A DNA stretch of 64,000 bases from Hyphomicrobiales bacterium (GTDB lineage Bacteria > Pseudomonadota > Alphaproteobacteria > Rhizobiales > Rhizobiaceae). The notes under the pieces were generated by a model that saw only the letters and a program-made list of their open reading frames with translations, did not search any database and had not been told where the DNA came from. The stretch is taken from contig UCAG01000014.1 in NCBI GenBank assembly GCA_900470285.1, positions 1-64,000 on the forward strand, in the 5' to 3' direction. The position numbers and the translations under genes were made by a program. Shown piece after piece: positions 1-64,000 of this stretch. Every line of letters starts with the position of its first letter. Position 1 is the first letter of the stretch.

Positions 1-362
1 GCAGGCTTTGCTGCCGTGGTGTTGGTTGCAGGCTTTGCTGCTGTGATTTTGTCCGCAGGCTTTGCGGTGGTGGTTTTAGCCGGTTTTTTAACCGCAGCAA
101 CTGCAGGAGCAGCATTATCAGCAACCTGTGGTTCGGCAGTTTTTTTTGCCGGAGATTTTTTCGGTGCTGCAGATGTTTTTACTGCAGTCTTTGCCGGTTC
201 AGCCTTTGTAGCTGCCGCGGTTTTTGCTTTTGTTGCTGTGCTTTTCGGAGCGGGTTCTTTGACCGGCTTTGTTACGGCTGTTTTGGCAGCCGTTGTTCCG
301 GTTTTCTTTGCGGCGCTTTTTGTTGCACCGGCCTTGGCATTCCCATCACTCGAACGTGTCAT
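1..362 (-). CDS. Lys/Ala/Pro-rich histone H1-like protein, partial (C-terminus off the left edge)
   Basis: The frame is open from an ATG at 362 to the left edge, about 120 codons. It is preceded by a GGGAGG ribosome binding site. The product is almost entirely Lys, Ala, Pro and Thr, with repeated AAKPA- and KKT-type units and no acidic core. Such tails occur in histone H1-like nucleoid proteins and as basic extensions of other proteins. I see no domain in the visible part, so the function is unknown. The Ala/Gly/Phe-rich plus-strand frame across the same bases is the mirror image of this low-complexity repeat and has no ribosome binding site. Confidence 0.6.
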   Translation of the reverse strand, partial: MTRSSDGNAKAGATKSAAKKTGTTAAKTAVTKPVKEPAPKSTATKAKTAAATKAEPAKTAVKTSAAPKKSPAKKTAEPQVADNAAPAVAAVKKPAKTTTAKPADKITAAKPATNTTAAKP

Positions 363-833
363 TCTGCCTCCCAGAATTCCTGTTGTGCCGGCATATGCTT
401 CCGGAAAGTTTCCGGTATTCCGGCTTTCCTCGCTGAAGCCGGTCTGCCAACAACTTAACCAAGATTATGCCGATATCAATATCTGACATTATCTTTCCAT
501 TGACGTAAACGTAAATTCTTCGTCAGGCAATATGTCTGATTGTTTTGCCTGTCTGAAATGCAAGGCCGGTTATGGGATGACCGGCGATGCGGATATTGTC
601 TTCTTTATGCAATAATTTTTCTGTCCTTGGCATTGTGTGAAATAACAAACCTGTAAGCCTCTTATATAAGTAAAAAATCTTAGCTTAATGACGGTAAGAT
701 AAAATAATATGTCTTCTGATGTGCTTATGAAGCACTATGCTCTTTGAAGATTCAATGACATAGGCCGACTTGATAAATCCGCAGATATATCGGGTCTTAC
801 ACAGCATTATGAGCTGTAAAGGAGCCCACCGCA
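363..833. other. Intergenic region without a convincing gene
   Basis: This stretch separates two divergent genes and must hold both promoters. Short frames on either strand lack ribosome binding sites and recognisable sequence. The only structured element I see is a near-palindrome at 500-515. The ribosome binding site of the downstream gene (AAAGGAGC) lies at its right end. Confidence 0.6.
500..515. promoter_or_regulatory. Possible MerR-family (LiuR-type) operator
   Basis: The 16-mer TTGACGTAAACGTAAA is a near-palindrome. It resembles the motif described for LiuR-type MerR regulators of branched-chain amino acid and fatty acid catabolism in proteobacteria (TTTACGTTTACGTAAA-like). It lies 138 bases upstream of the minus-strand gene start at 362. 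This is a motif resemblance only; no LiuR gene is visible in the window. Confidence 0.25.
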
Positions 834-2237
834 ATGCGATTTGCAAGTGTATTCCCGTCAGTTTTACAATTGATCGGCCGGACACCGCTTGTCGAGCTCA
901 ATGGATTTGACACAGGGCCGTGCCGTTTATTCGCAAAACTGGAGAGCCAGAATCCTTCCGGCTCCATTAAAGACAGGGTCGCTCTGAGCATTATTTCTGC
1001 GGCGGAACAATCAGGTCAGTTGCGCGCAGGCGGTACAATTGTCGAGGCCACAGCCGGTAATACGGGGCTTGGCCTTGCACAGGTTGCAGCATTGCGCGGC
1101 TACCGGTTGATTCTGGCTATACCGGATAAAATGTCCAAAGAGAAAATCCGGCATTTACGGGCTTTAGGAGCCGATGTCCGGCTGACACGTTCTGATGTGG
1201 ATAAGGATCATCCTGAGCATTATCAAAATTTGGCACGGCGAATTGCAGAAGAAATTCCGCATGCGTTTTTTGCTGATCAGTTTTCTAATCCTGCTAATCC
1301 GCGGACACATGAGATCGCAACAGGGCCGGAAATCTGGGAACAGACAGATCATAAGGTTGATGTGGTTGTTGTCGGGGTGGGTTCCGGCGGTACGCTGACG
1401 GGACTGGGGCGTTATTTTCGATCAGTTTCGCCGCTGACGCAAATTATACTTGCCGATCCTGAAGGTTCTGTTCTTGCACCATTCATCGCGACCGGTCAGC
1501 TGGCGCAAGCCGGTCAATGGTCCGTGGAGGGGATAGGGCAGGATTACATCCCTGCGAATGCTGATCTCTCTCTTGTCAGCCGTGCTTATACAATGTCCGA
1601 CCGGCAATCTGTTCAGGCTGCCCGCGATTTGCTTTTGCGTGAGGGCATTCTGGCCGGAGCATCGTCCGGTACTTTGCTGGCAGCGGCTCTGCAATATTGC
1701 CGTGAGCAGACAGAGCCCAAAAATGTGGTGACGCTGATTTGTGACAGCGGCTCCAAATACTTGTCAAAAATGTTTGATGATAACTGGCTGCGTGAGCGGC
1801 ATCTGAGTGAGCGTGTAGTGCAGGGCAATCTGGAGGATCTGATCTCGCGGCGTCATCAGGACGGCGCGGTGGAGGTAACCACACCGGATGAGAATTTGCT
1901 TGAGGCCTACGGGCGGATGCGGCGCAATGCTGTCTCACAATTACCTGTGCTGGATGGCGGCAGACTTGTCGGAATTATTGACGAAAGCGATATTCTGAAA
2001 GCAGTGGAGGGGCCGCCGGAAGGGCGCTGGTCACGTTTTGCTGCGCAGGTTTCATCGGCGATGACCCCGCAACCGCGTGTCTTGCAGGTGGATGCGCCAT
2101 TAAGTGATTTGCAGACCTTCTTTGACCGCGATGAAGTGGCGCTGATTGTTAATGGCGTGGATTTCATCGGGCTTATCACCCGTATCGATCTGATTAATCA
2201 TCTGCGCTATGCCGGTAAAAACACACGTGATACATAA
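834..2237 (+). CDS. cbs: Cystathionine beta-synthase (PLP enzyme with C-terminal CBS domain pair)
   Basis: The 467-residue protein has the fold-type II PLP core of cystathionine beta-synthase and cysteine synthase. The Schiff-base lysine is K46 in SGSIKDR, the substrate loop is TAGNTG at about 73-78, and the phosphate loop GSGGTLTG is also present. The core ends with the CDSGSKYLSKMF segment at about residue 300. From about 335 to 460 a Bateman pair of CBS repeats follows, which suggests ligand-sensed regulation and distinguishes it from plain cysteine synthases. It should condense serine (or an activated serine) with homocysteine in the cytoplasm. The ATG sits 10 bases after AAAGGAG. It stands alone and is followed directly by a terminator. 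Confidence 0.88.
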   Translation: MRFASVFPSVLQLIGRTPLVELNGFDTGPCRLFAKLESQNPSGSIKDRVALSIISAAEQSGQLRAGGTIVEATAGNTGLGLAQVAALRGYRLILAIPDKMSKEKIRHLRALGADVRLTRSDVDKDHPEHYQNLARRIAEEIPHAFFADQFSNPANPRTHEIATGPEIWEQTDHKVDVVVVGVGSGGTLTGLGRYFRSVSPLTQIILADPEGSVLAPFIATGQLAQAGQWSVEGIGQDYIPANADLSLVSRAYTMSDRQSVQAARDLLLREGILAGASSGTLLAAALQYCREQTEPKNVVTLICDSGSKYLSKMFDDNWLRERHLSERVVQGNLEDLISRRHQDGAVEVTTPDENLLEAYGRMRRNAVSQLPVLDGGRLVGIIDESDILKAVEGPPEGRWSRFAAQVSSAMTPQPRVLQVDAPLSDLQTFFDRDEVALIVNGVDFIGLITRIDLINHLRYAGKNTRDT

Positions 2238-2239
2238 AA

Positions 2240-2280
2240 AAACGGCCATATGCTGCAAGGTGCATATGGCCGTTTCAGTC
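2240..2280 (+). terminator. Rho-independent terminator of cbs
   Basis: A perfect 14-bp stem (2240-2253 with 2262-2275) and an 8-base loop start three bases after the cbs stop codon. The weak T-tract is TTTCAGTCTTTTC. Confidence 0.75.
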
Positions 2281-2434
2281 TTTTCCGGCCAGTTTCGGCT
2301 TTCAATGCCGCACATTTGCATCTGTTGATACAAGGGACATAAAGCGCATCTTTTTTCGCTGTTCTTATACAGATATGACTGCCGGAAAATGCAGAATTAT
2401 ATCTCAGATGCCGGAGGGCTCCTTTTCTGCTGTT

Positions 2435-2602
2435 TCAGCCGAAGAGTGTTGTCAGGCTTGACGCAATTGCCCAGATGAGAAATGCAGCAGGGACAGCCAG
2501 ACCGGCCAGAAAAATTCCCAGAAAAACATAGGCCGCATCATCGGTGCGGTTTCTCATCTGATCGGCAGGCTTTTGCCATTGAGCGGGTACACCATCATAC
2601 AT
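2435..2602 (-). CDS. Small single-pass membrane protein, unknown function
   Basis: This 55-residue frame starts at an ATG at 2602 behind a strong GGAGGAG ribosome binding site. It has a polar N-terminus (about residues 1-22, with KPADQMRNRTDD) and one hydrophobic helix at about residues 24-48 (VFLGIFLAGLAVPAAFLIWA), so it is probably an inner-membrane protein with a short periplasmic end. The open frame continues upstream to 2923, but that part is AT-rich, Ile/Lys-rich and lacks a ribosome binding site, so it is not taken as coding. I do not recognise the family. Confidence 0.6.
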   Translation of the reverse strand: MYDGVPAQWQKPADQMRNRTDDAAYVFLGIFLAGLAVPAAFLIWAIASSLTTLFG

Positions 2603-2639
2603 TGCGGGTCTCCTCCGATATCTTCTTAATGGATTTATT

Positions 2640-2930
2640 ATGATCTGAATGAGAAATACTGCAATACTGAATATAAAAAGATTTGAATTGCACGAAAATG
2701 ATGGTATTAGCTGTTTTGCTTTGCAGATGAATTTTAAAATTTGATATTTTTCATATGTAATTTTATAGATATTGATTTTAACTCTATGATTTTTATAAAT
2801 TTTACTTTTATACTGTATTTTATGAAGTATCTGTAATTTCAATAATTGCTGAATGTTTTGATAAATATGAGATTTCTGTATGATTTGTAGTCTCAATAAT
2901 CCCATGAAGTCGAACAAAATCACTGCAAAC
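2640..2930. other. AT-rich intergenic stretch without a gene
   Basis: About 290 bases have base composition far more AT-rich than the neighbours, with runs such as TTTTATAAATTTTACTTTT. The only long frame across it gives an Ile/Lys/Tyr-rich sequence with no ribosome binding site. It may be a foreign remnant or an AT-rich protein-binding region; I see no further gene in it. Confidence 0.6.
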
Positions 2931-3067
2931 TGAGTCGGGCTAACCGGTGCTGGTTTTCATCACGTTATTGCAGCCTGTTGTCGCTGCTACGGTTCTTTCG
3001 TGCATATTGCGCATAGTGGTTTCACTCTGCCTTGCAATGCTGCATGACTGTTATGCATTATTGTTTA

Positions 3068-3096
3068 TTGTCGGTTTTTTCTCCTGCAGTTATAAG
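3068..3096 (+). promoter_or_regulatory. Promoter of the three-hairpin sRNA
   Basis: A sigma-70-like pair is visible: TTGTCG at 3068-3073, a 17-bp spacer and TATAAG at 3091-3096. It predicts a start at about 3102, exactly at the foot of the first hairpin of the RNA. Confidence 0.65.
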
Positions 3097-3101
3097 TCTG
3101 T

Positions 3102-3216
3102 CCATCGGGTTCGTTCTCCTCCTCCCAATTGGACCCGATGACGGAATGCGGTACTCCTCCTCCCAACCGCATCCATAATCAGGCCGCGCATCTCCTCCCC
3201 CGCGCGGCCTTTTTCT
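3102..3216 (+). ncRNA. Three-hairpin sRNA with anti-Shine-Dalgarno loops, alpha-r14/NfeR1 (cuckoo) type
   Basis: Three consecutive hairpins are visible. Hairpin 1 pairs 3103-3112 with 3131-3140 and exposes CTCCTCCTCCC. Hairpin 2 pairs 3146-3152 with 3166-3172 and exposes ACTCCTCCTCCCA. Hairpin 3 pairs GGCCGCGC (3182-3189) with GCGCGGCC (3202-3209), exposes CTCCTCCCCC and is followed by T5, making a Rho-independent terminator. Loops with CCUCCUCCC repeated in each hairpin are the hallmark of the alphaproteobacterial alpha-r14/NfeR1 and CcsR (cuckoo) families, which base-pair with ribosome binding sites of target mRNAs, commonly ABC-transporter messages. Family naming rests on motif and architecture seen here, not on an alignment. 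Confidence 0.8.
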
Positions 3217-3279
3217 TTTTCCAAATCGATTAAATTCATTTCCGTATTCAGCGTTCGGGCTATATCCTCGGCGCGAAGT

Positions 3280-3349
3280 CACTATTCGTTATTTTGTTGC
3301 GATCAAAACATTACAAATGTTTGTTTCGTAACAAAATAGTGTAATAGTG
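3280..3349. repeat. Long imperfect inverted repeat
   Basis: Two arms of about 33 bases (3280-3312 and 3316-3349) are inverted copies with a few mismatches, separated by only three bases. Both ends read CACTATT. No T-tract follows, so it is not a simple terminator. It may be a remnant of a miniature mobile element or a large operator upstream of the HAD gene. Confidence 0.6.
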
Positions 3350-3453
3350 CGCTATCTGCTCCTGCAAAGCACGATGTTTGTAGAGGGCAGGAGCTCTATG
3401 AGCTTTGTCTATTTGTTTGCCCCGTTTATCCCTTGGCTAAAAAGGACCTGAAA

Positions 3454-4125
3454 GTGAAGCAGCGCGATAATTCTGTATTTCTGAATTCTTATTCCGGTTT
3501 CCTGTTTGATATGGACGGAACATTGGTCAATTCTATTCCTGTTGTAGAACGGATCTGGCTGGAATGGGCTGCGGAGCACGGGGTAGACGGACCGGAGCTG
3601 CTCAAAAAAGTACATGGCATCCGCGTTGTTGATGTTATCAAAATGCTGAATATGCCTCATCTTGATCCGGCAGCAATTGCAGCTACTTTTTTGGCTGAAG
3701 AAATGCAGGATTTTGCCGGTATCCGCGCCATTGCCGGTGCAAAAGATTTCATCGCCAGCCTGCCTGCTGACCGCTGGACGATTGTTACGTCCGCACCGCG
3801 TGAACTGGCGCAAGCGCGTCTGGCAGCCGCCGGTCTGCCGGTACCGGAAACCATTGTTGTGGCGGAAGATGTGAGCGCGGGCAAGCCTGATCCGTCGGGT
3901 TATCGTCTGGGTGCGCAGCGTCTTGGTTTTGATGCAGCCGATTGTCTGGTTTTTGAAGATGCACCGGCAGGTATTGCTGCGGGTAAAGCTGCGGATTCTG
4001 ACGTTGTGGTTATCAGTGAAACCCACAGCCATGTGGTGACAGGCGGCAATGTTGAATTCCGCGACTTTATCAATTTGGGCATCATGCAGGACGGCGACGG
4101 ACGTTTGCGCCTCAGCGTTGGCTAA
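3454..4125 (+). CDS. HAD-family sugar phosphatase / phosphoglucomutase-like hydrolase
   Basis: This is a HAD subfamily I hydrolase of about 223 residues. Motif I is DMDGT (nucleophile D19, acid D21), followed by a helical cap. Motif II is the T/S segment IVTSAPRE, motif III the lysine of AGKPDP, and motif IV the FEDAPAGIAAG segment. This pattern fits GPP/YfbT-like sugar or glycerol phosphatases and beta-phosphoglucomutases; the substrate cannot be told. The GTG at 3454 lies 8 bases after AAAGGA and is preferred over an in-frame TTG at 3433, which has no ribosome binding site. The gene converges on the XdhC-like gene. Confidence 0.8.
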   Translation: MKQRDNSVFLNSYSGFLFDMDGTLVNSIPVVERIWLEWAAEHGVDGPELLKKVHGIRVVDVIKMLNMPHLDPAAIAATFLAEEMQDFAGIRAIAGAKDFIASLPADRWTIVTSAPRELAQARLAAAGLPVPETIVVAEDVSAGKPDPSGYRLGAQRLGFDAADCLVFEDAPAGIAAGKAADSDVVVISETHSHVVTGGNVEFRDFINLGIMQDGDGRLRLSVG

Positions 4126-4157
4126 AAATATTATATCAGGCCTGACGGTAGGCCTGA
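4126..4157 (-). terminator. Possible terminator of the xdhC-like gene
   Basis: A perfect 8-bp inverted repeat (4136-4143 with 4150-4157) spans the stop codon of the minus-strand gene. On the minus strand it is followed by ATATAATATTTTTAG. Confidence 0.35.
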
Positions 4158-5083
4158 ATAATCTCTGCCAGAATGGCCACGGCAATCTCGAGAGGTTCCT
4201 GTGCGCTGATCGCAAGCCCGATCGGCGCATGGATGCGCTCTAAATCCATAGTCTTAAAACCGGAAGCGCTTAAACGCTCCAGCCGTTTGGCATGGGTTTT
4301 GCGGCTGCCCAAAGCGCCGATATAGAAGCAATCACTGTTTAAAGCTGCACTCAAGGCTGGATCATCGAGATGCGGAATATGGCTGAGTGCTACAATCGCT
4401 GTAAAACTGTCCGGCTGATTGGTTTTGAAAAATTCTTCCGGCCAGATTTCATGTAAATTGACAGACGGGAAGCGTTCCGCTGTGGCAAAGCTGCTGCGCG
4501 GATCGATTATGCTCAGATCATATCCGCTTATATGCGCCATTTGCGCCAGTGCCTGAGCGATATGAACTGCACCGATTACCAGAATATGCGGTTGCGGCCG
4601 GTAGGTTTGAATAAAACCGGTTTCATCGAGCTGTGTGATCCTGGCATTATCCGGTGCAGGGATCAGCGTGATCTGTCCGGTTGTCAAATCTGTTTGGGTG
4701 GTGATGCGCTGACGTTTAATCTGCGCCTGTACGATTTGTGTCACCACATCATGCATGGCTGTATCATAAGGGACAATCAGCAACCGGATGGTGCCGCCGC
4801 AGGATAATCCCGCAGACCATGCCGTTTCATCGCTGATACCAAAGGACAGATCACGGGCTTGTCCGGTTGCCAGTACTTCGGCGGCTTGTGCAATCACTTC
4901 TGCTTCAATGCAGCCGCCGGAGACCGAGCCTTCAAAATTGCCCTGATCATCGCAGATCAGATGGCTGCCCGCAGGGCGTGGGGCAGAACCCCAGACGGAA
5001 AGCACGGTAACCAGAGCCAGTTTGCGCCCTTGTTCAAACCAGTTTTGCGCGAGATGCAGCGGATTGGCGGTATGTTTTTCCAT
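4136..5083 (-). CDS. XdhC/CoxI family protein (molybdenum-enzyme maturation factor-like)
   Basis: The 315-residue protein has the two-part build of XdhC. The N-terminal XdhC/CoxI domain carries a conserved GSAPRPAGS and GSVSGGCIEAEV (about residues 32-63) and a second cysteine in GLSCGGT. The C-terminal Rossmann domain starts at about residue 165 with VIGAVHIAQ and IIDPRSSFA. XdhC proteins bind molybdenum cofactor and mediate its sulfuration and insertion into xanthine dehydrogenase-like enzymes. No xdhA, xdhB or coxL gene lies nearby, so the client enzyme is unknown. It starts 42 bases downstream of the co-directional Lrp gene, so the two may share a transcript. Confidence 0.82.
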   Translation of the reverse strand: MEKHTANPLHLAQNWFEQGRKLALVTVLSVWGSAPRPAGSHLICDDQGNFEGSVSGGCIEAEVIAQAAEVLATGQARDLSFGISDETAWSAGLSCGGTIRLLIVPYDTAMHDVVTQIVQAQIKRQRITTQTDLTTGQITLIPAPDNARITQLDETGFIQTYRPQPHILVIGAVHIAQALAQMAHISGYDLSIIDPRSSFATAERFPSVNLHEIWPEEFFKTNQPDSFTAIVALSHIPHLDDPALSAALNSDCFYIGALGSRKTHAKRLERLSASGFKTMDLERIHAPIGLAISAQEPLEIAVAILAEIIQAYRQA

Positions 5084-5125
5084 GGAGAGTATCCTCCTGT
5101 CAGGATCATTCTGGGCGAAACAATT

Positions 5126-5563
5126 TTATTTATCGCGCAGGATTTCGCGGCGCAGCACGATACTGGTTGTCAGATCTTCCACATTTTCGATTTCAGCAAT
5201 TTTGTTGCGGATTTCGTTTAGGGCATTGATGGAAGGTACTTCTACTTCGACCACCAGATCAAGCTGGCCGCTCACAGAAGAGACTTTGCGCACGGCAGGT
5301 AATCCGGCGAGAATATCAAGAATGGAAATGCTTGGCGTACGTTTCAGGGTAATCATCAGAAAAGCCTGCAAAGCTGCATCATCGAGCAGGCCGATATCGG
5401 CGCGGTAGCCGCGGATCACGCCATTCTTTTCAAGGCGGGCTACGCGTTCGCTGGTGGCACTGCGGGACAGGCCAACACGCCCTGCAAGGGTCTTCATAGG
5501 AATGCGGGCTTCCTGAGACAGAATGGTCAGGATTTTCTGATCCGTTGCGTCAATATCCTGCAT
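5126..5563 (-). CDS. Lrp/AsnC family transcriptional regulator
   Basis: The 145-residue protein begins with an AsnC-type helix-turn-helix (DATDQKILTIL, then GLSRSATSERVARLEKNGVIRGY, about residues 4-55). It continues with the beta-alpha-beta RAM domain that binds amino acids and oligomerises. It is divergent from the class III aminotransferase fusion, and a 29-base near-perfect palindrome lies between them. The obvious inference is that it senses an amino acid or amine and controls that enzyme and itself. The ATG at 5563 has GGGGAAA just upstream. Confidence 0.9.
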   Translation of the reverse strand: MQDIDATDQKILTILSQEARIPMKTLAGRVGLSRSATSERVARLEKNGVIRGYRADIGLLDDAALQAFLMITLKRTPSISILDILAGLPAVRKVSSVSGQLDLVVEVEVPSINALNEIRNKIAEIENVEDLTTSIVLRREILRDK

Positions 5564-5641
5564 TATTTCCCCTTTGGCCCCTCTGAAATGGCACGATCTT
5601 GATGGTGAAAATAGTGACCGGCAAAGTGACGGTTACTTGAA

Positions 5642-5670
5642 ACAAAGTGTCGGTGCAACCGGCACTTTGT
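5642..5670. promoter_or_regulatory. Palindromic operator between the Lrp regulator and the aminotransferase fusion
   Basis: Arms of 13 bases (ACAAAGTGTCGGT and ACCGGCACTTTGT) flank GCA and match at 12 of 13 positions. The site lies 79 bases from the start of the regulator gene and 89 from that of the aminotransferase. This placement is typical for an Lrp/AsnC regulator controlling a divergent target; binding is inferred. Confidence 0.6.
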
Positions 5671-5758
5671 CTGATGCGCATCTTTTTATGCTGTGCAAAT
5701 CTGTGAAAATACAGATGCAACGCCTGTCTTAAAAACAGGCAGACAAAACGGAACAGCC

Positions 5759-8700
5759 ATGCTTGATACCGCGCCGCAGTTTTCACTTACCGATGCCGCT
5801 TCTCTGCTTCACACTCATTATGGTCTGAGCGGTGATCTGTCGCCGCTCAATAGTGAGCGTGACCAGAATTTCAAAGTGACCACGGCCGATGGCAAAATCT
5901 TTATCCTGAAGATTATCAATGCATCCGAGCCGGTGGTGGAAAGTCGTTTTCAAACCGCTTTGCTGGGGCATATCCGTGATCATGCCGGTCATTTACCGGT
6001 GCCGCATATTGTACCGACGCTCAAAGGTGACAGCCTTGCGGACACGCTTTCCGTCAATGGTGACGTACATAACATCCGTCTGGTCGGCTGGGTTGACGGC
6101 CTGCCATTGGCAGAATCCTCCCGCTCATTGCAGGCGCTGGAAGGCTTGGGCGAATTGCTCGGCCAGTTCGACGCGGCCTTGCAGGGCTTCATGCATGGCG
6201 GTGCTTTGCGTGATCTTGACTGGGATATTACCAAGGCCGGCCGTTCCAAAGACCGTTTGCATTTTGTCAAAAATGCCGATGACCGTGCCTTGCTGGAGCG
6301 TTTCATTGCCCGTTTTGAAACACAGGTTGTACCAAAACTCGGCACCTTGCGCTCGGGTGTAATCCATAATGATGCCAATGACTGGAATGTGCTGGTTGGC
6401 AATGACAATCATGATGTGATTGCCGGTTTGATTGATTTCGGCGATGCACTCTATACGCCGGTGATTGCGGAAGTGGCGATTGCTGCTGCCTATGCCGGTC
6501 TGGATCATGATGCGCCAATCAGCGCCGCTGCGGCTATCGCAAAAGGCTTTCACAAACATTATCCGCTGCGTGAAGAAGAGTTGAACCTGCTCTATGATCT
6601 GATCGCGATGCGTTTGGTAACCTCGGTTACGATTTCCGCTTCGCGCCATGCGGAAACTGAAGATAATCCGTATCTGGCAATCAGTGAAAAACCGGCATGG
6701 GATTTCCTGCGTAAGCTCGACCGGATGGAGCCGCTATTTGCAACGGCTATCCTGCGTAAGGCCTGCGGCTTTGATGCGGTTTCCGGTGCCTCGGCAACGG
6801 TCAACTGGCTGAAAAACAACCGCTCAAAACTCTTGCCATTGCTGGATAAACCGGTGGCTGCTTATCCGGCAGAGCTGGTGCCTTACGGCGATCCGACCCA
6901 TCCGATGACCATCAAATCGGCCGAAGAACAGCCGGTCATTGCACAGGCAATGTGGGAAGAACATTGCGCTGTTACCGGCACGGAAGTCGGTATCGGCCCG
7001 TGGGGTGAGGAGCGCACCGTCTATGCGGGCGCGATGTTTGAATCCAAACTGGTGAAAGGCAAGCGTCGTACCTACCACTTAGGTCTTGACCTGTTCATGG
7101 CTTCCGGTACCCCGCTTTATACCCCGCTTGATGCGATTGTCCGCAGTGTGGATATCGAGCCGGATCCGTTGGGCTATGGCTGCCTGATTACTCTGGAGCA
7201 CCGTCCTGAAGGTTGTGCACCATTCATCTCGCTTTGGGGACATCTGGCGCATGAGGCAGGCAACCGCCTTAAAGCAGGTGATGTGCTGAAGGCCGGTGAT
7301 CTCGTTGCCTATATGGGTGATGAAACTGAAAACGGTCATTGGGCGCCGCATCTGCATCTGCAGATTTGCACCGATACCCGCCTGACAGCGATGGATATTA
7401 TCGGCGTGGGTGAAGAAGCCTATCTCGATGTCTGGGCGGAGCTGTTCCCTGATGCCCGCAATTTTGCCGGTATGGCTGAAGAGTTCTATCAGCAATCCGG
7501 CCGCAGCAAAGAAGAAATCGTGGCGATGCGCCGCGAGGTGCTGTTGCCGAACCTGTCGATCTCCTATGAAGATCCGATCAAATTTGTGCGTGGCGACGGC
7601 GTCTGGCTGATTGACCATAAAGGCCGTGCCTATCTCGATTGCTTCAACAATGTCTGCCATATCGGTCATGCCCATCCGGCTGTCGTGGAAGCAATGGCAA
7701 AACAGGCCTCAACGCTCAACACCAATACCCGCTATCTGCATGATAATATCGTTGCCTATGCAGAGCGTCTGACCGCGACTTTGCCGGATAATCTCACTGT
7801 TGCCGGTTTCACCAATAGCGGTTCGGAAGCCAATAGTCTGGCTCTGCGCATGATGCGTGTGCATACAGGACGCGAAAATGCGGTTGTGCTCGACTGGTCC
7901 TATCATGGCACCACGCAGGAACTGATTGATATCAGCCCGTATAAATTCAACCGCAAGGGTGGCAAGGGTGCCAAGCCGCATGTTTATGTGGCAAAAGTGC
8001 CGGACAGCTATCGTGCGCCGAAAGACTGGGCACCGGAAGATCACGCCAAACTCTATGCGGAAAGTGTGGCCGAACAGATCGCGCTCATGCAGGCAAAAGG
8101 TGAAGGCCCGGGCTTCTTCATCGCGGAATCCATTCCGAGTGTGGCCGGTCAGGTCTTCATGCCGGATGGTTATCTCAAAGAAGTCTACAAGATGATCCGC
8201 GATGCCGGCGGTATCTGTATCGCCGATGAAGTGCAGGTCGGTTTTGGCCGTGTCGGCAGCCATTGGTGGGCGTTTGAAACGCAAGGTGTTACACCGGATA
8301 TCGTGACCATGGGCAAGCCAATCGGTGACGGTCATCCGATGGCAGCGATGGTCACTACCCGTGAAATCGCTGACAGTTTCAACAATGGCATGGAATATTT
8401 CAACACATTCGGGGGTAATCCGGTGTCCTGTGCGGTTGGCCTTGCTGTGCTGGATGTGATTGAGAGCCAGAACCTGCGCGGTAATGCGCTGACAATCGGC
8501 AATTATCTGATGGATTCTTTCCGTGAGATGCAGAACCGTTATGAAGTGATCGGCGATGTGCGTGGTCTCGGCCTGTTCCTAGGCATTGAACTGGTCAATG
8601 ACCGTTACACCAAAGAACCGGCAACCAATATTGCGCGCGCCGTGTGCAATGTCGCCCGCCGTCGCGGTATTCTGATGGGAACAGAAGGCCCGTTTGATAA

Positions 8701-8800
8701 TGTGCTGAAAATGCGCCCGCCAATGATCTTCAGCAAGGCCAATGCCGATCATCTGCTGAATGTGCTGGATGAGGCTTTTGCCGAAGTGACGAAGAAGTAA
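5759..8800 (+). CDS. Fusion of APH-type kinase, M23 peptidase domain and class III PLP aminotransferase/phospho-lyase
   Basis: This 1013-residue cytoplasmic protein has three parts. Residues 1-340 are an aminoglycoside/hydroxylysine-kinase-like fold with the catalytic loop HNDANDWN (H203, D205) and LIDFGD. Residues about 400-560 are an M23/LytM-like domain keeping its metal ligands: H440 and D444 in HLGLD, H495 in WGHL, H531/H533 in HLH. Residues about 590-1013 are a class III aminotransferase with PLP lysine K853 (MGKPIGDGHP), nearest in type to ethanolamine-phosphate and phosphohydroxylysine phospho-lyases. A kinase plus phospho-lyase could phosphorylate and then eliminate phosphate from an amino alcohol or hydroxy-amino acid; the substrate is inference. 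The ATG at 5759 is preferred to a GTG at 5693. No signal peptide is seen, so the peptidase domain is puzzling. Confidence 0.85.
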   Translation: MLDTAPQFSLTDAASLLHTHYGLSGDLSPLNSERDQNFKVTTADGKIFILKIINASEPVVESRFQTALLGHIRDHAGHLPVPHIVPTLKGDSLADTLSVNGDVHNIRLVGWVDGLPLAESSRSLQALEGLGELLGQFDAALQGFMHGGALRDLDWDITKAGRSKDRLHFVKNADDRALLERFIARFETQVVPKLGTLRSGVIHNDANDWNVLVGNDNHDVIAGLIDFGDALYTPVIAEVAIAAAYAGLDHDAPISAAAAIAKGFHKHYPLREEELNLLYDLIAMRLVTSVTISASRHAETEDNPYLAISEKPAWDFLRKLDRMEPLFATAILRKACGFDAVSGASATVNWLKNNRSKLLPLLDKPVAAYPAELVPYGDPTHPMTIKSAEEQPVIAQAMWEEHCAVTGTEVGIGPWGEERTVYAGAMFESKLVKGKRRTYHLGLDLFMASGTPLYTPLDAIVRSVDIEPDPLGYGCLITLEHRPEGCAPFISLWGHLAHEAGNRLKAGDVLKAGDLVAYMGDETENGHWAPHLHLQICTDTRLTAMDIIGVGEEAYLDVWAELFPDARNFAGMAEEFYQQSGRSKEEIVAMRREVLLPNLSISYEDPIKFVRGDGVWLIDHKGRAYLDCFNNVCHIGHAHPAVVEAMAKQASTLNTNTRYLHDNIVAYAERLTATLPDNLTVAGFTNSGSEANSLALRMMRVHTGRENAVVLDWSYHGTTQELIDISPYKFNRKGGKGAKPHVYVAKVPDSYRAPKDWAPEDHAKLYAESVAEQIALMQAKGEGPGFFIAESIPSVAGQVFMPDGYLKEVYKMIRDAGGICIADEVQVGFGRVGSHWWAFETQGVTPDIVTMGKPIGDGHPMAAMVTTREIADSFNNGMEYFNTFGGNPVSCAVGLAVLDVIESQNLRGNALTIGNYLMDSFREMQNRYEVIGDVRGLGLFLGIELVNDRYTKEPATNIARAVCNVARRRGILMGTEGPFDNVLKMRPPMIFSKANADHLLNVLDEAFAEVTKK

Positions 8801-8805
8801 GCTAA

Positions 8806-8837
8806 ACAAAAGGCCGGTGAAATTCACCGGCCTTTTG
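8806..8837. terminator. Bidirectional terminator
   Basis: A perfect hairpin, ACAAAAGGCCGGTGAA with its inverted copy ending in CCTTTTGT, lies between the convergent fusion gene and cytochrome c gene. It has T- or A-tracts on both sides. Confidence 0.85.
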
Positions 8838-8839
8838 TT

Positions 8840-9235
8840 TTATTGCGCTGATTTTGAGCGGATATAAGCAAATAAATCGCTGATATCTTCCGGCTTTTTC
8901 AGACCAGCAAAGGCCATTTTATTGCCAGGCATGAACTGCTTCGGTGCAGTCAGATAGGACGTGAGGGTAGCCTCATCCCAGACCATTCCTTCTTCACCGG
9001 CTTTGGTCATGGCCGGAGAATATTTAAAGCCTTCAGCTGTTGCTGTTTTGCGGCCGAAAATATTGACCAGATGCGGGCCTACGCGGTTTTTTGCGTCTTC
9101 AACAGTGTGACAGGCTGCGCATTTTGCAAAGACTTTTTTGCCTTTATCAGCATCACCTTCCGCATATGCAGGTTGAATAAAAGCAAAGCCGGAGAGGATA
9201 ACAAGACCGATAAAATTCTTCATTGCATTATGCAT
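8840..9235 (-). CDS. Class I c-type cytochrome, periplasmic
   Basis: The product has an N-terminal signal peptide (MKNFIGLVILSGFAF, cleavage probably after PAYA). One haem-binding CAACH motif follows about 20 residues into the mature part, and a distal Met ligand lies in MPGNKMAF. A mature size of about 105 residues fits soluble class I cytochromes of the c2/c552 type, which shuttle electrons between the bc1 complex, dehydrogenases and oxidases. The ATG at 9235 lies 7 bases after AAGG; an overlapping GTG at 9241 is less likely. It stands alone, downstream of the glyoxalase gene on the same strand. Confidence 0.88.
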   Translation of the reverse strand: MHNAMKNFIGLVILSGFAFIQPAYAEGDADKGKKVFAKCAACHTVEDAKNRVGPHLVNIFGRKTATAEGFKYSPAMTKAGEEGMVWDEATLTSYLTAPKQFMPGNKMAFAGLKKPEDISDLFAYIRSKSAQ

Positions 9236-9283
9236 AGCCACACCTTGTTTAAGCCACTAAATGTGTCCCGACCTTAAAAGGAA

Positions 9284-9323
9284 TTTGTCGCAGCAAAGCA
9301 GGATTTAACGTCGCTGCGACAAA
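9284..9323. repeat. Inverted repeat between glyoxalase and cytochrome c genes
   Basis: Perfect 11-base arms (TTTGTCGCAGC at 9284-9294, inverted at 9313-9323) flank an 18-base loop. It may be a weak terminator or part of a regulatory site. Confidence 0.5.
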
Positions 9324-9369
9324 GCGATACAGAGAAACAGATGCAGATTAAGTGAGGCTTATACGGTGT

Positions 9370-9765
9370 TTATTTAAAACGACCGCCACGCTGCAAAACT
9401 TCGATTTTGTAACCGTCCGGATCGGTGATGAAGAAGAAGCGGCCGACCGGCACGCCATCCGGTTTGAATTCAATCAGCTTACCAGGATTGAGACCGGCTT
9501 GTTCAAGACGGGCATGTTCTGCATCAAGGTCAGACACTGAAACAGCGAGATGGCCGTAGCCGTCACCCAGATTGTAAGGCTCAGTACGGTCTTTGTTGAT
9601 CGTGAGTTCTAGTTCAAACTCGCTTTCCGCATTGCTCAGGTAAACAAGCGTGAAAGCCTGAAAATCAAGCCGCTCAGCAATGTCGAGATCGAAAGCAGCT
9701 TTGTAGAATGCCAGAGAGCGGGCTTCATCAAGCACGCGGATCATGGAGTGAATGTTTTTTGCCAT
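9370..9765 (-). CDS. gloA: Glyoxalase I / lactoylglutathione lyase family (VOC superfamily)
   Basis: From the ATG at 9765 the product has 131 residues, close to the usual length of bacterial GloA. It has two beta-alpha-beta-beta-beta modules. The likely metal ligands are His in NIHSMIRV, Glu in FELELT, His in GYGHLAV and Glu in YKIEVL, the H/E/H/E set of glyoxalase I. The enzyme isomerises the methylglyoxal-glutathione hemithioacetal to lactoylglutathione in the cytoplasm. The upstream extension to 9879 is not protein-like. Other VOC enzymes have the same scaffold, so the exact substrate is slightly uncertain. Confidence 0.8.
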   Translation of the reverse strand: MAKNIHSMIRVLDEARSLAFYKAAFDLDIAERLDFQAFTLVYLSNAESEFELELTINKDRTEPYNLGDGYGHLAVSVSDLDAEHARLEQAGLNPGKLIEFKPDGVPVGRFFFITDPDGYKIEVLQRGGRFK

Positions 9766-9945
9766 CGGAACACCATTCATGAGAGGTTGGAATGGGCTTT
9801 CTTGCAGATTCTGCCCTGTTTGTCCCGTCAGCCGGTCATCTTTATTCCTGCGGGGAGGAATATATAAGCCAATTCGCATGACTTCATGCCAATGCGTGAC
9901 AAAGTAGACGGTTGCGCATGATTGGAAAGAGCGGCTGAAAACGCT

Positions 9946-10050
9946 AAAGCATGTCGCAGTTAAATGGATTCATTTAACGTTCGCGAACATGCGACAATTA
10001 AAAGAATCTAGAGCGAGCGCCATGAGTGCGATTAAGCGCGACACGCTCTA
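9946..10050 (+). repeat. Palindromic intergenic repeat, family I, copy 1
   Basis: This 105-base element begins GCATGTCGCAG, contains ATTCATTTAACG, ATGCGACAA and TCTAGAGCGAGCGCCATGAG, and ends CGACACGCTCTA. Copies in the opposite orientation occur at 52752-52857 and 61663-61767. Length and palindromic style recall the Bru-RS elements of Brucella. Confidence 0.75.
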
Positions 10051-10113
10051 TGACATCTGTGAAAGACGGGTTGCTTGCGGCGAGAAGCAACCGGCAAATG
10101 CGGAGAGAGTTGC

Positions 10114-13100
10114 GTGATACCATTCCTGCAGGCAGACGTTCTGGCAAAACCGGAGCCGTTGGATTTTTACGATGCGTTGCGGCTGGGCAGCTTTGGCGGT
10201 GATATTGAATTCAGCGCGGCGACAACCACCGTTTATGCAACCGACAACTCCGTTTATCAGGTGCAACCGCAGGGCGTGATCTATCCGCGTGGCATTGAAG
10301 ATTTGCAGCAGATTGCGCAGCTTCTCCAAAGGCAAGAATTCCGACATCTGAAAATGGCGATGCGCGGTGGCGGCACTGGCACCAACGGCCAGTCGCTGAC
10401 CGACGGGATTGTGGTTGATACCGCACGCTATATGAACCGTATTCTCTCGATTGATCCGGAAAAACGCATTGCCCGTGTGCAGAGTGGTGTGGTCAAAGAT
10501 CAGCTCAACAAAGCGCTGAAGCCCTACGGCCTGTTCTTCGCGCCGGAGCTTTCAACATCGAACCGTGCCACCATCGGCGGTATGATCAACACCGATGCCT
10601 GCGGACAGGGTTCCTGCCTTTATGGCAAAACCTCTAACCATGTTCTGGGCTTACGTGCGGTTCTGATGGATGGCAGTGAGCTGAACACCAGACCGGTTTC
10701 AAAGACAGAGCTGCAAGAGTTACAGAAACCGGATAGTCGCAGCGGTGCAATCTATCGGCTGATTGATGAGATCGAGCACGATAATCGCGAGCTGATTGAT
10801 AAGACTTTCCCAAAGCTCAACCGGTTTCTGACAGGTTATGATCTGGCGCATTTACGCGAGGATGACGGCGGGCTTAATCTCAATTCTCTGTTGTGCGGTG
10901 CGGAAGGAACATTGGCGCTGATCGCCGAGGCCGATCTCAATCTGCTGCCGATCCCGCGTTTCGCAGCACTGATCAATATCCGCTATGATGATTTCAACAC
11001 CGCATTGCGCGATGCCCGTTTTCTCACCGGATTGCAGGTAGCATCGGTTGAAACGGTGGATGCCAAAGTGCTGTCACTGGCGCGTGGCGATATTATCTGG
11101 AGTCGGATTGCGGATTATTTCCCTTCGGAAGAGGGCAAGCGCACAGACGGTATCAACATTGCCGAAGTGCTGGCTAACAGCGCGGAGGAATTGGCAGAGA
11201 AAATCCGTTTTGTCAGCCAGTCTCTGGCGTCTTCTCCGCAAAGCGGTCGTCATGGTTTTACCACCACAGAAAAGCCGGATGATATTGAAGCGATCTGGAC
11301 AATGCGCAAACGCGCGGTTGGTTTGCTCGGTAATGTCGAAGGCGCTCGCCGTCCGGTCGCATTTGTGGAAGATACGGCGGTGCCGCCGGAAAATCTGGCC
11401 GATTATATTCTCGAATTTCGTGCGCTGCTGGATGGCGAAGGGCTGGATTACGGTATGTTCGGCCATGTCGATGCGGGCGTGCTGCATGTTCGTCCCGCAC
11501 TTGATCTGTCTGATCCCGCACAGGAAATAATGATCCGCCGTATCTCCGATGCGGTGGTAGCATTGACGCTGAAATATGGCGGTGTCTTATGGGGCGAACA
11601 CGGTAAGGGTGTACGTTCGGAATATGTGCCGGAGTTTTTTGGCCCGCTGTATCCGCAATTGCAGCGCATCAAGGCAGCTTTCGATCCGTATAATCAGCTC
11701 AATGCCGGTAAGATTGCCACGCCGGATGATCAGCCGCTGACAAAGATCGACGAACTGGCCTTCCGTGGTCAGAAAGACCGGATTATCCCTTCGGATGTGC
11801 GCAATGCTTATGACAATGCGCCTTATTGCAACGGTAACGGCGCTTGTTTTGATTTCAACACAGATTCCGCTATGTGCCCGTCTTTCAAAGGCAGCGGCGA
11901 CCGGCGTTATTCTCCGAAAGGCCGCGCTTCGCTGATCCGCGAATGGCTGCGCCTGCTGAGCGAAAAGGGTATTGATCCGCGCCGCTCGGCACAGGCTTTG
12001 CGTGATAAACCGCTATGGAATGGTTTATTCAGTCGCATCAGCAACAGTCTCGGCTCTAAAAACCGTGATGACTTTTCCCATCAGGTGCGCGATGCCATGG
12101 ATACCTGTCTTGCCTGTAAGGCTTGCGCAGGACAATGTCCGGTTAAGGTCAATGTGCCTGCCTTCCGCTCCAAATTCTTTGAGCTTTATTACAGCCGCTA
12201 TTTGCGCCCGCTAAAAGACCCGCTGATTGCCTCGATTGAACATATGATGCCGCTGGTTGCCAAAACCGGCAGGCTTTATAATGGTCTGATGGGCAGTGGT
12301 CTTGGCCGTTGGGGTATGAAACAGGTTGGTCTTACAGCTTTGCCGTCATTGAGCGATGTGCACCTGACAAAAGAACTGCGCGCCCGCAATATTCAGATGG
12401 CGGATGCAAATGTGCTGAACAATCTGCGCACAGAGCAGAAGGCCAAAGCGGTTATTCTGGTGCAGGACAGCTTCACGAGCTTCTTCGATACACAATTGCT
12501 GCTGGATGTACTGGACCTGCTGAAAGCGCTCGGTTTCACACCTTATCTGGCTGAGCTGAAACCGAACGGCAAAGCGCAGCATGTGCATGGCTATCTGAAG
12601 TCTTTCACCCGCACGGCACGCAATACCAGTCTTTATCTCAATAGTCTGGCCCGAAGTGGTGTGCCGCTGGTCGGGCTTGATCCGTCGATGACACTGACTT
12701 ATCGCAGTGAATATCGCTCGGCACTGCCAAATGAAACCGTGCCGGATGTGAAGCTGCCGCAGGAGTGGCTGGCGCAGCATCTGGGGCAGATCGCATCGCA
12801 TATTCAGCCGTCAACAGAGCGCGCCGCACAGAATTATATGCTGCTGCCGCATTGTACCGAAAAGACCAATGCCACGCCGACAATTGCGGCTTGGGTAGCG
12901 ATTTTCAAACACTTCGGTATCAATATGGTGATTGGCGAAAGCGGTTGTTGTGGTATGGCCGGTACTTTTGGTCATGAATTGCGCAACCGTGCGCTGTCAG
13001 AAAATATCTATGATCTGAGCTGGCGGCAGAAAATGCAGAGCCATGGGCGCGAACAAATTGTTATGGCCACTGGTTTTTCCTGCCGTTCACAGGTTGAGAT

Positions 13101-13161
13101 CATGGAAAAGACGCAAATTCAGCATCCTTTGCAGGTTCTGAAGCAGCTGATTGCTTCCTGA
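10114..13161 (+). CDS. Large FAD-linked oxidase / Fe-S oxidoreductase (YdiJ-like)
   Basis: The protein of about 1015 residues fuses a PCMH-type FAD-binding domain (about residues 40-210; MRGGGTGTNGQSL binds FAD) to an FAD-oxidase C-terminal domain. A 4Fe-4S segment with CLACKACAGQCPVKVN follows near residue 675, then a CCG-type domain ending in GESGCCGMAG. This is the build of YdiJ and of fused D-lactate/2-hydroxyglutarate dehydrogenases that pass electrons to the respiratory chain. The GTG at 10114 follows GGAGAG at 7 bases and is preferred over the TTG at 10075. The oxidised substrate is probably a D-2-hydroxy acid, but this is family inference. A second CxxC-like cluster (CNGNGACFDFNTDSAMCP) sits near residue 575. 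Confidence 0.85.
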   Translation: MIPFLQADVLAKPEPLDFYDALRLGSFGGDIEFSAATTTVYATDNSVYQVQPQGVIYPRGIEDLQQIAQLLQRQEFRHLKMAMRGGGTGTNGQSLTDGIVVDTARYMNRILSIDPEKRIARVQSGVVKDQLNKALKPYGLFFAPELSTSNRATIGGMINTDACGQGSCLYGKTSNHVLGLRAVLMDGSELNTRPVSKTELQELQKPDSRSGAIYRLIDEIEHDNRELIDKTFPKLNRFLTGYDLAHLREDDGGLNLNSLLCGAEGTLALIAEADLNLLPIPRFAALINIRYDDFNTALRDARFLTGLQVASVETVDAKVLSLARGDIIWSRIADYFPSEEGKRTDGINIAEVLANSAEELAEKIRFVSQSLASSPQSGRHGFTTTEKPDDIEAIWTMRKRAVGLLGNVEGARRPVAFVEDTAVPPENLADYILEFRALLDGEGLDYGMFGHVDAGVLHVRPALDLSDPAQEIMIRRISDAVVALTLKYGGVLWGEHGKGVRSEYVPEFFGPLYPQLQRIKAAFDPYNQLNAGKIATPDDQPLTKIDELAFRGQKDRIIPSDVRNAYDNAPYCNGNGACFDFNTDSAMCPSFKGSGDRRYSPKGRASLIREWLRLLSEKGIDPRRSAQALRDKPLWNGLFSRISNSLGSKNRDDFSHQVRDAMDTCLACKACAGQCPVKVNVPAFRSKFFELYYSRYLRPLKDPLIASIEHMMPLVAKTGRLYNGLMGSGLGRWGMKQVGLTALPSLSDVHLTKELRARNIQMADANVLNNLRTEQKAKAVILVQDSFTSFFDTQLLLDVLDLLKALGFTPYLAELKPNGKAQHVHGYLKSFTRTARNTSLYLNSLARSGVPLVGLDPSMTLTYRSEYRSALPNETVPDVKLPQEWLAQHLGQIASHIQPSTERAAQNYMLLPHCTEKTNATPTIAAWVAIFKHFGINMVIGESGCCGMAGTFGHELRNRALSENIYDLSWRQKMQSHGREQIVMATGFSCRSQVEIMEKTQIQHPLQVLKQLIAS

Positions 13162-13183
13162 TCTCTCCTTTGCAGCGGGTGTT

Positions 13184-13738
13184 ATGATTTCAAAGCGCAG
13201 AAAAACGATAGCCGTCTTGGTGGCTCTGGTTGTGCCGGTTGCGGGCTTTGCTTATACGAAAGTGTTGGGACGTGTCGGCTCCGGCACTGCACCTGCAATG
13301 GCAGCTGTTGGGCAGCAGGCGGATAAAATCATCGTGCGCAAAGGTGATCGTGAATTGCAATTGCTGCGTGGTGATGAGGTCTTACGCACCTATCGCATTG
13401 CATTGGGAGGCGCACCGGAAGGGCATAAATTACAGGAAGGTGATCAGAAAACACCGGTCGGTAATTATGTGATTGACTGGCGCAATCCGCGTTCCATGGC
13501 ACATCTCAGCCTGCATATTTCCTATCCCAATGAGCAGGATGTGCTGAGAGCCAAAGAGGCGAATGTTGCACCTGGTGGCAATATTATGATCCATGGTTTG
13601 CCGAATGGCTGGGGCGCTCTCGGAGCGATCCATCATCTCTGGGACTGGACGGATGGCTGTGTGGCGGTGACAAACAGCGAAATGCGGGAGATCTGGTCGC
13701 TGGTGCCGAATGGTACGCCGATCTCTGTTTATGAGTAA
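13184..13738 (+). CDS. L,D-transpeptidase family (YkuD domain) protein
   Basis: The 184-residue product has an N-terminal signal anchor (about residues 8-24, basic then hydrophobic) and a YkuD domain from about residue 45. The conserved histidine is in MIHGLPNG, and the catalytic cysteine lies in DWTDGCVAV, a variant of the usual S/T-H-G-C motif. Such proteins cross-link peptidoglycan or attach proteins to it in the periplasm; the TDGC variant also occurs in uncharacterised members. The ATG at 13184 follows GCGGGTG; an upstream frame overlapping the previous gene is less likely. It begins 22 bases after the FAD/Fe-S dehydrogenase and may be co-transcribed. Confidence 0.82.
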   Translation: MISKRRKTIAVLVALVVPVAGFAYTKVLGRVGSGTAPAMAAVGQQADKIIVRKGDRELQLLRGDEVLRTYRIALGGAPEGHKLQEGDQKTPVGNYVIDWRNPRSMAHLSLHISYPNEQDVLRAKEANVAPGGNIMIHGLPNGWGALGAIHHLWDWTDGCVAVTNSEMREIWSLVPNGTPISVYE

Positions 13739-13859
13739 CGGGCGCTGAAATCCGCTTTTGAAAAAGCAATCATGTTCAAAATATGCCTTTTTTCAGCTGA
13801 AAATCGGATTCCCCCCTTGAAGCAATCGTAACAATGATTAATTAGAATGCATCTGTAGT

Positions 13860-14100
13860 ATGAAGGCTGCGGGAAATTCGGCTGGTGAGAGGCACCGGCA
13901 TCCGCCTTGCAACTGTTTTATACAGCTGGGTCAATCATTACAGAGCTAACACGGTACCGGGCCCCTCTGGCGAGAGTTTACGGCGCTCTCGTGATGTCGG
14001 TACTGCCGCAAATATAGCCGGCGGACATGTGATCATGAAAAATTCTTTCATGTTTTCTGCGGAAGGTTATCAGGCCGTTTCCGCTTTTAACTTTTGTTCT
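13860..14100 (+). promoter_or_regulatory. Structured leader RNA of terC with a terminator-like hairpin
   Basis: The roughly 300-base untranslated stretch before terC folds into several stems: CTGGTG/CACCGG (13882-13898), GTACCG/CGGTAC (13954-13959 with 13998-14003) enclosing CGAGAG/CTCTCG (13971-13991), and GCGGAA/TTCCGC (14059-14084) followed by TTTTAACTTTTG. The last looks like an intrinsic terminator just ahead of the gene, as in riboswitches. A terC RNA motif upstream of terC genes in Alphaproteobacteria has been described from comparative genomics and may be this element; I cannot align to its consensus here. The GGGGAGUA core of the yybP-ykoY manganese riboswitch is not visible. Confidence 0.55.
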
Positions 14101-14156
14101 TATATTGATAATGCGTATCGTATAGACCGGTCTCCGGCCACTAAGGAGATCGTGAA

Positions 14157-15245
14157 ATGAGCACGCCTGTCTCTCAGAAAACTGTTCTCAGCTATTTTAC
14201 CTGGGCATTTATTGTCACCGTAGTCGGTCTGGCGCTTGGTGCATGGCTCGGATGGCAGTCTACTGGCACGATCGGTGGTATGGCCTCGATCTTTTTTATC
14301 TGTACGGTTCTGGCCGTGCTGGAAATCTCGCTGTCCTTTGATAATGCGGTGGTGAATGCCAATAAGCTGAAAGACATGACGCCGGAATGGCAGCATCGCT
14401 TTCTGACCTGGGGTATCATCATTGCCGTTTTCGGTATGCGTATTGTTTTCCCGCTGCTGGTTGTGGTGATTGCTGCCGGTATCGGTCCGATTGAAGCGAT
14501 CGTTCTGGCTGCTGCGAAACCTGAAGAATATGCGCGTATCATGACTGATGCGCATCTGCCGATTGCCGCTTTCGGCGGTACCTTCCTGTTGATGGTGGGA
14601 CTGACCTATTTCTTCAACTCCGACAAGGATGTGCATTGGTTCGGCCCGCTGGAACGTCCGATGGCGCGCCTGGCTGAAATCAAAGGGGTTGAAGTTGCAA
14701 TCGTTCTGATCCTGCTTCTGACCTTCTCGTCAATTCTGGGTGAAGTTGATGGTACAACTTTCCTCTATTCCGGCATTTACGGTCTTCTGACCTTCCTTGC
14801 TGTGGAAGTGGTTGGCGGTATTCTTGATGCTTCGCAGAAAACGCTGAATGCTGCGGCACAGGGCGGTTTTGGTGCCTTCCTTTATCTTGAAGTGCTGGAT
14901 GCCAGCTTCTCCTTCGATGGTGTGATCGGCGCTTTCGCTCTGTCGCAGAACCTGTTCGTGATTGCGATCGGTCTGGGTATCGGTGCGATGTATGTGCGTT
15001 CCATGACCATTATGCTGGTGGAAAAAGGCACATTGAGCGAATACCGCTATCTGGAGCATGGTGCATTCTATGCGATCCTGATCCTGTCGGTGGTGATGTA
15101 TTTCCAGACACTCGTGCATATTCCGGAAGTGATTACCGGTCTTGGCGGTGCGGTACTGATCGGTATCGCGTTCTGGGCGTCGGTTCGTCATAACCGTCGT
15201 GAAGAACATGCCGAAGCAAAAGCTGAAGCTGTAGCAGCCGAATAA
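14157..15245 (+). CDS. terC: TerC/Alx family integral membrane protein
   Basis: The 362-residue protein has about nine hydrophobic helices and the family signature EISLSFDNAVVNA, echoed by DASFSFDGVIGAF in the second half. The acidic residues in these helices are thought to handle Mn2+ or other divalent cations; the tellurite-resistance name is historical. It lies in the inner membrane. The start is well fixed by AAGGAGATCGTGAA before the ATG. The long structured leader suggests riboregulation, perhaps by metal or pH as for alx. A terminator follows, so it is a single-gene transcript. The C-terminus is charged (Glu/Ala/Lys-rich). Confidence 0.9.
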   Translation: MSTPVSQKTVLSYFTWAFIVTVVGLALGAWLGWQSTGTIGGMASIFFICTVLAVLEISLSFDNAVVNANKLKDMTPEWQHRFLTWGIIIAVFGMRIVFPLLVVVIAAGIGPIEAIVLAAAKPEEYARIMTDAHLPIAAFGGTFLLMVGLTYFFNSDKDVHWFGPLERPMARLAEIKGVEVAIVLILLLTFSSILGEVDGTTFLYSGIYGLLTFLAVEVVGGILDASQKTLNAAAQGGFGAFLYLEVLDASFSFDGVIGAFALSQNLFVIAIGLGIGAMYVRSMTIMLVEKGTLSEYRYLEHGAFYAILILSVVMYFQTLVHIPEVITGLGGAVLIGIAFWASVRHNRREEHAEAKAEAVAAE

Positions 15246-15274
15246 GCTGCTTCATTACCTTCACGCAATTATGA

Positions 15275-15305
15275 GCCGCCGGATCACTCCGGCGGCTTTA
15301 TTATT
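15275..15305 (+). terminator. Rho-independent terminator of terC
   Basis: A perfect stem GCCGCCGGA/TCCGGCGGC with a TCAC loop is followed by TTTATTATTTT. Confidence 0.85.
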
Positions 15306-15398
15306 TTGCAGGATTGCAAAGCTGCGATTATTGCTCATGCTGTGACAGCAATGATGAGAATGATCGGCACAAATGTGCAGCGGGAACGGAAAATAGCA

Positions 15399-16820
15399 AT
15401 GACAAATGGCGGACAAGATATCAGCGACGGACAGGTCATACCTGTTGCGGTTCCGGCAGAGGCGGTGAAGCCACCTATGCCACAGAGCTTGTGGCGTTCT
15501 TATATGCTGATTTTTCTGCCTATGCTGCTGTCCAATATTTTGCAGGCGGCCTCCGGCACGCTGAACGGTATTTTTGTCGGCCGGATGATGGGCGTCGATG
15601 CGTTGGCAGCAATGTCCGCCTTTGCTCCGGTGTTCTTTTTATTTCTTGGTCTGATTATCGGTCTGGGTGCCGGTGCAACTGTGCTGATCGGTCAGGCATG
15701 GGGCGCGCGGGATATGGTCAAGCTACATGGCATTGCGGGCAGTGCAGTGGCAATGGTGATGACTGTGTCTGTTACCGTTGCAATAATGGGCGGATTATTT
15801 GCCACGCAGCTGATGTCATTTCTTGGCACGCCGCAGGCCGTGCTGAACGAATCTGCTCATTATGCCCGTATCATGATGATGGGCATGCCGGTGATTTTCC
15901 TGCTCTGGCTGATGAGCAATATGAGCCGCGGTGTCGGCGATGCTGTTAGTCCGCTCTGGGCGCTTGTGGTTGCAACATCTGTTGCCATGGTGCTGACGCC
16001 ACTCTTCATTGAAGGTTGGCTGGGTTTTCCGCAGCTTGGGGTGATGAGTGCGGCCGTTTCCACGGTGATTGCTTCCGCTGTGGCACTGGTCTGGCTGATC
16101 TGGCACTGGAACCGTCGCAATCATCCGATGGCATTCACACGTAGTTTTTTGGCTCTGATCCGCTTTAACGGCACCTATTGTAAAACTATTTTGCGTGTGG
16201 GATTGCCGACAGCTTTGCAGATGCTGACCATCGCGTTCGCCGAAATTGTGCTGCTGGGGCTGGTTAATGGCCATGGTACACAGGCGACAGCTGCCTATGG
16301 CGCAATTGTGCAGACATTGGGCTGGGTGCAGTTTCCGGCTATTTCTATCGGCATTACCGCCTCAATTCTGGCCGCACAGGCGGTCGGGGCAGGGCGTAAT
16401 GAGCAGGTGCATAAGATTGTAATTGCTGGTCTGCAGCTGAACTTGCTGGTCACCGGTTCCTGCGTGACATTGGCTTATTTATTGTCCGGTTACATTACCA
16501 GTGCGTTTCTGACCGAGCAGGCTGTGGCCGATCTGGCAGCGCACTTGCTGCATATCGTGCTCTGGACGATTGTATTATTTGGCATGAGCAGTGTGTTTAT
16601 GAGCTCTATGCGGGCAAGCGGGGCGATTTATGCACCGACAGTTCTGACCATGAGCGCTATTCTGTTCGTGGAAATTCCGGCGGCCTATATGTTCAATCAC
16701 TGGATTGGCATTGACGGTATCTGGTGGGCTTATTCGCTGACTTTTGCCACGATGCTGTGTCTGCAATCGGGCTATTATTATTTCATCTTCAGTAAGCGGA
16801 AAATTGTGAAGCTGATTTAG
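15399..16820 (+). CDS. MATE family efflux transporter
   Basis: From the ATG at 15399 the product has 473 residues with about twelve hydrophobic helices in two similar halves, as expected for MATE (NorM/DinF-like) proteins. The first helix carries LPMLLSNILQAASGTLNGIFVGRMMG, and the matching segment in the second half is GLPTALQMLTIAFAEIVLLG. These Na+- or H+-driven antiporters export cationic drugs and metabolites across the inner membrane; the substrate is unknown. An in-frame TTG at 15306 would add 31 polar residues that the family lacks. GGAAAATAGCA precedes the chosen ATG. A family II repeat and a terminator follow. Confidence 0.85.
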   Translation: MTNGGQDISDGQVIPVAVPAEAVKPPMPQSLWRSYMLIFLPMLLSNILQAASGTLNGIFVGRMMGVDALAAMSAFAPVFFLFLGLIIGLGAGATVLIGQAWGARDMVKLHGIAGSAVAMVMTVSVTVAIMGGLFATQLMSFLGTPQAVLNESAHYARIMMMGMPVIFLLWLMSNMSRGVGDAVSPLWALVVATSVAMVLTPLFIEGWLGFPQLGVMSAAVSTVIASAVALVWLIWHWNRRNHPMAFTRSFLALIRFNGTYCKTILRVGLPTALQMLTIAFAEIVLLGLVNGHGTQATAAYGAIVQTLGWVQFPAISIGITASILAAQAVGAGRNEQVHKIVIAGLQLNLLVTGSCVTLAYLLSGYITSAFLTEQAVADLAAHLLHIVLWTIVLFGMSSVFMSSMRASGAIYAPTVLTMSAILFVEIPAAYMFNHWIGIDGIWWAYSLTFATMLCLQSGYYYFIFSKRKIVKLI

Positions 16821-16923
16821 AGCATGTCTCCCAAAAGTGGGAACCGGTTTTGGGATAAAGACATGCATGAAAACAAAGAAATAGAGTATTTCCGATGATT
16901 CAATCAAAACAGGAAATACTCTG
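16818..16923 (+). repeat. Palindromic intergenic repeat, family II, copy 1
   Basis: It starts AGAGCATGTCTCCCAAAAG, with inner complementarity to TTTTGGGATAAAGACATGC, and ends with the hairpin AGAGTATTTCC/GGAAATACTCT. A diverged copy is at 17813-17923. Elements of this kind (CCCGAAAAGTGGGAACCGG-like) are common in Brucella and Ochrobactrum genomes. Confidence 0.65.
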
Positions 16924-16924
16924 G

Positions 16925-16949
16925 AAAAGCCGGCAGTGCCGGCTTTTTT
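16925..16949. terminator. Bidirectional terminator
   Basis: The stem AAAAGCCGGC/GCCGGCTTTT with an AGT loop and T6 lies between the convergent MATE and DppA-like genes. Confidence 0.8.
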
Positions 16950-16953
16950 GTTG

Positions 16954-17775
16954 TTATTTCACATTGGCAGCAAGACCGGAAAGAACGCCCATCCAGCCGA
17001 CAGCTTCCGCTACATTTGCACAATCAAAGCTGATGGTGGTGGCGTCCGTGCGCTTGGCACAAGGGATAATTGCCATCTGATCGGCCAGCAGCGGCGAATT
17101 CATGATGAATTCTGCATGGATGCGGCTGGTAAACGGTTTCCAGACTTTCAGTTCGTTTTTACGCTCAACTGCTTTTTTCGCCAGCTCACGGATCATGGCG
17201 CGGGCATTCTGCACGGAAATTTGTCGCGCTGCACGGGTGCCGAGGGCTGTTTTGACGGTGGCAAATTCAGCTTCAGGGAAGAACGGGCGGTTTTCCTGTT
17301 CAGTCTGATCATCACCGCTGATCAAGGCTACCGGCACACCGAGTTCACCGGCATAGGCGCCATAAAAGCCGGGCTCACCGACAATCTGCCCATTGAGTTT
17401 GATAGTGCGGAAGGCAAAGCCGTTGGTGGTATGGGCGAGCACACCATATTGCGCGGCACTGGCATGGTGGCCGGTGAAGAACAGCAGGTCAAAGCTTTCA
17501 TCCAGACCGGCAGCCATGTTGAATTTTTTCGGACGACCAAGGATCAGCTCTGCCGCGGGGTGCAGCATTTCCGGAATAATATTGACCATCGGGCCATGGG
17601 AGTCATTGACCAGAATATAGTCTGCTCCGCCTGCCAATGCACCTTCAATGGCGGCATTGACCTCTTCTGTCATCAAGCGGCGCGCGCGCTCATATTCAGG
17701 ATTGCCGGGTTGCCCCTGCTGGGATGTCACAACGCCTGCAACACCTTCAATATCCGCACAAATATAGACTCTCAT
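16954..17775 (-). CDS. dppA: M55 family D-aminopeptidase (DppA-like)
   Basis: The 273-residue protein has the M55 zinc-binding set in order: D8 and E10 in ADIEGVAG, H60 in NDSHG, H103/H104 in GHHA, and the glutamate of AGELGVP near 133. DppA of Bacillus is a self-compartmentalising decamer that cleaves D-Ala-D-Ala and D-Ala-Gly-Gly, probably in peptidoglycan peptide salvage; relatives also act on ordinary short peptides. There is no signal peptide, so it acts in the cytoplasm. No peptide transporter gene adjoins it here. The ATG at 17775 follows GGAGGGGAAAT, fixing the start. Confidence 0.88.
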   Translation of the reverse strand: MRVYICADIEGVAGVVTSQQGQPGNPEYERARRLMTEEVNAAIEGALAGGADYILVNDSHGPMVNIIPEMLHPAAELILGRPKKFNMAAGLDESFDLLFFTGHHASAAQYGVLAHTTNGFAFRTIKLNGQIVGEPGFYGAYAGELGVPVALISGDDQTEQENRPFFPEAEFATVKTALGTRAARQISVQNARAMIRELAKKAVERKNELKVWKPFTSRIHAEFIMNSPLLADQMAIIPCAKRTDATTISFDCANVAEAVGWMGVLSGLAANVK

Positions 17776-17812
17776 ATTTCCCCTCCGGTAATCATGATTG
17801 ATTCCGTTGTTT

Positions 17813-17923
17813 CGAGCGTATCCCGAAAAGTGTGAAGTGCCTATGCAGGGAAATCAGTCCACCGGACTGATTTCTTATCCCGCTCCGATCGGAGAAGATA
17901 CGCGTAAAACAAATCAATAGAGT
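17813..17923 (+). repeat. Palindromic intergenic repeat, family II, copy 2 (diverged)
   Basis: It starts GAGCGTATCCCGAAAAGTG and ends GAAGATACGCGTAAAACAAA...AATAGAG, matching the frame of copy 1. The middle is replaced by the hairpin AAATCAGTCC/GGACTGATTT. Confidence 0.55.
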
Positions 17924-17932
17924 CGCACTTTG

Positions 17933-17971
17933 ACAAAAAAGCCCCGCAGCTTCAACCGAAGCGCGGGGCTT
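17933..17971 (-). terminator. Terminator of the DUF1127 gene
   Basis: On the minus strand the stem AAGCCCCGC/GCGGGGCTT is followed by TTTTTGTC. It lies 25 bases past the stop codon. Confidence 0.75.
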
Positions 17972-17995
17972 AAATGTTTTGAAATATAAGATAAA

Positions 17996-18151
17996 TCAGC
18001 TGAAATCGGCAGGATTAATGCCGAGTGTGCGCAGGTCTCTTTCATGCGGACGACGGCGGCCTTCAACAGCAGCTGCTGCAGAAGCTGCTGCACCGAAAAC
18101 AGCCAGTGCGCGGCTGATGAAATTACGGGAATGCTTTGTACGTTCTGTCAT
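17996..18151 (-). CDS. DUF1127-like small protein
   Basis: The 51-residue product has a basic, alanine-rich helical first half and the typical tail RRRPHERDLRTLGINPADF. This matches the short DUF1127 proteins (YjiS-like) that are abundant in Alphaproteobacteria, bind RNA in the cases studied, and influence phosphate/carbon metabolism and sRNA maturation. The ATG at 18151 has GGAGAAGCAAG upstream. It is a single gene with its own terminator. In Rhodobacter a DUF1127 gene sits next to cuckoo-type sRNAs; here it is 15 kb away from the sRNA. Confidence 0.85.
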   Translation of the reverse strand: MTERTKHSRNFISRALAVFGAAASAAAAVEGRRRPHERDLRTLGINPADFS

Positions 18152-18299
18152 CTTGCTTCTCCGTGTTTGGGGCTTTGTCTATTGCAAAGCCGTAATCTGA
18201 TACTCCAAAGATGGGATCACGAAGCCGTTTTCACAACCGACAGAATGACAGAGCTGCCATGCGCGCAATGCATGGCCGGTTAAATAATGATAACAAGCA

Positions 18300-18331
18300 A
18301 AGAAAAAGCCCGCCGGTTATGCCGGCGGGCT
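18300..18331 (-). terminator. Terminator of the tctCBA operon
   Basis: The stem AGCCCGCCGG/CCGGCGGGCT with a four-base loop is followed on the minus strand by TTTTTCTTTG, 25 bases past the tctA stop. Confidence 0.85.
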
Positions 18332-18355
18332 CGGTATTTTTCGAGGTATAAAGAT

Positions 18356-19873
18356 TTAGTCTTCATTCGCGGCAAGCTGTGACAGAACCTGACCGCGGCC
18401 ACGCGCACGCATGATCAGCGGTACGATCAGTGCCAGCGCTGCAATCGTCAAGAGAACGGCTGCAATCGGAGATGTGAACAGGACAGCCACATCACCCTGA
18501 CTGATAGACAAAGCGCGGCGCAATTGCTGCTCTGCCAACGGACCAAGGATCAAACCAACGACTGCCGGTGCAATCGGATAACCGAATACACGCATACCAT
18601 AACCCATCAGACCGAAGGCCAGCAGCATACCAAGTTCAAAGACCGACGGATTGGCACCGATTGTACCAAGTGTGGCGAACATCAGAATACCGGCATAGAG
18701 CCAAGGTTTAGGGATGGTCAGCAATTTGACCCACAGACCGATCAGCGGCAGGTTCAACACCAGCAGCATGAAATTGGCGATGAGCAAGCTGGCAATCAGA
18801 CCCCAGACCAGCTGCGGATTGGTTGCAAACAGCAGCGGGCCCGGTTGCAGACCATATTGCTGGAAACCGGCCAGCATGATTGCAGCGGTTGCTGTTGTCG
18901 GCAGACCGAGTGTCAGCAATGGCACGAGCGTACCGGCAGCAGACGCATTATTAGCAGCTTCTGGTCCAGCAACGCCTTCAATCGCACCATTGCCGAATTC
19001 TTCCGGATGTTTGGTGAGTTTGCGTTCGGTTGCATAGGAGAGGAATGTACCGATTTCCGCACCGCCGGCAGGCATGGCACCAATCGGAAAACCGATAAAT
19101 GTACCGCGCAGCCAAGGTTTCCATGACCGTGCCCAGTCTGAGGCAGACATCCACAAAGAGCCTTTAACGGCTTCCACTTTATCCGGTGCACGTGCGCCCT
19201 GAGCGGCGATAAAGAGCGTTTCACCAATCGCAAACATGGCAACGGCCAGTGTCGTGACCTCAATACCGTCCAGCAAATCCGGCACGCCAAAGGACAGGCG
19301 CGCCTGACCGGTCAGCTGGTCAATACCGATAGTGGCAAGCGCAAGGCCGATAAAGAGGGATGTCAGGCCGCGCAATGCGCTGTCACCGAAAGCTGATGAC
19401 ACGGTGACAAAAGCCAGCACCATCAGCGCAAAATATTCGCGGGGGCCGAAAACCAGTGCAAGCTTAACAATATAAGGCGCGATGAAAGCGAGGCCGATGG
19501 TGGCAATCAGACCGGCAACAAATGAGCCGATAGCAGCTGTTGCCAATGCAGGGCCGCCGCGTCCTTTACGTGCCATTTTGTTACCTTCAAGAGCGGTAAC
19601 GATCGAGGCGCTTTCACCCGGTGTATTCAGCAGAATAGATGTGGTGGAGCCGCCATACATGCCGCCGTAATAAATACCGGCAAACATAATCAGGGAGCCC
19701 GCAGCATCGAGCTGATAGGTAACAGGCAGCAACAGGGCGACAGTCAGTGCAGGGCCGATGCCCGGAAGCACGCCGACAGCGGTGCCGAGTGTCACGCCGA
19801 TCAGCGCATAGAGCAGGTTCATCGGCTGCATCGCAACCACAATCCCCTGCATGAGAAAATCAAATGTAGACAT
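18356..19873 (-). CDS. tctA: Tripartite tricarboxylate transporter, large permease TctA
   Basis: The 505-residue inner-membrane protein has about twelve hydrophobic helices and the TctA signatures [17 protein letters not shown] (about residues 36-52), [17 protein letters not shown] and the second [14 protein letters not shown] loop near residue 320. Together with TctB and TctC it imports tricarboxylates or related carboxylates using the Na+ gradient. It is the last gene of the operon tctC-tctB-tctA. A 77-base gap separates it from tctB. The nearby TctD/TctE pair is the expected regulator. The exact substrate (citrate, tartrate, glutarate or other) cannot be read from sequence. Confidence 0.93.
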
Positions 19874-19950
19874 TAATCATTGTTCCCGTGTTGAGCCGCT
19901 TTACGCAGAGGGTAAGGCGCTGCGGCAACGAGGAGACAGCCGGTGGCTTT

Positions 19951-20436
19951 TTAGAAGAACAACCGCTCTAACGGACCCGCAGGCAGTGACAATTGCAGCA
20001 ATTTGGCAAAAACCAGCCAGATCACATAACAGGCGGCAATTCCGACAGGGATGGAGAACCATAATTTGCGCTTGCCGAAACCATAGGCTGTCAGGGCGAA
20101 CATGATGCCCGTGGCAATGGAAAAGCCTGCCGTGTTGAGCAGCAGCATCTGCGCGGTCAGACCGCCGACAATCCAGAGTACCGGTTTGACTTCCTGTGGT
20201 TCACGCTCAGGAAAATCATGGCGGAAAGCAGCAATAATTGTCCAGATCGCCAATCCTGCAAGGCAGAAGGCAATGGCTTTAGGCACAGTGGCAGGGCCGA
20301 CCTGTGAATAACCGGCAGCCTCGGAAAGGCGAGCCATATCCCAGAACATCACGCCGGAAATAACAAGCAGGATGGCTGCGATACAAAGCGCCGCCCGATC
20401 GGGGCGACGCGCTGTTACAGGTTTCAGTTCACTCAT
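19951..20436 (-). CDS. tctB: Tripartite tricarboxylate transporter, small permease TctB
   Basis: This 161-residue protein has four hydrophobic helices (about residues 16-32, 48-70, 84-103 and 125-150), the layout of the TctB subunit. Sequence conservation in this subunit is low, so the call leans on size, topology and position between tctC and tctA. Its ATG overlaps the tctC stop by four bases (ATGA), showing translational coupling. Confidence 0.88.
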   Translation of the reverse strand: MSELKPVTARRPDRAALCIAAILLVISGVMFWDMARLSEAAGYSQVGPATVPKAIAFCLAGLAIWTIIAAFRHDFPEREPQEVKPVLWIVGGLTAQMLLLNTAGFSIATGIMFALTAYGFGKRKLWFSIPVGIAACYVIWLVFAKLLQLSLPAGPLERLFF

Positions 20437-21377
20437 TGAACCAGACCGATGTCTTTCAGGACACCTTCGGTTGCCTGAATATCCTTATCGAGCTGTGCGT
20501 CAAAAGCGTCGCCTGCCAGATAGGTGTCGGCCCAGCCTTTGGTCTTCAGAGTTTCCTGCCAGGATTTGGATTTTGCCAGCTTTTCAATATCCGCATTGAT
20601 TGCGGCTTTCTGCTCGGCGGAAATGCCGGGAGCTGCAGCCAGCATGCGCCAGTTTTCTACAACAACATCAAGACCCGATTCTTTCAGGGTCGGCGCATCA
20701 ATGCCTTCGATACGTTCAGCACTGGATACGGCCAGCAGGCGCAATGTGCCGGATTTGACCTGTGATTCAAATTCGCCGTAACCGGAAATACCGGCAGAAA
20801 CCTGACTGCCGAGAATTGCGGCCAGAGCTTCACCGCCGCCGGAATAGGCAATATAGTTGATTTTCTTAGGATCAACGCCTGCAGCCTTGGCAATCAGACC
20901 AACAGCGATATGGTCAGTACCACCGGCAGAACCGCCGCCCCATGATACCGCACCCGGATCTTTTTTCAGCGCCTCAATCAGGTCGCCCATTGTCTGGAAT
21001 GGAGAAGAAGCAGGTACAACGATTGCTTCATACTCGCCGGTCAGACGCGCGATTGGTGTAACATCCTTCAGGGTTATCGGTGATTTATTTGTCAGAATGG
21101 CGCCAACCATGACATAACCGCCGACGATCAGAGCATCGCCTTTACCTTTTTGCTGGCTGGCGAATTGTGCAAGGCCGATTGTGCCGCCGGCGCCCGGTAC
21201 ATTCTGTACCTGTACTTTGCCGGAAATACCTTCCTGCTGCAGAACAGTCTGCAGGGAACGGGCTGTCTGATCCCAGCCGCCGCCCGGATTAGCCGGCGCA
21301 ATGATGGTGTAGTCTGCTGCATAGGCAGGCAGCGCCAATGCGCCTGCAAAAAGGGAAGCGAGTAGAAGCTTTTTCAA
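20433..21377 (-). CDS. tctC: Tripartite tricarboxylate transporter, periplasmic binding protein TctC (Bug family)
   Basis: The 314-residue product begins with a signal peptide (MKKLLLASLFAGALALPAYA, cleavage after AYA). It continues with the Bug-family pattern YTIIAPANPGGGWDQTAR and NVPGAGGTIGL. Bug proteins wrap around carboxylates through two ordered water molecules and deliver them to TctAB. It is first in the operon. The 360-base region upstream holds a tandem array of small hairpins and a binding-protein gene that neighbours tctDE. Confidence 0.93.
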   Translation of the reverse strand: MKKLLLASLFAGALALPAYAADYTIIAPANPGGGWDQTARSLQTVLQQEGISGKVQVQNVPGAGGTIGLAQFASQQKGKGDALIVGGYVMVGAILTNKSPITLKDVTPIARLTGEYEAIVVPASSPFQTMGDLIEALKKDPGAVSWGGGSAGGTDHIAVGLIAKAAGVDPKKINYIAYSGGGEALAAILGSQVSAGISGYGEFESQVKSGTLRLLAVSSAERIEGIDAPTLKESGLDVVVENWRMLAAAPGISAEQKAAINADIEKLAKSKSWQETLKTKGWADTYLAGDAFDAQLDKDIQATEGVLKDIGLVQ

Positions 21378-21558
21378 GTCTGATCCTCCTGATGCTGCGT
21401 TTCAACGCAGGCTGTGGTTTTTTTAGAAAACGCACGGGAAGGATCAGGCATGCGGTGCCCCCGACCATATACAGTGTTCCTCCCCGGTACTGTTTAACCG
21501 CCTCCACGGACAACAGTCCTGCTAATCGATCATATGAAGCTGACGCGAACCTGACACA

Positions 21559-21680
21559 CCGTGCGCTTTACGCACAATTATTAAAACCGTGTGCTTTGCA
21601 CACAATTGTTAAGCTTCGTGCTTTGCACATAAATATTAAACGACGTGCTTTGCGCTCAATTATTGAGACTTGTGCTGTTT
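21559..21680. repeat. Tandem array of four ~28-base hairpin-forming repeats
   Basis: Units start at about 21559, 21587, 21617 and 21644, each with a core CGTGCTTTGC(A/G)C followed by an AT-rich half such as AATTATTAAA; a fifth partial GTGCTG follows. Several cores are self-complementary (GTGCGCTTTACGCAC). The array lies between the stop-side of the binding-protein gene and tctC, upstream of tctC. It could be multiple regulator sites or stabilising mRNA hairpins. Confidence 0.65.
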
Positions 21681-21738
21681 TCGGGAACGGCTCTTGTTCA
21701 TATGCCTTTTGAAGATTGTGAGCCTGTTCCTGTGAAAA

Positions 21739-22827
21739 TCAATAATATTTTTTCTGCTGGCGCAGTACATCATTCCATTTGGCAATCAGGCGGCTGCGTT
21801 TCACCTGATCGAGATAGACCATCAGACCCGGACTCACAGGTACGGGTTTCAGTTTGTTGCCGTAAATTTCCTGCATGGTCAGAGCGGTATTGTCTCCGGC
21901 CACTTCAGGGCTGACAGCAGGAATTTGTAACTGGCGGGCGAGGATGGTTTGGCCTTCTTTCGACATGAAAAACTCAAGATAGCGCCGCCCCAGTTCCGGC
22001 GAAGCGGCGGCTTCCGGTACCAGTCCGATACGCGACATCACCACAGTATAATCTTTAGGCAGAATAATCCCGACATCGGGATTGCGCGATGCCCAGTCTG
22101 CGGCATAGGAGCCGAGAATATTATAACCGAGTACAAAACGCCCGTCGGCAACGCGTTCCACAATCGCCTGACTGGTGGAATAGAGTTTGACCCCCGCTGA
22201 TCCCATGGCCTGAATGACCGTCCAGATATCGTCAAACTGCTCCTGATCGCGTGCCATGAACAGAAAGCCGACGCCGGAGCGTTCAATATCATAAGTACCA
22301 ATGCGGCCGAAAACGCTTTCACCTTGTTCTTTGAGATAGGTAATCAACTCCGCGCGGGTTGACGGCGGTTTGCGGTCTTTAAATTCCGGCTTGTGATAGA
22401 CAAAAACTGCCGGTTCAAAAGTCAGGGCATAGGCTGTGTTGCGCCAGTTCGCCCAGGATGGCCAGCGCTCGCTCATCGGCAAAATACTGGCTTGCGCATA
22501 ACCGTCATTGGTAAGTTTGACTTGTAAATCCATGGCTGAGGAAAAAGCGAAATCGGCAGTTTTCAAGCCGTCATCGGTTTCCCGCACAATGCGCTCATAA
22601 ATTTCCGTGGTGAGCATATCCTCATAGCGCACGGTAATGTCAGGGTTGTTTTTCTGAAACCCTTCAATCATCGGCCGTGCAAGCGGCTCGTCCAGAGAAG
22701 AATAGACAACCAGCACCGGCGCATTCTTGTCGCCGCTGAGTGCCGGAAACATCATGGGCGTTGCTGCCGCAGCACTATTCCATACCGGCAATAAAGTTAA
22801 AACCGCACTCAGCCAGAAACGGCGCAC
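21739..22827 (-). CDS. Periplasmic solute-binding protein (family 1-like) linked to tctDE
   Basis: From the GTG at 22827 the product has 362 residues: a signal peptide (RRFWLSAVLTLLPVWNSAAAA) and then a type II binding-protein fold starting PVLVVYSSLDEPLARPMIEGFQ, as in iron/thiamine/phosphonate-binding relatives of AfuA. No ABC permease or ATPase adjoins it. It is divergent from tctD, so it may sense the ligand for TctE rather than feed a transporter; that role is inference. The GTG is chosen because GGAGG lies 7 bases upstream and the longer frame would overlap the regulator start and lacks a signal peptide. Confidence 0.75.
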   Translation of the reverse strand: MRRFWLSAVLTLLPVWNSAAAATPMMFPALSGDKNAPVLVVYSSLDEPLARPMIEGFQKNNPDITVRYEDMLTTEIYERIVRETDDGLKTADFAFSSAMDLQVKLTNDGYAQASILPMSERWPSWANWRNTAYALTFEPAVFVYHKPEFKDRKPPSTRAELITYLKEQGESVFGRIGTYDIERSGVGFLFMARDQEQFDDIWTVIQAMGSAGVKLYSTSQAIVERVADGRFVLGYNILGSYAADWASRNPDVGIILPKDYTVVMSRIGLVPEAAASPELGRRYLEFFMSKEGQTILARQLQIPAVSPEVAGDNTALTMQEIYGNKLKPVPVSPGLMVYLDQVKRSRLIAKWNDVLRQQKKYY

Positions 22828-22978
22828 GTCCTGTCCTCCCCAAACTCGCTGGCCCAAACTTTGCTGACAATGCAGGATTATTTCTTTGTATCCGCTGACA
22901 TTGTCCTTGTAATCATTATATGCTGTGTCGGGGAGAAACAATACGGGCTGCAACAGGCAGCAGGGAGATGTTGTCAGC

Positions 22979-23704
22979 GTGCGGATTTTGCTGGTGGAAG
23001 ATAATAAGGCGCTGTCGGAAGGGCTGGGCGCTTTGTTGCGCGGTAGCGGCTATGCGGTTGATATTGTTGAAGACGGTGCATCTGCTCATGCCGCCGCTGC
23101 GGCTGAGAATTTTGATCTGGTGATTCTTGATCTCAACCTGCCGGAGATGGACGGGCTGGATGTGCTGCGTGCCATGCGTGCGCGGCATAATCAGGCGGCT
23201 GTGCTCATTCTGACCGCGCGCGGTACACCGGAAGAGCGCGTGCGCGGGCTGGATCTCGGTGCGGATGATTATATGATTAAGCCGTTCGATATCAGCGAGT
23301 TTGAGGCGCGTGTGCGCGTGCTGTTGCGGCGTCAGGCAGGATTGCGTCATGCATTGGTGCATTTTGGTGCTGTCACGCTGGATCTGAATACACGCACCTT
23401 TAGCGCAGCCGGACAATCGATTGATATTCCGGCGCGGGAACTTGGCTTGCTTGAATTGCTTTTTGTGCGCGGCGGTAAGGTCGTTGCCAAAGAAGCGATT
23501 GTACAGTCCCTCAGCGGTTTTGACCATGATCTGAGTTCCAACGCTATCGAACAATATGTCAGCCGCTTGCGCAAAAGGCTTGCGCCTTACGGGCTGACGG
23601 TCAGGACGGCGAGGGGGCTGGGATATTATCTGGATCGTCTGTCCGGTACTCAGCCGGTCATCACAGCGGATGAACCTGTGGATTTGCCTGCGGATTCACA
23701 ATGA
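22979..23704 (+). CDS. tctD: OmpR-family response regulator TctD
   Basis: The 241-residue protein has a receiver domain with acidic residues in VEDN, phosphoacceptor D51 (ILDLNLP), the T of LTARG and K of YMIKPF. An OmpR/PhoB winged helix fills about residues 125-225 (AVTLDLNTRTF ... RGLGYYLD). It is the partner of the kinase encoded just downstream, with which it overlaps by four bases. By family it activates tctCBA when carboxylate is present. The GTG at 22979 gives the standard MRILLVEDN start; GGGAG lies 11 bases before it. Confidence 0.88.
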   Translation: MRILLVEDNKALSEGLGALLRGSGYAVDIVEDGASAHAAAAAENFDLVILDLNLPEMDGLDVLRAMRARHNQAAVLILTARGTPEERVRGLDLGADDYMIKPFDISEFEARVRVLLRRQAGLRHALVHFGAVTLDLNTRTFSAAGQSIDIPARELGLLELLFVRGGKVVAKEAIVQSLSGFDHDLSSNAIEQYVSRLRKRLAPYGLTVRTARGLGYYLDRLSGTQPVITADEPVDLPADSQ

Positions 23705-25101
23705 GGAAGAACAGCTATTCCCTGCGCAGACGTTTGCTTGGCTGGTTGCTGGTTTCAACCATGCTGATCGGGCTGATTGCGCTGGCGGATACGTATCAGG
23801 AAGCTGTCAGCACGGCTAATAAAGTAGCTGACCGTGTGTTGAGCGGTTCGGCACTGGCGATTGCCGAGCGTGTTGTGGTGTCCGAGCATGGCGATCTGGA
23901 AGTGGATATTCCCTATGTCGCCTTGGAAATGCTCACCTCTGCTGCGCAGGATCGGGTGTTTTATCGGGTGGACGGCCCGCCCGGCCAGTTTATTACCGGT
24001 TATGAAACACTGCCGCTGCTGAAAAATCCGGAAAATAAGGATGTTGAATTTGGCGATGGAACCTATCGCGGTGAGCCGATCCGGCTGGCTTTGCTCCGCC
24101 GCTCCGCTTCGACCGGTGTCAATTCCGTGCCTTTCACGGTGACAGTTGCCGAGACAACGATGGCGCGTCGGCAGCTCACACATACGCTTTTGCTGCGTTC
24201 AGCCTTACGGTTGCTGTTTATGATTGTCGGAACCGCATTGGTGGTCTGGATTGCCGTGACCTATGCTTTGCGACCGCTTTACCGCCTCAGTGATGCGATT
24301 GCCGAGCGCAATCCGCAGGATTTGCACCCGATCAGCGAGCTTGTGCCCAATGAGGTGCAGGGGCTGGTGGAAACAGTCAATTCTTTCATGGTGCGGTTGC
24401 AATCGGCGCTGGATGCACTGCGCCATTTTACCGGCAATGCCAGCCATCAGCTGCGCACACCTTTGGCGGTGGTACGTACACAACTTGCTCTTGCGCAGCG
24501 TAGTCAGAACCGGCAATCCATGCTGGAGGCGGTCACGCAGGCTGACCAGGCTGTGGCCCATGCGGAACGTATTCTGGCGCAGTTGCTGTTGCTGGCTAAA
24601 ATTGATGCATCCGGCGACCAGGCTGTGCAAATGCTCGGATCTGTTGATCTTGCTGAGATGGCGCGGCAGATCACGGGTGATTATGTGCGCGAGGCGGTGC
24701 GGGGAGATATTGATCTGGGTTATGAAGGGGAAGCCAGTCTGACCGTGCAGGGCGACCGGCTGCTGCTGGAAGAGGCTTTAAAAAACCTGATCAGCAATGC
24801 ACTGCTTTATGCCGGTACAGAAGCTGTTGTGACTGTCCGGGTGCGCAGGCAGGGTGAACTTGTTTTTCTGGAGGTTGAGGATAATGGCAAAGGCGTGCCT
24901 GAAGAGCAGCTTTCCCTGATCCGTAACCGCTTTGACCGCGGCTCTGTTGCAAAAAACACAGGGCATTCACCGCAGGGCAGTGGCCTTGGTCTGTCCATTG
25001 TCGAGGAGATTGCAGCACTGCATGGTGGTCATCTCATCCTGCAAAAAGCAGTGCAGAGTAATGGTCTGCTTGCGGCCATCCGGTTTTCTGCCATTTCGTA
25101 A
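23701..25101 (+). CDS. tctE: Sensor histidine kinase TctE
   Basis: The 466-residue kinase has a first membrane helix at about 11-28, a periplasmic sensor domain of the 2CSK_N type to about 165, a second helix at about 168-187, a HAMP-like linker and a phosphoacceptor H249 in NASHQLRTPLAVV. The ATPase domain shows the N-box LISNALLYA, G1 VEDNGKGVP and G2 GSGLGLSIV. It should phosphorylate TctD. Start and stop-codon overlap with tctD (ATGA) show co-translation. Confidence 0.9.
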   Translation: MRKNSYSLRRRLLGWLLVSTMLIGLIALADTYQEAVSTANKVADRVLSGSALAIAERVVVSEHGDLEVDIPYVALEMLTSAAQDRVFYRVDGPPGQFITGYETLPLLKNPENKDVEFGDGTYRGEPIRLALLRRSASTGVNSVPFTVTVAETTMARRQLTHTLLLRSALRLLFMIVGTALVVWIAVTYALRPLYRLSDAIAERNPQDLHPISELVPNEVQGLVETVNSFMVRLQSALDALRHFTGNASHQLRTPLAVVRTQLALAQRSQNRQSMLEAVTQADQAVAHAERILAQLLLLAKIDASGDQAVQMLGSVDLAEMARQITGDYVREAVRGDIDLGYEGEASLTVQGDRLLLEEALKNLISNALLYAGTEAVVTVRVRRQGELVFLEVEDNGKGVPEEQLSLIRNRFDRGSVAKNTGHSPQGSGLGLSIVEEIAALHGGHLILQKAVQSNGLLAAIRFSAIS

Positions 25102-25269
25102 AATACTCTGGCCGGTTATCGTCATTGCCGGTTTTTGATAGATCATTCCGGCCGATTTACTGGCACACAGACACTTATCTTGTTGCAAGCTGAAGGTTTT
25201 TGGCTACAACCGCCAGTAACTTGAATGATAATGTCAGATTTTGCAGGCGGGACGACGGGAGAGATTGTA

Positions 25270-27003
25270 ATGCCGGATATCGTAAAACGGTTTTTTGCCT
25301 ATTATCGTCCGCATAAGCTTCTGTTTGCTGTCGATTTTTGCAGTGCAGTATTGTCGGGTTTGCTGGAGTTGGCTTTTCCGGTGGCTGTTACATTATTCAT
25401 TGACCGGTTGCTGCCGACCAATGAATGGGGGCTGATTGCCCTCGCTGCAGTCGGCTTGCTCTGCATTTATGTTTTCAATGCCGGCCTGCAGGTGGTTGTG
25501 ACCTATTGGGGGCATATGCTCGGGATCAATATTGAAACCGAGATGCGTCGCAAAGCTTTTGACCATTTGCAGAAACTCTCTTTCGGTTATTTTGACAATC
25601 AGAAGACCGGCCATCTTGTGGCGCGAATGACCAAAGATCTTGAAGAGATCGGCGAGGTTGCCCATCATGGCCCCGAAGATCTGTTCATCGCGATCATGAC
25701 ACTGATCGGTGCTTTCATCCTGATGTTCTGGGAACATTCGACACTGGCTGTTATTACAGCGCTGATCGTACCGGTCACTGCATGGGTGACATTGCGCTAT
25801 GGTGGTCGCATGACCACGACATGGCGCGCGCTTTATGGCCGCGTGGCGGCTTTTAATGCGCGAATTGAGGAAAATGTCGGCGGCATCCGCGTGGTGCAGG
25901 CATTCACCAATGAAGATCATGAGCGCACATTATTTGCCGAGGATAATCAGAATTACCGCAACACCAAACTTGAAGCCTATAAGGTTATGGCGGCTTCCAC
26001 ATCCCTGAGCTATCTGTCGATGCGCTTCATTCAGGTGGTGGTGATGTTGTGCGGGGCATATTTTGTCATTCGCGGCGACCTGACTGCCGGTGGTTTTGTC
26101 GGCTTCCTGCTGCTGGTCGGGGTGTTTTTCCGGCCGATTGATAAGATCAATTCGGTGATTGAGAGCTATCCGAAAGGCATTGCCGGTTTTCAGCGCTATC
26201 TGGAGTTTCTGAGTACACGTCCGGACATTGCTGACCGCGCCAATGCCCGCGATGCAGGTAAATTACAGGGCAATATTCGTTATGATCAGGTTTCTTTTGG
26301 CTATCAGGATAATCGCGCAATTGTGCAGGGTTTGAACCTCGATATTCAGGCAGGTGAAACCATTGCTTTTGTCGGCCCTTCCGGTGCCGGTAAAACAACA
26401 ATCTGTTCCTTGCTGCCGCGCTTCTACGAGGTTACTGAGGGAGCGGTCAGTATTGATGGTATCGATATCCGCGATATGACACTGAAATCCTTGCGCAGTA
26501 ATATCGGTATTGTCAGTCAGGATGTATTTTTGTTTGCCGGTACTATCCGTGAGAATATCGCCTATGGCCGTCTTGATGCGACGGATGCCGAGATCATGGA
26601 TGCCGTGCAACGGGCACGTCTGGGAGATGTGGTTGCCGGTCTGCCGGCGGGGCTGGATACGATTATCGGTGAGCGCGGCGTCAAGCTTTCCGGCGGGCAG
26701 AAACAGCGTCTGGCGATTGCGCGTATCTTCCTGAAAAATCCGCCGATCCTTATTTTGGATGAGGCAACGTCCGCTTTGGATACGGAAACAGAGCGTGCTA
26801 TTCAGCAATCCCTGTCTGAATTGTCAGTCGGACGTACGACTCTGGTGATTGCGCATCGTCTGGCAACAATCACCAATGCTGATCGTATTGTTGTGGTGCA
26901 GAACGGCAGTGTGGCGGAAGAGGGTAGCCATCAGCAATTGCTGGCAGCAAAATCCGGCCTCTACCGTCAGTTGCTTGAAGCGCAAAACCATCCTGCTGCC
27001 TGA
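25270..27003 (+). CDS. ABC exporter half-transporter (membrane domain plus ATPase)
   Basis: The 577-residue product joins a six-helix exporter membrane domain (about residues 15-310) to an ATPase with Walker A GPSGAGKTT, Q-loop IVSQDVF, signature LSGGQKQR, Walker B ILILDEATSALD and switch IAHRLATI. It is a homodimeric type IV exporter of the MsbA/BmrA kind; lipids, drugs or a siderophore are all possible cargos. The ATG at 25270 follows GGGAGAG at 6 bases and is preferred to one at 25225. It is a single-gene unit with its own terminator. Confidence 0.85.
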   Translation: MPDIVKRFFAYYRPHKLLFAVDFCSAVLSGLLELAFPVAVTLFIDRLLPTNEWGLIALAAVGLLCIYVFNAGLQVVVTYWGHMLGINIETEMRRKAFDHLQKLSFGYFDNQKTGHLVARMTKDLEEIGEVAHHGPEDLFIAIMTLIGAFILMFWEHSTLAVITALIVPVTAWVTLRYGGRMTTTWRALYGRVAAFNARIEENVGGIRVVQAFTNEDHERTLFAEDNQNYRNTKLEAYKVMAASTSLSYLSMRFIQVVVMLCGAYFVIRGDLTAGGFVGFLLLVGVFFRPIDKINSVIESYPKGIAGFQRYLEFLSTRPDIADRANARDAGKLQGNIRYDQVSFGYQDNRAIVQGLNLDIQAGETIAFVGPSGAGKTTICSLLPRFYEVTEGAVSIDGIDIRDMTLKSLRSNIGIVSQDVFLFAGTIRENIAYGRLDATDAEIMDAVQRARLGDVVAGLPAGLDTIIGERGVKLSGGQKQRLAIARIFLKNPPILILDEATSALDTETERAIQQSLSELSVGRTTLVIAHRLATITNADRIVVVQNGSVAEEGSHQQLLAAKSGLYRQLLEAQNHPAA

Positions 27004-27023
27004 TACACGACCTGAAGGCGATG

Positions 27024-27058
27024 AGAGCATTTCCGTTTTATCCGGAAATGCTCTTTTA
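27024..27058. terminator. Terminator between the ABC exporter and porin genes
   Basis: A 12-bp perfect stem AGAGCATTTCCG/CGGAAATGCTCT with a seven-base loop is followed by TTT. It serves convergent genes. Confidence 0.75.
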
Positions 27059-27062
27059 CTGT

Positions 27063-28172
27063 TTAAAAGGAACGCTGGATAAGTAATGTTCCGCCGACAG
27101 AATGTTGCCCGTACAGTGCTGTGGCCTTTTCATCATTCCACTTTGTATAAGTGAGCTCCGGCTGGATAATCAGACCGGGCACCATTTGATATTCAAGATT
27201 GATTGCGGCCGCCAGCGTCTTGCTTGCATCATAGCCAAGCTGGGTGCTCAGACTGGTTTTTGGGTTGAATTTATAAGCAACTCCGCCCCATGCTGCCCAG
27301 TCTCCGCCCCATTGTCCGTAGAAACTGGTTTTCTGGCGTTGCCCGTCAAAGTAAATATCCCTGTTGTTTTTATAGGCAGTCTGCATCCAGAAAGACAGGG
27401 CATCGCTGGCTTTCAGGTCGATCTTGGTTTTACCGGCCCATGATTCATTAACGCTGTCATAGGCCGCAACGGCAGCGATGGCGCCCCATCCCTGTTCATA
27501 TTTCACACCGGCAACAACATGCGGCACATAATCTTTAATTGTGCCGCCATAAATGAGGCTGGCATCGTTGTCTTTTTCAGTTTGATAGCCGCTGTCTTTA
27601 TCATTACCCTGTTCAAGGGCCAGAATGGTCGAGAAACCGTTGCTGTTTTTATAGGTGTAGCTGATTTGTGCTGTACGGGTGCCGCCGTAAGCAATCACAT
27701 CATCATTGATGATATTGCCGAGATAATTACTGAAGCTGATAAAGGCCGAGAAATCCATCCCGATCTGTAAACCGCCCAACTGGATAACTGCTTTGCGTAG
27801 AGTTCCGGAGCTTTTACTGTCTTTGCCATCACCCCACTGGAAACGTAACGAGGCTTCGGTTTTCATGGTGCCAAGTTCTGTTTCGGAGGCTGTTTTGGGA
27901 TTAAATGTGAAAAGCATTGAATTTGTAGCGCTGTGATAACTGGTATTATCATAAGGGTCGTGACCTGCTTGTATTGTGGTACGCACATATCCGCCAAATG
28001 ACATGCAGGTTTGTGTTCCGGGCAGGGTGAAATATGTCTTCCCGTAAGTATCACAGATTTTTACATAATTAATTTCATCCGGTTCCGGAGTAATTAAATT
28101 ATCTTCAGCGTAAGAACTATTATTGATTGATACAAAAATGATAAATGTTAAATAATTTTTTTTAAATTTCAT
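27063..28172 (-). CDS. Outer-membrane porin of the rhizobial/Brucella type (Porin_2)
   Basis: The 369-residue product has a signal peptide (MKFKKNYLTFIIFVSINNSSYA) and the mature start opens with a conserved INYVKICDTYGKTYFTLPGT. The CDTYG...CMSFGGYVR cysteine pair and alternating beta-strands are typical of Omp2/RopA porins, and the chain ends in phenylalanine (IQRSF), the outer-membrane assembly signal. It forms a general diffusion pore. The start at 28172 follows GGGGACGGCA. The gene is more AT-rich than its neighbours at its 5' end, and the upstream 150 bases are AT-rich. Confidence 0.85.
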   Translation of the reverse strand: MKFKKNYLTFIIFVSINNSSYAEDNLITPEPDEINYVKICDTYGKTYFTLPGTQTCMSFGGYVRTTIQAGHDPYDNTSYHSATNSMLFTFNPKTASETELGTMKTEASLRFQWGDGKDSKSSGTLRKAVIQLGGLQIGMDFSAFISFSNYLGNIINDDVIAYGGTRTAQISYTYKNSNGFSTILALEQGNDKDSGYQTEKDNDASLIYGGTIKDYVPHVVAGVKYEQGWGAIAAVAAYDSVNESWAGKTKIDLKASDALSFWMQTAYKNNRDIYFDGQRQKTSFYGQWGGDWAAWGGVAYKFNPKTSLSTQLGYDASKTLAAAINLEYQMVPGLIIQPELTYTKWNDEKATALYGQHSVGGTLLIQRSF

Positions 28173-28310
28173 TGCCGTCCCCAATATTGAATTTAAAATA
28201 TTGATTATGACGGGTAATTTTCTTGGTGAATATTACAGTTCTGTGCGATGAAAATTATGGGTACTATCTCTTTTTTGTGAACGCAGTGTTTATGAGAACA
28301 GATAATTGAT

Positions 28311-28330
28311 ACGATACCGTATGGTATGAT
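28311..28330. promoter_or_regulatory. Palindromic operator candidate upstream of the EamA-TetR-DoxX operon
   Basis: ATACC and GGTAT flank GTAT (28314-28327), with further half-symmetry outside (ACG/GAT). It overlaps an AT-rich promoter-like region 33 bases before the first gene. A TetR-family gene is second in the operon, so autoregulation is plausible. Confidence 0.4.
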
Positions 28331-28362
28331 ATTGATATGGCAAATTGAAAACAGGTCATATC

Positions 28363-29265
28363 ATGAATCCTAAACTTGCAGCCGCACTGGCCACTATTCT
28401 ATGGGGCTTCACCTATATTGTTTCGTCTAATATGTTGCCGCATAATCCGGTTTTTATAGGTGCAATCCGCGCTTTGGGTGGCGGTATTCCGCTATTGCTA
28501 TTTGCCCGCACGATGCTGCCGCGTGAATGGTGGTGGAAAATTATTGTGCTTGGTACGCTCAATGCCGGTCTGTTCTTTGGCTTGATTTTCGTGGCAGCAC
28601 TGAGCTTGCCGGGCGGTGTGGCGGCAACCATTCAGGCTTTGGGACCGCTCTTCACCATTCTGCTGGCATGGCCGCTGATGCAGGTTATTCCAACCGGTCA
28701 TAAGATTTTCAGCGTGTTGCTGGGCGCCGTTGGTGTCAGCCTTGTTGTGCTGCGTGGTGGTGTGCAAATGGATATGATCGGTGTGCTGGCGGGCTTAGGT
28801 GCCGCCTTATCCGTGGCACTGGGTGGTATATATGTCCATAAATGGGGTCGCCCGTGTTCTTTGCTGGCGTTCACTGGCTGGCAGCTGGTTGTCGGTGGCG
28901 TTGAACTGGCAATCCTTGCTGTGATTTTTCAGGACATTCCGTCTTCCGTTACGCTTGTGAATTTTGCCGGTTTTGTCATTCTTGCACTCTTCCTGACGGC
29001 TCTGGCTTTCGCTTTGTGGTTCCGCGGTATTGAGGGCGCAGGACCATCCGCAGTCGCTCCGTTCTTCCTGCTCGCTCCGGTAACAGCTTTTATTATGGAT
29101 GCTGTTTTTAATAATATGGTGCCAAGCTGGCTGCAGCTTGGTGGCATTGCTCTGGTGCTGGGAAGTTTGCTCTATGGCCAGCTGGTTGATCGCAGATCAT
29201 TCAGACCTGCACGTCACCACCATAAGATTACAGATGCTGAGAAACAACCGGAGGCGGCTGAATGA
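28363..29265 (+). CDS. EamA/DMT-family transporter
   Basis: The 300-residue inner-membrane protein has about ten helices in two EamA repeats (ATILWGFTYIVSSNMLP and GLGAALSVALGGIYVHKWG). Drug/metabolite transporters of this family mostly export amino acids or small metabolites. The ATG at 28363 is preferred to an upstream TTG. It is first in a three-gene operon with a TetR regulator and a DoxX protein, the genes overlapping by four bases each. Confidence 0.85.
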   Translation: MNPKLAAALATILWGFTYIVSSNMLPHNPVFIGAIRALGGGIPLLLFARTMLPREWWWKIIVLGTLNAGLFFGLIFVAALSLPGGVAATIQALGPLFTILLAWPLMQVIPTGHKIFSVLLGAVGVSLVVLRGGVQMDMIGVLAGLGAALSVALGGIYVHKWGRPCSLLAFTGWQLVVGGVELAILAVIFQDIPSSVTLVNFAGFVILALFLTALAFALWFRGIEGAGPSAVAPFFLLAPVTAFIMDAVFNNMVPSWLQLGGIALVLGSLLYGQLVDRRSFRPARHHHKITDAEKQPEAAE

Positions 29266-29909
29266 GCACAGAGAAACCTGTCCGGATTACCCGCCGCGGC
29301 ATCGAGCGGAGGGAGCAGATCAGAACCATCGCCGGTGCCCTGTTTCTGGAACATGGCTATGAGGGCGTGTCGGTTGATGAGATCATGCGTCAGGCCGGTG
29401 GTTCAAAGACCAATCTCTATAATCATTTCGGAGATAAAGAAGGCCTGTTCATGGCTGTTATCTCGCAAATGAGTGAGACCTTCACTCACGGTATCAAAGA
29501 TCTGGATGTTTCAATGCTGCCGTTGAAGGACGGGTTAGAGCGATTGGGTCGCCAATTGCTGTCTGTCCTGATGGAAGAGCACCACGTGGCGTTTCAGCGG
29601 TTGGTTATCGCAGAATCCGGACGGTTTCCGGCAATCGCACGGACATGGTTTGAAAAAGGCCCGCAAATGGCGCGGCATTATTTTGCTAAAGCCATTGCCC
29701 CACATGTCGGGAACGGCAGTCTACGACAAGGCGATCCTTATATTATGGCTACCCATTTCCACGATATGATTGTTGAGAACCTGCTCAGCCTGGCCTTGCT
29801 TGGGCAAGATGTGAGTGTGGAAATGCAGCACCAGATCATAGAATATGCTTTGCAGACTTTGCTGTATGGCTGGGCTGCACACAATGGCCGGACAGGAGGA
29901 ACATTATGA
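29262..29909 (+). CDS. TetR/AcrR family transcriptional regulator
   Basis: The 215-residue protein has an N-terminal helix-turn-helix (IRTIAGALFLEHGYEGVSVDEIMRQAGGSKTNLYNHFGDKEGLF, about residues 19-62), then the usual all-helical ligand domain. It overlaps the EamA gene and the DoxX gene by four bases on each side. It probably represses its own operon through the palindrome at 28311-28330; the inducer is unknown. Confidence 0.9.
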   Translation: MSTEKPVRITRRGIERREQIRTIAGALFLEHGYEGVSVDEIMRQAGGSKTNLYNHFGDKEGLFMAVISQMSETFTHGIKDLDVSMLPLKDGLERLGRQLLSVLMEEHHVAFQRLVIAESGRFPAIARTWFEKGPQMARHYFAKAIAPHVGNGSLRQGDPYIMATHFHDMIVENLLSLALLGQDVSVEMQHQIIEYALQTLLYGWAAHNGRTGGTL

Positions 29910-30328
29910 GTCCGAACTGGATTTATCAGCTATTATCCATGCCCGTTATTCAGCTGTTGGCGCGTATTTTGCTGACCATGACATTCTGGCTGAGCGGGAT
30001 TGCCAAGCTCTTTGATTTTCCGGCTGCGGTGGCCGAAATGACAGCCAATAATCTGTCGGCGCCGACCTTGTTTGCAGCGCTGACAATTGCTGTGCAACTG
30101 ATCGGCTCTGCTCTGATTATCCGGGGCGGATCACTGGTCTGGCTGGGTGCCGGTGCGCTCGGCGTGTTCACCGCCATGACAATTCCGGTCTCACATGCTT
30201 TCTGGCGGGCAGAAGGGGTAGAAGCGGTTGCTAAAATGCATGTGGCTGTTGAGCATATGTCGGTTATCGGCGGGTTGATTATCGTGGTTGTATTGCATGC
30301 GATTGTGCCACGCATGCGCAGAAAATAA
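29906..30328 (+). CDS. DoxX family membrane protein
   Basis: The 140-residue protein has four hydrophobic helices and the family pattern ARILLTMTFWLSGIAKLFDF near the N-terminus. DoxX relatives occur in thiosulfate:quinone oxidoreductase and in many operons of unknown role. Here it is the last gene of the EamA-TetR-DoxX operon. The function is not clear. Confidence 0.8.
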   Translation: MSPNWIYQLLSMPVIQLLARILLTMTFWLSGIAKLFDFPAAVAEMTANNLSAPTLFAALTIAVQLIGSALIIRGGSLVWLGAGALGVFTAMTIPVSHAFWRAEGVEAVAKMHVAVEHMSVIGGLIIVVVLHAIVPRMRRK

Positions 30329-30331
30329 CAC

Positions 30332-30691
30332 TTATACAGAGCGGTTATTGTTCAGCCATTCAATATCGTCACCCAAAGCTCGGGCGAGGGTGGCTTCCAT
30401 ATGACGAAAGCGACGAACCAGTTCTTCTCCGAAAGGTGTAAGGACTGCACCGCCGCCTTGTTTGCCGCCGCGCTGGGAGGTGACGCAAGGTTCACCGAAC
30501 ATCGAATTCAGTGCATCGACCAGCTGCCATGCACGGCGATAGGACATATCCATGGCGCGTCCTGCAGCTGAAATTGAGCCGGTGTCGTGAATATGCTCAA
30601 GCAGCTGAATCTTGCCGCGTCCCAGTCGTGCATTTTCCGGAAAATCAATCCGTAGTACCGGCTTCAGTAAAGCGATATCCTGTTGCGTCAT
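30332..30691 (-). CDS. ModE-like winged-helix regulator without molybdate domains
   Basis: The 119-residue protein is one LysR/ModE-type winged helix: LGRGKIQLLEHIHDTGSISAAGRAMDMSYRRAWQLVDALN followed by GGKQGGGAVLTPFGEELV. It ends there, so it lacks the C-terminal MOP domains that bind molybdate in full ModE. Short ModE-like proteins are common in Alphaproteobacteria and their signals are mostly unknown. It converges on the doxX gene, three bases apart. Confidence 0.85.
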   Translation of the reverse strand: MTQQDIALLKPVLRIDFPENARLGRGKIQLLEHIHDTGSISAAGRAMDMSYRRAWQLVDALNSMFGEPCVTSQRGGKQGGGAVLTPFGEELVRRFRHMEATLARALGDDIEWLNNNRSV

Positions 30692-30727
30692 GATTGGTCC
30701 TCCGCTTTATCTTAAGAAATCAATTGC

Positions 30728-31282
30728 TTAAAAGGTTGGTGGTGTACAGGCGCTGATAACGTCGCAGGCCACCGGCCCGACACAACGAAACCGGTGCGGA
30801 CGACGACTTTCGAAATAATAACCGTCACCCGGTCCCAATATACGTCGCTCACTGTCAACCGTCACTTCCAGACGACCGGCAATAATAATGCCGCCTTCCT
30901 CACCTTCATGCACCAGCGGCACCTTGCCGGTATCTGCACCCGGTTCATAGCGTTCTTTGAGAATTTGCAGCGCCCGCCCGAAAAGATTGTCGCCCAGCTG
31001 CCGGTACGAGATTTTACCTTTACCGATCTCGACAAATTCCTCAGACTGATAGAACGCCCTTTGCGGCATATCCGGCTGCAGGGCGAAAAACTCCGACATA
31101 CCGATTGGCAGGCCGTCGAGAATGCGTTTTAGCGCCCCGACAGATGGATTGGTCTGATTGGCCTCAATCAGCGAAATTGTGGCATTGGTTACACCGCTGC
31201 GTTTTGCCAGTTCGCGCTGTGAAAGCCCCGATTTTTCACGGATGAAGCGTAAACGGCCGCCAATATCGATCTCACCGGTCAT
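30728..31282 (-). CDS. XRE-family regulator with C-terminal cupin (PuuR-like)
   Basis: The 184-residue protein has an XRE helix-turn-helix (LRFIREKSGLSQRELAKRSGVTNATISLIEANQTNPSVGALKRIL, about residues 11-55) and a cupin domain with VHEGEEGGIIIAGRLEV and GDGYYFESRRPHRF. This layout is that of PuuR and related repressors of amine catabolism. It is divergent from an omega-amino-acid aminotransferase, which it probably controls. Likely effector: an amine or amino acid bound in the cupin. Confidence 0.88.
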   Translation of the reverse strand: MTGEIDIGGRLRFIREKSGLSQRELAKRSGVTNATISLIEANQTNPSVGALKRILDGLPIGMSEFFALQPDMPQRAFYQSEEFVEIGKGKISYRQLGDNLFGRALQILKERYEPGADTGKVPLVHEGEEGGIIIAGRLEVTVDSERRILGPGDGYYFESRRPHRFRCVGPVACDVISACTPPTF

Positions 31283-31309
31283 GAGTATCTGTTTCCGCTG
31301 TTGAGGTTG

Positions 31310-31321
31310 TTAAATATTTAA
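31310..31321. promoter_or_regulatory. Palindromic operator candidate TTAAATATTTAA
   Basis: This is a perfect 12-base palindrome 28 bases from the regulator start, in the divergent promoter region of the XRE-cupin regulator and the aminotransferase. AT-rich palindromes are typical for PuuR-like regulators. Confidence 0.4.
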
Positions 31322-31473
31322 AACATTTTATATTTTTTATCAAATAGATCAATATGATAATTAGCGCAAGAAATAGACTTGTTTCGCTCTCCGAAGCATG
31401 GCCAACTCTCAGTCACATATAAGGGAGAGGACGGTTTTCTGTTTGGAAAATTGCGCCGGCGAGGAGAGAGATA

Positions 31474-32805
31474 ATGACTGATCTAACCAATAGTCCCAAG
31501 CTTGACAGTTTCTGGATGCCGTTTACTGCGAACCGCCAGTTCAAATCTGCACCGCGTATGCTGGCTACAGCTGAAGGCATGTATTACACGGATGTGGACG
31601 GTAATTCTGTGCTGGACGGCACCGCCGGTCTGTGGTGTGTGAATGCCGGTCATGGCCGTAAACAGATTGCCAGTGCCGTTGAAAAACAGCTTTCGACTAT
31701 GGATTTCGCGCCGACATTCCAGATGGGGCATAATATTGCGTTTGATTTTGCCACCCGTCTTGGTGAAATTGCACCACGCGGTGATGGCAAAATTCTCGAC
31801 CGCGTTTTCTTCACCGGTTCCGGTTCAGAATCCGTTGATACTGCACTGAAAATTGCGATTGCCTTTCAGCGCGCCATTGGTCAGGGCACCCGTACCCGTG
31901 TGATCGGCCGTGAACGCGGCTATCATGGTGTGGGTTTTGGCGGTATTTCCGTTGGCGGTCTGGTTAATAACCGCCGCGTGTTTCCGTTGCTACCGGGTGC
32001 TGATCATCTGCGCCATACGCATGATCTTGAGAAAAACGCTTTCAGTAAAGGTCAGCCGGAACACGGTGCCGAACTGGCGGATGATCTGGAACGTATGGTC
32101 GCGCTACATGGTGCGGAAACCATTGCTGCAGTGATTGTGGAACCTCTGGCCGGTTCAACCGGTGTGCTGGTGCCGCCCAAAGGTTATCTGGAACGCCTTG
32201 CAGCCATTGCCAAAAAACACGGTATTCTGCTGATTTTTGATGAAGTGATCACCGGTTTCGGTCGTCTTGGCTCGCCATTCGCATCAGATTATTTTGGTGT
32301 CACGCCTGACCTGATCACCACAGCAAAAGGTCTGACTAATGGTGCCATTCCGATGGGGGCGGTTTTTGCCAGCCGTCATATTTATGATGGTCTGATGCAT
32401 GGGCCGGAAGGCGCTATTGAGCTGTTCCACGGTTATACTTATTCCGGTCATCCGGCAGCTTGTGCGGCAGGGATTGCAACGCTGGATATTTATGCTGAAG
32501 AGGGGCTGCTGACCCGCGCTGCCGAACTGGCAGATGACTGGCAGGAAGCGATCCACTCGCTGAAATCTACGAAGAATGTCATCGATATCCGCACACTCGG
32601 ACTGGTGGCCGGTATTGAATTATCCTCCCGTGACGGTGCAGTCGGTGCGCGCGCCTATGATGTGTTCACCGATTGCTTCAAGAAAGGTCTGCTGATCCGC
32701 GTGACCGGTGATGTGATTGCTTTGTCTCCGCCGCTGATCGTCAGCAAAGAAGAGATTGGCAAGATTGTTTCGATCCTTGGTGATGCAATCAACCGCGCAT
32801 CATAA
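31474..32805 (+). CDS. Omega-amino acid:pyruvate aminotransferase (class III)
   Basis: The 443-residue PLP enzyme starts LDSFWMPFTANRQFKSAPRM, the signature of beta-alanine:pyruvate aminotransferases. The cofactor region contains FTGSGSESVDTALK, VIGRERGYHGVGFGG, IFDEVITGFGRLG and the lysine of TTAKGLTNGAIPMG. It transfers an omega-amino group (beta-alanine, GABA-like or polyamine-derived) to pyruvate in the cytoplasm. The divergent XRE-cupin regulator fits amine catabolism. GAGGAGAGAG lies before the ATG. Confidence 0.88.
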   Translation: MTDLTNSPKLDSFWMPFTANRQFKSAPRMLATAEGMYYTDVDGNSVLDGTAGLWCVNAGHGRKQIASAVEKQLSTMDFAPTFQMGHNIAFDFATRLGEIAPRGDGKILDRVFFTGSGSESVDTALKIAIAFQRAIGQGTRTRVIGRERGYHGVGFGGISVGGLVNNRRVFPLLPGADHLRHTHDLEKNAFSKGQPEHGAELADDLERMVALHGAETIAAVIVEPLAGSTGVLVPPKGYLERLAAIAKKHGILLIFDEVITGFGRLGSPFASDYFGVTPDLITTAKGLTNGAIPMGAVFASRHIYDGLMHGPEGAIELFHGYTYSGHPAACAAGIATLDIYAEEGLLTRAAELADDWQEAIHSLKSTKNVIDIRTLGLVAGIELSSRDGAVGARAYDVFTDCFKKGLLIRVTGDVIALSPPLIVSKEEIGKIVSILGDAINRAS

Positions 32806-32819
32806 TTTTATAAGACATG

Positions 32820-32857
32820 AAAAAGCCTCGCACAGAAAGTTCTGCGCGGGGCTTTTT
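32820..32857. terminator. Bidirectional terminator
   Basis: An AAAAAGCCTCGCACAGAA stem with its near-complement ending GGGGCTTTTT lies between the convergent aminotransferase and nucleoside permease genes. Confidence 0.85.
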
Positions 32858-32869
32858 CATATGCTTAAA

Positions 32870-33940
32870 TTATTTTGCGCTGTCAGTCTGAGGCGCTTCC
32901 TGCCACTTATCCCAGCCGGTCAGAATGGTTTGTGCATAGGTTTTGCCGACGCGATAGGCATTGGTGGTCGCCAGTTTAAAGCCGCCGGATTCTGATTTCA
33001 GCGATTCCAGAGCATCCTGATCTTCACCCTGACGGTCAAAATTTGATGCAGTGCGCAGCAGGGCAATACGGTCGAAATTCAGTTTACCAGCTTCGGATGC
33101 ACGTTTCAGCGCAGTCAGAGTAGCATTATCTTCCATTTGCGAGGTGCAATAGGTGGCCTTGCCGTCGGTCAGCAGTTCGACCCATTTTTCCATGAACAAA
33201 GCCATTTTAACGCCATGCCAATAGGTGTCGCTGGAAAGTGTATCGCACATACTGACGATCGGTGCGCCGGTTGCGATATCGCCCTTGTAATGTTTGCGAT
33301 AGGCTTTCGCACCGTCACCATCCAGCAATTCCATATCTTTAGTTACGCTGAAAGCATAATCGGTCAGCTTGGCATTGAGAGCATAGACTTCTGTACCTGC
33401 TGACCATTTGGCTTTTTCGGTCGGATTGCTGGCACCAAGTGCAAAAGAGCCGGTTTCCCATGTATCCGGCACTTCGCTCTGGTCAATGCGATGGTTCAGA
33501 TCGGCATCAACGGCAAATTTTGCCCAGTGAGCGGAGCCGAGGGTGCCGTGCTTCGGATCAACACCGGCAATACCGGCAATCAGAAAATAGGTTTTGGAGA
33601 GGTCGAATTTTTCGCTGAGCGCCATGGCCGAGACCGAGCTTGCCGCATTGGCAAAACCCATGGCGGTTGTCATGTGGCACAGACCTTCTTCTGTGCAGTC
33701 AACATTCGGATATTCAGGATTAAGACCGGCCAGTTTGATCTGCTGGGTGAATTTTTCGCCTTCAATCCAAGGCTTGGCTTCCTGACCGAACATAGTGATG
33801 ACCATGACTTTTGGTGCGATTTTAGCAGTATCCTGCGCCAGAGCCGGAGCGGCCAGTGCAGCAGAAAAAGTAATAGCGGTGAGGGCAGAAGCGGAAAGAA
33901 GAAGCGAGCGCAATTCTGAATACCTTCGATGATATGACAT
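32870..33940 (-). CDS. Purine nucleoside permease (NUP) family protein, exported
   Basis: The 356-residue product has a long signal peptide (SLLLSASALTAITFSAALAAPALA) and a domain starting KVMVITMFGQEAKPW, with VDCTEEGLCHMTTAMGFANAASSVSAM and YFLIAGIAGVDPKHGT. This is the NUP family named after the Candida purine nucleoside permease; its fold resembles nucleoside phosphorylases, and the bacterial members are periplasmic by signal peptide. Its reaction in bacteria is not established. It is divergent from the pucG-like operon, hinting at a shared purine/ureide role. Confidence 0.85.
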   Translation of the reverse strand: MSYHRRYSELRSLLLSASALTAITFSAALAAPALAQDTAKIAPKVMVITMFGQEAKPWIEGEKFTQQIKLAGLNPEYPNVDCTEEGLCHMTTAMGFANAASSVSAMALSEKFDLSKTYFLIAGIAGVDPKHGTLGSAHWAKFAVDADLNHRIDQSEVPDTWETGSFALGASNPTEKAKWSAGTEVYALNAKLTDYAFSVTKDMELLDGDGAKAYRKHYKGDIATGAPIVSMCDTLSSDTYWHGVKMALFMEKWVELLTDGKATYCTSQMEDNATLTALKRASEAGKLNFDRIALLRTASNFDRQGEDQDALESLKSESGGFKLATTNAYRVGKTYAQTILTGWDKWQEAPQTDSAK

Positions 33941-34286
33941 TGGTCAGTTTCATTCGTGGTGACAGGTGCGTTGCGATCATGAGCTGATCAGACTTTACCT
34001 GCCGGCCGGAAAGAAACTGATCTTGCGTCTTGTACGCGATCTGCTTTGAGAGTGAAACCGGAATCTCTGCCGGAAGCTTGCCGGAAGTCTGTTTGTCACA
34101 GGCAGAAGAGAGCTTTTGTGTTTGGTGTGATCTTCTTTATCTGCTGCAAAGAACACAGAGAGATATTTCATCTCTGTCAATAAAAAGAAATCATATTCCA
34201 ATAATTGCTGATCGTGGAAAATTATCCCTCTTGGAGAAGCATAAAACCGCTCCTATGATGCTGTTTTTAAACTGGTCCATGATCTC
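33941..34286. other. Intergenic region with divergent promoters, no gene seen
   Basis: Short frames lack ribosome binding sites. A small inverted repeat ACAGAGAG...CTCTGT (about 34157-34179) lies in the middle and could be an operator. Confidence 0.5.
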
Positions 34287-35405
34287 ATGCTGCAAGTGCC
34301 TGCCTATATGCTTACCACCGGTCCGGTACCGGCCTATCCGGAAGTTCTTCGGGCATTAGGACAGCCGGTTTTGTATGATTACATTGATGCGTTTCAGGGC
34401 TTTTATCAAAGTGTGGTTGAAAAGCTTGCACAGGTCATGCGCACGACCAATAAGCCGGTAATCATGCAGGGCGAGGCTATTCTCGGCATTGAGGCGGCAG
34501 CTGCGGGTCTGATCGCCCGTGAGGATGTGGTGCTTAATCTTGTATCGGGTGTTTATGGCAAAGGCTTCGGGCCTTGGGCAGCGCGCTATGGCCGTGAAGT
34601 TATTGAACTGACAGTGGATTATGATGATGTGATTGATCCGCAGGCTGTAGAGGCCGCACTTAAACAGCGCCCTGACATCAGCATTATCGCCGTTTGCCAT
34701 CACGATACACCTTCAGGCACGCTCAATCCTTTAGCGGAGGTCGGTGCCATTGCCGCGCGTCACGGTGCTTATCTGATTGTCGATGCAGTGTCGTCTTTTG
34801 GCGGCATGGATGTGCATCCTGAAGCCGTGCATGCGGATATTTTCATTACATCGCCGTCCAAATGTCTGGGCAGTACACCAGGGCTGACGCTCGCAGCAGT
34901 GAGTGATCGCGCATGGCAGAAAATGGCAGAGAATCCGGATGCGCCAAGGGCATCATTCCTGAGCCTTCTGGACTGGAAAGAGGCATGGCGTGCAGGCAAT
35001 GCTTTTCCGGTAACGCCGTCGGTTGCGGAAATTTATGCTCTCAATGCTGCGCTTGATCTTTATCTGGCGGAAGGTGCTGCAAATGTCTGGGCACGCCATG
35101 CCAAGACTGCTCAAATCGCCCGTGAAGGTGTCAAAGCATTGGGGCTGGACTTATGGCCGCGTCAGGAAGCCACTGCGGCACCGACTGCGACAGTGTTCAA
35201 AGTACCGGATGGCATCAGGGATGTGGCTTTGCGCGATCTGATGCTGCGCGACCATGATGTGCTGGTGTCGCTGGGTCGTAAGGATACGGCTGGCAAGGTT
35301 TTGCGTATCGGTCATATGGGGGCGTCAGCGCAACCGGAATTTGCGGGAAAGGCTGTTGAGGCTTTGGCCGCTGCATTGAAGAAGCTTGGGGTTATTGCGG
35401 ATTAA
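34287..35405 (+). CDS. Class V aminotransferase, alanine/ureidoglycine--glyoxylate type (PucG-like)
   Basis: The 372-residue PLP enzyme starts YMLTTGPVPAYPEVLRALGQ and has the glyoxylate-aminotransferase pattern MQGEAILGIEAA, VSGVYGKGFGPWA, VDAVSSFGG and the PLP lysine in TSPSKCLGSTPG. PucG of Bacillus transfers the amino group of (S)-ureidoglycine to glyoxylate in purine degradation; other relatives use alanine or serine. Which applies is uncertain. It is first in a run with a peptide-type ABC transporter (4 to 24 bases apart) and divergent from a purine nucleoside permease family gene. The ATG has only a weak ribosome binding site. Confidence 0.72.
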   Translation: MLQVPAYMLTTGPVPAYPEVLRALGQPVLYDYIDAFQGFYQSVVEKLAQVMRTTNKPVIMQGEAILGIEAAAAGLIAREDVVLNLVSGVYGKGFGPWAARYGREVIELTVDYDDVIDPQAVEAALKQRPDISIIAVCHHDTPSGTLNPLAEVGAIAARHGAYLIVDAVSSFGGMDVHPEAVHADIFITSPSKCLGSTPGLTLAAVSDRAWQKMAENPDAPRASFLSLLDWKEAWRAGNAFPVTPSVAEIYALNAALDLYLAEGAANVWARHAKTAQIAREGVKALGLDLWPRQEATAAPTATVFKVPDGIRDVALRDLMLRDHDVLVSLGRKDTAGKVLRIGHMGASAQPEFAGKAVEALAAALKKLGVIAD

Positions 35406-35429
35406 TCCGTGACAGAGGGACAGGTTATT

Positions 35430-37073
35430 ATGACAAGATTGACGTTTAGTCGACGTGCTCTGCTGGCGGGTACTGCCGCTGTTGCTGCACTTTCTGTTCT
35501 GCCGCGTTTTGCTTTCGCACAAACGGCTGAAAAACAGGCCTCCGTTGAGCCGGTGCGCGGTGGTCGTCTGGTTGTGGCTGCGGATAGCGAACCGGCCAAT
35601 CTTAATCCGGCAATTGTCGCCTCAAACGGCGTTTTCTATGTGGCAAGCAAGGTTATCGAGACTTTGGCCGAGCAGGCTTATGTCGATGCTCAGCATCCGG
35701 ATGGTTTGCAGCCGCTGCTGGCCACCAGTTGGGAAGGCTCGGCAGATGGCCTGTCTGCCACGTTCAAGCTTCGTGAGGGCGTGACATGGCATGACGGCAA
35801 ACCGTTCACCTCTGCCGATGTGGCTTTTTCGGCGCTGGAAGTCTGGAAGAAGCTGCAAAATCTCGGCCGCTCGGTTTTCAAAAATCTGGAAAGCGTTGAG
35901 ACTCCGGATGAGCATACAGCTGTGTTCCGCTTCTCCGAACCAACACCGTTTCAGCTGATCCGCAACGCCTTGCCGGTAGTGACTTCAGTGCTGCCGAAAC
36001 ATCTTTATGAAGGCACGGATATTGCCAAAAATCCGGCCAATGAGAAACTGGTGGGCACGGGGCCATTCGTCTATGGCGATCATAAGCCGGGTGAATATTA
36101 TCTGCTGAAACGCAATGAGAATTATTGGGAAAAACAAGCTCCTGCGCTGGATGAAATCATCTATCAGGTACTGCCGGATCGCGCATCTGCTGGTAATGCG
36201 CTGGAAGCAGATCAGATCCAACTGGCTGCTTTCTCTGCCGTGCCGCTGGCTGATCTGGAGCGGATTTCCAAAGTGCCGGGGCTGAAAGTCTATGCCAATG
36301 GCTATGAGGCACTGACCTATCAGCTCAGTGTCGAACTTAATCATCGCCGCAAAGAACTCGCTGACCTGAAAGTGCGCCAAGCTATCGCCCATGCGATTGA
36401 TAAGGACTTTGTGGTTAAGACGATTTTCCTTGGTTATGCAAAGCCGGCGGCAGGGCCGGTACCGGCTTTTGACAAGGTCTTCTATGCGCCGGATACGAAG
36501 CAATATGCTTTTGATATTGCCAAGGCTGAAAGCCTGCTGGATGAAGCTGGTTATAAAAAAGGCGCTGACGGTTTCCGTTTTAAGCTGAAGCTGCTGCCTG
36601 CACCATTCTTCAATGAAACCAAGCAATTCGGCGATTATCTGCGTCAGGCTCTGGTGAAAATCGGCATTGATGTAGTGATTGTTGCCAATGATTCACCGGC
36701 ACATCTCAAAGCGGTCTATACCGATCATGATTTTGATATAGCGGTGGCAACGCCGGTTTACCGTTCTGATCCGGCAATCTCGACAACAGTGCTGTTTCAG
36801 AGTGGCTTGCCTGCCGGTGCGCCATTCACCAACCAATATGGCTATAAGAATGAGGCGGTCGATGCACTGATTGCTAAAGGTGCGGTGACTTTGGACGATG
36901 GGCTACGTGCAGGTATCTATCAGGATTTGCAGCGTCTGGTGGCAGAAGACCTGCCGCTGATCAATGTTGCGGATTTCTCGTTCATTACGGTTGCCAGCGA
37001 ACGCGTGCAGAATGTCTCGGATAATCCGCGTTGGGCGGTGTCCGGCTGGGCAAATACCGGTTTGCAAGAGTAA
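35430..37073 (+). CDS. ABC transporter substrate-binding protein, family 5 (Tat-exported)
   Basis: The 547-residue product begins with a twin-arginine signal (FSRRALLAGTAAVAAL) and is a DppA/OppA/NikA-type binding protein with GGRLVVAADSEPANLNPAI and ITWHDGKPFT-like segments (EGVTWHDGKPFTSADVAFS). It collects peptides, nickel chelates or other small polar molecules in the periplasm for the two permeases and two ATPases downstream. The ATG at 35430 follows AGGGACAGG and gives a proper signal peptide. Confidence 0.87.
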   Translation: MTRLTFSRRALLAGTAAVAALSVLPRFAFAQTAEKQASVEPVRGGRLVVAADSEPANLNPAIVASNGVFYVASKVIETLAEQAYVDAQHPDGLQPLLATSWEGSADGLSATFKLREGVTWHDGKPFTSADVAFSALEVWKKLQNLGRSVFKNLESVETPDEHTAVFRFSEPTPFQLIRNALPVVTSVLPKHLYEGTDIAKNPANEKLVGTGPFVYGDHKPGEYYLLKRNENYWEKQAPALDEIIYQVLPDRASAGNALEADQIQLAAFSAVPLADLERISKVPGLKVYANGYEALTYQLSVELNHRRKELADLKVRQAIAHAIDKDFVVKTIFLGYAKPAAGPVPAFDKVFYAPDTKQYAFDIAKAESLLDEAGYKKGADGFRFKLKLLPAPFFNETKQFGDYLRQALVKIGIDVVIVANDSPAHLKAVYTDHDFDIAVATPVYRSDPAISTTVLFQSGLPAGAPFTNQYGYKNEAVDALIAKGAVTLDDGLRAGIYQDLQRLVAEDLPLINVADFSFITVASERVQNVSDNPRWAVSGWANTGLQE

Positions 37074-37079
37074 GCCGCA

Positions 37080-38051
37080 GTGCCGTTTCTCCTCCGCCGT
37101 CTTGCCAGTATCTTTCCGGTTCTGGGTATTGTTCTGGTGGGCAGCTTCCTTATTCTGGAAGCTGCTCCCGGCGATGCCGTGGATGCTTATGTGGCGCAGA
37201 TGGGCGGGGCGGATGCGCAGCAGCTTGAAGCTTTGCGCCAGTCATGGGGGCTGGATCAGGGGCCGTTGCAGCGGTTCTTTGCCTATGTCACGGCGCTGTT
37301 CTCCGGTGATTTCGGCTGGTCTTCGGCTTTTCAGCGCCCGGTGCTTGATGTTATTCTGGAGCGGCTTCCGGCAACATTGCTGCTGATGGGTGTATCGACA
37401 TTTCTGGCATTTTTTGCCGGTTCTCTGCTCGGTATCGTGGCCGGTGCCAAACCGCATTCCAAGCGTGACCGGTTGTTGTCGCTGACTTCATTGGCGCTTT
37501 ATGCGGTGCCGGGTTTCTGGCTGGGTTTGGTGCTGATCGTGATTTTCGGTGTGACATTACGCTGGCTGCCCATCGGTGGACTGGAAACCATTGCGTCGGG
37601 TAAAACAGGACTGGCGAGAGCGGCGGATATCAGCCGCCATCTGATCCTGCCAGTTGCAGCGCTTTCCAGTGTTTATCTCACGCTCTATCTGCGGCTGATG
37701 CGTGACCGTATGGCCGATCTGCATCAGGAAATGTTTGTGCAGGCGCTTAAAGCACGCGGTATCTCTTCGCGCCGTATCATCTGGCGGCACATTGCCCGTA
37801 ATGCGGTTTTACCGGTGGTGACAATGTTAGGTCTGCAAGCAGGTGTGATGCTCGGCGGTAGTGTGGTGATTGAGAGTGTCTTTGCCATTCCGGGTTTCGG
37901 ACGCCTCGCCGCAGAGGCCGTTGCCAAACGCGATACGGCCTTGTTGCTTGGTGTCATTTTGTTTGGTGCTTTCGCGGTGATCATTGCCAATCTGCTGGTT
38001 GATCTGGCCTATGCGCGGCTTGATCCGCGGGTACGGAGCCAGCGCCAATGA
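37080..38051 (+). CDS. Peptide/nickel-type ABC transporter permease (DppB-like)
   Basis: The 323-residue inner-membrane protein has six helices and the DppB N-terminus PFLLRRLASIFPVLGIVLVGSFLI. The EAA loop lies at RGISSRRIIWRHIARNAVLP. It begins with GTG six bases after the binding-protein stop and overlaps the next permease by four bases. Confidence 0.88.
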   Translation: MPFLLRRLASIFPVLGIVLVGSFLILEAAPGDAVDAYVAQMGGADAQQLEALRQSWGLDQGPLQRFFAYVTALFSGDFGWSSAFQRPVLDVILERLPATLLLMGVSTFLAFFAGSLLGIVAGAKPHSKRDRLLSLTSLALYAVPGFWLGLVLIVIFGVTLRWLPIGGLETIASGKTGLARAADISRHLILPVAALSSVYLTLYLRLMRDRMADLHQEMFVQALKARGISSRRIIWRHIARNAVLPVVTMLGLQAGVMLGGSVVIESVFAIPGFGRLAAEAVAKRDTALLLGVILFGAFAVIIANLLVDLAYARLDPRVRSQRQ

Positions 38052-38878
38052 AGTTTTTTCAGACTTTGGACAGACAGGGTAAGGCCGGTATTGGCCTTCT
38101 TATGCTTTTAGGATTGATGGCGCTGTTTGCACCGTTACTGTTTGCCGGTGATCCGCTGGCGATTGCCGGAGACCCGCTCATCCGGCCATTCACGGATTAT
38201 GCCCATTGGCTGGGTACAGACCGGCTGGGGCGCGATGTGCTGGCGGGACTGTTTCATGGTGCGCGTACGACTTTGCTGGTGGCGCTGAGTTCCGCAGCCG
38301 CTGCGCTGATTGCCGGTAGTCTGATCGGCACATTGGCAGGATTTCTCGGTGGTTTTGCCGACAATGTTCTGATGCGGATCACTGAGGCGTTTCAGACTGT
38401 GCCGGGCTTTTTGCTGGCGCTGGCGATGATTAATGTGCTGGGGCCGAGCATTCCGACACTGATTATTGCAATCAGCATCGGCAGTTGGACGCAGGCTGCA
38501 CGGGTAACACGGGCTGAAGTGCTGTCTTTGCGTGAGCGCGATTTCGTCGCTGCTGCCCGCACGCTGGGGCAGGGGCCGTTCTCCATTGCTTTTCGGGAAA
38601 TCCTGCCTAATGCTTTTGGGCCAGCGGCATCGCTGGCAGCCGTATCAGTTGCGGCGGCTATTCTGATTGAGGCCTCACTGGCCTTCCTGGGCTTTGGCGA
38701 TCCGAACAGCGTGACATGGGGCACGATGATTGCCGAAGGACGTAGTGTGTTGCGCTCAGCCCCTTATCTATCCATCATTCCGGGGCTGGCATTGGTGGTC
38801 ACCGTTCTGGCTGTGCATCTCACCGGACAGGCGCTGACCCGCCGACCATCATCGTCAAGGGAGCGCAGCAATGTCTGA
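38048..38878 (+). CDS. Peptide/nickel-type ABC transporter permease (DppC-like)
   Basis: The 276-residue permease shows the DppC/NikC signature HWLGTDRLGRDVLAGLFHGARTTL and the EAA loop AARTLGQGPFSIAFREILPNAFGP, with about six helices. It pairs with the upstream DppB-like subunit to form the channel. Its start overlaps the preceding stop and its end overlaps the next ATPase start by eight bases. Confidence 0.9.
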   Translation: MKFFQTLDRQGKAGIGLLMLLGLMALFAPLLFAGDPLAIAGDPLIRPFTDYAHWLGTDRLGRDVLAGLFHGARTTLLVALSSAAAALIAGSLIGTLAGFLGGFADNVLMRITEAFQTVPGFLLALAMINVLGPSIPTLIIAISIGSWTQAARVTRAEVLSLRERDFVAAARTLGQGPFSIAFREILPNAFGPAASLAAVSVAAAILIEASLAFLGFGDPNSVTWGTMIAEGRSVLRSAPYLSIIPGLALVVTVLAVHLTGQALTRRPSSSRERSNV

Positions 38879-39665
38879 GGTCTTTCTTGCCGTACAGGAT
38901 TTGACGGTTCACTATGGTACGCAGCAGGTGTTGCAACCGGTCAGCTTTGAACTAAGGCAAGGTGAAAGACTGGCGCTGATTGGTGAAAGTGGTTCCGGTA
39001 AAACCACATTGGCTATGGCAATTGCCGGCCTCTTGCCCTCTAATGCTAAAATTGCCGGTTCAATCCGCTTTCCGGCTTTAGCGCATGAGCCGCGTGCGGG
39101 GCGCGATATCGGCGTGGTGTTTCAGGATCCCGATGGGTCACTCGATCCGATGATGCGGGTGGGCGATCAGATTGCGGAAGTGATCGTCACGCATCTTAAA
39201 ATCTCCTGGACTGAAGCTCGCCAAAGATCGGCAGAACTGATGCAGCAGGTGCAGATTGCTGACAGCCAACAGCGATTGCGCAGCTATCCGCATGAATTCT
39301 CCGGCGGGCAGAAACAGCGTATTGCCATTGCCGCAGCTTTGGCTGCACAGCCGCAATTACTGATCGCGGACGAGCCGACCAGTGCACTGGATACGGTGGT
39401 ACAAAATCATGTGGCGCAATTGCTGGATGGTCTGGTGCGCGCGCAAGGGCTGACAATGCTGTTTGTGACCCATGATATCGCGTTAGCTTCACAACTGGCC
39501 GATAGAATTGCCGTGCTTTATCGCGGGAAGCTGGTGGAGCTCGGCACGGCTGAACAAGTGATCACTGCGCCGCAGCATGATTATACCAAAGCCTTGCTGG
39601 CAACCCATATCGGGCTGGACTGGGAAAAGCAGCCACGCCTGTCTGAGATTGACGGTGTGTTATGA
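38871..39665 (+). CDS. Peptide/nickel-type ABC transporter ATPase (DppD-like)
   Basis: The 264-residue ATPase has Walker A GESGSGKTT, Q-loop VFQDPDGS, signature FSGGQKQR and Walker B LLIADEPTSALD. It is somewhat short for DppD (usually 310-330) and lacks the C-terminal oligopeptide-transporter extension. It overlaps both neighbours (8 and 4 bases). Confidence 0.88.
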   Translation: MSEVFLAVQDLTVHYGTQQVLQPVSFELRQGERLALIGESGSGKTTLAMAIAGLLPSNAKIAGSIRFPALAHEPRAGRDIGVVFQDPDGSLDPMMRVGDQIAEVIVTHLKISWTEARQRSAELMQQVQIADSQQRLRSYPHEFSGGQKQRIAIAAALAAQPQLLIADEPTSALDTVVQNHVAQLLDGLVRAQGLTMLFVTHDIALASQLADRIAVLYRGKLVELGTAEQVITAPQHDYTKALLATHIGLDWEKQPRLSEIDGVL

Positions 39666-40435
39666 GAGAGGTTTTGCAGATTGCCGGTCTCAACAAAGCC
39701 TTTGGCAAAGACCCTTCAAAAGGTTTGAAGAATATTAATCTCACGCTCCATGCCGGTGAGACACTGGCGCTGGTCGGGCGTTCCGGCTCTGGTAAAAGTA
39801 CTTTGGCGCGATTGATTATGCGGTTGAACGAGCCGGATAGTGGTAAGATTATTCTCAACGGCACGGATATGACAGCCCTTCAGGGCAGTGCGCTGCGGGA
39901 AAAACGGGCCGCTTTTCAGATAGTGTTTCAGGACCCTTTAGCGGCTTTCAATCCGCGCCATACGCTGCGTCAGATTTTGCGGGTAGCTTTGGCTCTGCAT
40001 GGGAATAACCAGAACACGGATCAGCAAATTGCTGAAGTCTTGCAACGGGTTGGTCTGACTGCCGATATGGCTGATCGCTACCCGCGTGAACTCTCCGGCG
40101 GCCAGCGCCAGCGTGTGGCCATTGCCCGCGCGCTGTTGTGCAAGCCTGACTTGATTGTGCTGGATGAACCTGTGTCGGCTTTGGACGTATCCGTGCGTGC
40201 AAAAATCCTTAATCTGCTGGCCGATTTACAGCGCGAAAACGGCATTGCCTATCTGTTTATATCGCATGATCTGGCACTGGTACGGGCTTTCTGTGACCGG
40301 ATGCTAGTGTTGCATGAGGGCGAGATTGTTGAGCAGGGTGTGCCGGACGAGGTACTGCAAAACCCGCAGACCGAGCCGACGCGGCAACTGGTTGATGCCG
40401 TTCCAAAACTTATAACTGAATTCGGCAAATCTTAA
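39662..40435 (+). CDS. Peptide/nickel-type ABC transporter ATPase (DppF-like)
   Basis: The 257-residue ATPase has Walker A GRSGSGKST, signature LSGGQRQR and Walker B LIVLDEPVSALD. It is the last gene of the pucG-like/ABC run and is 3'-overlapped for 26 bases by the convergent LysR gene. Its partner ATPase is encoded just upstream. Confidence 0.88.
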   Translation: MREVLQIAGLNKAFGKDPSKGLKNINLTLHAGETLALVGRSGSGKSTLARLIMRLNEPDSGKIILNGTDMTALQGSALREKRAAFQIVFQDPLAAFNPRHTLRQILRVALALHGNNQNTDQQIAEVLQRVGLTADMADRYPRELSGGQRQRVAIARALLCKPDLIVLDEPVSALDVSVRAKILNLLADLQRENGIAYLFISHDLALVRAFCDRMLVLHEGEIVEQGVPDEVLQNPQTEPTRQLVDAVPKLITEFGKS

Positions 40436-41309
40436 CGGCGAAATCAATGAAGTGCCGCAAAGCAGGCAGAATACGCCCGCTTTTCCGGTAGAATAAATGC
40501 ACCGGCACCGCTGGTAATTCATAATCCGGTAGCAGGCGGATCAACTCGCCGGAGCGGATCATATCCTCAACCATATAATGATGCAGGGAAACAATACCCG
40601 TACCTTGGCAGGCAGCCTGCCGCATGGCCGATGTATCATTGAGGCGCAGAACTGTGCGCATTGCCACTTCCTGATGATCCCTGAATATCAGCCTGTTCGG
40701 GTGGCGGCGCATCGTATGGGCAATCAGATAATGTTCGCTCAGATCATCTGGTTGTTGCGGGTGACCATGGCGCTCCAAGTAGGACGGTGCCGCACAGAGC
40801 CAATAGGCCGTCTTGCCGACAGAGCGCTGGATCAGTCCGGCAGTGCCTTGCATGGTCATGCCGAAAATCAGATCAATATTTTCCTGTTCAATATCCGGAA
40901 AGCGCTCAGCCAGCTCCAGATCAAGGGTGATATGCGGAAAGCGGCCGGTAAATTCGTGTAAATGCGGCAGCAGGAATTGTGTGGCCAGCGGACGTGCCGC
41001 AACAACACGTAAAGTACCGGATGGCTCGCCACGCATTTCCGAAAGATAACGGCTTTCACGCTCGCTCAGGAGGCGCAATGTCTCTGCCGCATAATCTTTG
41101 AAAATCCGGCCTGCCGGTGTCAGCTGCATACGTCGTGTGGTGCGTTCAATCAGCCCCAGTTCCAGCTGGTTCTCCAGCATTGTCAGTTGTTTGCTGACAG
41201 CAGGAGCGGAAATACCGAGCTTTTTGGCGGCAGCAGCAATGCTGCCAGCCTCGGCAATATCCAGAAAAACTTGCATCTGCTGTGGTGAAACGCGAAAATT
41301 TAGCGACAT
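40410..41309 (-). CDS. LysR family transcriptional regulator
   Basis: The 299-residue protein has an N-terminal helix-turn-helix (MQVFLDIAEAGSIAAAAKKLGISAPAVSKQLTMLENQLELGLIER, about residues 13-57) and the two-lobed effector domain (GTLRVVAARPLATQFLLPHL). It is divergent from the Bcr/CflA pump and convergent with the ABC transporter operon, so it may control either; LysR convention favours the divergent pump. Confidence 0.9.
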   Translation of the reverse strand: MSLNFRVSPQQMQVFLDIAEAGSIAAAAKKLGISAPAVSKQLTMLENQLELGLIERTTRRMQLTPAGRIFKDYAAETLRLLSERESRYLSEMRGEPSGTLRVVAARPLATQFLLPHLHEFTGRFPHITLDLELAERFPDIEQENIDLIFGMTMQGTAGLIQRSVGKTAYWLCAAPSYLERHGHPQQPDDLSEHYLIAHTMRRHPNRLIFRDHQEVAMRTVLRLNDTSAMRQAACQGTGIVSLHHYMVEDMIRSGELIRLLPDYELPAVPVHLFYRKSGRILPALRHFIDFAVKICRIQL

Positions 41310-41416
41310 CTATTCGTAATTTTAAGTTATGAAATCGTAATTTTAACAGGGCTTATGTTACTTATTAGATTGTTTTAAGGACTGGCGCAAATTCTGAATA
41401 AAGAAAGGAATGCGCC

Positions 41417-42637
41417 ATGACCACATTTGCTGCGCAAACGGAAACACTCTGTAAAACACCGGCTTTGCTGCTTCTGGCGCTGCTGGTTACATTGCCGCAA
41501 ATCGGCGAAACAATTTACACGCCTTCTCTGACTGATATGGCACGGGGTCTGAATATTTCCGCATCGGCGGCGCAAACAACATTGAGCATCTTTTTTGCCG
41601 GTTTTGCGCTTGGCGTTTTATGCTGGGGGCAAGTGTCCGATCATATCGGACGGCGTAAAACCATGATCATCACGCTGGCACTCTATCTGCTGGGTTGCCT
41701 GATCTGTCTTTCCGCATCCTCGTTGTGGGTGCTCAATAGCGGACGTTTCATTCAGGCTTTTGGTGCGGCCAGTTGTTCGGTGGTGATTCAGTCCGTTTGC
41801 CGTGAGGTATTCAGCGGTGAGCGCCGCGTGGTTGTTTTTACAACAATTGGTATGCTCATTCCGGTCTCTGCGGCGGCGGGGCCGTTTATCGGCGGTCTGA
41901 GTGTCACGCTCGGTGACTGGCGTACCGCTTTCATGGTGCTGCTGATGCTCGGCGCTGTCTCTCTGGTGCTGGTCTGTGCGGCTTTTCCTGAAACTCTGGT
42001 GAAGCAGGCACATAAAGCATCCCTGATGCAGATTTTGGCACGAATGCTGCATGATCCGCAGGTGATTGGCACTGGTTTGCTGATCGGTATCGGTAACGGG
42101 ATTATTTTCAGCTTCTATGCGGAAGTACCGTTTCTGCTGATCAATATGCAGGGTTTGTCGCCCGTTATTTATGGCACGCTTTGTATGCTGGTCGTGTCAG
42201 GCAGTATCTGGGGTGGCATGGCGATGCGCCGTTTGAATACGGCAGGTTATACAGGTCAGACGGTGATGATTACTGGCATTCTGTTGCTGGCTTGTGCTGC
42301 TGCCGGTTTGCTGGTCGTGAGCCTGCTGACGAGAGGACAACTTTATCTTGTGTTGTTTACCGGTTTTTCCGTGTTGTTGTTTGCCGGATTTACTTTGCTG
42401 ACAACCGCCTGTCTGCATGGTGCATTACAGCATTATCACGATGCTTTGGGCACGGCAGGTGCTTTGCTTGGCCTGTTCTACTATGCGGTGATTACAGCGC
42501 TTACAGAGGGCATGGCATTGCTACACAGTGGCTCAGCGCTGGTTTTCCCGACCTATGCGCTGGGGCTGAGTGTGGCTGCGGCGCTGATATTCTTCGTTTG
42601 TGTTTACAAGACACGGATAACCGGCTTTAAAGCCTGA
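41417..42637 (+). CDS. Bcr/CflA family drug-resistance MFS transporter
   Basis: The 406-residue protein has about twelve helices. It shows the Bcr/CflA opening LPQIGETIYTPSLTDMARGLN and the MFS motif GQVSDHIGRRKTMI (about residues 75-88). Members export bicyclomycin, sulfonamides, chloramphenicol or cysteine. The ATG follows GAAAGGAATGCGCC. The 3' end overlaps the convergent xylB by 34 bases. Confidence 0.87.
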   Translation: MTTFAAQTETLCKTPALLLLALLVTLPQIGETIYTPSLTDMARGLNISASAAQTTLSIFFAGFALGVLCWGQVSDHIGRRKTMIITLALYLLGCLICLSASSLWVLNSGRFIQAFGAASCSVVIQSVCREVFSGERRVVVFTTIGMLIPVSAAAGPFIGGLSVTLGDWRTAFMVLLMLGAVSLVLVCAAFPETLVKQAHKASLMQILARMLHDPQVIGTGLLIGIGNGIIFSFYAEVPFLLINMQGLSPVIYGTLCMLVVSGSIWGGMAMRRLNTAGYTGQTVMITGILLLACAAAGLLVVSLLTRGQLYLVLFTGFSVLLFAGFTLLTTACLHGALQHYHDALGTAGALLGLFYYAVITALTEGMALLHSGSALVFPTYALGLSVAAALIFFVCVYKTRITGFKA

Positions 42638-44070
42638 TACAGCGCGGTATAGCGTTGATAGGCTGTTTCATAAGCCGCATGGAGTTTTTTATCCGGCTCA
42701 ATGGTTTTGATAATCTGCGGGCTGGTGCAAATAACCAGAGCATCAGCATTTTCAGCAGCAATCAGTCCAAGACGTGCAGCCCCGAAAGCCGCGCCGAAAT
42801 CACCGTCGGCAGGCAGATGAACCGGCATATTCAGAGCGGTGGCCAGTGCTTTCAGCCAATAGGTCGAGCGTGAGCCGCCGCCGATGGCTATGACGCTTTC
42901 AAGTTGTGTGCCAGCCTTTGTCAGAGCTTCCAGATTGTCACGGAAGGCAAAAGCTACCCCTTCAAGCACGGCTTGAGTGAGTGCCACACGATTGTCGCTA
43001 TGGCTGAGCCCTGTGAAACTGCCGCAGATCAGACTGTCATTATGCGGGGTACGCTCACCGGAAAGATAAGGCAGGAAGGTTACTCCTGATGGGGTTTGCA
43101 GATCATCGCCGAGCTCTTGCGTCAGCGCCGCAGCTTCATGACCGGTGATGGTGCTGTACCAGTTCAGGGCATCCGTTGCGGAGAGGATAACCCCCATCTG
43201 ATGCCATGTCTGTGGCAGAGCATGGCAGAAGGCATGAACGGCACTGTCAGGACGCGGCAGAAAACTGTCATTGGCGGCAAATAACACGCCGGATGTGCCG
43301 AGCGAGGCAAAGGCCTGTCCGGCTTTCACCGTGCCGATACCACAGGCGGATGCCGCATTATCTCCGGCACCACCGGCTACCACCACGCCTGATGCCATAC
43401 CCCATTGCCGGCATAGCTCTGCGCGCAGCGTGCCGGAGACATCTGTGCCTTCTACAAGGCGCGGCATCCGGCTTTCATCGAGTTCTGTTGCGGCCAGCAG
43501 GCTTGGGGACCATTGGCGTTGTGCCACATCCAGCCAGGACGTGCCGGAGGCATCAGACATTTCGCTGACATGTTCGCCGGTCAGCCACAGACGCAGATAA
43601 TCTTTTGGCAGCAGGATCTTTTTAATGCGGGCAAAAATCTCCGGTTCGTTTTCCTTCACCCAAAGCAATTTAGGTGCGGTAAAACCCGGAAAGACAATAT
43701 TGCCGGTGAGGGTACGGAATTGCGGATCAGCATCCAGTTGCGCGGCTTGGGCGTGGCTGCGTGTATCATTCCAGAGAATGGCGGGGCGCAGTACCTGATC
43801 CTGCGCATCCAGCAGAACCGCACCATGCATCTGGCCGGAAAGTCCGATACCATGCACATTTTTGAGTGCAGCTCCATGTTCCGCTTTTAACTGGGTGATT
43901 GCTGCTTCTGCGGCTTTTATCCAGTCTTGCGGCTGTTGTTCAGACCAGCTTTGATGCGGGCGGGAGACATGGAGCTCAGCATGAGCAGAGGCAATGATTT
44001 TCTGATCTTCATCAATCAGCAGTGCTTTGAGGCCGGACGTGCCGAGGTCAAGACCGAGATAAAATGCCAT
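42604..44070 (-). CDS. xylB: Xylulokinase
   Basis: The 488-residue FGGY kinase starts YLGLDLGTSGLKALLIDEDQ (phosphate loop) and has GLSGQMHGAVLLD, the SDASGTSWLDVAQR segment and VVAGGAGDNAASACGIG, which are xylulokinase signatures. It phosphorylates D-xylulose to xylulose 5-phosphate in the cytoplasm. No xylA or sugar transporter is nearby. It lies 72 bases downstream of phnF on the same strand and so may be read from the phnF promoter. FGGY specificity is easily confused, but the alignment features favour XylB. Confidence 0.83.
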   Translation of the reverse strand: MAFYLGLDLGTSGLKALLIDEDQKIIASAHAELHVSRPHQSWSEQQPQDWIKAAEAAITQLKAEHGAALKNVHGIGLSGQMHGAVLLDAQDQVLRPAILWNDTRSHAQAAQLDADPQFRTLTGNIVFPGFTAPKLLWVKENEPEIFARIKKILLPKDYLRLWLTGEHVSEMSDASGTSWLDVAQRQWSPSLLAATELDESRMPRLVEGTDVSGTLRAELCRQWGMASGVVVAGGAGDNAASACGIGTVKAGQAFASLGTSGVLFAANDSFLPRPDSAVHAFCHALPQTWHQMGVILSATDALNWYSTITGHEAAALTQELGDDLQTPSGVTFLPYLSGERTPHNDSLICGSFTGLSHSDNRVALTQAVLEGVAFAFRDNLEALTKAGTQLESVIAIGGGSRSTYWLKALATALNMPVHLPADGDFGAAFGAARLGLIAAENADALVICTSPQIIKTIEPDKKLHAAYETAYQRYTALYQALKPVIRVL

Positions 44071-44142
44071 GCTGCTGATCCTGTAGCTGAAATTATGAAC
44101 AGGCCGCAGCTAACGACAGAAACTTAATGCAGGCAATAGTTT

Positions 44143-44901
44143 TTATTCTTCATTCAGCGACATGCTCTCAATGGAGAATTCCATGCGGTCAGCAGGAAAG
44201 CGTGTCGCTGAATATTCTACCGGAACACCATTGGTATCGACATTGAGGGATTGAGCCGTGAGGACAATCGCACCGGGTGTCAGCTTCAGATGCAGCAGAT
44301 CCTGTCCGTTGGCATGTTGTGCGGAAATCAATGTGGATTTGCGGAAATAATCGGCAATACCCGATTGCTTCAGCGCCTGTGTAACCGAACCGCTGGCCTT
44401 GTAAAATTCATCAAATTGCGGAAAACGCTGTTGATCAAACCAGCTGTCAGACATGGAAACCGGCTGGCCATCGGCAATGGATAATGTCTCGAAATGATGT
44501 ACCTGTACATTCTCATCATTGAGTTGCAGGGCATGGGCAACCTCAGCGGATGGTGTTTCAATTCTGTGGGCGAGAATAACCCGCTCCTGCTGTGTAATCT
44601 GTTCAGCCAGACTGGTCGACATGCGCGTGCGTTTGCTGATGGGGTAGGTCAGCCGCTTGGCATTGGCGATAAAAGTGCCACGCCCTTGCTCCGCCCGTAA
44701 CACGCCTTCCTGTGTCAAAGCCGCAATAGCGCTGCGCACCGTATGACGGTTGACACCAAAGCGCCCAGCCAGTGTCATTTCCGGCGGCAGTTTTTCGCCA
44801 CGCTTGAAATGGCCGTGTTTAATTTCCCTGCGAATTTCATCTGCAATCTGCCGCCAGACAGCCACACCGCTGTTTCGGGCGATTTTTGTTGTTTCTGCCA
44901 T
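44143..44901 (-). CDS. phnF: Phosphonate operon regulator PhnF (GntR/HutC family)
   Basis: The 252-residue protein has an N-terminal GntR winged helix (VWRQIADEIRREIKHGHFKRGEKLPPEMTLAGRFGVNRHTVRSAIAALTQEGVL, about residues 15-68) and a C-terminal UTRA ligand domain. It is divergent from phnG, the standard place for PhnF, which represses the C-P lyase genes until a phosphonate-derived ligand is present. A palindrome GTCTA...TAGAC lies between the two starts. Confidence 0.92.
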   Translation of the reverse strand: MAETTKIARNSGVAVWRQIADEIRREIKHGHFKRGEKLPPEMTLAGRFGVNRHTVRSAIAALTQEGVLRAEQGRGTFIANAKRLTYPISKRTRMSTSLAEQITQQERVILAHRIETPSAEVAHALQLNDENVQVHHFETLSIADGQPVSMSDSWFDQQRFPQFDEFYKASGSVTQALKQSGIADYFRKSTLISAQHANGQDLLHLKLTPGAIVLTAQSLNVDTNGVPVEYSATRFPADRMEFSIESMSLNEE

Positions 44902-44968
44902 TTATTTTGTCGCAGCTCCGCTGATTGTCATGCGCTTGTCACTAAGAGCATTTAAGACAATAATTAAT

Positions 44969-44992
44969 GTCTAGTTGTATAGATAAATAGAC
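44969..44992. promoter_or_regulatory. Probable PhnF operator
   Basis: GTCTA and TAGAC form an inverted repeat around AGTTGTATAGATAAA. It lies 21 bases before phnG and 68 from phnF. The GTATAGA core resembles the site bound by PhnF in mycobacteria (TGGTATAGACCA). Confidence 0.5.
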
Positions 44993-45012
44993 AATTTAGA
45001 GCGGTGTGTCAA

Positions 45013-45513
45013 ATGAAGAATGAAACCGAAAATCTACCGGATAACTTGCAGGGCGAGCGACGCAAAGTTGCCGCTTTGCTGGCAAAGGCGGAGTTGCAGG
45101 AGCTGGCGTCCTTCTGGAGCAATCAATCAGAGCAGCCGCAGGTCGATGTGCTGCGCGGCCCTGAAACCGGACTGGTGATGGTGCGTGGCCGCATTGGTGG
45201 CGGCGGTGCGCCGTTTAATCTGGGTGAAACAACTGTGACCCGTGCGACTGTGCGCGTGTCGTCTGGCGCTTCGGGCGGCACTTCTTCGGAGGGTTCGGTT
45301 GGTCATTCCTATGCGCTCGGCCGTGATCATGAAAAAGCGCGTCTGGCAGCTATTGCCGATGCTTTGTGGCAGGCGCCGCAGAGCCGCGAGATTGTTGAGC
45401 GTGATCTGTTGCAGAAAATTGCACGGCGTCTTGATGCGCGTGCCACACAGCGTCGCCGTGAAGCGGCAGCAACGAAAGTGGACTTCTTCACCATGGTTCG
45501 GGGAGACGACTAA
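45013..45513 (+). CDS. phnG: C-P lyase complex subunit PhnG
   Basis: The 166-residue protein matches PhnG: RRKVAALLAKAELQELA at the start, GPETGLVMVRGRIGGGGAPFNLGETTVTRATVRV in the middle, and YALGRDHEKARLAAIADAL. PhnG is part of the PhnGHIJ core. The ATG at 45013 is chosen over an in-frame GTG nine bases upstream. Its stop codon overlaps the phnH start (TAATG). Confidence 0.92.
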   Translation: MKNETENLPDNLQGERRKVAALLAKAELQELASFWSNQSEQPQVDVLRGPETGLVMVRGRIGGGGAPFNLGETTVTRATVRVSSGASGGTSSEGSVGHSYALGRDHEKARLAAIADALWQAPQSREIVERDLLQKIARRLDARATQRRREAAATKVDFFTMVRGDD

Positions 45514-46154
45514 TGGCTTTTGATAATCAGGCTTTTGAAGGCGGTTTTGCTGACGCCGTTTATGATGCGCAGACCTGTTTCCGCGCATTGATGGATGCCT
45601 TGGCTAATCCGGGTACCATCCAGCCACTGACAGCAGAAACGCAGCCGCCATTGCCGCTGACACCGGAGCTTGGTGCTATTGCGCAGGCGCTGTTTGATCA
45701 CGATACCAAGGTCTGGCTCGACAGTCGTTTGGCTGCAAGCAGCGCTGTGCGTGAATGGCTCGCATTTCAGACCGGCTTTGAGCTGGTTTCTGAAATTGGT
45801 GAGGCGCATTTCGCGCTGATCAGCGATATTGCTCAAATGCCGCCGCTGGATGTGTTTGCTAAAGGCACATCGGAATATCCGGATCGCTCAGCCACCATCA
45901 TCATGGCGCTGGACGGCTTTACAGGCACACAGACGCTGCAGCTTCAGGGACCTGGTATCGAGCATGTCCGTGATTTTGCGCCAAGCATTTTGCCGGTGCG
46001 TTTCAGTGAGCAATGGGCAGCGAATGCGGCCTTGTTTCCGCGTGGTGTGGATCTGGTTTTTGCGGCGCCTAAAACCGTTGCCGCACTGCCGCGCAGTACC
46101 AAACTCGTACCGACGCTGCTTCGCAGCTCATCACTCAAAAATGGCGGAAATTGA
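45513..46154 (+). CDS. phnH: C-P lyase complex subunit PhnH
   Basis: The 213-residue protein shows the PhnH pattern FRALMDALANPGTIQPL and LQGPGIEHVRDF. In the core complex PhnH stabilises PhnG/I/J. It overlaps phnG by one base and lies three bases before phnI. Confidence 0.92.
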   Translation: MAFDNQAFEGGFADAVYDAQTCFRALMDALANPGTIQPLTAETQPPLPLTPELGAIAQALFDHDTKVWLDSRLAASSAVREWLAFQTGFELVSEIGEAHFALISDIAQMPPLDVFAKGTSEYPDRSATIIMALDGFTGTQTLQLQGPGIEHVRDFAPSILPVRFSEQWAANAALFPRGVDLVFAAPKTVAALPRSTKLVPTLLRSSSLKNGGN

Positions 46155-46157
46155 ACC

Positions 46158-47273
46158 ATGTATGTTGCAGTTAAAGGCGGTGAAGCCGCTATTCAGAATG
46201 CACATCAGTTGCTGGGTGACCGCCGCCGTGGTGACCGTTCAGTACCGGCCTTGCAGCTGGAGCAGATTGTGGAGCAGCTGGGTCTGGCCGTTGACCGTGC
46301 TATGGCCGAAGGTGCACTTTATGACCGTGAGCTGGCAGCGCTGGCAATCCGTCAGTCGCGCGGCGATCTGATTGAGGCGATTTTTCTGGTGCGTGCCTAT
46401 CGCACAACCTTGCCGCGTTTCGGCTATTCCGAGCCGCTGGACACAGCGCAGATGCTGGCAGAGCGTCGCATTTCCGCAACCTTCAAAGACCTGCCGGGCG
46501 GCCAACTGCTTGGCCCGACTTTCGATTACACCCATCGTCTGCTTGATCCGGAAATGTCCGGTGATCATCCGGTGGCACAAGGTGTGCAGCGCGATGATGA
46601 AGCTGCCAATGAAGCTATGCCGCGCGTGACCGATATTCTCGGTGCCAATGGCATGATCGAACCGGATGGTGAGATGCCGGAAGGCCATGTACCGGGCGAT
46701 CTGACCCGCGAACCGTGGACATTTCCGATGGAGCGCGATCTGCGTTTGCAGGCTTTGGCACGCGGCGATGAAGGCTTTCTGCTGGCGCTGGGTTACTCCA
46801 CACAGCGCGGTTATGGCCGCACGCATCCTTTCGTGGGTGAAATCCGCATCGGTGAAGTTGAAGTTGAGCTGGACGTGCCGGAACTTGGCGGTCTGGTGTC
46901 GCTGGGCAGCATACAGGTCACCGAATGTCAGATGGTCAACCAGTTTGCCGGTTCTGCAACCCGCCCGCCGCAATTCACCCGTGGCTATGGTCTGGTTTTC
47001 GGTCAGAGCGAACGCAAAGCGATGTCGATGTCGCTCTGTGACCGCGCGCTGCGCACCGCAGAATTTGAAGAAGACATTACCGCACCGGCACAGGATGAGG
47101 AGTTCGTGATTTCCCATTCTGACAATGTGCAATCGACCGGCTTTGTCGAGCATCTCAAATTGCCGCATTATGTGGATTTTCAGGCTGAGCTTGATCTTAT
47201 CCGCCGCATGCGTGCCGAATATGCGCAGGCGCATGGCAATGCGGAAGCCAATCTTGCCGAGGCCGCAGAATGA
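46158..47273 (+). CDS. phnI: C-P lyase subunit PhnI (nucleosidase)
   Basis: The 371-residue protein starts MYVAVKGGEAAIQNAHQLL and contains the long conserved stretch with RVTDILGANGMIEPDGEMPEGHVPGDLTREPWTFP. With PhnG, PhnH and PhnL it attaches the phosphonate to the ribose of ATP, releasing adenine. The ribosome binding site is weak (GGCGGAAATTGAACC). The following FosX-like gene overlaps its stop by four bases. Confidence 0.95.
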   Translation: MYVAVKGGEAAIQNAHQLLGDRRRGDRSVPALQLEQIVEQLGLAVDRAMAEGALYDRELAALAIRQSRGDLIEAIFLVRAYRTTLPRFGYSEPLDTAQMLAERRISATFKDLPGGQLLGPTFDYTHRLLDPEMSGDHPVAQGVQRDDEAANEAMPRVTDILGANGMIEPDGEMPEGHVPGDLTREPWTFPMERDLRLQALARGDEGFLLALGYSTQRGYGRTHPFVGEIRIGEVEVELDVPELGGLVSLGSIQVTECQMVNQFAGSATRPPQFTRGYGLVFGQSERKAMSMSLCDRALRTAEFEEDITAPAQDEEFVISHSDNVQSTGFVEHLKLPHYVDFQAELDLIRRMRAEYAQAHGNAEANLAEAAE

Positions 47274-47683
47274 TCGAAGGTCTTTCTCATATCACCTTCA
47301 TCACCAAGGATCTGGCGCGGATGACGCAAATCCTCACGGGTGTTTTCGATGCCCGTGAAGTCTATGCCAGCGGTGATCAGCAATTTTCACTCTCCGAGGA
47401 AAAGTTCTTTCTGATCGGTGATCTCTGGATTGCGGTGATGCAGGGCGAGGCGCTGCCTGCCCGTAGCTACAATCATATCGCGTTCAAAATTTCGGAAGAT
47501 GATTTCGACGATTATGCCGCCCGTATCACGGCATTGGGGCTGGAGCTGCGCCCGCCGCGTCCGCGCATCGAGGGCGAAGGGCGGTCCCTCTATTTCTATG
47601 ATGACGATAACCATTTGTTTGAGTTGCATACCGGCACTCTTGAACAGCGGCTGCAGCATTATGCACAGGGTGCAAAGGGTTGA
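47270..47683 (+). CDS. FosX-like fosfomycin hydrolase family protein (VOC superfamily) inside the phn operon
   Basis: The 137-residue protein matches the FosX/FosE/FosI family. Metal ligands H7, H69 and E118 and the general base E44 fall at the same residue numbers as in Listeria FosX. FosX opens the fosfomycin epoxide with water using Mn2+; the Mesorhizobium relative found in a phosphonate operon is known as a weak, possibly ancestral enzyme. It overlaps phnI by four bases and is three bases before phnJ, so it is co-transcribed with C-P lyase. The natural role may be a phosphonate modification or self-protection; clinical-level resistance is not implied. Confidence 0.82.
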   Translation: MIEGLSHITFITKDLARMTQILTGVFDAREVYASGDQQFSLSEEKFFLIGDLWIAVMQGEALPARSYNHIAFKISEDDFDDYAARITALGLELRPPRPRIEGEGRSLYFYDDDNHLFELHTGTLEQRLQHYAQGAKG

Positions 47684-47686
47684 ACC

Positions 47687-48595
47687 ATGACTGTTATAGC
47701 GAACTATAATTTTGCTTATCTTGATGAGCAGACCAAGCGGATGATCCGCCGTGCATTGCTTAAAGCCATTGCGGTGCCGGGCTATCAGGTGCCTTTTGCA
47801 AGCCGCGAAATGCCGATGCCTTATGGCTGGGGTACCGGTGGCGTGCAGGTGACCGCTGCGGTGCTGGGCGCTGACGACACGCTGAAAGTGATCGATCAGG
47901 GTGCGGATGATACCACCAATGCCGTGTCGATCCGTGCATTCTTCGAAAAGACGGCGCAGGTTAAAGTGACCACTCGCACGGAAGATGCAACCATTATCCA
48001 GACCCGTCACCGTATTCCGGAAGCACCGCTCAAAGAAGGTCAGATCCTCGTCTATCAGGTGCCGATTCCTGAGCCGTTGCGTTTTCTGGAACCGCGCGAG
48101 ACGGAAACCCGTAAAATGCATGCGCTGGAAGAATACGGCCTGATGCATGTCAAACTCTATGAAGATATTGCCCGTCACGGCCATATCGCCACGACCTATG
48201 CCTATCCGGTGAAAGTCGAAGACCGTTATGTGATGGATCCTTCACCGACACCGAAATTCGACAATCCGAAAATGCATATGTCACCGGCTTTGCAGCTGTT
48301 TGGTGCAGGACGTGAGAAGCGTATTTACGCTCTGCCGCCTTACACCAAAGTGGTGAGCCTCGATTTCGAAGATCACCCATTTGAGGTGCAGAAATTTGCC
48401 CAGCCTTGTGCCATGTGCGGTGCCAAGGGCGTCTATCTCGACGAGGTGGTACTGGATGACAAGGGCGGTAGCATGTTTGTCTGCTCCGACACCGATTATT
48501 GTGAAACACGACAGGCCGATGGTCACGTTGGCCATCTCTCCGCAAATAACAAAGATATCGGACAAGCGTCCTCAGGTCTGGAGGCGGCCCAATGA
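47687..48595 (+). CDS. phnJ: C-P lyase catalytic subunit PhnJ (radical SAM)
   Basis: The 302-residue enzyme has the unusual cysteine set C-X2-C-X21-C-X5-C (CAMC, SMFVCSDTDYC), which matches the spacing known for E. coli PhnJ: three cysteines bind the 4Fe-4S cluster and one is the catalytic thiyl. It also shows IRAFFEKTAQVKVTTRTEDATIIQ and RRALLKAIAVPGYQVPF. It cleaves the C-P bond of ribosyl phosphonates using SAM. It lies three bases after the FosX-like gene and overlaps phnK by four. Confidence 0.95.
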   Translation: MTVIANYNFAYLDEQTKRMIRRALLKAIAVPGYQVPFASREMPMPYGWGTGGVQVTAAVLGADDTLKVIDQGADDTTNAVSIRAFFEKTAQVKVTTRTEDATIIQTRHRIPEAPLKEGQILVYQVPIPEPLRFLEPRETETRKMHALEEYGLMHVKLYEDIARHGHIATTYAYPVKVEDRYVMDPSPTPKFDNPKMHMSPALQLFGAGREKRIYALPPYTKVVSLDFEDHPFEVQKFAQPCAMCGAKGVYLDEVVLDDKGGSMFVCSDTDYCETRQADGHVGHLSANNKDIGQASSGLEAAQ

Positions 48596-49380
48596 GCGAT
48601 ATAAATCATGATACGCCTTTGCTGCGTGTAAACGGATTGTCGAAGTTCTATGGCAACCGCCTTGGTTGCAGCAATGTTTCCTTTGAGCTGTATCCGGGTG
48701 AAGTGCTGGCGATTGTCGGCGAGAGTGGTTCCGGTAAGACGACACTGCTCAACTGTCTTGCTACACGCTTGCAGCCTTCAGTCGGCGCTGTGGAATACCG
48801 GATGCGTGACGGCCAGTTCCGTGATCTGTACCGGATGAGTGAGGCCGAGCGCCGTTTTCTGATGCGTACCGATTGGGGCTTTGTGCATCAGAACCCTTCT
48901 GACGGTTTGCGTATGACTGTCTCCGCCGGTGCCAATGTCGGCGAGCGTCTGATGGCTGTCGGTGATCGTCATTATGGTAAAATCCGTGAAACCGCGACCG
49001 ACTGGCTTGGTCGTGTGGAAATCTCTGCAGACCGCATTGATGATCAGCCGCGTGCATTCTCCGGCGGTATGCGTCAGCGTTTGCAGATCGCCCGCAATCT
49101 GGTGACTGCACCGCGCCTGATTTTCATGGATGAGCCGACCGGTGGTCTGGACGTATCCGTGCAGGCGCGCTTGCTTGATCTGTTGCGCGGTCTGGTGGCC
49201 GATCTCGGTCTGGCTGCGATTGTTGTGACCCACGATCTGGCTGTGGCGCGTCTGTTGTCGCACCGCATGATGGTGATGAAAGACGGTCATATCATCGAAG
49301 CCGGTTTGACCGACCGCGTGCTGGATGATCCGCAAGCACCTTATACACAGCTGCTCGTTTCCTCAATTTTGCAGGTTTAA
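48592..49380 (+). CDS. phnK: C-P lyase ABC-type ATPase PhnK
   Basis: The 262-residue ATPase has Walker A GESGSGKTT, a PhnK-typical DWGFVHQNPSDGLRM insertion, signature FSGGMRQRLQ and Walker B LIFMDEPTGGLD. PhnK binds the PhnGHIJ core near PhnJ and is not a transporter subunit. It overlaps phnJ by four bases. Confidence 0.93.
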   Translation: MSDINHDTPLLRVNGLSKFYGNRLGCSNVSFELYPGEVLAIVGESGSGKTTLLNCLATRLQPSVGAVEYRMRDGQFRDLYRMSEAERRFLMRTDWGFVHQNPSDGLRMTVSAGANVGERLMAVGDRHYGKIRETATDWLGRVEISADRIDDQPRAFSGGMRQRLQIARNLVTAPRLIFMDEPTGGLDVSVQARLLDLLRGLVADLGLAAIVVTHDLAVARLLSHRMMVMKDGHIIEAGLTDRVLDDPQAPYTQLLVSSILQV

Positions 49381-49382
49381 TC

Positions 49383-50102
49383 ATGACTATGCCCCTTATT
49401 GTTTCGGAAGTGGCAAAGAGCTTCACCATGCATTTGCAGGGCGGCGTTAAATTGCCGGTGGTGAATAATGTTTTCTTTGCTCTGAAAGCCGGTGAATGTG
49501 CTGTGCTTGGCGGCCCGTCCGGTGCCGGTAAAAGCTCTATCCTGAAAATGGTCTATGGCAATTATGCCGTGGACGAAGGCCAGATCATTCTGCGCCATCA
49601 CGGCAAGCAGATTGATATTGCCTCGGCTGATCCGCGCACCGTTATGGCTGTACGCCGCGATACCATCGGTTATGTCAGCCAGTTTTTGCGCACTGTGCCG
49701 CGTGTCAGTGCTCTGAATGTGGTGGCTGATCCGTTATTTGCCCGTGGTGTTGATCGTGAGCAAGCTCAGGATAAAGCGCGTGAATTGCTGGCCATGCTCA
49801 ACCTGCCGCAGCGCCTGTGGGATCTGCCGCCAGCCACGTTCTCCGGTGGTGAGCAGCAGCGTGTGAATATTGCCCGTGGGTTCATTACCGATCATCCGGT
49901 GCTGTTGCTCGATGAACCGACCGCTTCGCTCGATGCCAAAAATCGTGAAGTTGTTATGGAATTGATCCGCCGCAAAAAAACAGAGGGCGTGGCGATGCTT
50001 GGCATTTTCCATGATGAAGATGTGCGTGAGGCTGTGGCTGATCGTATCATCGACGTGACGGAATTTGCTCCGGGTTATGTACGTCAGGGAGCAGATACAT
50101 GA
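49383..50102 (+). CDS. phnL: C-P lyase ABC-type ATPase PhnL
   Basis: The 239-residue ATPase has Walker [30 protein letters not shown] (a PhnL hallmark), signature [10 protein letters not shown] and Walker [12 protein letters not shown]. PhnL acts with PhnGHI in coupling phosphonate to the nucleotide. It begins two bases after phnK and overlaps the next gene by four. Confidence 0.93.
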
Positions 50103-50713
50103 CCAGATTGTCAGAGCAGCCGTTTATCCATCCGGATACGGAAATTTCCGACAGCACATTCGGCCGCTATACGGAAATTGGTACCCGTTGTCGTATTTCT
50201 GAAACGGAAATGGGGGACTATTCCTATATTGAGCGCGACGGCATGGTCTGGTGTGCCAAGATCGGTAAATTTGCGAATATTGCAGCCTCTGTGCGTATCA
50301 ATGCCACCAATCATCCGATGTGGCGCGCAACGCTGCATCACTTCACCTATCGCGCCAATGATTACTGGCCGGATGCCGAACAGGAAGCGGATTTCTTTGA
50401 ATGGCGCCGCGCTCATGAAGTGACCATTGGTCATGATACATGGCTGGGACATGGCGTAACCGTTCTGCCTGGTGTTAAAATCGGCAATGGTGCGGTCATC
50501 GGTTCCGGTGCGGTCGTTTCCAAAGATGTCGCGCCTTATACGATTGTTGGCGGCGTGCCTGCCAAACTCATTCGTCAGCGTTTTTCGGATGCGATTGTTG
50601 AGCGTCTGGAAGCTCTGGCATGGTGGGACTGGGATCATCAGCGCCTGCGGGATGCACTGGATGATTTCCGCAAACTTGAGATTGAAGCTTTTCTTGAAAA
50701 GCATGGTGGCTGA
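50099..50713 (+). CDS. Hexapeptide-repeat acyltransferase of the phn operon (DapH/GlmU-related)
   Basis: The 204-residue protein has a left-handed beta helix with hexapeptide repeats ([17 protein letters not shown], then [34 protein letters not shown]) and the xenobiotic-acetyltransferase catalytic histidine region [19 protein letters not shown] phosphonate-metabolism subfamily of this kind is common in C-P lyase operons and may N-acetylate aminophosphonates as PhnO does; that role is inference. It overlaps phnL by four bases and is followed by a terminator. Confidence 0.85.
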
Positions 50714-50743
50714 AAGCCAAGGTACTGAATCCAATAGCAGAAC

Positions 50744-50773
50744 AAAGCCGCCGGAAGCTCCGGCGGCTTTTTT
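50744..50773 (+). terminator. Terminator of the phnGHI...L operon
   Basis: A perfect GCCGCCGGA/TCCGGCGGC stem with an AGC loop is followed by T6. Confidence 0.9.
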
Positions 50774-50815
50774 GTCAAAAATCTGATTCAGAATTTTCAT
50801 ACAGATGTAATATAA

Positions 50816-50833
50816 GTTACATTTTCGTTTCAT
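50816..50833 (+). promoter_or_regulatory. Possible Pho box upstream of phnC
   Basis: Two similar 7-mers, GTTACAT and GTTTCAT, are separated by four bases, the spacing of PhoB direct repeats (consensus CTGTCAT-N4-CTGTCAT). The match is partial. It lies 43 bases before phnC. Confidence 0.4.
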
Positions 50834-50875
50834 ATCACGCGCCTAATTTCGCATGGAAATTGATAGAGGGCGCTG

Positions 50876-51730
50876 ATGCTTAAACTTCAAAATGTAACCC
50901 GTCGTTTTGGCGGTAATACTGCGGTTGCAGATGTAAATCTGGAAATTCCGCAGGGCCAGATGGTGGGTATCATTGGTGCATCGGGTGCCGGTAAATCCAC
51001 TTTGTTGCGCATGATTAATCGTCTGATTGATACATCAGACGGTTCGATTGTTTTCAAGGATCAGGACGTGTCGCGCCTGCGTGGCTCTGAATTGCGCCGC
51101 TGGCGCAGTGATTGTGCAATGATCTTCCAGCAGTTCAATCTGGTGCCGCGCCTTGATGTGCTGACCAATGTGCTGCTTGGCCGTCTTAATCAGCGCTCCA
51201 CAGTCAAAAGCCTGATGGGCATTTTCTCCCGCGAGGAGCGTGCGCAGGCTATCGCTAATATTGAGCGTCTGGATATTGTCAAAACTGCTTTGCAGCCGGC
51301 AGGTACACTTTCCGGTGGTCAGCAGCAGCGCGTGGCAATTGCCCGTGCATTGATGCAGAGCCCGAAGGTTATTCTTGCTGATGAGCCGATTGCCTCGCTT
51401 GACCCACGCAATGCACAGGTCGTGATGAGCGCCCTGCGCGATATTAATCAGCGCGAAGGTCTGACCGTTATCACTAATCTTCATACGCTGGATACAGCGC
51501 GCACCTATTGCGACCGGATCATCGGTATGCAGGGCGGGCGCGTTGTGTTCGACGGAACGCCTGCTGATCTGACACAGGCCGCAGCCCGCCGCATTTATGG
51601 TGCCGAAGCTGATGATGAAAGCTTCTCGGAAGCCGTGACTTCAACAGCTCTGGAACAGCCTGCACCGGAAGCTCCGGTCAGCCCGCAAGTGGCACGACAG
51701 GTCGCAAAGCTCGTTGCAGACGCACAATAA
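50876..51730 (+). CDS. phnC: Phosphonate ABC transporter ATPase PhnC
   Basis: The 284-residue ATPase has Walker [11 protein letters not shown]-loop [22 protein letters not shown] (PhnC type), signature LSGGQQQRV and Walker [13 protein letters not shown]. It energises phosphonate import with PhnD, PhnE1 and PhnE2. It has its own promoter region after the terminator of the upstream operon. The last 45 residues are a Glu/Ala/Pro-rich extension not needed for ATPase function. Confidence 0.93.
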
Positions 51731-51778
51731 CATCTAATCCCAACCAGAAACGATAATCGTTTAACAGGAGAATGGTTC

Positions 51779-52696
51779 ATGACCTTCAAGAAGCTTTTGC
51801 TCGGCGCCGTTGCGCTGTCCGCAGTGGCAACCGCAACCGCAGCGCAGGCAGATAAGCCTGAAGTGTTCCGCGTTGGTATTATCGGCGGCGAAAACGAAGC
51901 CGACCGTCTGCGTAATTACCAGTGCATTATTGACCAGCTGCCAAAGGCAATTGGCGTTAAGGAAGTTAAACTGTTTCCTGCTGCCGACTATGACGGCGTT
52001 ATTCAGGGTCTGCTCGGCGGCACACTGGATTATGCAGAACTTGGCGCTTCCGGCTATGCCAAAATCTATCTGACCAAAGAAGATGCTGTTGAGCCGATCC
52101 TGACCACTGAACAGACAGACGGTTCGACCGGTTATTATTCGATCATGGTTGCCCGTAAAGACAGCGGCATCAAGACTGTTGCCGATATGAAAGGCAAGAA
52201 GCTTGGTTTTGCTGATCCGGATTCTACCTCCGGCTATCTCATTCCGGTAACCTCGTTGCCAAAAGATCTCGATGGCGCGACGGTTAAAGATTACTTCAGC
52301 GAAACCGGTTTCGGCGGCGGCCATGAAAATCTGGTTCTGGCTGTAAAAGACGGCAAGTTTGATGCGGGTACAACTTTCGGTTCCGGTGTTGGCAGTTTCG
52401 ATGAAGGTTACACATCCGGTAACCTGCGCAAGATGGTCGACAAAGGCCTGATCGACATGAAAGACTTCACAGAAGTCTGGAAATCCCCGCTGATCCCGAA
52501 CGGCCCGATCGTTATCCGCACAGCCATTGATGCTGATCTGAAAGCCAAGTTCAAAACCTATATGATGGATCTGCCAAAGACCGATCCGGAGTGCTTTGCT
52601 TCCACAATGGGCGGCGATTTCAAGTCCTATATCGAAGTGAACAAAGATTTCTACCAGCCGGTTATCGACGCACGTAAGTCGCAGATCGGTCAGTAA
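51779..52696 (+). CDS. phnD: Phosphonate-binding periplasmic protein PhnD
   Basis: The 305-residue product has a signal peptide (KKLLLGAVALSAVATATAAQA) and the PhnD fold: FRVGIIGGENEADRLRNY, YAELGASGYAKIY, KKLGFADPDSTSGYLIP. It binds phosphonates such as aminoethylphosphonate in the periplasm. CAGGAGAATGGTTC precedes the ATG. A terminator-like hairpin follows, probably limiting read-through so that the binding protein is made in excess. Confidence 0.93.
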   Translation: MTFKKLLLGAVALSAVATATAAQADKPEVFRVGIIGGENEADRLRNYQCIIDQLPKAIGVKEVKLFPAADYDGVIQGLLGGTLDYAELGASGYAKIYLTKEDAVEPILTTEQTDGSTGYYSIMVARKDSGIKTVADMKGKKLGFADPDSTSGYLIPVTSLPKDLDGATVKDYFSETGFGGGHENLVLAVKDGKFDAGTTFGSGVGSFDEGYTSGNLRKMVDKGLIDMKDFTEVWKSPLIPNGPIVIRTAIDADLKAKFKTYMMDLPKTDPECFASTMGGDFKSYIEVNKDFYQPVIDARKSQIGQ

Positions 52697-52704
52697 GATT
52701 AAGT

Positions 52705-52744
52705 TGCGGCCAGTGTCAAAGAATGATGCTGGCCGCATTTTTTT
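52705..52744 (+). terminator. Hairpin with T-tract between phnD and phnE1
   Basis: TGCGGCCAG/CTGGCCGCA is followed by T7. It lies inside the transport operon, so it probably acts as a partial terminator or mRNA 3' stabiliser for phnCD. Confidence 0.8.
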
Positions 52745-52751
52745 ATTCTTT

Positions 52752-52857
52752 TAGAGCGTGTTGCGTTTGATTTTTACTCACTGCGCCCGCTCTAACTTTT
52801 TGTTTTGTCGCATTGTCGCGGTCGTCAAATGAAGTCATTTGACTGCGAAATGCTCTA
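52752..52857 (-). repeat. Palindromic intergenic repeat, family I, copy 2
   Basis: The reverse complement follows copy 1 (9946-10050) along its length, including CATTTCGCAGT, TTCATTTGACG, AATGCGACAA and GAGCGGGCGCAGTGAG. It lies inside the phn transport operon between phnD and phnE1. Confidence 0.75.
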
Positions 52858-52867
52858 GGCGGGCCCG

Positions 52868-53833
52868 ATGACCCATACTGTTTCTAAGCCATCCCTGTCC
52901 GGTGAAGCCGCTTTGGTCGAGCAGCACTGGCGGGAGCTGTCCTCCCGACGTCGTACCTATACGCTGCTGATTATCGGTGGTTTGTTGCTGGCGCTCTCCG
53001 CATCTTTGTGGTTCGCCAATGAAAGCAATGCCGGTAAATTCTGGGAGCGTTTGCCGCATTTCTTCGATTTCGTCGGTGATATGGTGCCGCGTGACGGCTG
53101 GGAAGTCTGGCGGGCTCTGTTTGATCTGCCGTCACCTTATTTCGACGGTAGTCAGAAATATGATTATGAGGCAGGCCGCGTCTATCTGTTCGGTAGCGGT
53201 TTTTATATTCCTGAATATTTCTACAAGATGCTGGAGACGCTCAATATTGCCATGATGGCAACGTTGATCGGCTTTTTCTTTGGTTTCATCCTGTGTTTCC
53301 TTGCGGCTAAAAACCTGACAACCAGCCGTGCGCTACGTTTTTTCGTGCGCCGCTACATGGAAATTCTGCGTGCTTTTCCTGAAATTGTGATTGCCGGTTT
53401 CTTTGCAGCTATTCTCTCGCTGGGGCCAATTCCTGCGATTTTTGCGGTTGGTATTCATACGATCGGCGCGCTGGGTAAGCTGTTTTTCGAAGTGGTTGAG
53501 AATGCCGATATGAAGGCCGAGGAAGGCCTGCGTGCCGTCGGCGCAAACTGGTTTGAGCGTGTCGGCTTCGGCATTGTGCCGCAAGTCATGCCGAACTTCA
53601 TGTCCTATGCTTTCCTGCGTTTCGAGATCAATGTCCGCGCATCCACCATTATCGGTGCGGTTGGCGGCGGCGGTATCGGTGAGGCATTGCGCCTGTCGAT
53701 TGGTCATGGCCATCAGGCAAAAACACTGGCGATTGTGTTTCTGCTGCTCATAACAATCATTGCGGTGGATCAGACCTCTGCATGGCTGCGCGGCCGTCTT
53801 GTCGGCGCTCAGGCCTTTCAGTTCGGAGCGTAA
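52868..53833 (+). CDS. phnE1: Phosphonate ABC transporter permease PhnE1
   Basis: The 321-residue permease has the PhnE core from about residue 120: TLNIAMMATLIGFFFGFILCFLAAKNL, the EAA region EGLRAVGANWFERVGFGIVPQVMPNFMSYAFLRFEINVRASTIIGAVGGGGIGEAL. A periplasmic stretch of about 75 residues separates its first and second helices, longer than E. coli PhnE. It pairs with PhnE2, three bases downstream. The ATG follows a weak GGCGGGCCCG. Confidence 0.92.
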   Translation: MTHTVSKPSLSGEAALVEQHWRELSSRRRTYTLLIIGGLLLALSASLWFANESNAGKFWERLPHFFDFVGDMVPRDGWEVWRALFDLPSPYFDGSQKYDYEAGRVYLFGSGFYIPEYFYKMLETLNIAMMATLIGFFFGFILCFLAAKNLTTSRALRFFVRRYMEILRAFPEIVIAGFFAAILSLGPIPAIFAVGIHTIGALGKLFFEVVENADMKAEEGLRAVGANWFERVGFGIVPQVMPNFMSYAFLRFEINVRASTIIGAVGGGGIGEALRLSIGHGHQAKTLAIVFLLLITIIAVDQTSAWLRGRLVGAQAFQFGA

Positions 53834-53836
53834 AAA

Positions 53837-55192
53837 ATGACAGCTTTGACTTTAAACGCCGCTCAGATTGCTGATTACGAAAACCGTTATCCGCAGGTCT
53901 TTCGCCGCCCGTTCTCCAAGCGCTATACATTGCCGCTGATCGGCTTGGGTATTGTGCTCTATATGGCCTATAGCTGGTGGTTCTTTGCCATTGGCACAGT
54001 GCTGTCGGAAGGCCAGTGGGATCGTGCCGGTATTACCGCACGTCAGTGGTATTCCTATGAGGTACGCCCGACCATACGTATGAATGGTGATGAGGCAAAA
54101 GTAACCTATCCGCGCTTTTCGGTACTGGGTAAGAACCCTGATCCGGAATGGGTGCAGCAGGCCAATGGCCGTACCAGTGTGATTTTCGGTAGCTCTGAGG
54201 CGCTGCATCTCAGTGGCAATACGGTTGTTGTGGAGCATGGCGGCGAAGTGCTGAATGTGCGCATTGATGCTGATGCAGCCCGACCTGTTGATGATAAGCC
54301 ACTGCCATCATGGGCAGTGCTGAAAAATGATGAAGTACAGGTGGATTTCGGCTTCTCCGGTGAAGCCCGTATCATGCCGGAGCGTATCACCGTTAATCGC
54401 CGTTTCTTCGGCTGGCCGAACTTTGTGTTCGATACCAATTCGCCATTCTGGGGTAAGTCAGCTGGTGAGGTTACATCACTGATCGTTTCCGGTGAGCGTA
54501 TCAAACCGGAAATGTCCAATCTGTCGCTGGCTTTTGACAATATCTGGAACAATGCGGAATGGCAGCACGGCGATGTCTGGATCAAGATGTTGCAGACGAT
54601 TGTCATGGCTTTTGTCGGTACATTGTTTGCCGGTATGCTCGCGCTGCCGCTGGCCTTTATCGCTGCGCGTAATATAACGCCGAACTTCTTTGCCAATCAG
54701 ATTACCAAGCGCCTGTTCGACTTCCTGCGCTCAGTCGATATGTTCATCTGGGCATTGTTCTTCACCCGTGCTTTCGGACCGGGACCACTGGCTGGTATTT
54801 CGGCGATCTTCTTCACTGATACCGGTACGCTGGGTAAACTCTATTCGGAAACGCTGGAAAATATCGACGATAAACAGCGTGAGGGTGTGAAATCGGTTGG
54901 TGCATCACCGGCGAATGTGCAGCGCTATGGTGTTATTCCGCAGGTAATGCCGGTATTCCTCAGTCAGATGCTGTATTTTTGGGAGTCCAATACCCGTTCG
55001 GCAACAATTATTGGTGCGGTTGGTGCCGGTGGTATCGGTCTGAAACTTTGGGAAGCCATGCGCACCAATTCCAATTGGGCAAACGTCGCCTATATGGTGA
55101 TCCTCATTCTGATCGTGGTGTTTGTCTTTGATGCCATTTCCAATGCGCTGCGCTCACGTTTGACCGGTGATCGCCGCGTCTCACAGAAATGA
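53837..55192 (+). CDS. phnE2: Phosphonate ABC transporter permease PhnE2, with large extra domain
   Basis: The 451-residue permease is much longer than usual PhnE (about 260-290). A first helix at about residues 35-55 is followed by roughly 190 residues rich in beta-type sequence (GDEAKVTYPRFSVLGKNPDPEW ...) that would lie in the periplasm. The standard permease core starts near 245 (MLQTIVMAFVGTLFAGMLALPLAFIAARN), with the EAA loop at REGVKSVGASPANVQRYGVIPQVMP. The long form is known in rhizobial phn clusters; what the extra domain does is unclear. Confidence 0.9.
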   Translation: MTALTLNAAQIADYENRYPQVFRRPFSKRYTLPLIGLGIVLYMAYSWWFFAIGTVLSEGQWDRAGITARQWYSYEVRPTIRMNGDEAKVTYPRFSVLGKNPDPEWVQQANGRTSVIFGSSEALHLSGNTVVVEHGGEVLNVRIDADAARPVDDKPLPSWAVLKNDEVQVDFGFSGEARIMPERITVNRRFFGWPNFVFDTNSPFWGKSAGEVTSLIVSGERIKPEMSNLSLAFDNIWNNAEWQHGDVWIKMLQTIVMAFVGTLFAGMLALPLAFIAARNITPNFFANQITKRLFDFLRSVDMFIWALFFTRAFGPGPLAGISAIFFTDTGTLGKLYSETLENIDDKQREGVKSVGASPANVQRYGVIPQVMPVFLSQMLYFWESNTRSATIIGAVGAGGIGLKLWEAMRTNSNWANVAYMVILILIVVFVFDAISNALRSRLTGDRRVSQK

Positions 55193-55248
55193 GACAAAAA
55201 CTTCAAATCAGCGTTGTCTGATTGTCACAAAACTCCTGTAGGCCACAG

Positions 55249-55288
55249 CTGTCCTGCATGATCACAGCGATCATGCAGGACAGTTTTG
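55249..55288 (+). terminator. Perfect 15-bp hairpin before phnM
   Basis: CTGTCCTGCATGATC is exactly inverted after a five-base loop ACAGC, ending at 55283, then TTTTGG. The T-tract is short. It lies 23 bases before the phnM start, so it is an attenuator or processing site candidate rather than the operon end. Confidence 0.7.
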
Positions 55289-55306
55289 GTTAGCAGGAAA
55301 ATTCCG

Positions 55307-56461
55307 ATGACACGCGACACGCGCCCTTCCGATATCGTTTTTAAAAATGCCCGCATCATTCTTGAGGATGAAGTTATCACCGGTACAATCCAGATCCGTG
55401 ACGGAAAAATCGCTGATATCAGCGCTGGCAATGGCATAAGCGGTGAAGATTTCGGCGGCGATTATTTGATGCCGGGTGTCGTGGAGTTGCATACCGATCA
55501 TCTTGAGCACCATTATGCACCACGCCCGAAAGTGCGCTGGAATGCCGATGCAGCATTGATGGCGCATGATGCACAGATTGCTGCTTCCGGCATCACCACA
55601 GTATTCGACGCGCTGCGCGTTGGTCTTGACGGCGATACAGATATTAATTCCGATGACATGGTGCTGCTTGCCGGTGCGATTGCTGATGGTCAGAACAATG
55701 GCCGTCTGCGCGCAGACCATTATCTGCATTTGCGCTGCGAAGTGTCTTCGCCGAATTGCCTCGATGCGTTTGAATTGTTTGAGCATAACCCGCAGGTGAA
55801 AATTGCCTCGCTGATGGATCACGCTCCGGGACAACGTCAGTTTGCCAGCCTTGAAGCCTATAAGACTTACTATATGGGCAAGCAGAAGATGACGCAGGCC
55901 GAGTTTGATGCGTTTTGTGATCGTCGCGTGGCAGAATCTGTGGCTCATGCAGACCGTTTTCGTAAAGAAATTGCTGCCCGTTGTCAGGCTAAGGGCATTT
56001 CGCTTGCCAGCCATGATGATGCGACACTTGCCCATGTGGATGAAGCGATTGAACAGGGTATTCATGTGGCAGAATTCCCGACAACGCTGGAAGCCGCCAA
56101 AGCCTCAAAAGAAGCTGGTATGGCTGTTTTAATGGGGGCACCGAATATCGTGCGTGGCTCATCCCACTCCGGCAATGTCTCGGCACGTGATCTCGCTTCT
56201 GCCGGTCATCTCGATATTCTGTCCTCCGACTATATTCCTTTCAGTCTTGTGCAGGCGGTTTATACACTGCCGCAATTGGTTGACGGCTATACGCTGCCGC
56301 AGGCGATCAATCTGGTGACCCGCAATCCGGCCAAAGCTGTCGGTTTTACTGATCGCGGAACACTTGCATCGGGCAAACGGGCTGATATGGTTCGCGTTCA
56401 TATGCAGAATGCGATACCGGTGGTACGCTCAGTGTGGCGGGAAGGGCAGCGCGTACTCTAA
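55307..56461 (+). CDS. phnM: PhnM: ribosyl triphosphonate pyrophosphohydrolase
   Basis: The 384-residue amidohydrolase has the metal motif VELHTDHLEHH (for HxH), the carboxylate region and H-containing SLASHDDATLAHVDEA, DHAPGQRQF and MGAPNIVRGSSHSGN. It removes pyrophosphate from 5'-triphosphoribosyl phosphonate to give the PhnJ substrate. The ATG at 55307 follows AGGAAAATTCCG and is preferred to a TTG at 55286. phnN follows within 27 bases. Confidence 0.93.
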   Translation: MTRDTRPSDIVFKNARIILEDEVITGTIQIRDGKIADISAGNGISGEDFGGDYLMPGVVELHTDHLEHHYAPRPKVRWNADAALMAHDAQIAASGITTVFDALRVGLDGDTDINSDDMVLLAGAIADGQNNGRLRADHYLHLRCEVSSPNCLDAFELFEHNPQVKIASLMDHAPGQRQFASLEAYKTYYMGKQKMTQAEFDAFCDRRVAESVAHADRFRKEIAARCQAKGISLASHDDATLAHVDEAIEQGIHVAEFPTTLEAAKASKEAGMAVLMGAPNIVRGSSHSGNVSARDLASAGHLDILSSDYIPFSLVQAVYTLPQLVDGYTLPQAINLVTRNPAKAVGFTDRGTLASGKRADMVRVHMQNAIPVVRSVWREGQRVL

Positions 56462-56487
56462 GTGCGGTTGCAATATTGAGTGACGGA

Positions 56488-57048
56488 ATGAGTGAAATGA
56501 CCGGTATTTTTGTTGCCGTTGTGGGGCCGAGCGGCGCGGGTAAAGACACAATCATCGACTATGCACGCACGCATTTGCCGCAGGATGGCAATTACCACTT
56601 TGTGCGTCGCGTGGTAACCCGCGATGCGGATAGTAATACGGAAGATCATGATACATTGTCAGAAGCCGATTTTCTGAAAGCGGTTGAGCAGTCAGAATTT
56701 TGTATGCATTGGCAGGCACATGGCCTCTATTATGGCCTGCCTGCTTCCGTGGAGCGTGTGCTTGAAAATGGCGGCGTGGTGATTGCCAATCTGTCACGTA
56801 AAGTTTTGCCGCAACTGGCCGAGCGTTTCCCTCGTGTGGCAATTGCCCATATTACCGCAAGTCCGGCAGTGCTGGCACAACGTCTTGCATCGCGCGGACG
56901 CGAAACGCCGGAATCAATTGCATCACGTTTGCAGCGCCAGCAGCCGGTGGAAGCCGGTGATCTGCCGCTCTGGGTGATTGATAATTCCGGTAAGGTGTCA
57001 GATGCCGGTGATGCATTCACCGCTCGTCTCAAAGCTTGCCAGTTCTGA
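56488..57048 (+). CDS. phnN: PhnN: ribose 1,5-bisphosphate phosphokinase
   Basis: The protein of about 186 residues is a P-loop kinase of the guanylate-kinase fold: VVGPSGAGKDTII, then RVVTRDADSNTEDHDTL and GLYYGLPASVE. It phosphorylates ribose 1,5-bisphosphate to PRPP, closing the C-P lyase pathway. The ATG at 56488 is the most likely start; an upstream GTG would overlap phnM, and an alternative ATG is three codons further in. PhnP, the enzyme that makes its substrate, is not seen in the window. Confidence 0.9.
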   Translation: MSEMTGIFVAVVGPSGAGKDTIIDYARTHLPQDGNYHFVRRVVTRDADSNTEDHDTLSEADFLKAVEQSEFCMHWQAHGLYYGLPASVERVLENGGVVIANLSRKVLPQLAERFPRVAIAHITASPAVLAQRLASRGRETPESIASRLQRQQPVEAGDLPLWVIDNSGKVSDAGDAFTARLKACQF

Positions 57049-57070
57049 GCTGACACATTCACATGAAATG

Positions 57071-57105
57071 AAAAAGGCGATGCCGTTTTGCGGTATCGCC
57101 TTTTT
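57071..57105. terminator. Bidirectional terminator between phnN and ccoS
   Basis: AAAAAGGCGATGCCG and its near-inverse CGGTATCGCCTTTTT flank TTTTG. It serves the convergent phn and cco operons. Confidence 0.85.
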
Positions 57106-57107
57106 GT

Positions 57108-57275
57108 TTATGGTTTTTCCTGTGCTGGTCTGTCATCATCATCCTGCAGAAAAATCCGGTTGGCGGCACCATCCATATCCTCATATTGCCCGCTTTTTAG
57201 TGACCATAGAAAAGCTGCGAGCCACATACCGCCCAGAAACAGGGCGATGGGAATGAGGAAAATTAGGATATTCAT
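57108..57275 (-). CDS. ccoS: cbb3 oxidase maturation protein CcoS
   Basis: The 55-residue product has one hydrophobic helix (ILIFLIPIALFLGGMWLAAFLW, residues 3-24) and the CcoS signature WSLKSGQYEDMDGAANRIF. CcoS is needed to put haem and copper into CcoN. It is the last gene of ccoGHIS, beginning four bases after the ccoI stop. Confidence 0.92.
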   Translation of the reverse strand: MNILIFLIPIALFLGGMWLAAFLWSLKSGQYEDMDGAANRIFLQDDDDRPAQEKP

Positions 57276-57279
57276 AATC

Positions 57280-59526
57280 TCAGGCCTTTTGACGCTTGAG
57301 CAGGCTGAGAGGAGAGATCGCCTTGGGATCTTTCTTCTTGCCCGCTTTCAGGCGAAGGGCGTTGCTGACCACGAGGATCGAAGACAGCGACATGGAAAGC
57401 GCTGCAATCAGCGGTGTAACATAGCCGAACAGCGCAATGGGTACGGCGATGATATTATAGATCAGTGACAATGCAAAGTTCTGTCGGATCAGTTTGCCTG
57501 CCTCGCGGGAGATGGCCACTGCCAGCGGTACGGCAGTCAGACTGTCATGCAGGAAGACGAAATCCGCAGCATTACGGCCGATATCTGCGGCTGTTGCCGG
57601 AGCCATCGACACATAGGCGGACATCAGCGCCGGTGCATCGTTCAGCCCGTCACCAACCATCAGCACCTTGTGGCCTTCATTGGTACGCTCGGTCACCAGT
57701 TCCGATTTATGGGCAGGCAGAATTTCCGCACGATATTTCGCAATGCCCAGCTGTCGTGCGAGAGCACTTACCGTCTTTTCTTTGTCGCCGGAGAGAATTT
57801 CAACGCTGAGCTTTTCATCTTTCAGCGCCTGCACAGAACGGGCAGCATCATCGCGCGGGCTGTCTTCAAAGCGGAACGCTTCCAGCAAAGTACCATTGCG
57901 GCTCAGCACTGTTTCTGTGCCGGTGCTGGTGGTGTTTTGCGAATTGTCTTCAACTGCCCAGTCACGGCGACCAAGACGATAAATATCCTGCCCCATATGA
58001 GCTTCGATACCGGCACCGCTCATTTCTTCAATCAGATCAAAACGGATGTTTTTTGCCGGATTGGTGAAAGCTGTCAATGCACGCGATAGCGGATGACGGG
58101 AATAGAGTGCGAGTTCTGCGGCCAGTTCCAGCGCATTCTGATCGAGACTGCCGCGTTCTATGAGCTGTGGCTGGCCGAGGGTTAGTGTGCCGGTCTTGTC
58201 AAACATCACGCTGTCAATTTCAGCCATACGTTCCATCGCGGAGCCGTCTTTGACCATGATGCCGTTTTCAAACAGGCGACGTGCGGCCACAACCTGCACA
58301 ATCGGTACAGCCAGAGCCAGAGCGCACGGACAGGTGATAATCAGCGTAGTGATCGCCACATAGGTCGACTTGTACCAGTCGCCGGTCAGGTAGAACCAGA
58401 CGACAAAAGCCAGAAATGCAGTGGTGTGGACAAGCGGCACATAAAGCGCGGAAGCGCGGTCTGCGAGCTGGCGGTAACGGGCGCGGCCACCTTCTGCGGC
58501 ATCCATCAGGCGCACCATTTCCGCAAGGAAAGAGTTATCGGCAGAGGCGGTGGCTTTAATCGTCAGCGGCGCGGTCAGGTTCATCGTACCGGCACGGATT
58601 TTTGAGCCCTGTGTCACCGGAACCGGCACACTTTCACCGGTTGCAATCGAGCAGTCGAGATCAGAGCGGCCGCTTTCAACAACAGCATCGACCGGCACGC
58701 GCTCACCAACAGCCAAAATAATGCGCATAGACGGGCGGATATCCGCAATCGGCATGAAGCTGTGCTGATTATCATCACCGATCACAACCGCACCGCGGGC
58801 TGCCAGCTGGCTTAAACCTTTAACGGCAGAGCGTGCGCGTTCGCGCATCACGTGATCAAGTGTGCGGCCGATCAGCAGGAAAAACAGCAATGTCGCTGAA
58901 GCATCGAAATAAGCGTGCTGACCGGAATTGAGCGTTTCATACACACTCATACCGAAGGCCAAAGTGATCGCCAGCGAGATCGGCACATCCATATTGCTAC
59001 GGCCGTGCTTCAGCGCATTCCATGCGGACATATAGAAAATACGGCCGGAATAAACCAAAGTCGGCAGTGCAATCAGACCGGACAGCCAATGGAACATATC
59101 GCGCGTTGCAGCATCCGCACCGGACCAGACCGATACGGAAAACAACATGATATTCATGGAGGCAAAACCGGCCACTGCCAGCGCAATCAGCAGGCGGGAA
59201 AGTTGTGGATCTTTGTCATCACCGAGTTCAAAAATATGAGCGGGATATCCGGCTTTCTGCAGTGCATCAATCACATGTGGTGGTTCGATGCCGTCCTGCC
59301 AGCGGATGGAAACCCGTTTGGAGGACAGATTGACACGCGCATAGCTGACTTCCGGCAAAGCATTCAGCGCAGTTTCAACAGTCTGAATGCACAAGCCGCA
59401 ATGAACTGAGGGAACAGACAGGTCAAGCTGGCGCTGACCATCGCCGAGTGTGCGGCTCGCCAGCAGTAATTCTTCCGGACGATAATCCGCAGCGGAAAAC
59501 TGAATGCCGGAACCACAGCAACTCAT
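57280..59526 (-). CDS. ccoI: Copper-exporting-type P1B ATPase CcoI for cbb3 oxidase assembly
   Basis: The 748-residue pump has an HMA domain with VHCGLCIQTVE (about residues 40-50) and an N-terminal CCGSG cysteine cluster. It carries the membrane CPC motif in ITCPCALALAVP, the phosphorylation site MFDKTGTLTLG and the hinge GDGLNDAPAL. CcoI delivers copper to the binuclear centre of CcoN. It overlaps ccoH by four bases (ATGA). Confidence 0.93.
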   Translation of the reverse strand: MSCCGSGIQFSAADYRPEELLLASRTLGDGQRQLDLSVPSVHCGLCIQTVETALNALPEVSYARVNLSSKRVSIRWQDGIEPPHVIDALQKAGYPAHIFELGDDKDPQLSRLLIALAVAGFASMNIMLFSVSVWSGADAATRDMFHWLSGLIALPTLVYSGRIFYMSAWNALKHGRSNMDVPISLAITLAFGMSVYETLNSGQHAYFDASATLLFFLLIGRTLDHVMRERARSAVKGLSQLAARGAVVIGDDNQHSFMPIADIRPSMRIILAVGERVPVDAVVESGRSDLDCSIATGESVPVPVTQGSKIRAGTMNLTAPLTIKATASADNSFLAEMVRLMDAAEGGRARYRQLADRASALYVPLVHTTAFLAFVVWFYLTGDWYKSTYVAITTLIITCPCALALAVPIVQVVAARRLFENGIMVKDGSAMERMAEIDSVMFDKTGTLTLGQPQLIERGSLDQNALELAAELALYSRHPLSRALTAFTNPAKNIRFDLIEEMSGAGIEAHMGQDIYRLGRRDWAVEDNSQNTTSTGTETVLSRNGTLLEAFRFEDSPRDDAARSVQALKDEKLSVEILSGDKEKTVSALARQLGIAKYRAEILPAHKSELVTERTNEGHKVLMVGDGLNDAPALMSAYVSMAPATAADIGRNAADFVFLHDSLTAVPLAVAISREAGKLIRQNFALSLIYNIIAVPIALFGYVTPLIAALSMSLSSILVVSNALRLKAGKKKDPKAISPLSLLKRQKA

Positions 59527-60077
59527 TGCGCTGATCCTTGTGCCGGCTGGTTGTCTGCGGTGATGGTGAATTTACCACCGGTAATATTCACACGGTTGAC
59601 CTGACGGTATGGCAGATCAAGTCCGGCATAGGTATTGATTTCAACCACCCAGTTTCCGTCTTTCAGATCGGCTTCTGCGGTCAGAATATTATTGCCAGCA
59701 GGCATCAGATTCAGGATCTGGTCTTCTTTTTCATTCACCGGCCTGCGGAAAACGGCCGTTGCGCCAAGCGCTTTGACGGGTGCGCCATTGGCATCGGTCA
59801 GGCTGTAGCTGACAATACCGTCTTTATAATCCAGATTTTGTTTCCAGTTGAGCGCGGCATGTTCTTTGCCGAGCTGGGACTTCTCATTAAACTCCTGACT
59901 GGCAACATAGGAGTTCTGAACAACAAGGCCGGACCAGCTGCGGATTGCTGATGTGGCCATGATAACATTCACGATAATAATCACCCCGAAGAAAGCGACC
60001 ATAATCGCAAGCATGTGCCAGCCGGTAAATTCGCGTCCCTGAGGGGCAGGGGAAGACGTATTTTGCTTTATCATCAC
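59523..60077 (-). CDS. ccoH: FixH/CcoH family cbb3 assembly protein
   Basis: The 184-residue product has one membrane helix near the N-terminus (MLAIMVAFFGVIIIVNVIMA, about residues 26-45), preceded by GREFTGWH. A periplasmic domain follows with VVQNSYVASQEFNEKS. It is 12 bases downstream of ccoG and overlaps ccoI. Confidence 0.9.
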   Translation of the reverse strand: MMIKQNTSSPAPQGREFTGWHMLAIMVAFFGVIIIVNVIMATSAIRSWSGLVVQNSYVASQEFNEKSQLGKEHAALNWKQNLDYKDGIVSYSLTDANGAPVKALGATAVFRRPVNEKEDQILNLMPAGNNILTAEADLKDGNWVVEINTYAGLDLPYRQVNRVNITGGKFTITADNQPAQGSAQ

Positions 60078-60089
60078 GTTTCTCCGTTA

Positions 60090-61646
60090 TCAGCGTTTTT
60101 CAGGGGCAATGAAAGTGGCTTTATACGTTGCTGACTCGGTTCCGTTAACATCACGGACTGTCATGGTGAATGGTGTGCTACCCGGAGGAACTGCGGTCTT
60201 AGGCAGGACAACGAACACTTTCAGGGTTTTCAGACGATCCGGCTCGGCGTTGAAAATATGGCGGCCGGAACCGTCTGTTGCCTGATCGGCCACATGCACT
60301 TCTGCCTGTGACAGGCCGTCAATAATCAGTTCAAACTGGCGCGGTTCATTGACCATATTCAGCAGTTTGACCGTATAGCCGTTGCGGATGGAACCATCCG
60401 ACAGCAACACATATTGCGGGTTACGATCCTGCAGCACATTGATGCCGATCCGTTCGCGCATCAGCAAAGTTGTAATCAGTGCCACACCGATCAGTGCCCA
60501 GATTGAGAAATAGAACAGGCTGCGCGGGCGGAAAATCTTGGACATTTTCAGCTGCTGCACCTTGTCATTAAAGGTGTTTTTCGCTTCATAAATCCGTGTC
60601 GGCTCAATCGGCGCTGTACCATTATTGGTAGCCAGCGCCATATTGGCATCATAGTCGGACAGCGTGGAATAGGAGATCAGGCCGCGTGGTTTGCCGATTT
60701 TGTCCATAACCGAGTTACAGGCATCAATACACAGCGCACAGGTGATACATTCGAGCTGCTGACCGTCGCGGATATCAATCCCCATCGGACAAACGGCCAC
60801 ACAGGCATTACAATCCACACAGTCGCCGACACTTTCACCGGCAGCAATGGCTTTTTTGGAATTACGGGTGCGTGGTTCACCGCGCCAGTCATTATAGGTC
60901 ACTGTGAGCGAGTTTTCATCGAGCATGGCTGCCTGAATACGCGGCCAAGGGCACATATAGGTGCAGACCTGTTCACGCATCAGCCCGCCGAAAACATATG
61001 TGGTGGCTGTCAGAATTGCGACAGTGATATAAGCGACCATGGCGGCCTGACCAGTCACAAATTCCATCAGCAGTGTTGGTGCGTCTGCGAAATAGAAAAT
61101 CCACGCACCGCCGGTCATAACGGCAATCGCCAGCCAGATCGTATGCTTGGTCACACGCTTTGCCAGTTTGTTGGCATTCATCGGGGCATTGTCGAGTTTG
61201 ATACGGGCGTTGCGGTCGCCTTCAACGGCGCGCTCGACAACGAGAAACAAATCAACCCATACGGTCTGCGGGCAGGTGTAACCGCACCATGCGCGTCCGG
61301 CGACACTGGTAACAAGGAACAGGCCGATACCGGCCATAATCAGCATACCGGCAACGTAGTAGAATTCTTGTGGCCAGATTTCAATAAAGAAGAAGTAGAA
61401 ACGACGATGCGCGATATCAATCAGGACAGCCTGATCCGGTGCATAGGGACCGCGATCCCAGCGCAGCCATGGCGTGAGATAATAGATGCCGAGCGTGATG
61501 AACATGATAATCCACTTGAAACGGCGGAAATCACCGCTCGCTCTTTTGGGGAAAACCTTGACACGTGCAGCATAAAGAGGACTGCGTTTTCCAGACGAAT
61601 TGACCGCCTGCGCATCTATACGTTCAAATTCACCAACATCTGACAT
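60090..61646 (-). CDS. ccoG: CcoG/FixG ferredoxin-like cbb3 assembly protein (Cu reductase)
   Basis: The 518-residue membrane protein has five helices. The cytoplasmic ferredoxin domain carries two 4Fe-4S motifs (CVDCNACVAVCPMGID and CITCALCIDACNSVM), and CGYTCPQTVW and CTYMCPWPRIQ cysteine segments lie in the N-terminal half. A C-terminal immunoglobulin-like domain starts near residue 400. CcoG reduces copper for insertion into CcoN. It is the first gene of ccoGHIS. Confidence 0.94.
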   Translation of the reverse strand: MSDVGEFERIDAQAVNSSGKRSPLYAARVKVFPKRASGDFRRFKWIIMFITLGIYYLTPWLRWDRGPYAPDQAVLIDIAHRRFYFFFIEIWPQEFYYVAGMLIMAGIGLFLVTSVAGRAWCGYTCPQTVWVDLFLVVERAVEGDRNARIKLDNAPMNANKLAKRVTKHTIWLAIAVMTGGAWIFYFADAPTLLMEFVTGQAAMVAYITVAILTATTYVFGGLMREQVCTYMCPWPRIQAAMLDENSLTVTYNDWRGEPRTRNSKKAIAAGESVGDCVDCNACVAVCPMGIDIRDGQQLECITCALCIDACNSVMDKIGKPRGLISYSTLSDYDANMALATNNGTAPIEPTRIYEAKNTFNDKVQQLKMSKIFRPRSLFYFSIWALIGVALITTLLMRERIGINVLQDRNPQYVLLSDGSIRNGYTVKLLNMVNEPRQFELIIDGLSQAEVHVADQATDGSGRHIFNAEPDRLKTLKVFVVLPKTAVPPGSTPFTMTVRDVNGTESATYKATFIAPEKR

Positions 61647-61662
61647 GGTATACTCCGGGGGC

Positions 61663-61767
61663 TAGAGCTGTTTGCGTTCAGATCGAAGTATGGCGCTTGC
61701 TCTAGATTCTTTATTTCATCGCATTAACACTGCGCTCATTGAGGGCATTTGAGCGCGGAATGCTTAA
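61663..61767 (-). repeat. Palindromic intergenic repeat, family I, copy 3
   Basis: The reverse complement matches copies 1 and 2 (CATTCCGCGC, AATGCGATGAAATAAAGAATCTAGAGC and AAGCGCCAT...CAGCTCTA). It lies between ccoP and ccoG. Confidence 0.7.
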
Positions 61768-61923
61768 GGGCAGTCTGAAAACTGAAATGTTTTTATAAAA
61801 CTGCACTCAAATCACTCAGAGCGGGTTCCGGTTATCGGAACAGAAATCCGCACTGGGTTTCTAAGGTTTCATCAGAGCTCCGTTCTTCAGATTATATCTG
61901 CGGGGCTTGCTGATTTTCTGAGC

Positions 61924-61964
61924 ACCGGCCGGAATATTGTGTACCAATATTTTATACCGGCCGG
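61924..61964. repeat. Inverted repeat after ccoP
   Basis: ACCGGCCGG and CCGGCCGG flank two AATATT copies. No T-tract follows on either strand, so terminator function is uncertain. Confidence 0.45.
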
Positions 61965-61985
61965 CCATGACTTGAAACAGGTCGT

Positions 61986-62849
61986 TTATTCACCGCCACC
62001 CAGAGAGTGGACATAGATTGCGAGCTGTTTAACCGTTGTGTCACCCAGGCGGCCTTCCCATGCGGGCATTACGCCATGCTTGGGATTTCTCACCTGTTTG
62101 GCAATTTCCGCTTCGCCGGAACCGTAGAACCAGATCGCATCGGTCAGATTTGGCGCACCGAATTCCTTGTTGCCCTTGGCATTTTCGCCGTGACAGGCAG
62201 CGCAGTTTTCAGCAAAAACCTGTTTGCCTGCGGGTATCAGACTTGCATCATGCGGTGTCGATGTCAGGCTGGTGACATAGGCCGCCACATCACGGATCTG
62301 CTGTGGCTCAAGAATGTCGCCATAGGCAGGCATTTCGGAGATGCGTGTTTCTTCGTCATCCTTGGAACGTACACCGTGGCGTACAGTCTGCAGGATTTCA
62401 TCAATAGAACCGCCCCACAGCCAGTCATCATCATTCAGGTTCGGATAGCCTGGCGCACCCTGCGCACCGGAGCCGTGACACTGAACACAGTTCACACGGA
62501 ATGCCGCTGCACCGCCTGCAATTGCAAACTGGTTAAGCTGCGGATCAGCTATAATTTCCTGAACGGATTTTTCTTTAATAGCTGCCAGAATATCCTGACG
62601 TTCGCCCTGAATTTTGGTGTTTTCTTTCCAGAAATCACCGCGGCTCGACCATTCCAGAAGACCGGAAGTGGCGCCGTTGATGAGCGGCCATGCCGGATAG
62701 GCAACAGTATAGGCAATCGCCCAGACAATGGTGGCATAATAGGCATAGAGCCACCAGCGTGGCATCGGATTATCAAGTTCCTTGATGCCGTCCCATTCGT
62801 GGCCGGTTGTTTCAACGCCTGTTACATCGTCAATTTGCTTATCAGTCAT
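61986..62849 (-). CDS. ccoP: cbb3 cytochrome c oxidase dihaem subunit CcoP
   Basis: The 287-residue product has a membrane helix at about residues 31-55 (YAYYATIVWAIAYTVAYPAWPL) and two c-type haem domains with CVQCH and CAACH, plus the Met-ligand regions MPAYG and MPAW. It feeds electrons to CcoO/CcoN. The ATG at 62849 follows AAGGACG and overlaps the ccoQ stop by eight bases; the longer frame to 62930 runs back into ccoQ. Confidence 0.95.
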   Translation of the reverse strand: MTDKQIDDVTGVETTGHEWDGIKELDNPMPRWWLYAYYATIVWAIAYTVAYPAWPLINGATSGLLEWSSRGDFWKENTKIQGERQDILAAIKEKSVQEIIADPQLNQFAIAGGAAAFRVNCVQCHGSGAQGAPGYPNLNDDDWLWGGSIDEILQTVRHGVRSKDDEETRISEMPAYGDILEPQQIRDVAAYVTSLTSTPHDASLIPAGKQVFAENCAACHGENAKGNKEFGAPNLTDAIWFYGSGEAEIAKQVRNPKHGVMPAWEGRLGDTTVKQLAIYVHSLGGGE

Positions 62850-63000
62850 TGTTTTCGTCCTTGAACGGAATGGCTTTCGCAGCATCGGCAGCCTGTTTGC
62901 TGCCTGGACGGAAGGCGAAGAAGACAACAAAGAGGAAGAAGAGGAACATGCCTAACAGCCCCCAGCTGTCGGCAAAGTGGCGCATGGTCGTATAATCCAT
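62842..63000 (-). CDS. ccoQ: cbb3 oxidase small subunit CcoQ/FixQ
   Basis: The 52-residue product has one helix (GLLGMFLFFLFVVFFAF, about residues 14-30), then PGSKQAADAAKAIPFKDE, the FixQ pattern. GGAGG lies six bases before the ATG. It lies between ccoO and ccoP, the usual order, and stabilises CcoP. Confidence 0.94.
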   Translation of the reverse strand: MDYTTMRHFADSWGLLGMFLFFLFVVFFAFRPGSKQAADAAKAIPFKDENND

Positions 63001-63011
63001 GATGAACCTCC

Positions 63012-63743
63012 TTAGCGCGACTTCGGTGACTGGTCGTAAGTTGAGAAATCAACCAGCGTTCCCAGCATCTGCAGATAGGCAACAAGCGCATCCATCTCGC
63101 TGACAACCTTCGGATTACCATCGAAATCGCCGGTCTTGGCTTTCGGGTAGCGGGCAAGCAGAGCCTCTGTATCGGCTTCCGGGTCAGCCTGCGCTTTCAT
63201 GTCCGCCAATGCATTATCGACCATTTCCTGATTATAAGGCACACCGACAGCAATATTGGCTTTCAGATTGCCGGTAATACCGGACATATTCAGCGGCGTG
63301 TTCATCAGGAATGCATAGCTCGGCATAACCGATTCAGGCACCACATCGCGCGGCTCAATCAGATGCTGAACATGCCATTCATTCGAGTAGCGGCCGCCGA
63401 CACGGGCAAGATCAGGTCCTGTACGTTTTGAGCCCCACTGGAACGAATGGTCATACATGCTTTCAGCTGCAAGGCTGTAATGACCATAGCGCTCCACTTC
63501 ATCGCGGAACGGACGGATCATCTGCGAATGGCAGGTATAGCAGCCTTCGCGGATATAAATGTCACGGCCAGCCAGCTCCAGAGGAGAGTAGGGGCGCATG
63601 CCCTCTACTTTCTCAATGGTGTTTTGCAGATAGAACAGCGGAGCGATTTCCACGATACCGCCGACAGTGACCACAACCAGCGAACCGATCAGCAGTAAAG
63701 TAGCGTTTTTTTCAATCAGCGAGTGTTTTTTGAGAATAGACAT
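63012..63743 (-). CDS. ccoO: cbb3 cytochrome c oxidase monohaem subunit CcoO
   Basis: The 243-residue protein has a membrane anchor helix (about residues 16-36) and the haem c motif CYTCH in [26 protein letters not shown], with MPSYAF as the probable distal Met region. It passes electrons from CcoP to CcoN. It begins 14 bases after ccoN. Confidence 0.95.
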
Positions 63744-63757
63744 AACTCACCTGCTCC

Positions 63758-64000
63758 TTATTCTGCCGGTTTCAAATACGGGCCGGTATTGGTGTCTGAG
63801 ATTGGTGTCGAGCCCGGAATTGCGGCCTCCTCTCTCAGATCACCCTTGATGGTCTTGTAGACGTTCCAGGCCATCACAAGTCCGCCCGCCAGATACATCG
63901 TGCCGCCAAGTGTACGGATGACATAGTAAGGGAACATTGCGAGTACTGTTTCGGCGAAGGAGTAAACCAGGAAGCCCTGATCATCATATTCGCGCCACAT
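63758..64000 (-). CDS. ccoN: cbb3 cytochrome c oxidase catalytic subunit CcoN, partial (C-terminal 80 residues)
   Basis: The visible end contains LAMFPYYVIRTLGGTMYLAGGLVMAWNVYKTI, the last helix of CcoN, and a soluble tail. The start lies beyond the right edge. CcoN holds the haem b and haem b3-CuB centre. It is followed by ccoO, ccoQ and ccoP. Confidence 0.94.
   Translation of the reverse strand: MWREYDDQGFLVYSFAETVLAMFPYYVIRTLGGTMYLAGGLVMAWNVYKTIKGDLREEAAIPGSTPISDTNTGPYLKPAE

Follow-up and report, generated by a model that had tools for sequence, protein, structure and literature searches.

A predicted stand-alone ar14 small RNA gene behind a candidate LsrB/VtlR site in a genome assigned to Pseudochrobactrum

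A short intergenic stretch of a Hyphomicrobiales genome holds promoter-like hexamers followed by three hairpins that expose anti-Shine-Dalgarno (aSD) loops, which raises the question of what kind of RNA is encoded here, whether it has a promoter of its own and which regulator would control it. We addressed this question in the window, by which we mean the whole 64,000-nt stretch of DNA that was analysed, and in related genomes.

A three-hairpin RNA of the ar14 family

The elements of the RNA gene are the following:

3068-3073, plus strand: -35 hexamer TTGTCG, invariant in 8 of 8 aligned rows
3091-3096, plus strand: -10 hexamer, TATAAG in five of the 8 rows and TATATG in three
3100-3215, plus strand: ar14 sRNA gene (RF02344), from covariance model, fold and conservation in 7 genomes
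about 3102-3216, plus strand: predicted transcript of the ar14 gene, about 115 nt
3103-3140, plus strand: hairpin 1, stem 3103-3113/3130-3140, loop 3114-3129 with CUCCUCCUCCC
3143-3174, plus strand: hairpin 2, stem 3143-3152/3166-3174, loop 3153-3165 with CUCCUCCUCCC
3181-3210, plus strand: hairpin 3, the intrinsic terminator stem, stem 3181-3189/3202-3210, 12-nt loop 3190-3201 with CUCCUCC
3210-3214, plus strand: T5 terminator tail, of which the first T pairs with A3181

A preliminary description of this DNA had proposed a TTGTCG-N17-TATAAG promoter, three hairpins exposing CTCCTCC-type loops and a terminal T5. All of these hold: the two hexamers lie exactly 17 nt apart and are conserved in 7 genomes, the T5 is present, and when 3102-3216 was folded alone it formed three hairpins with CUCCUCC in every loop (minimum free energy -46.7 kcal/mol). 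This fold is far more stable than that of shuffled sequences (z -6.92; 0 of 200 shuffles as stable). In the 64 kb, both strands together hold 7 CTCCTCC matches compared to 3.91 expected (sd 1.92; a count of 7 was reached in 10 of 100 shuffles), and five of these 7 lie in the three loops. A simple consensus scan of 2950-3350 gave no promoters and no terminators; it accepts -10 hexamers with T as the sixth letter and loops of 3-8, and the site at 3068-3214 fits neither. What speaks for the promoter is therefore its conservation.

An Rfam scan of the whole window placed RF02344 (ar14) at 3100-3215 on the plus strand with 76.9 bits, above the gathering score of 58.8 (E 4.1e-12), and the match covers model positions 1-123 of 123. 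The assignment to alpha-r14/NfeR1 suggested earlier was thereby confirmed by the covariance model. As is typical of ar14, each of the three hairpins carries an unpaired CCUCCUCCC-type aSD motif, and the third, with its 9-pair stem and T5, is a Rho-independent terminator, which is also the consensus in the model alignment. Loops 1 and 2 contain CUCCUCCUCCC, and loop 3 the shorter CUCCUCCC, the same as in the ar14 family consensus. The third aSD copy inside the terminator loop had been singled out as notable, but it is the family norm according to the RF02344 alignment and hence unremarkable. The ar15 family (RF02345; AbcR) is absent from the window's 3 gathering-level Rfam matches, and the ar15 matches of the same genome are found only on contigs C14 and C6. 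Elsewhere in the window, the Brucella sRNA CI27 (RF02600) is matched at 16810-16959 (67.5 bits, above the gathering score) and terC RNA (RF03067) at 13949-14009 (62 bits), upstream of a gene at 14157-15245 with matches to PRK14013 models and weak ones to models of YkoY-type membrane proteins.

The own genome holds four ar14 matches. Besides the window copy there is a match of 75.8 bits on C3, and the remaining two, both on C7, do not reach the cut-off. Among 41 genomes (the own genome and 40 relatives), 32 have an ar14 match at E <=0.001 and 25 one above the cut-off. At the former threshold, the family is present in 24 of 25 genomes of the same taxonomic family and in 8 of 16 from other families of the order, while none of 14 control genomes has a match. 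The window copy is an ordinary member of the catalogued alpha-r14 family. Among the titles listed by a literature search on small RNAs in Pseudochrobactrum, none concerns an RNA of this kind.

Conservation of the locus within the genus

The same type of locus (L164) occurs in Pseudochrobactrum saccharolyticum CCUG 33852. The four ar14 match coordinates of that genome are identical to those of G005, a genome of the same genus as the window's, and via this relative we assign the genome of the window to the genus Pseudochrobactrum. The locus was aligned in 8 rows from 7 genomes of this one genus (L164 and L022 belong to one genome), with these syntenic neighbours, which flank the sRNA locus in all 7:

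834-2237, plus strand: cysteine synthase / cystathionine beta-synthase-like gene
3433-4125, plus strand: HAD-IA phosphatase-like gene

The seven genomes have a common footprint from 3030 to about 3219. Before it, at 2887-3029, 11 of 143 columns are invariant in the 8 rows. The fraction rises to 28 of 29 at 3030-3058, 32 of 40 at 3059-3098 and 110 of 117 across the RNA at 3099-3215, and falls to 23 of 85 downstream, at 3216-3300. The three loops are identical in 7/7 genomes, and all 29 stem pairs are kept across the 4 distinct sequences that the 7 genomes provide; one pair, in hairpin 2, is changed on both sides (U-A to C-G), and three pairs are changed on one side. Because the rows are nearly identical, the covariation lies within the range of shuffles (135 of 500 reach it, with 4 distinct rows) and therefore backs the fold weakly. 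The DNA separating the sRNA from the cysteine synthase-like gene includes an AT-rich stretch (2435-2923), in which a minus-strand ORF has low G+C at all three codon positions (0.40, 0.30 and 0.34).

The alignment also bears on the idea that the locus is a short protein gene, either a 74-aa minus-strand ORF at 3058-3282 or a 64-aa plus-strand ORF at 2947-3141. Both are open in the window, and the minus-strand frame is open across the RNA itself in 7/7 genomes. However, read in the same register, the minus-strand ORF meets an in-frame stop at its proposed start or close to it in 5 of the 7 genomes, and the plus-strand ORF is interrupted by in-frame stops in 4 of the 7 (in one of them only near its end). 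The start regions of both ORFs are not kept, and the residues that are kept mirror the conserved RNA. We consider a protein gene extremely improbable.

The locus could also be a silent or decaying duplicate, with its structure intact and the copy unexpressed or devoid of targets. There are, after all, four ar14 matches in this genome, and in S. meliloti only one of six copies was reliably detected by northern blot under the conditions tested, as reported in PMC7143759, so that the window copy may be silent as well. On the other hand, the identity of the loops in all 7 genomes of the genus, and the retention of the promoter and of the dyad described below while the flanks diverge, point to selection. 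A duplicate of this kind is thus an unlikely explanation.

A conserved upstream block with a candidate LsrB/VtlR site

NfeR1 of S. meliloti, the founding alpha-r14 RNA, is described as activated by LsrB at TGCA-N6-GCAT from about -72 (PMC10746234), and the box GCAT-N3-TG-N3-T is given for VtlR of Brucella abortus and A. tumefaciens (PMC7486931). The upstream block of the window locus contains elements of this kind, and the candidate activator site GCATGACTGTTATGCA had been missed in the preliminary description:

3030-3058, plus strand: conserved upstream block, candidate LsrB/VtlR region
3033-3045, plus strand: TGCA-N5-GCAT, about -70 to -58 if the start is near 3102-3103
3042-3057, plus strand: dyad GCAT-N7-ATGC (GCATGACTGTTATGCA), which fits the published VtlR box

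The TGCA-N5-GCAT runs into GCATGACTGTTATGCA. Like an NfeR1-type gene, the locus has a predicted sigma-70-type promoter of its own together with a conserved upstream motif (3030-3098, 8 rows, 7 genomes). NtrC is reported to repress NfeR1 from a site at -116 to -101, which according to the authors is not evident outside plant symbionts (PMC10746234). We did not find an NtrC-type site (TGC-N11-GCA) at the matching place upstream of the window locus; given the authors' observation, such a site is no family-defining trait.

The short VtlR box is not rare, with 20 matches in the window compared to 20.2 expected; its place and its recurrence carry the weight. We searched for GCAT-N7-ATGC with <=1 mismatch 40-110 nt before the first loop of ar14 arrays that were chosen by covariance model from other genera; loci of the own genus were left out, repeats were counted once and arrays with <3 loops or <130 nt upstream were dropped. 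The dyad was found in 17 of 28 stand-alone arrays, or 15 of 26 without L027 and L048, since the dyad was framed after the window and some tested promoters (these two at least) had been seen. The same rule gave 1 of 13 in DUF1127-linked arrays, with 0.065 expected per region. The stand-alone class is impure, as L030 has DUF1127-like residues upstream, and arrays of one genome are not independent. Exact matches occur in 4 of the 28 stand-alone arrays (0.0085 expected per region), two of them being L027 and L048. In 14 of the 17 arrays with the dyad it starts 72-78 nt before the first loop; in the window this distance is 74 nt (3042 to 3116), the same as in the window-type locus of P. saccharolyticum (L240). 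A coarser test with GCAWTGC gave 8 of 29 stand-alone compared to 1 of 12 DUF1127-linked arrays (0.029 expected per region). In passing, 6 to 8 aSD loops were counted per cluster in L030 (G034), L014 and L016, and loop number varies between genera.

Other searches were less specific. A position-weight test of the promoter box, together with its spacing peaks, was set aside as partly circular because the search pattern contained CAATGC from the window; a scan of genome contigs with a CAATGC-containing pattern gave at least 119 stretches. In the own genome, CAATGCNGCNATGCA with <=2 mismatches was matched 172 times on the forward and 156 times on the reverse strand (control 26 and 13) and was rejected as too loose by itself. 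The motif TGCATNRCTGNNATGCA with <=1 mismatch gave 13 rows compared to 0 and 1 in the control; the window's match among them is by construction, that of the AbcR gene on C14 is not. None of the 13 rows corresponds to a box before the DUF1127 genes on C3 and C7 or at the AbcR gene on C6. Apart from the window's, the genome has one exact TGCATNRCTGNNATGCA match, which reads TGCATAGCAGCTATGCA on the plus strand. It lies at G000:C4:40304-40320 (L227), between a gene that by eye is ahpC-like and an exonuclease-like gene, and would make a link of LsrB to peroxide defence possible.

A further set of eight loci with aSD arrays comes from genera that we take to be Rhodobacterales, and these loci are a biased sample because they were chosen with a CAATGC-containing pattern. 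Two of them, L120 and L135 (Seohaeicola, Celeribacter), have an exact GCATTGCTGCAATGC before the array, and L112 and L156 have a similar sequence. This contrasts with the statement that LsrB is unique to Rhizobiales (PMC11975290).

LsrB, AbcR and the other ar14 loci

On C14, a LysR-type gene adjoins the AbcR (ar15) gene. Its product matches PDB 9HH1, reported to be A. tumefaciens LsrB (PMC11975290), over residues 1-301 with an E value of 1.3e-143, a match which identifies the gene as lsrB, so that the genome encodes LsrB beside an AbcR gene. The AbcR gene on C14 has the box with one mismatch (C14:235583-235599), whereas the one on C6 has no such dyad even at 2 mismatches.

The C3 and C7 ar14 arrays of the own genome lie 3' of DUF1127 genes (G000:C3:104001-104122, L002; G000:C7:93356-93560, L003, L004 and L034). 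The C7 array has diverged and scores below the Rfam cut-off; the counting rule gives it 3 or 4 loops, and more are seen by eye. In the genus, the first loop follows the DUF1127 stop by 27-28 nt in the C3 type (7 loci) and by 87-141 nt in the C7 type (5 loci). None of these 12 loci has the dyad 40-110 nt before the hairpins. Instead, a one-mismatch dyad stands 97 nt before the start of the DUF1127 gene in 7/7 loci of the C3 type, and 105 nt before it in 5/5 fetched loci of the C7 type.

These arrays are an argument for reading the window locus in the same way, as a CcsR/CIN1-type array whose hairpins would be cut from a longer mRNA, out of its 3' UTR, and not made from their own promoter: the genus's other ar14 arrays do follow DUF1127 ORFs, all 12 with a one-mismatch dyad before the ORF. 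Against this, the 900 nt upstream of the window-type copy yielded no DUF1127 ORF in any of the 7 genomes, and the conserved block at 3030-3098 holds both promoter and dyad while the sequence before it is not conserved. There is little to recommend 3' UTR processing at this locus, and a stand-alone gene is the preferred reading.

We also looked at Brucella oryzae, in which all five ar14 matches sit behind the dyad by either layout. Three are stand-alone and have the dyad 70-72 nt before the first loop, exact in two of them and with a mismatch in the third. The other two are DUF1127-linked; here the dyad precedes the ORF by 94 nt (exact) or by 118 nt (one mismatch). Agrobacterium pusense is mixed, as 1 of its 3 ar14 copies is without a dyad by the same rule; the loop rule excluded the C7-type array of P. 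saccharolyticum from the survey with these two species. Within Pseudochrobactrum and Brucella oryzae, then, every examined ar14 locus lies behind an LsrB/VtlR-like dyad with <=1 mismatch, placed before the hairpins if these stand alone and before the DUF1127 gene if they lie 3' of it, and one of the two AbcR genes shares the dyad. This suggests, tentatively and with the odds somewhat against it, that LsrB/VtlR commands one aSD RNA regulon, made up of stand-alone ar14 RNAs and of DUF1127 3' hairpins that would be released from 3' UTRs.

Reported targets of activation by VtlR in Brucella are three DUF1127 genes and AbcR2; a fourth DUF1127 gene has no VtlR motif, and its expression rises when VtlR is missing (PMC12595884). 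If the regulon exists as outlined, the DUF1127 small-protein regulon of VtlR would in part be an RNA regulon. If binding holds, one redox- and nutrient-linked regulator would govern several aSD RNAs at once, and small-protein readings of the LsrB/VtlR regulon would have to consider 3' UTRs. Deletion of the three DUF1127 genes and abcR2 reportedly left the virulence of B. abortus unaffected (PMC12595884), so no phenotype is tied to RNAs in those genes. The parts of the literature examined contain no statement that VtlR's DUF1127 targets carry ar14 hairpins, and ar14 goes unmentioned in the examined parts of PMC12218461 and PMC9751625.

Pairing with translation start regions in the window

Pairing of the RNA was predicted, with opening energies, against the longest-ORF starts of 60 window ORFs, of which 59 were scored; the starts were not curated, and the antisense of the same start regions served as control. 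At -6 kcal/mol or better, 9 of 59 starts paired compared to 4 of 59 in the control, at -8 or better 3 compared to 2 and at -10 2 compared to 1. The expectation that many genes of the window could be pairing partners is not convincingly supported by this result, which is only slightly above antisense. The best-pairing start in the window is at 31474. Of the gene types named beforehand, the dpp-like binding-protein gene (SBP_bac_5, 35409) pairs with -6.7 kcal/mol, and the porin gene (Porin_2, 27063-28184) is outside the best 25 of the 59 scored starts. For ntrB of the own genome, recognised by its location before ntrC, the start pairs weakly (-2.2 kcal/mol). Because the excess over the control is small and the starts are uncurated, we drew no target list. 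For many targets in the window there is thus no support other than that aSD loops fit Shine-Dalgarno sites in general.

Proposed function

With a probability of about 0.86 in our estimate, the locus is a stand-alone, NfeR1-type ar14 gene for a trans-acting sRNA that is probably activated by LsrB/VtlR and blocks translation via Shine-Dalgarno sites. For NfeR1, activation by LsrB is reported, as is silencing of ntrB and two ABC transporter mRNAs by three redundant aSD loops (PMC10746234). By analogy with the published work in S. meliloti, transcription from the sigma-70-type promoter would begin near 3102 and stop at the third hairpin, giving an RNA of about 115 nt, and would probably be activated by LsrB (named VtlR in Brucella) from a site at about -70 to -46. 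The three CU-rich loops would act redundantly as anti-Shine-Dalgarno sequences, any one of which could base-pair with the ribosome-binding sites of target mRNAs and so block their translation; these mRNAs would probably serve transport and metabolism. That the promoter and activator site are functional is suggested by their sequence conservation. A likely role, again by analogy, is the stress-linked control of transport.

Comparison with known systems

Compared by its published description, NfeR1 (SmelC397, Smr14C2; S. meliloti, RF02344) is the closest known system. Both are stand-alone genes with three aSD-loop hairpins, the last of which is the terminator, and both have a sigma-70-type promoter and, some 60-70 nt before the start, an LsrB-type site; for the window locus, promoter and site are predictions. 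They differ in that the window has TGCA-N5-GCAT in place of TGCA-N6-GCAT, lacks an NtrC-type site at the matching place and shows weak ntrB pairing. Further traits of NfeR1 are its Hfq independence and a transcript of 123 nt.

The preliminary description had also likened the locus to the CcsR or cuckoo RNAs. This applies to the loop motif in tandem hairpins, as in CcsR1-4 of the CIN1 locus of Rhodobacter sphaeroides (DUF1127 gene ccaF1), which citing papers count as cuckoo-like RNAs, but not to the layout with DUF1127 first. CcsR RNAs are described as arising by RNase E processing of a transcript shared with a DUF1127 gene, and the CIN1 locus, a short DUF1127 gene plus CcsR-like RNAs, as a known alphaproteobacterial layout (PMC10253847). 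Unlike CcsR, the window copy has no DUF1127 neighbour and has a promoter-like block of its own; it is the C3 and C7 arrays of the same genome that resemble the CIN1 layout.

AbcR / alpha-r15 (RF02345) is likewise an aSD sRNA with LsrB/VtlR control in relatives, but belongs to a different family, whereas the window locus matches ar14. Finally, VrsA, the VtlR-activated sRNA of Agrobacterium tumefaciens, is reported to be an sRNA behind the VtlR box GCAT-N3-TG-N3-T (PMC7486931), an arrangement like the one predicted for the ar14 gene of the window.
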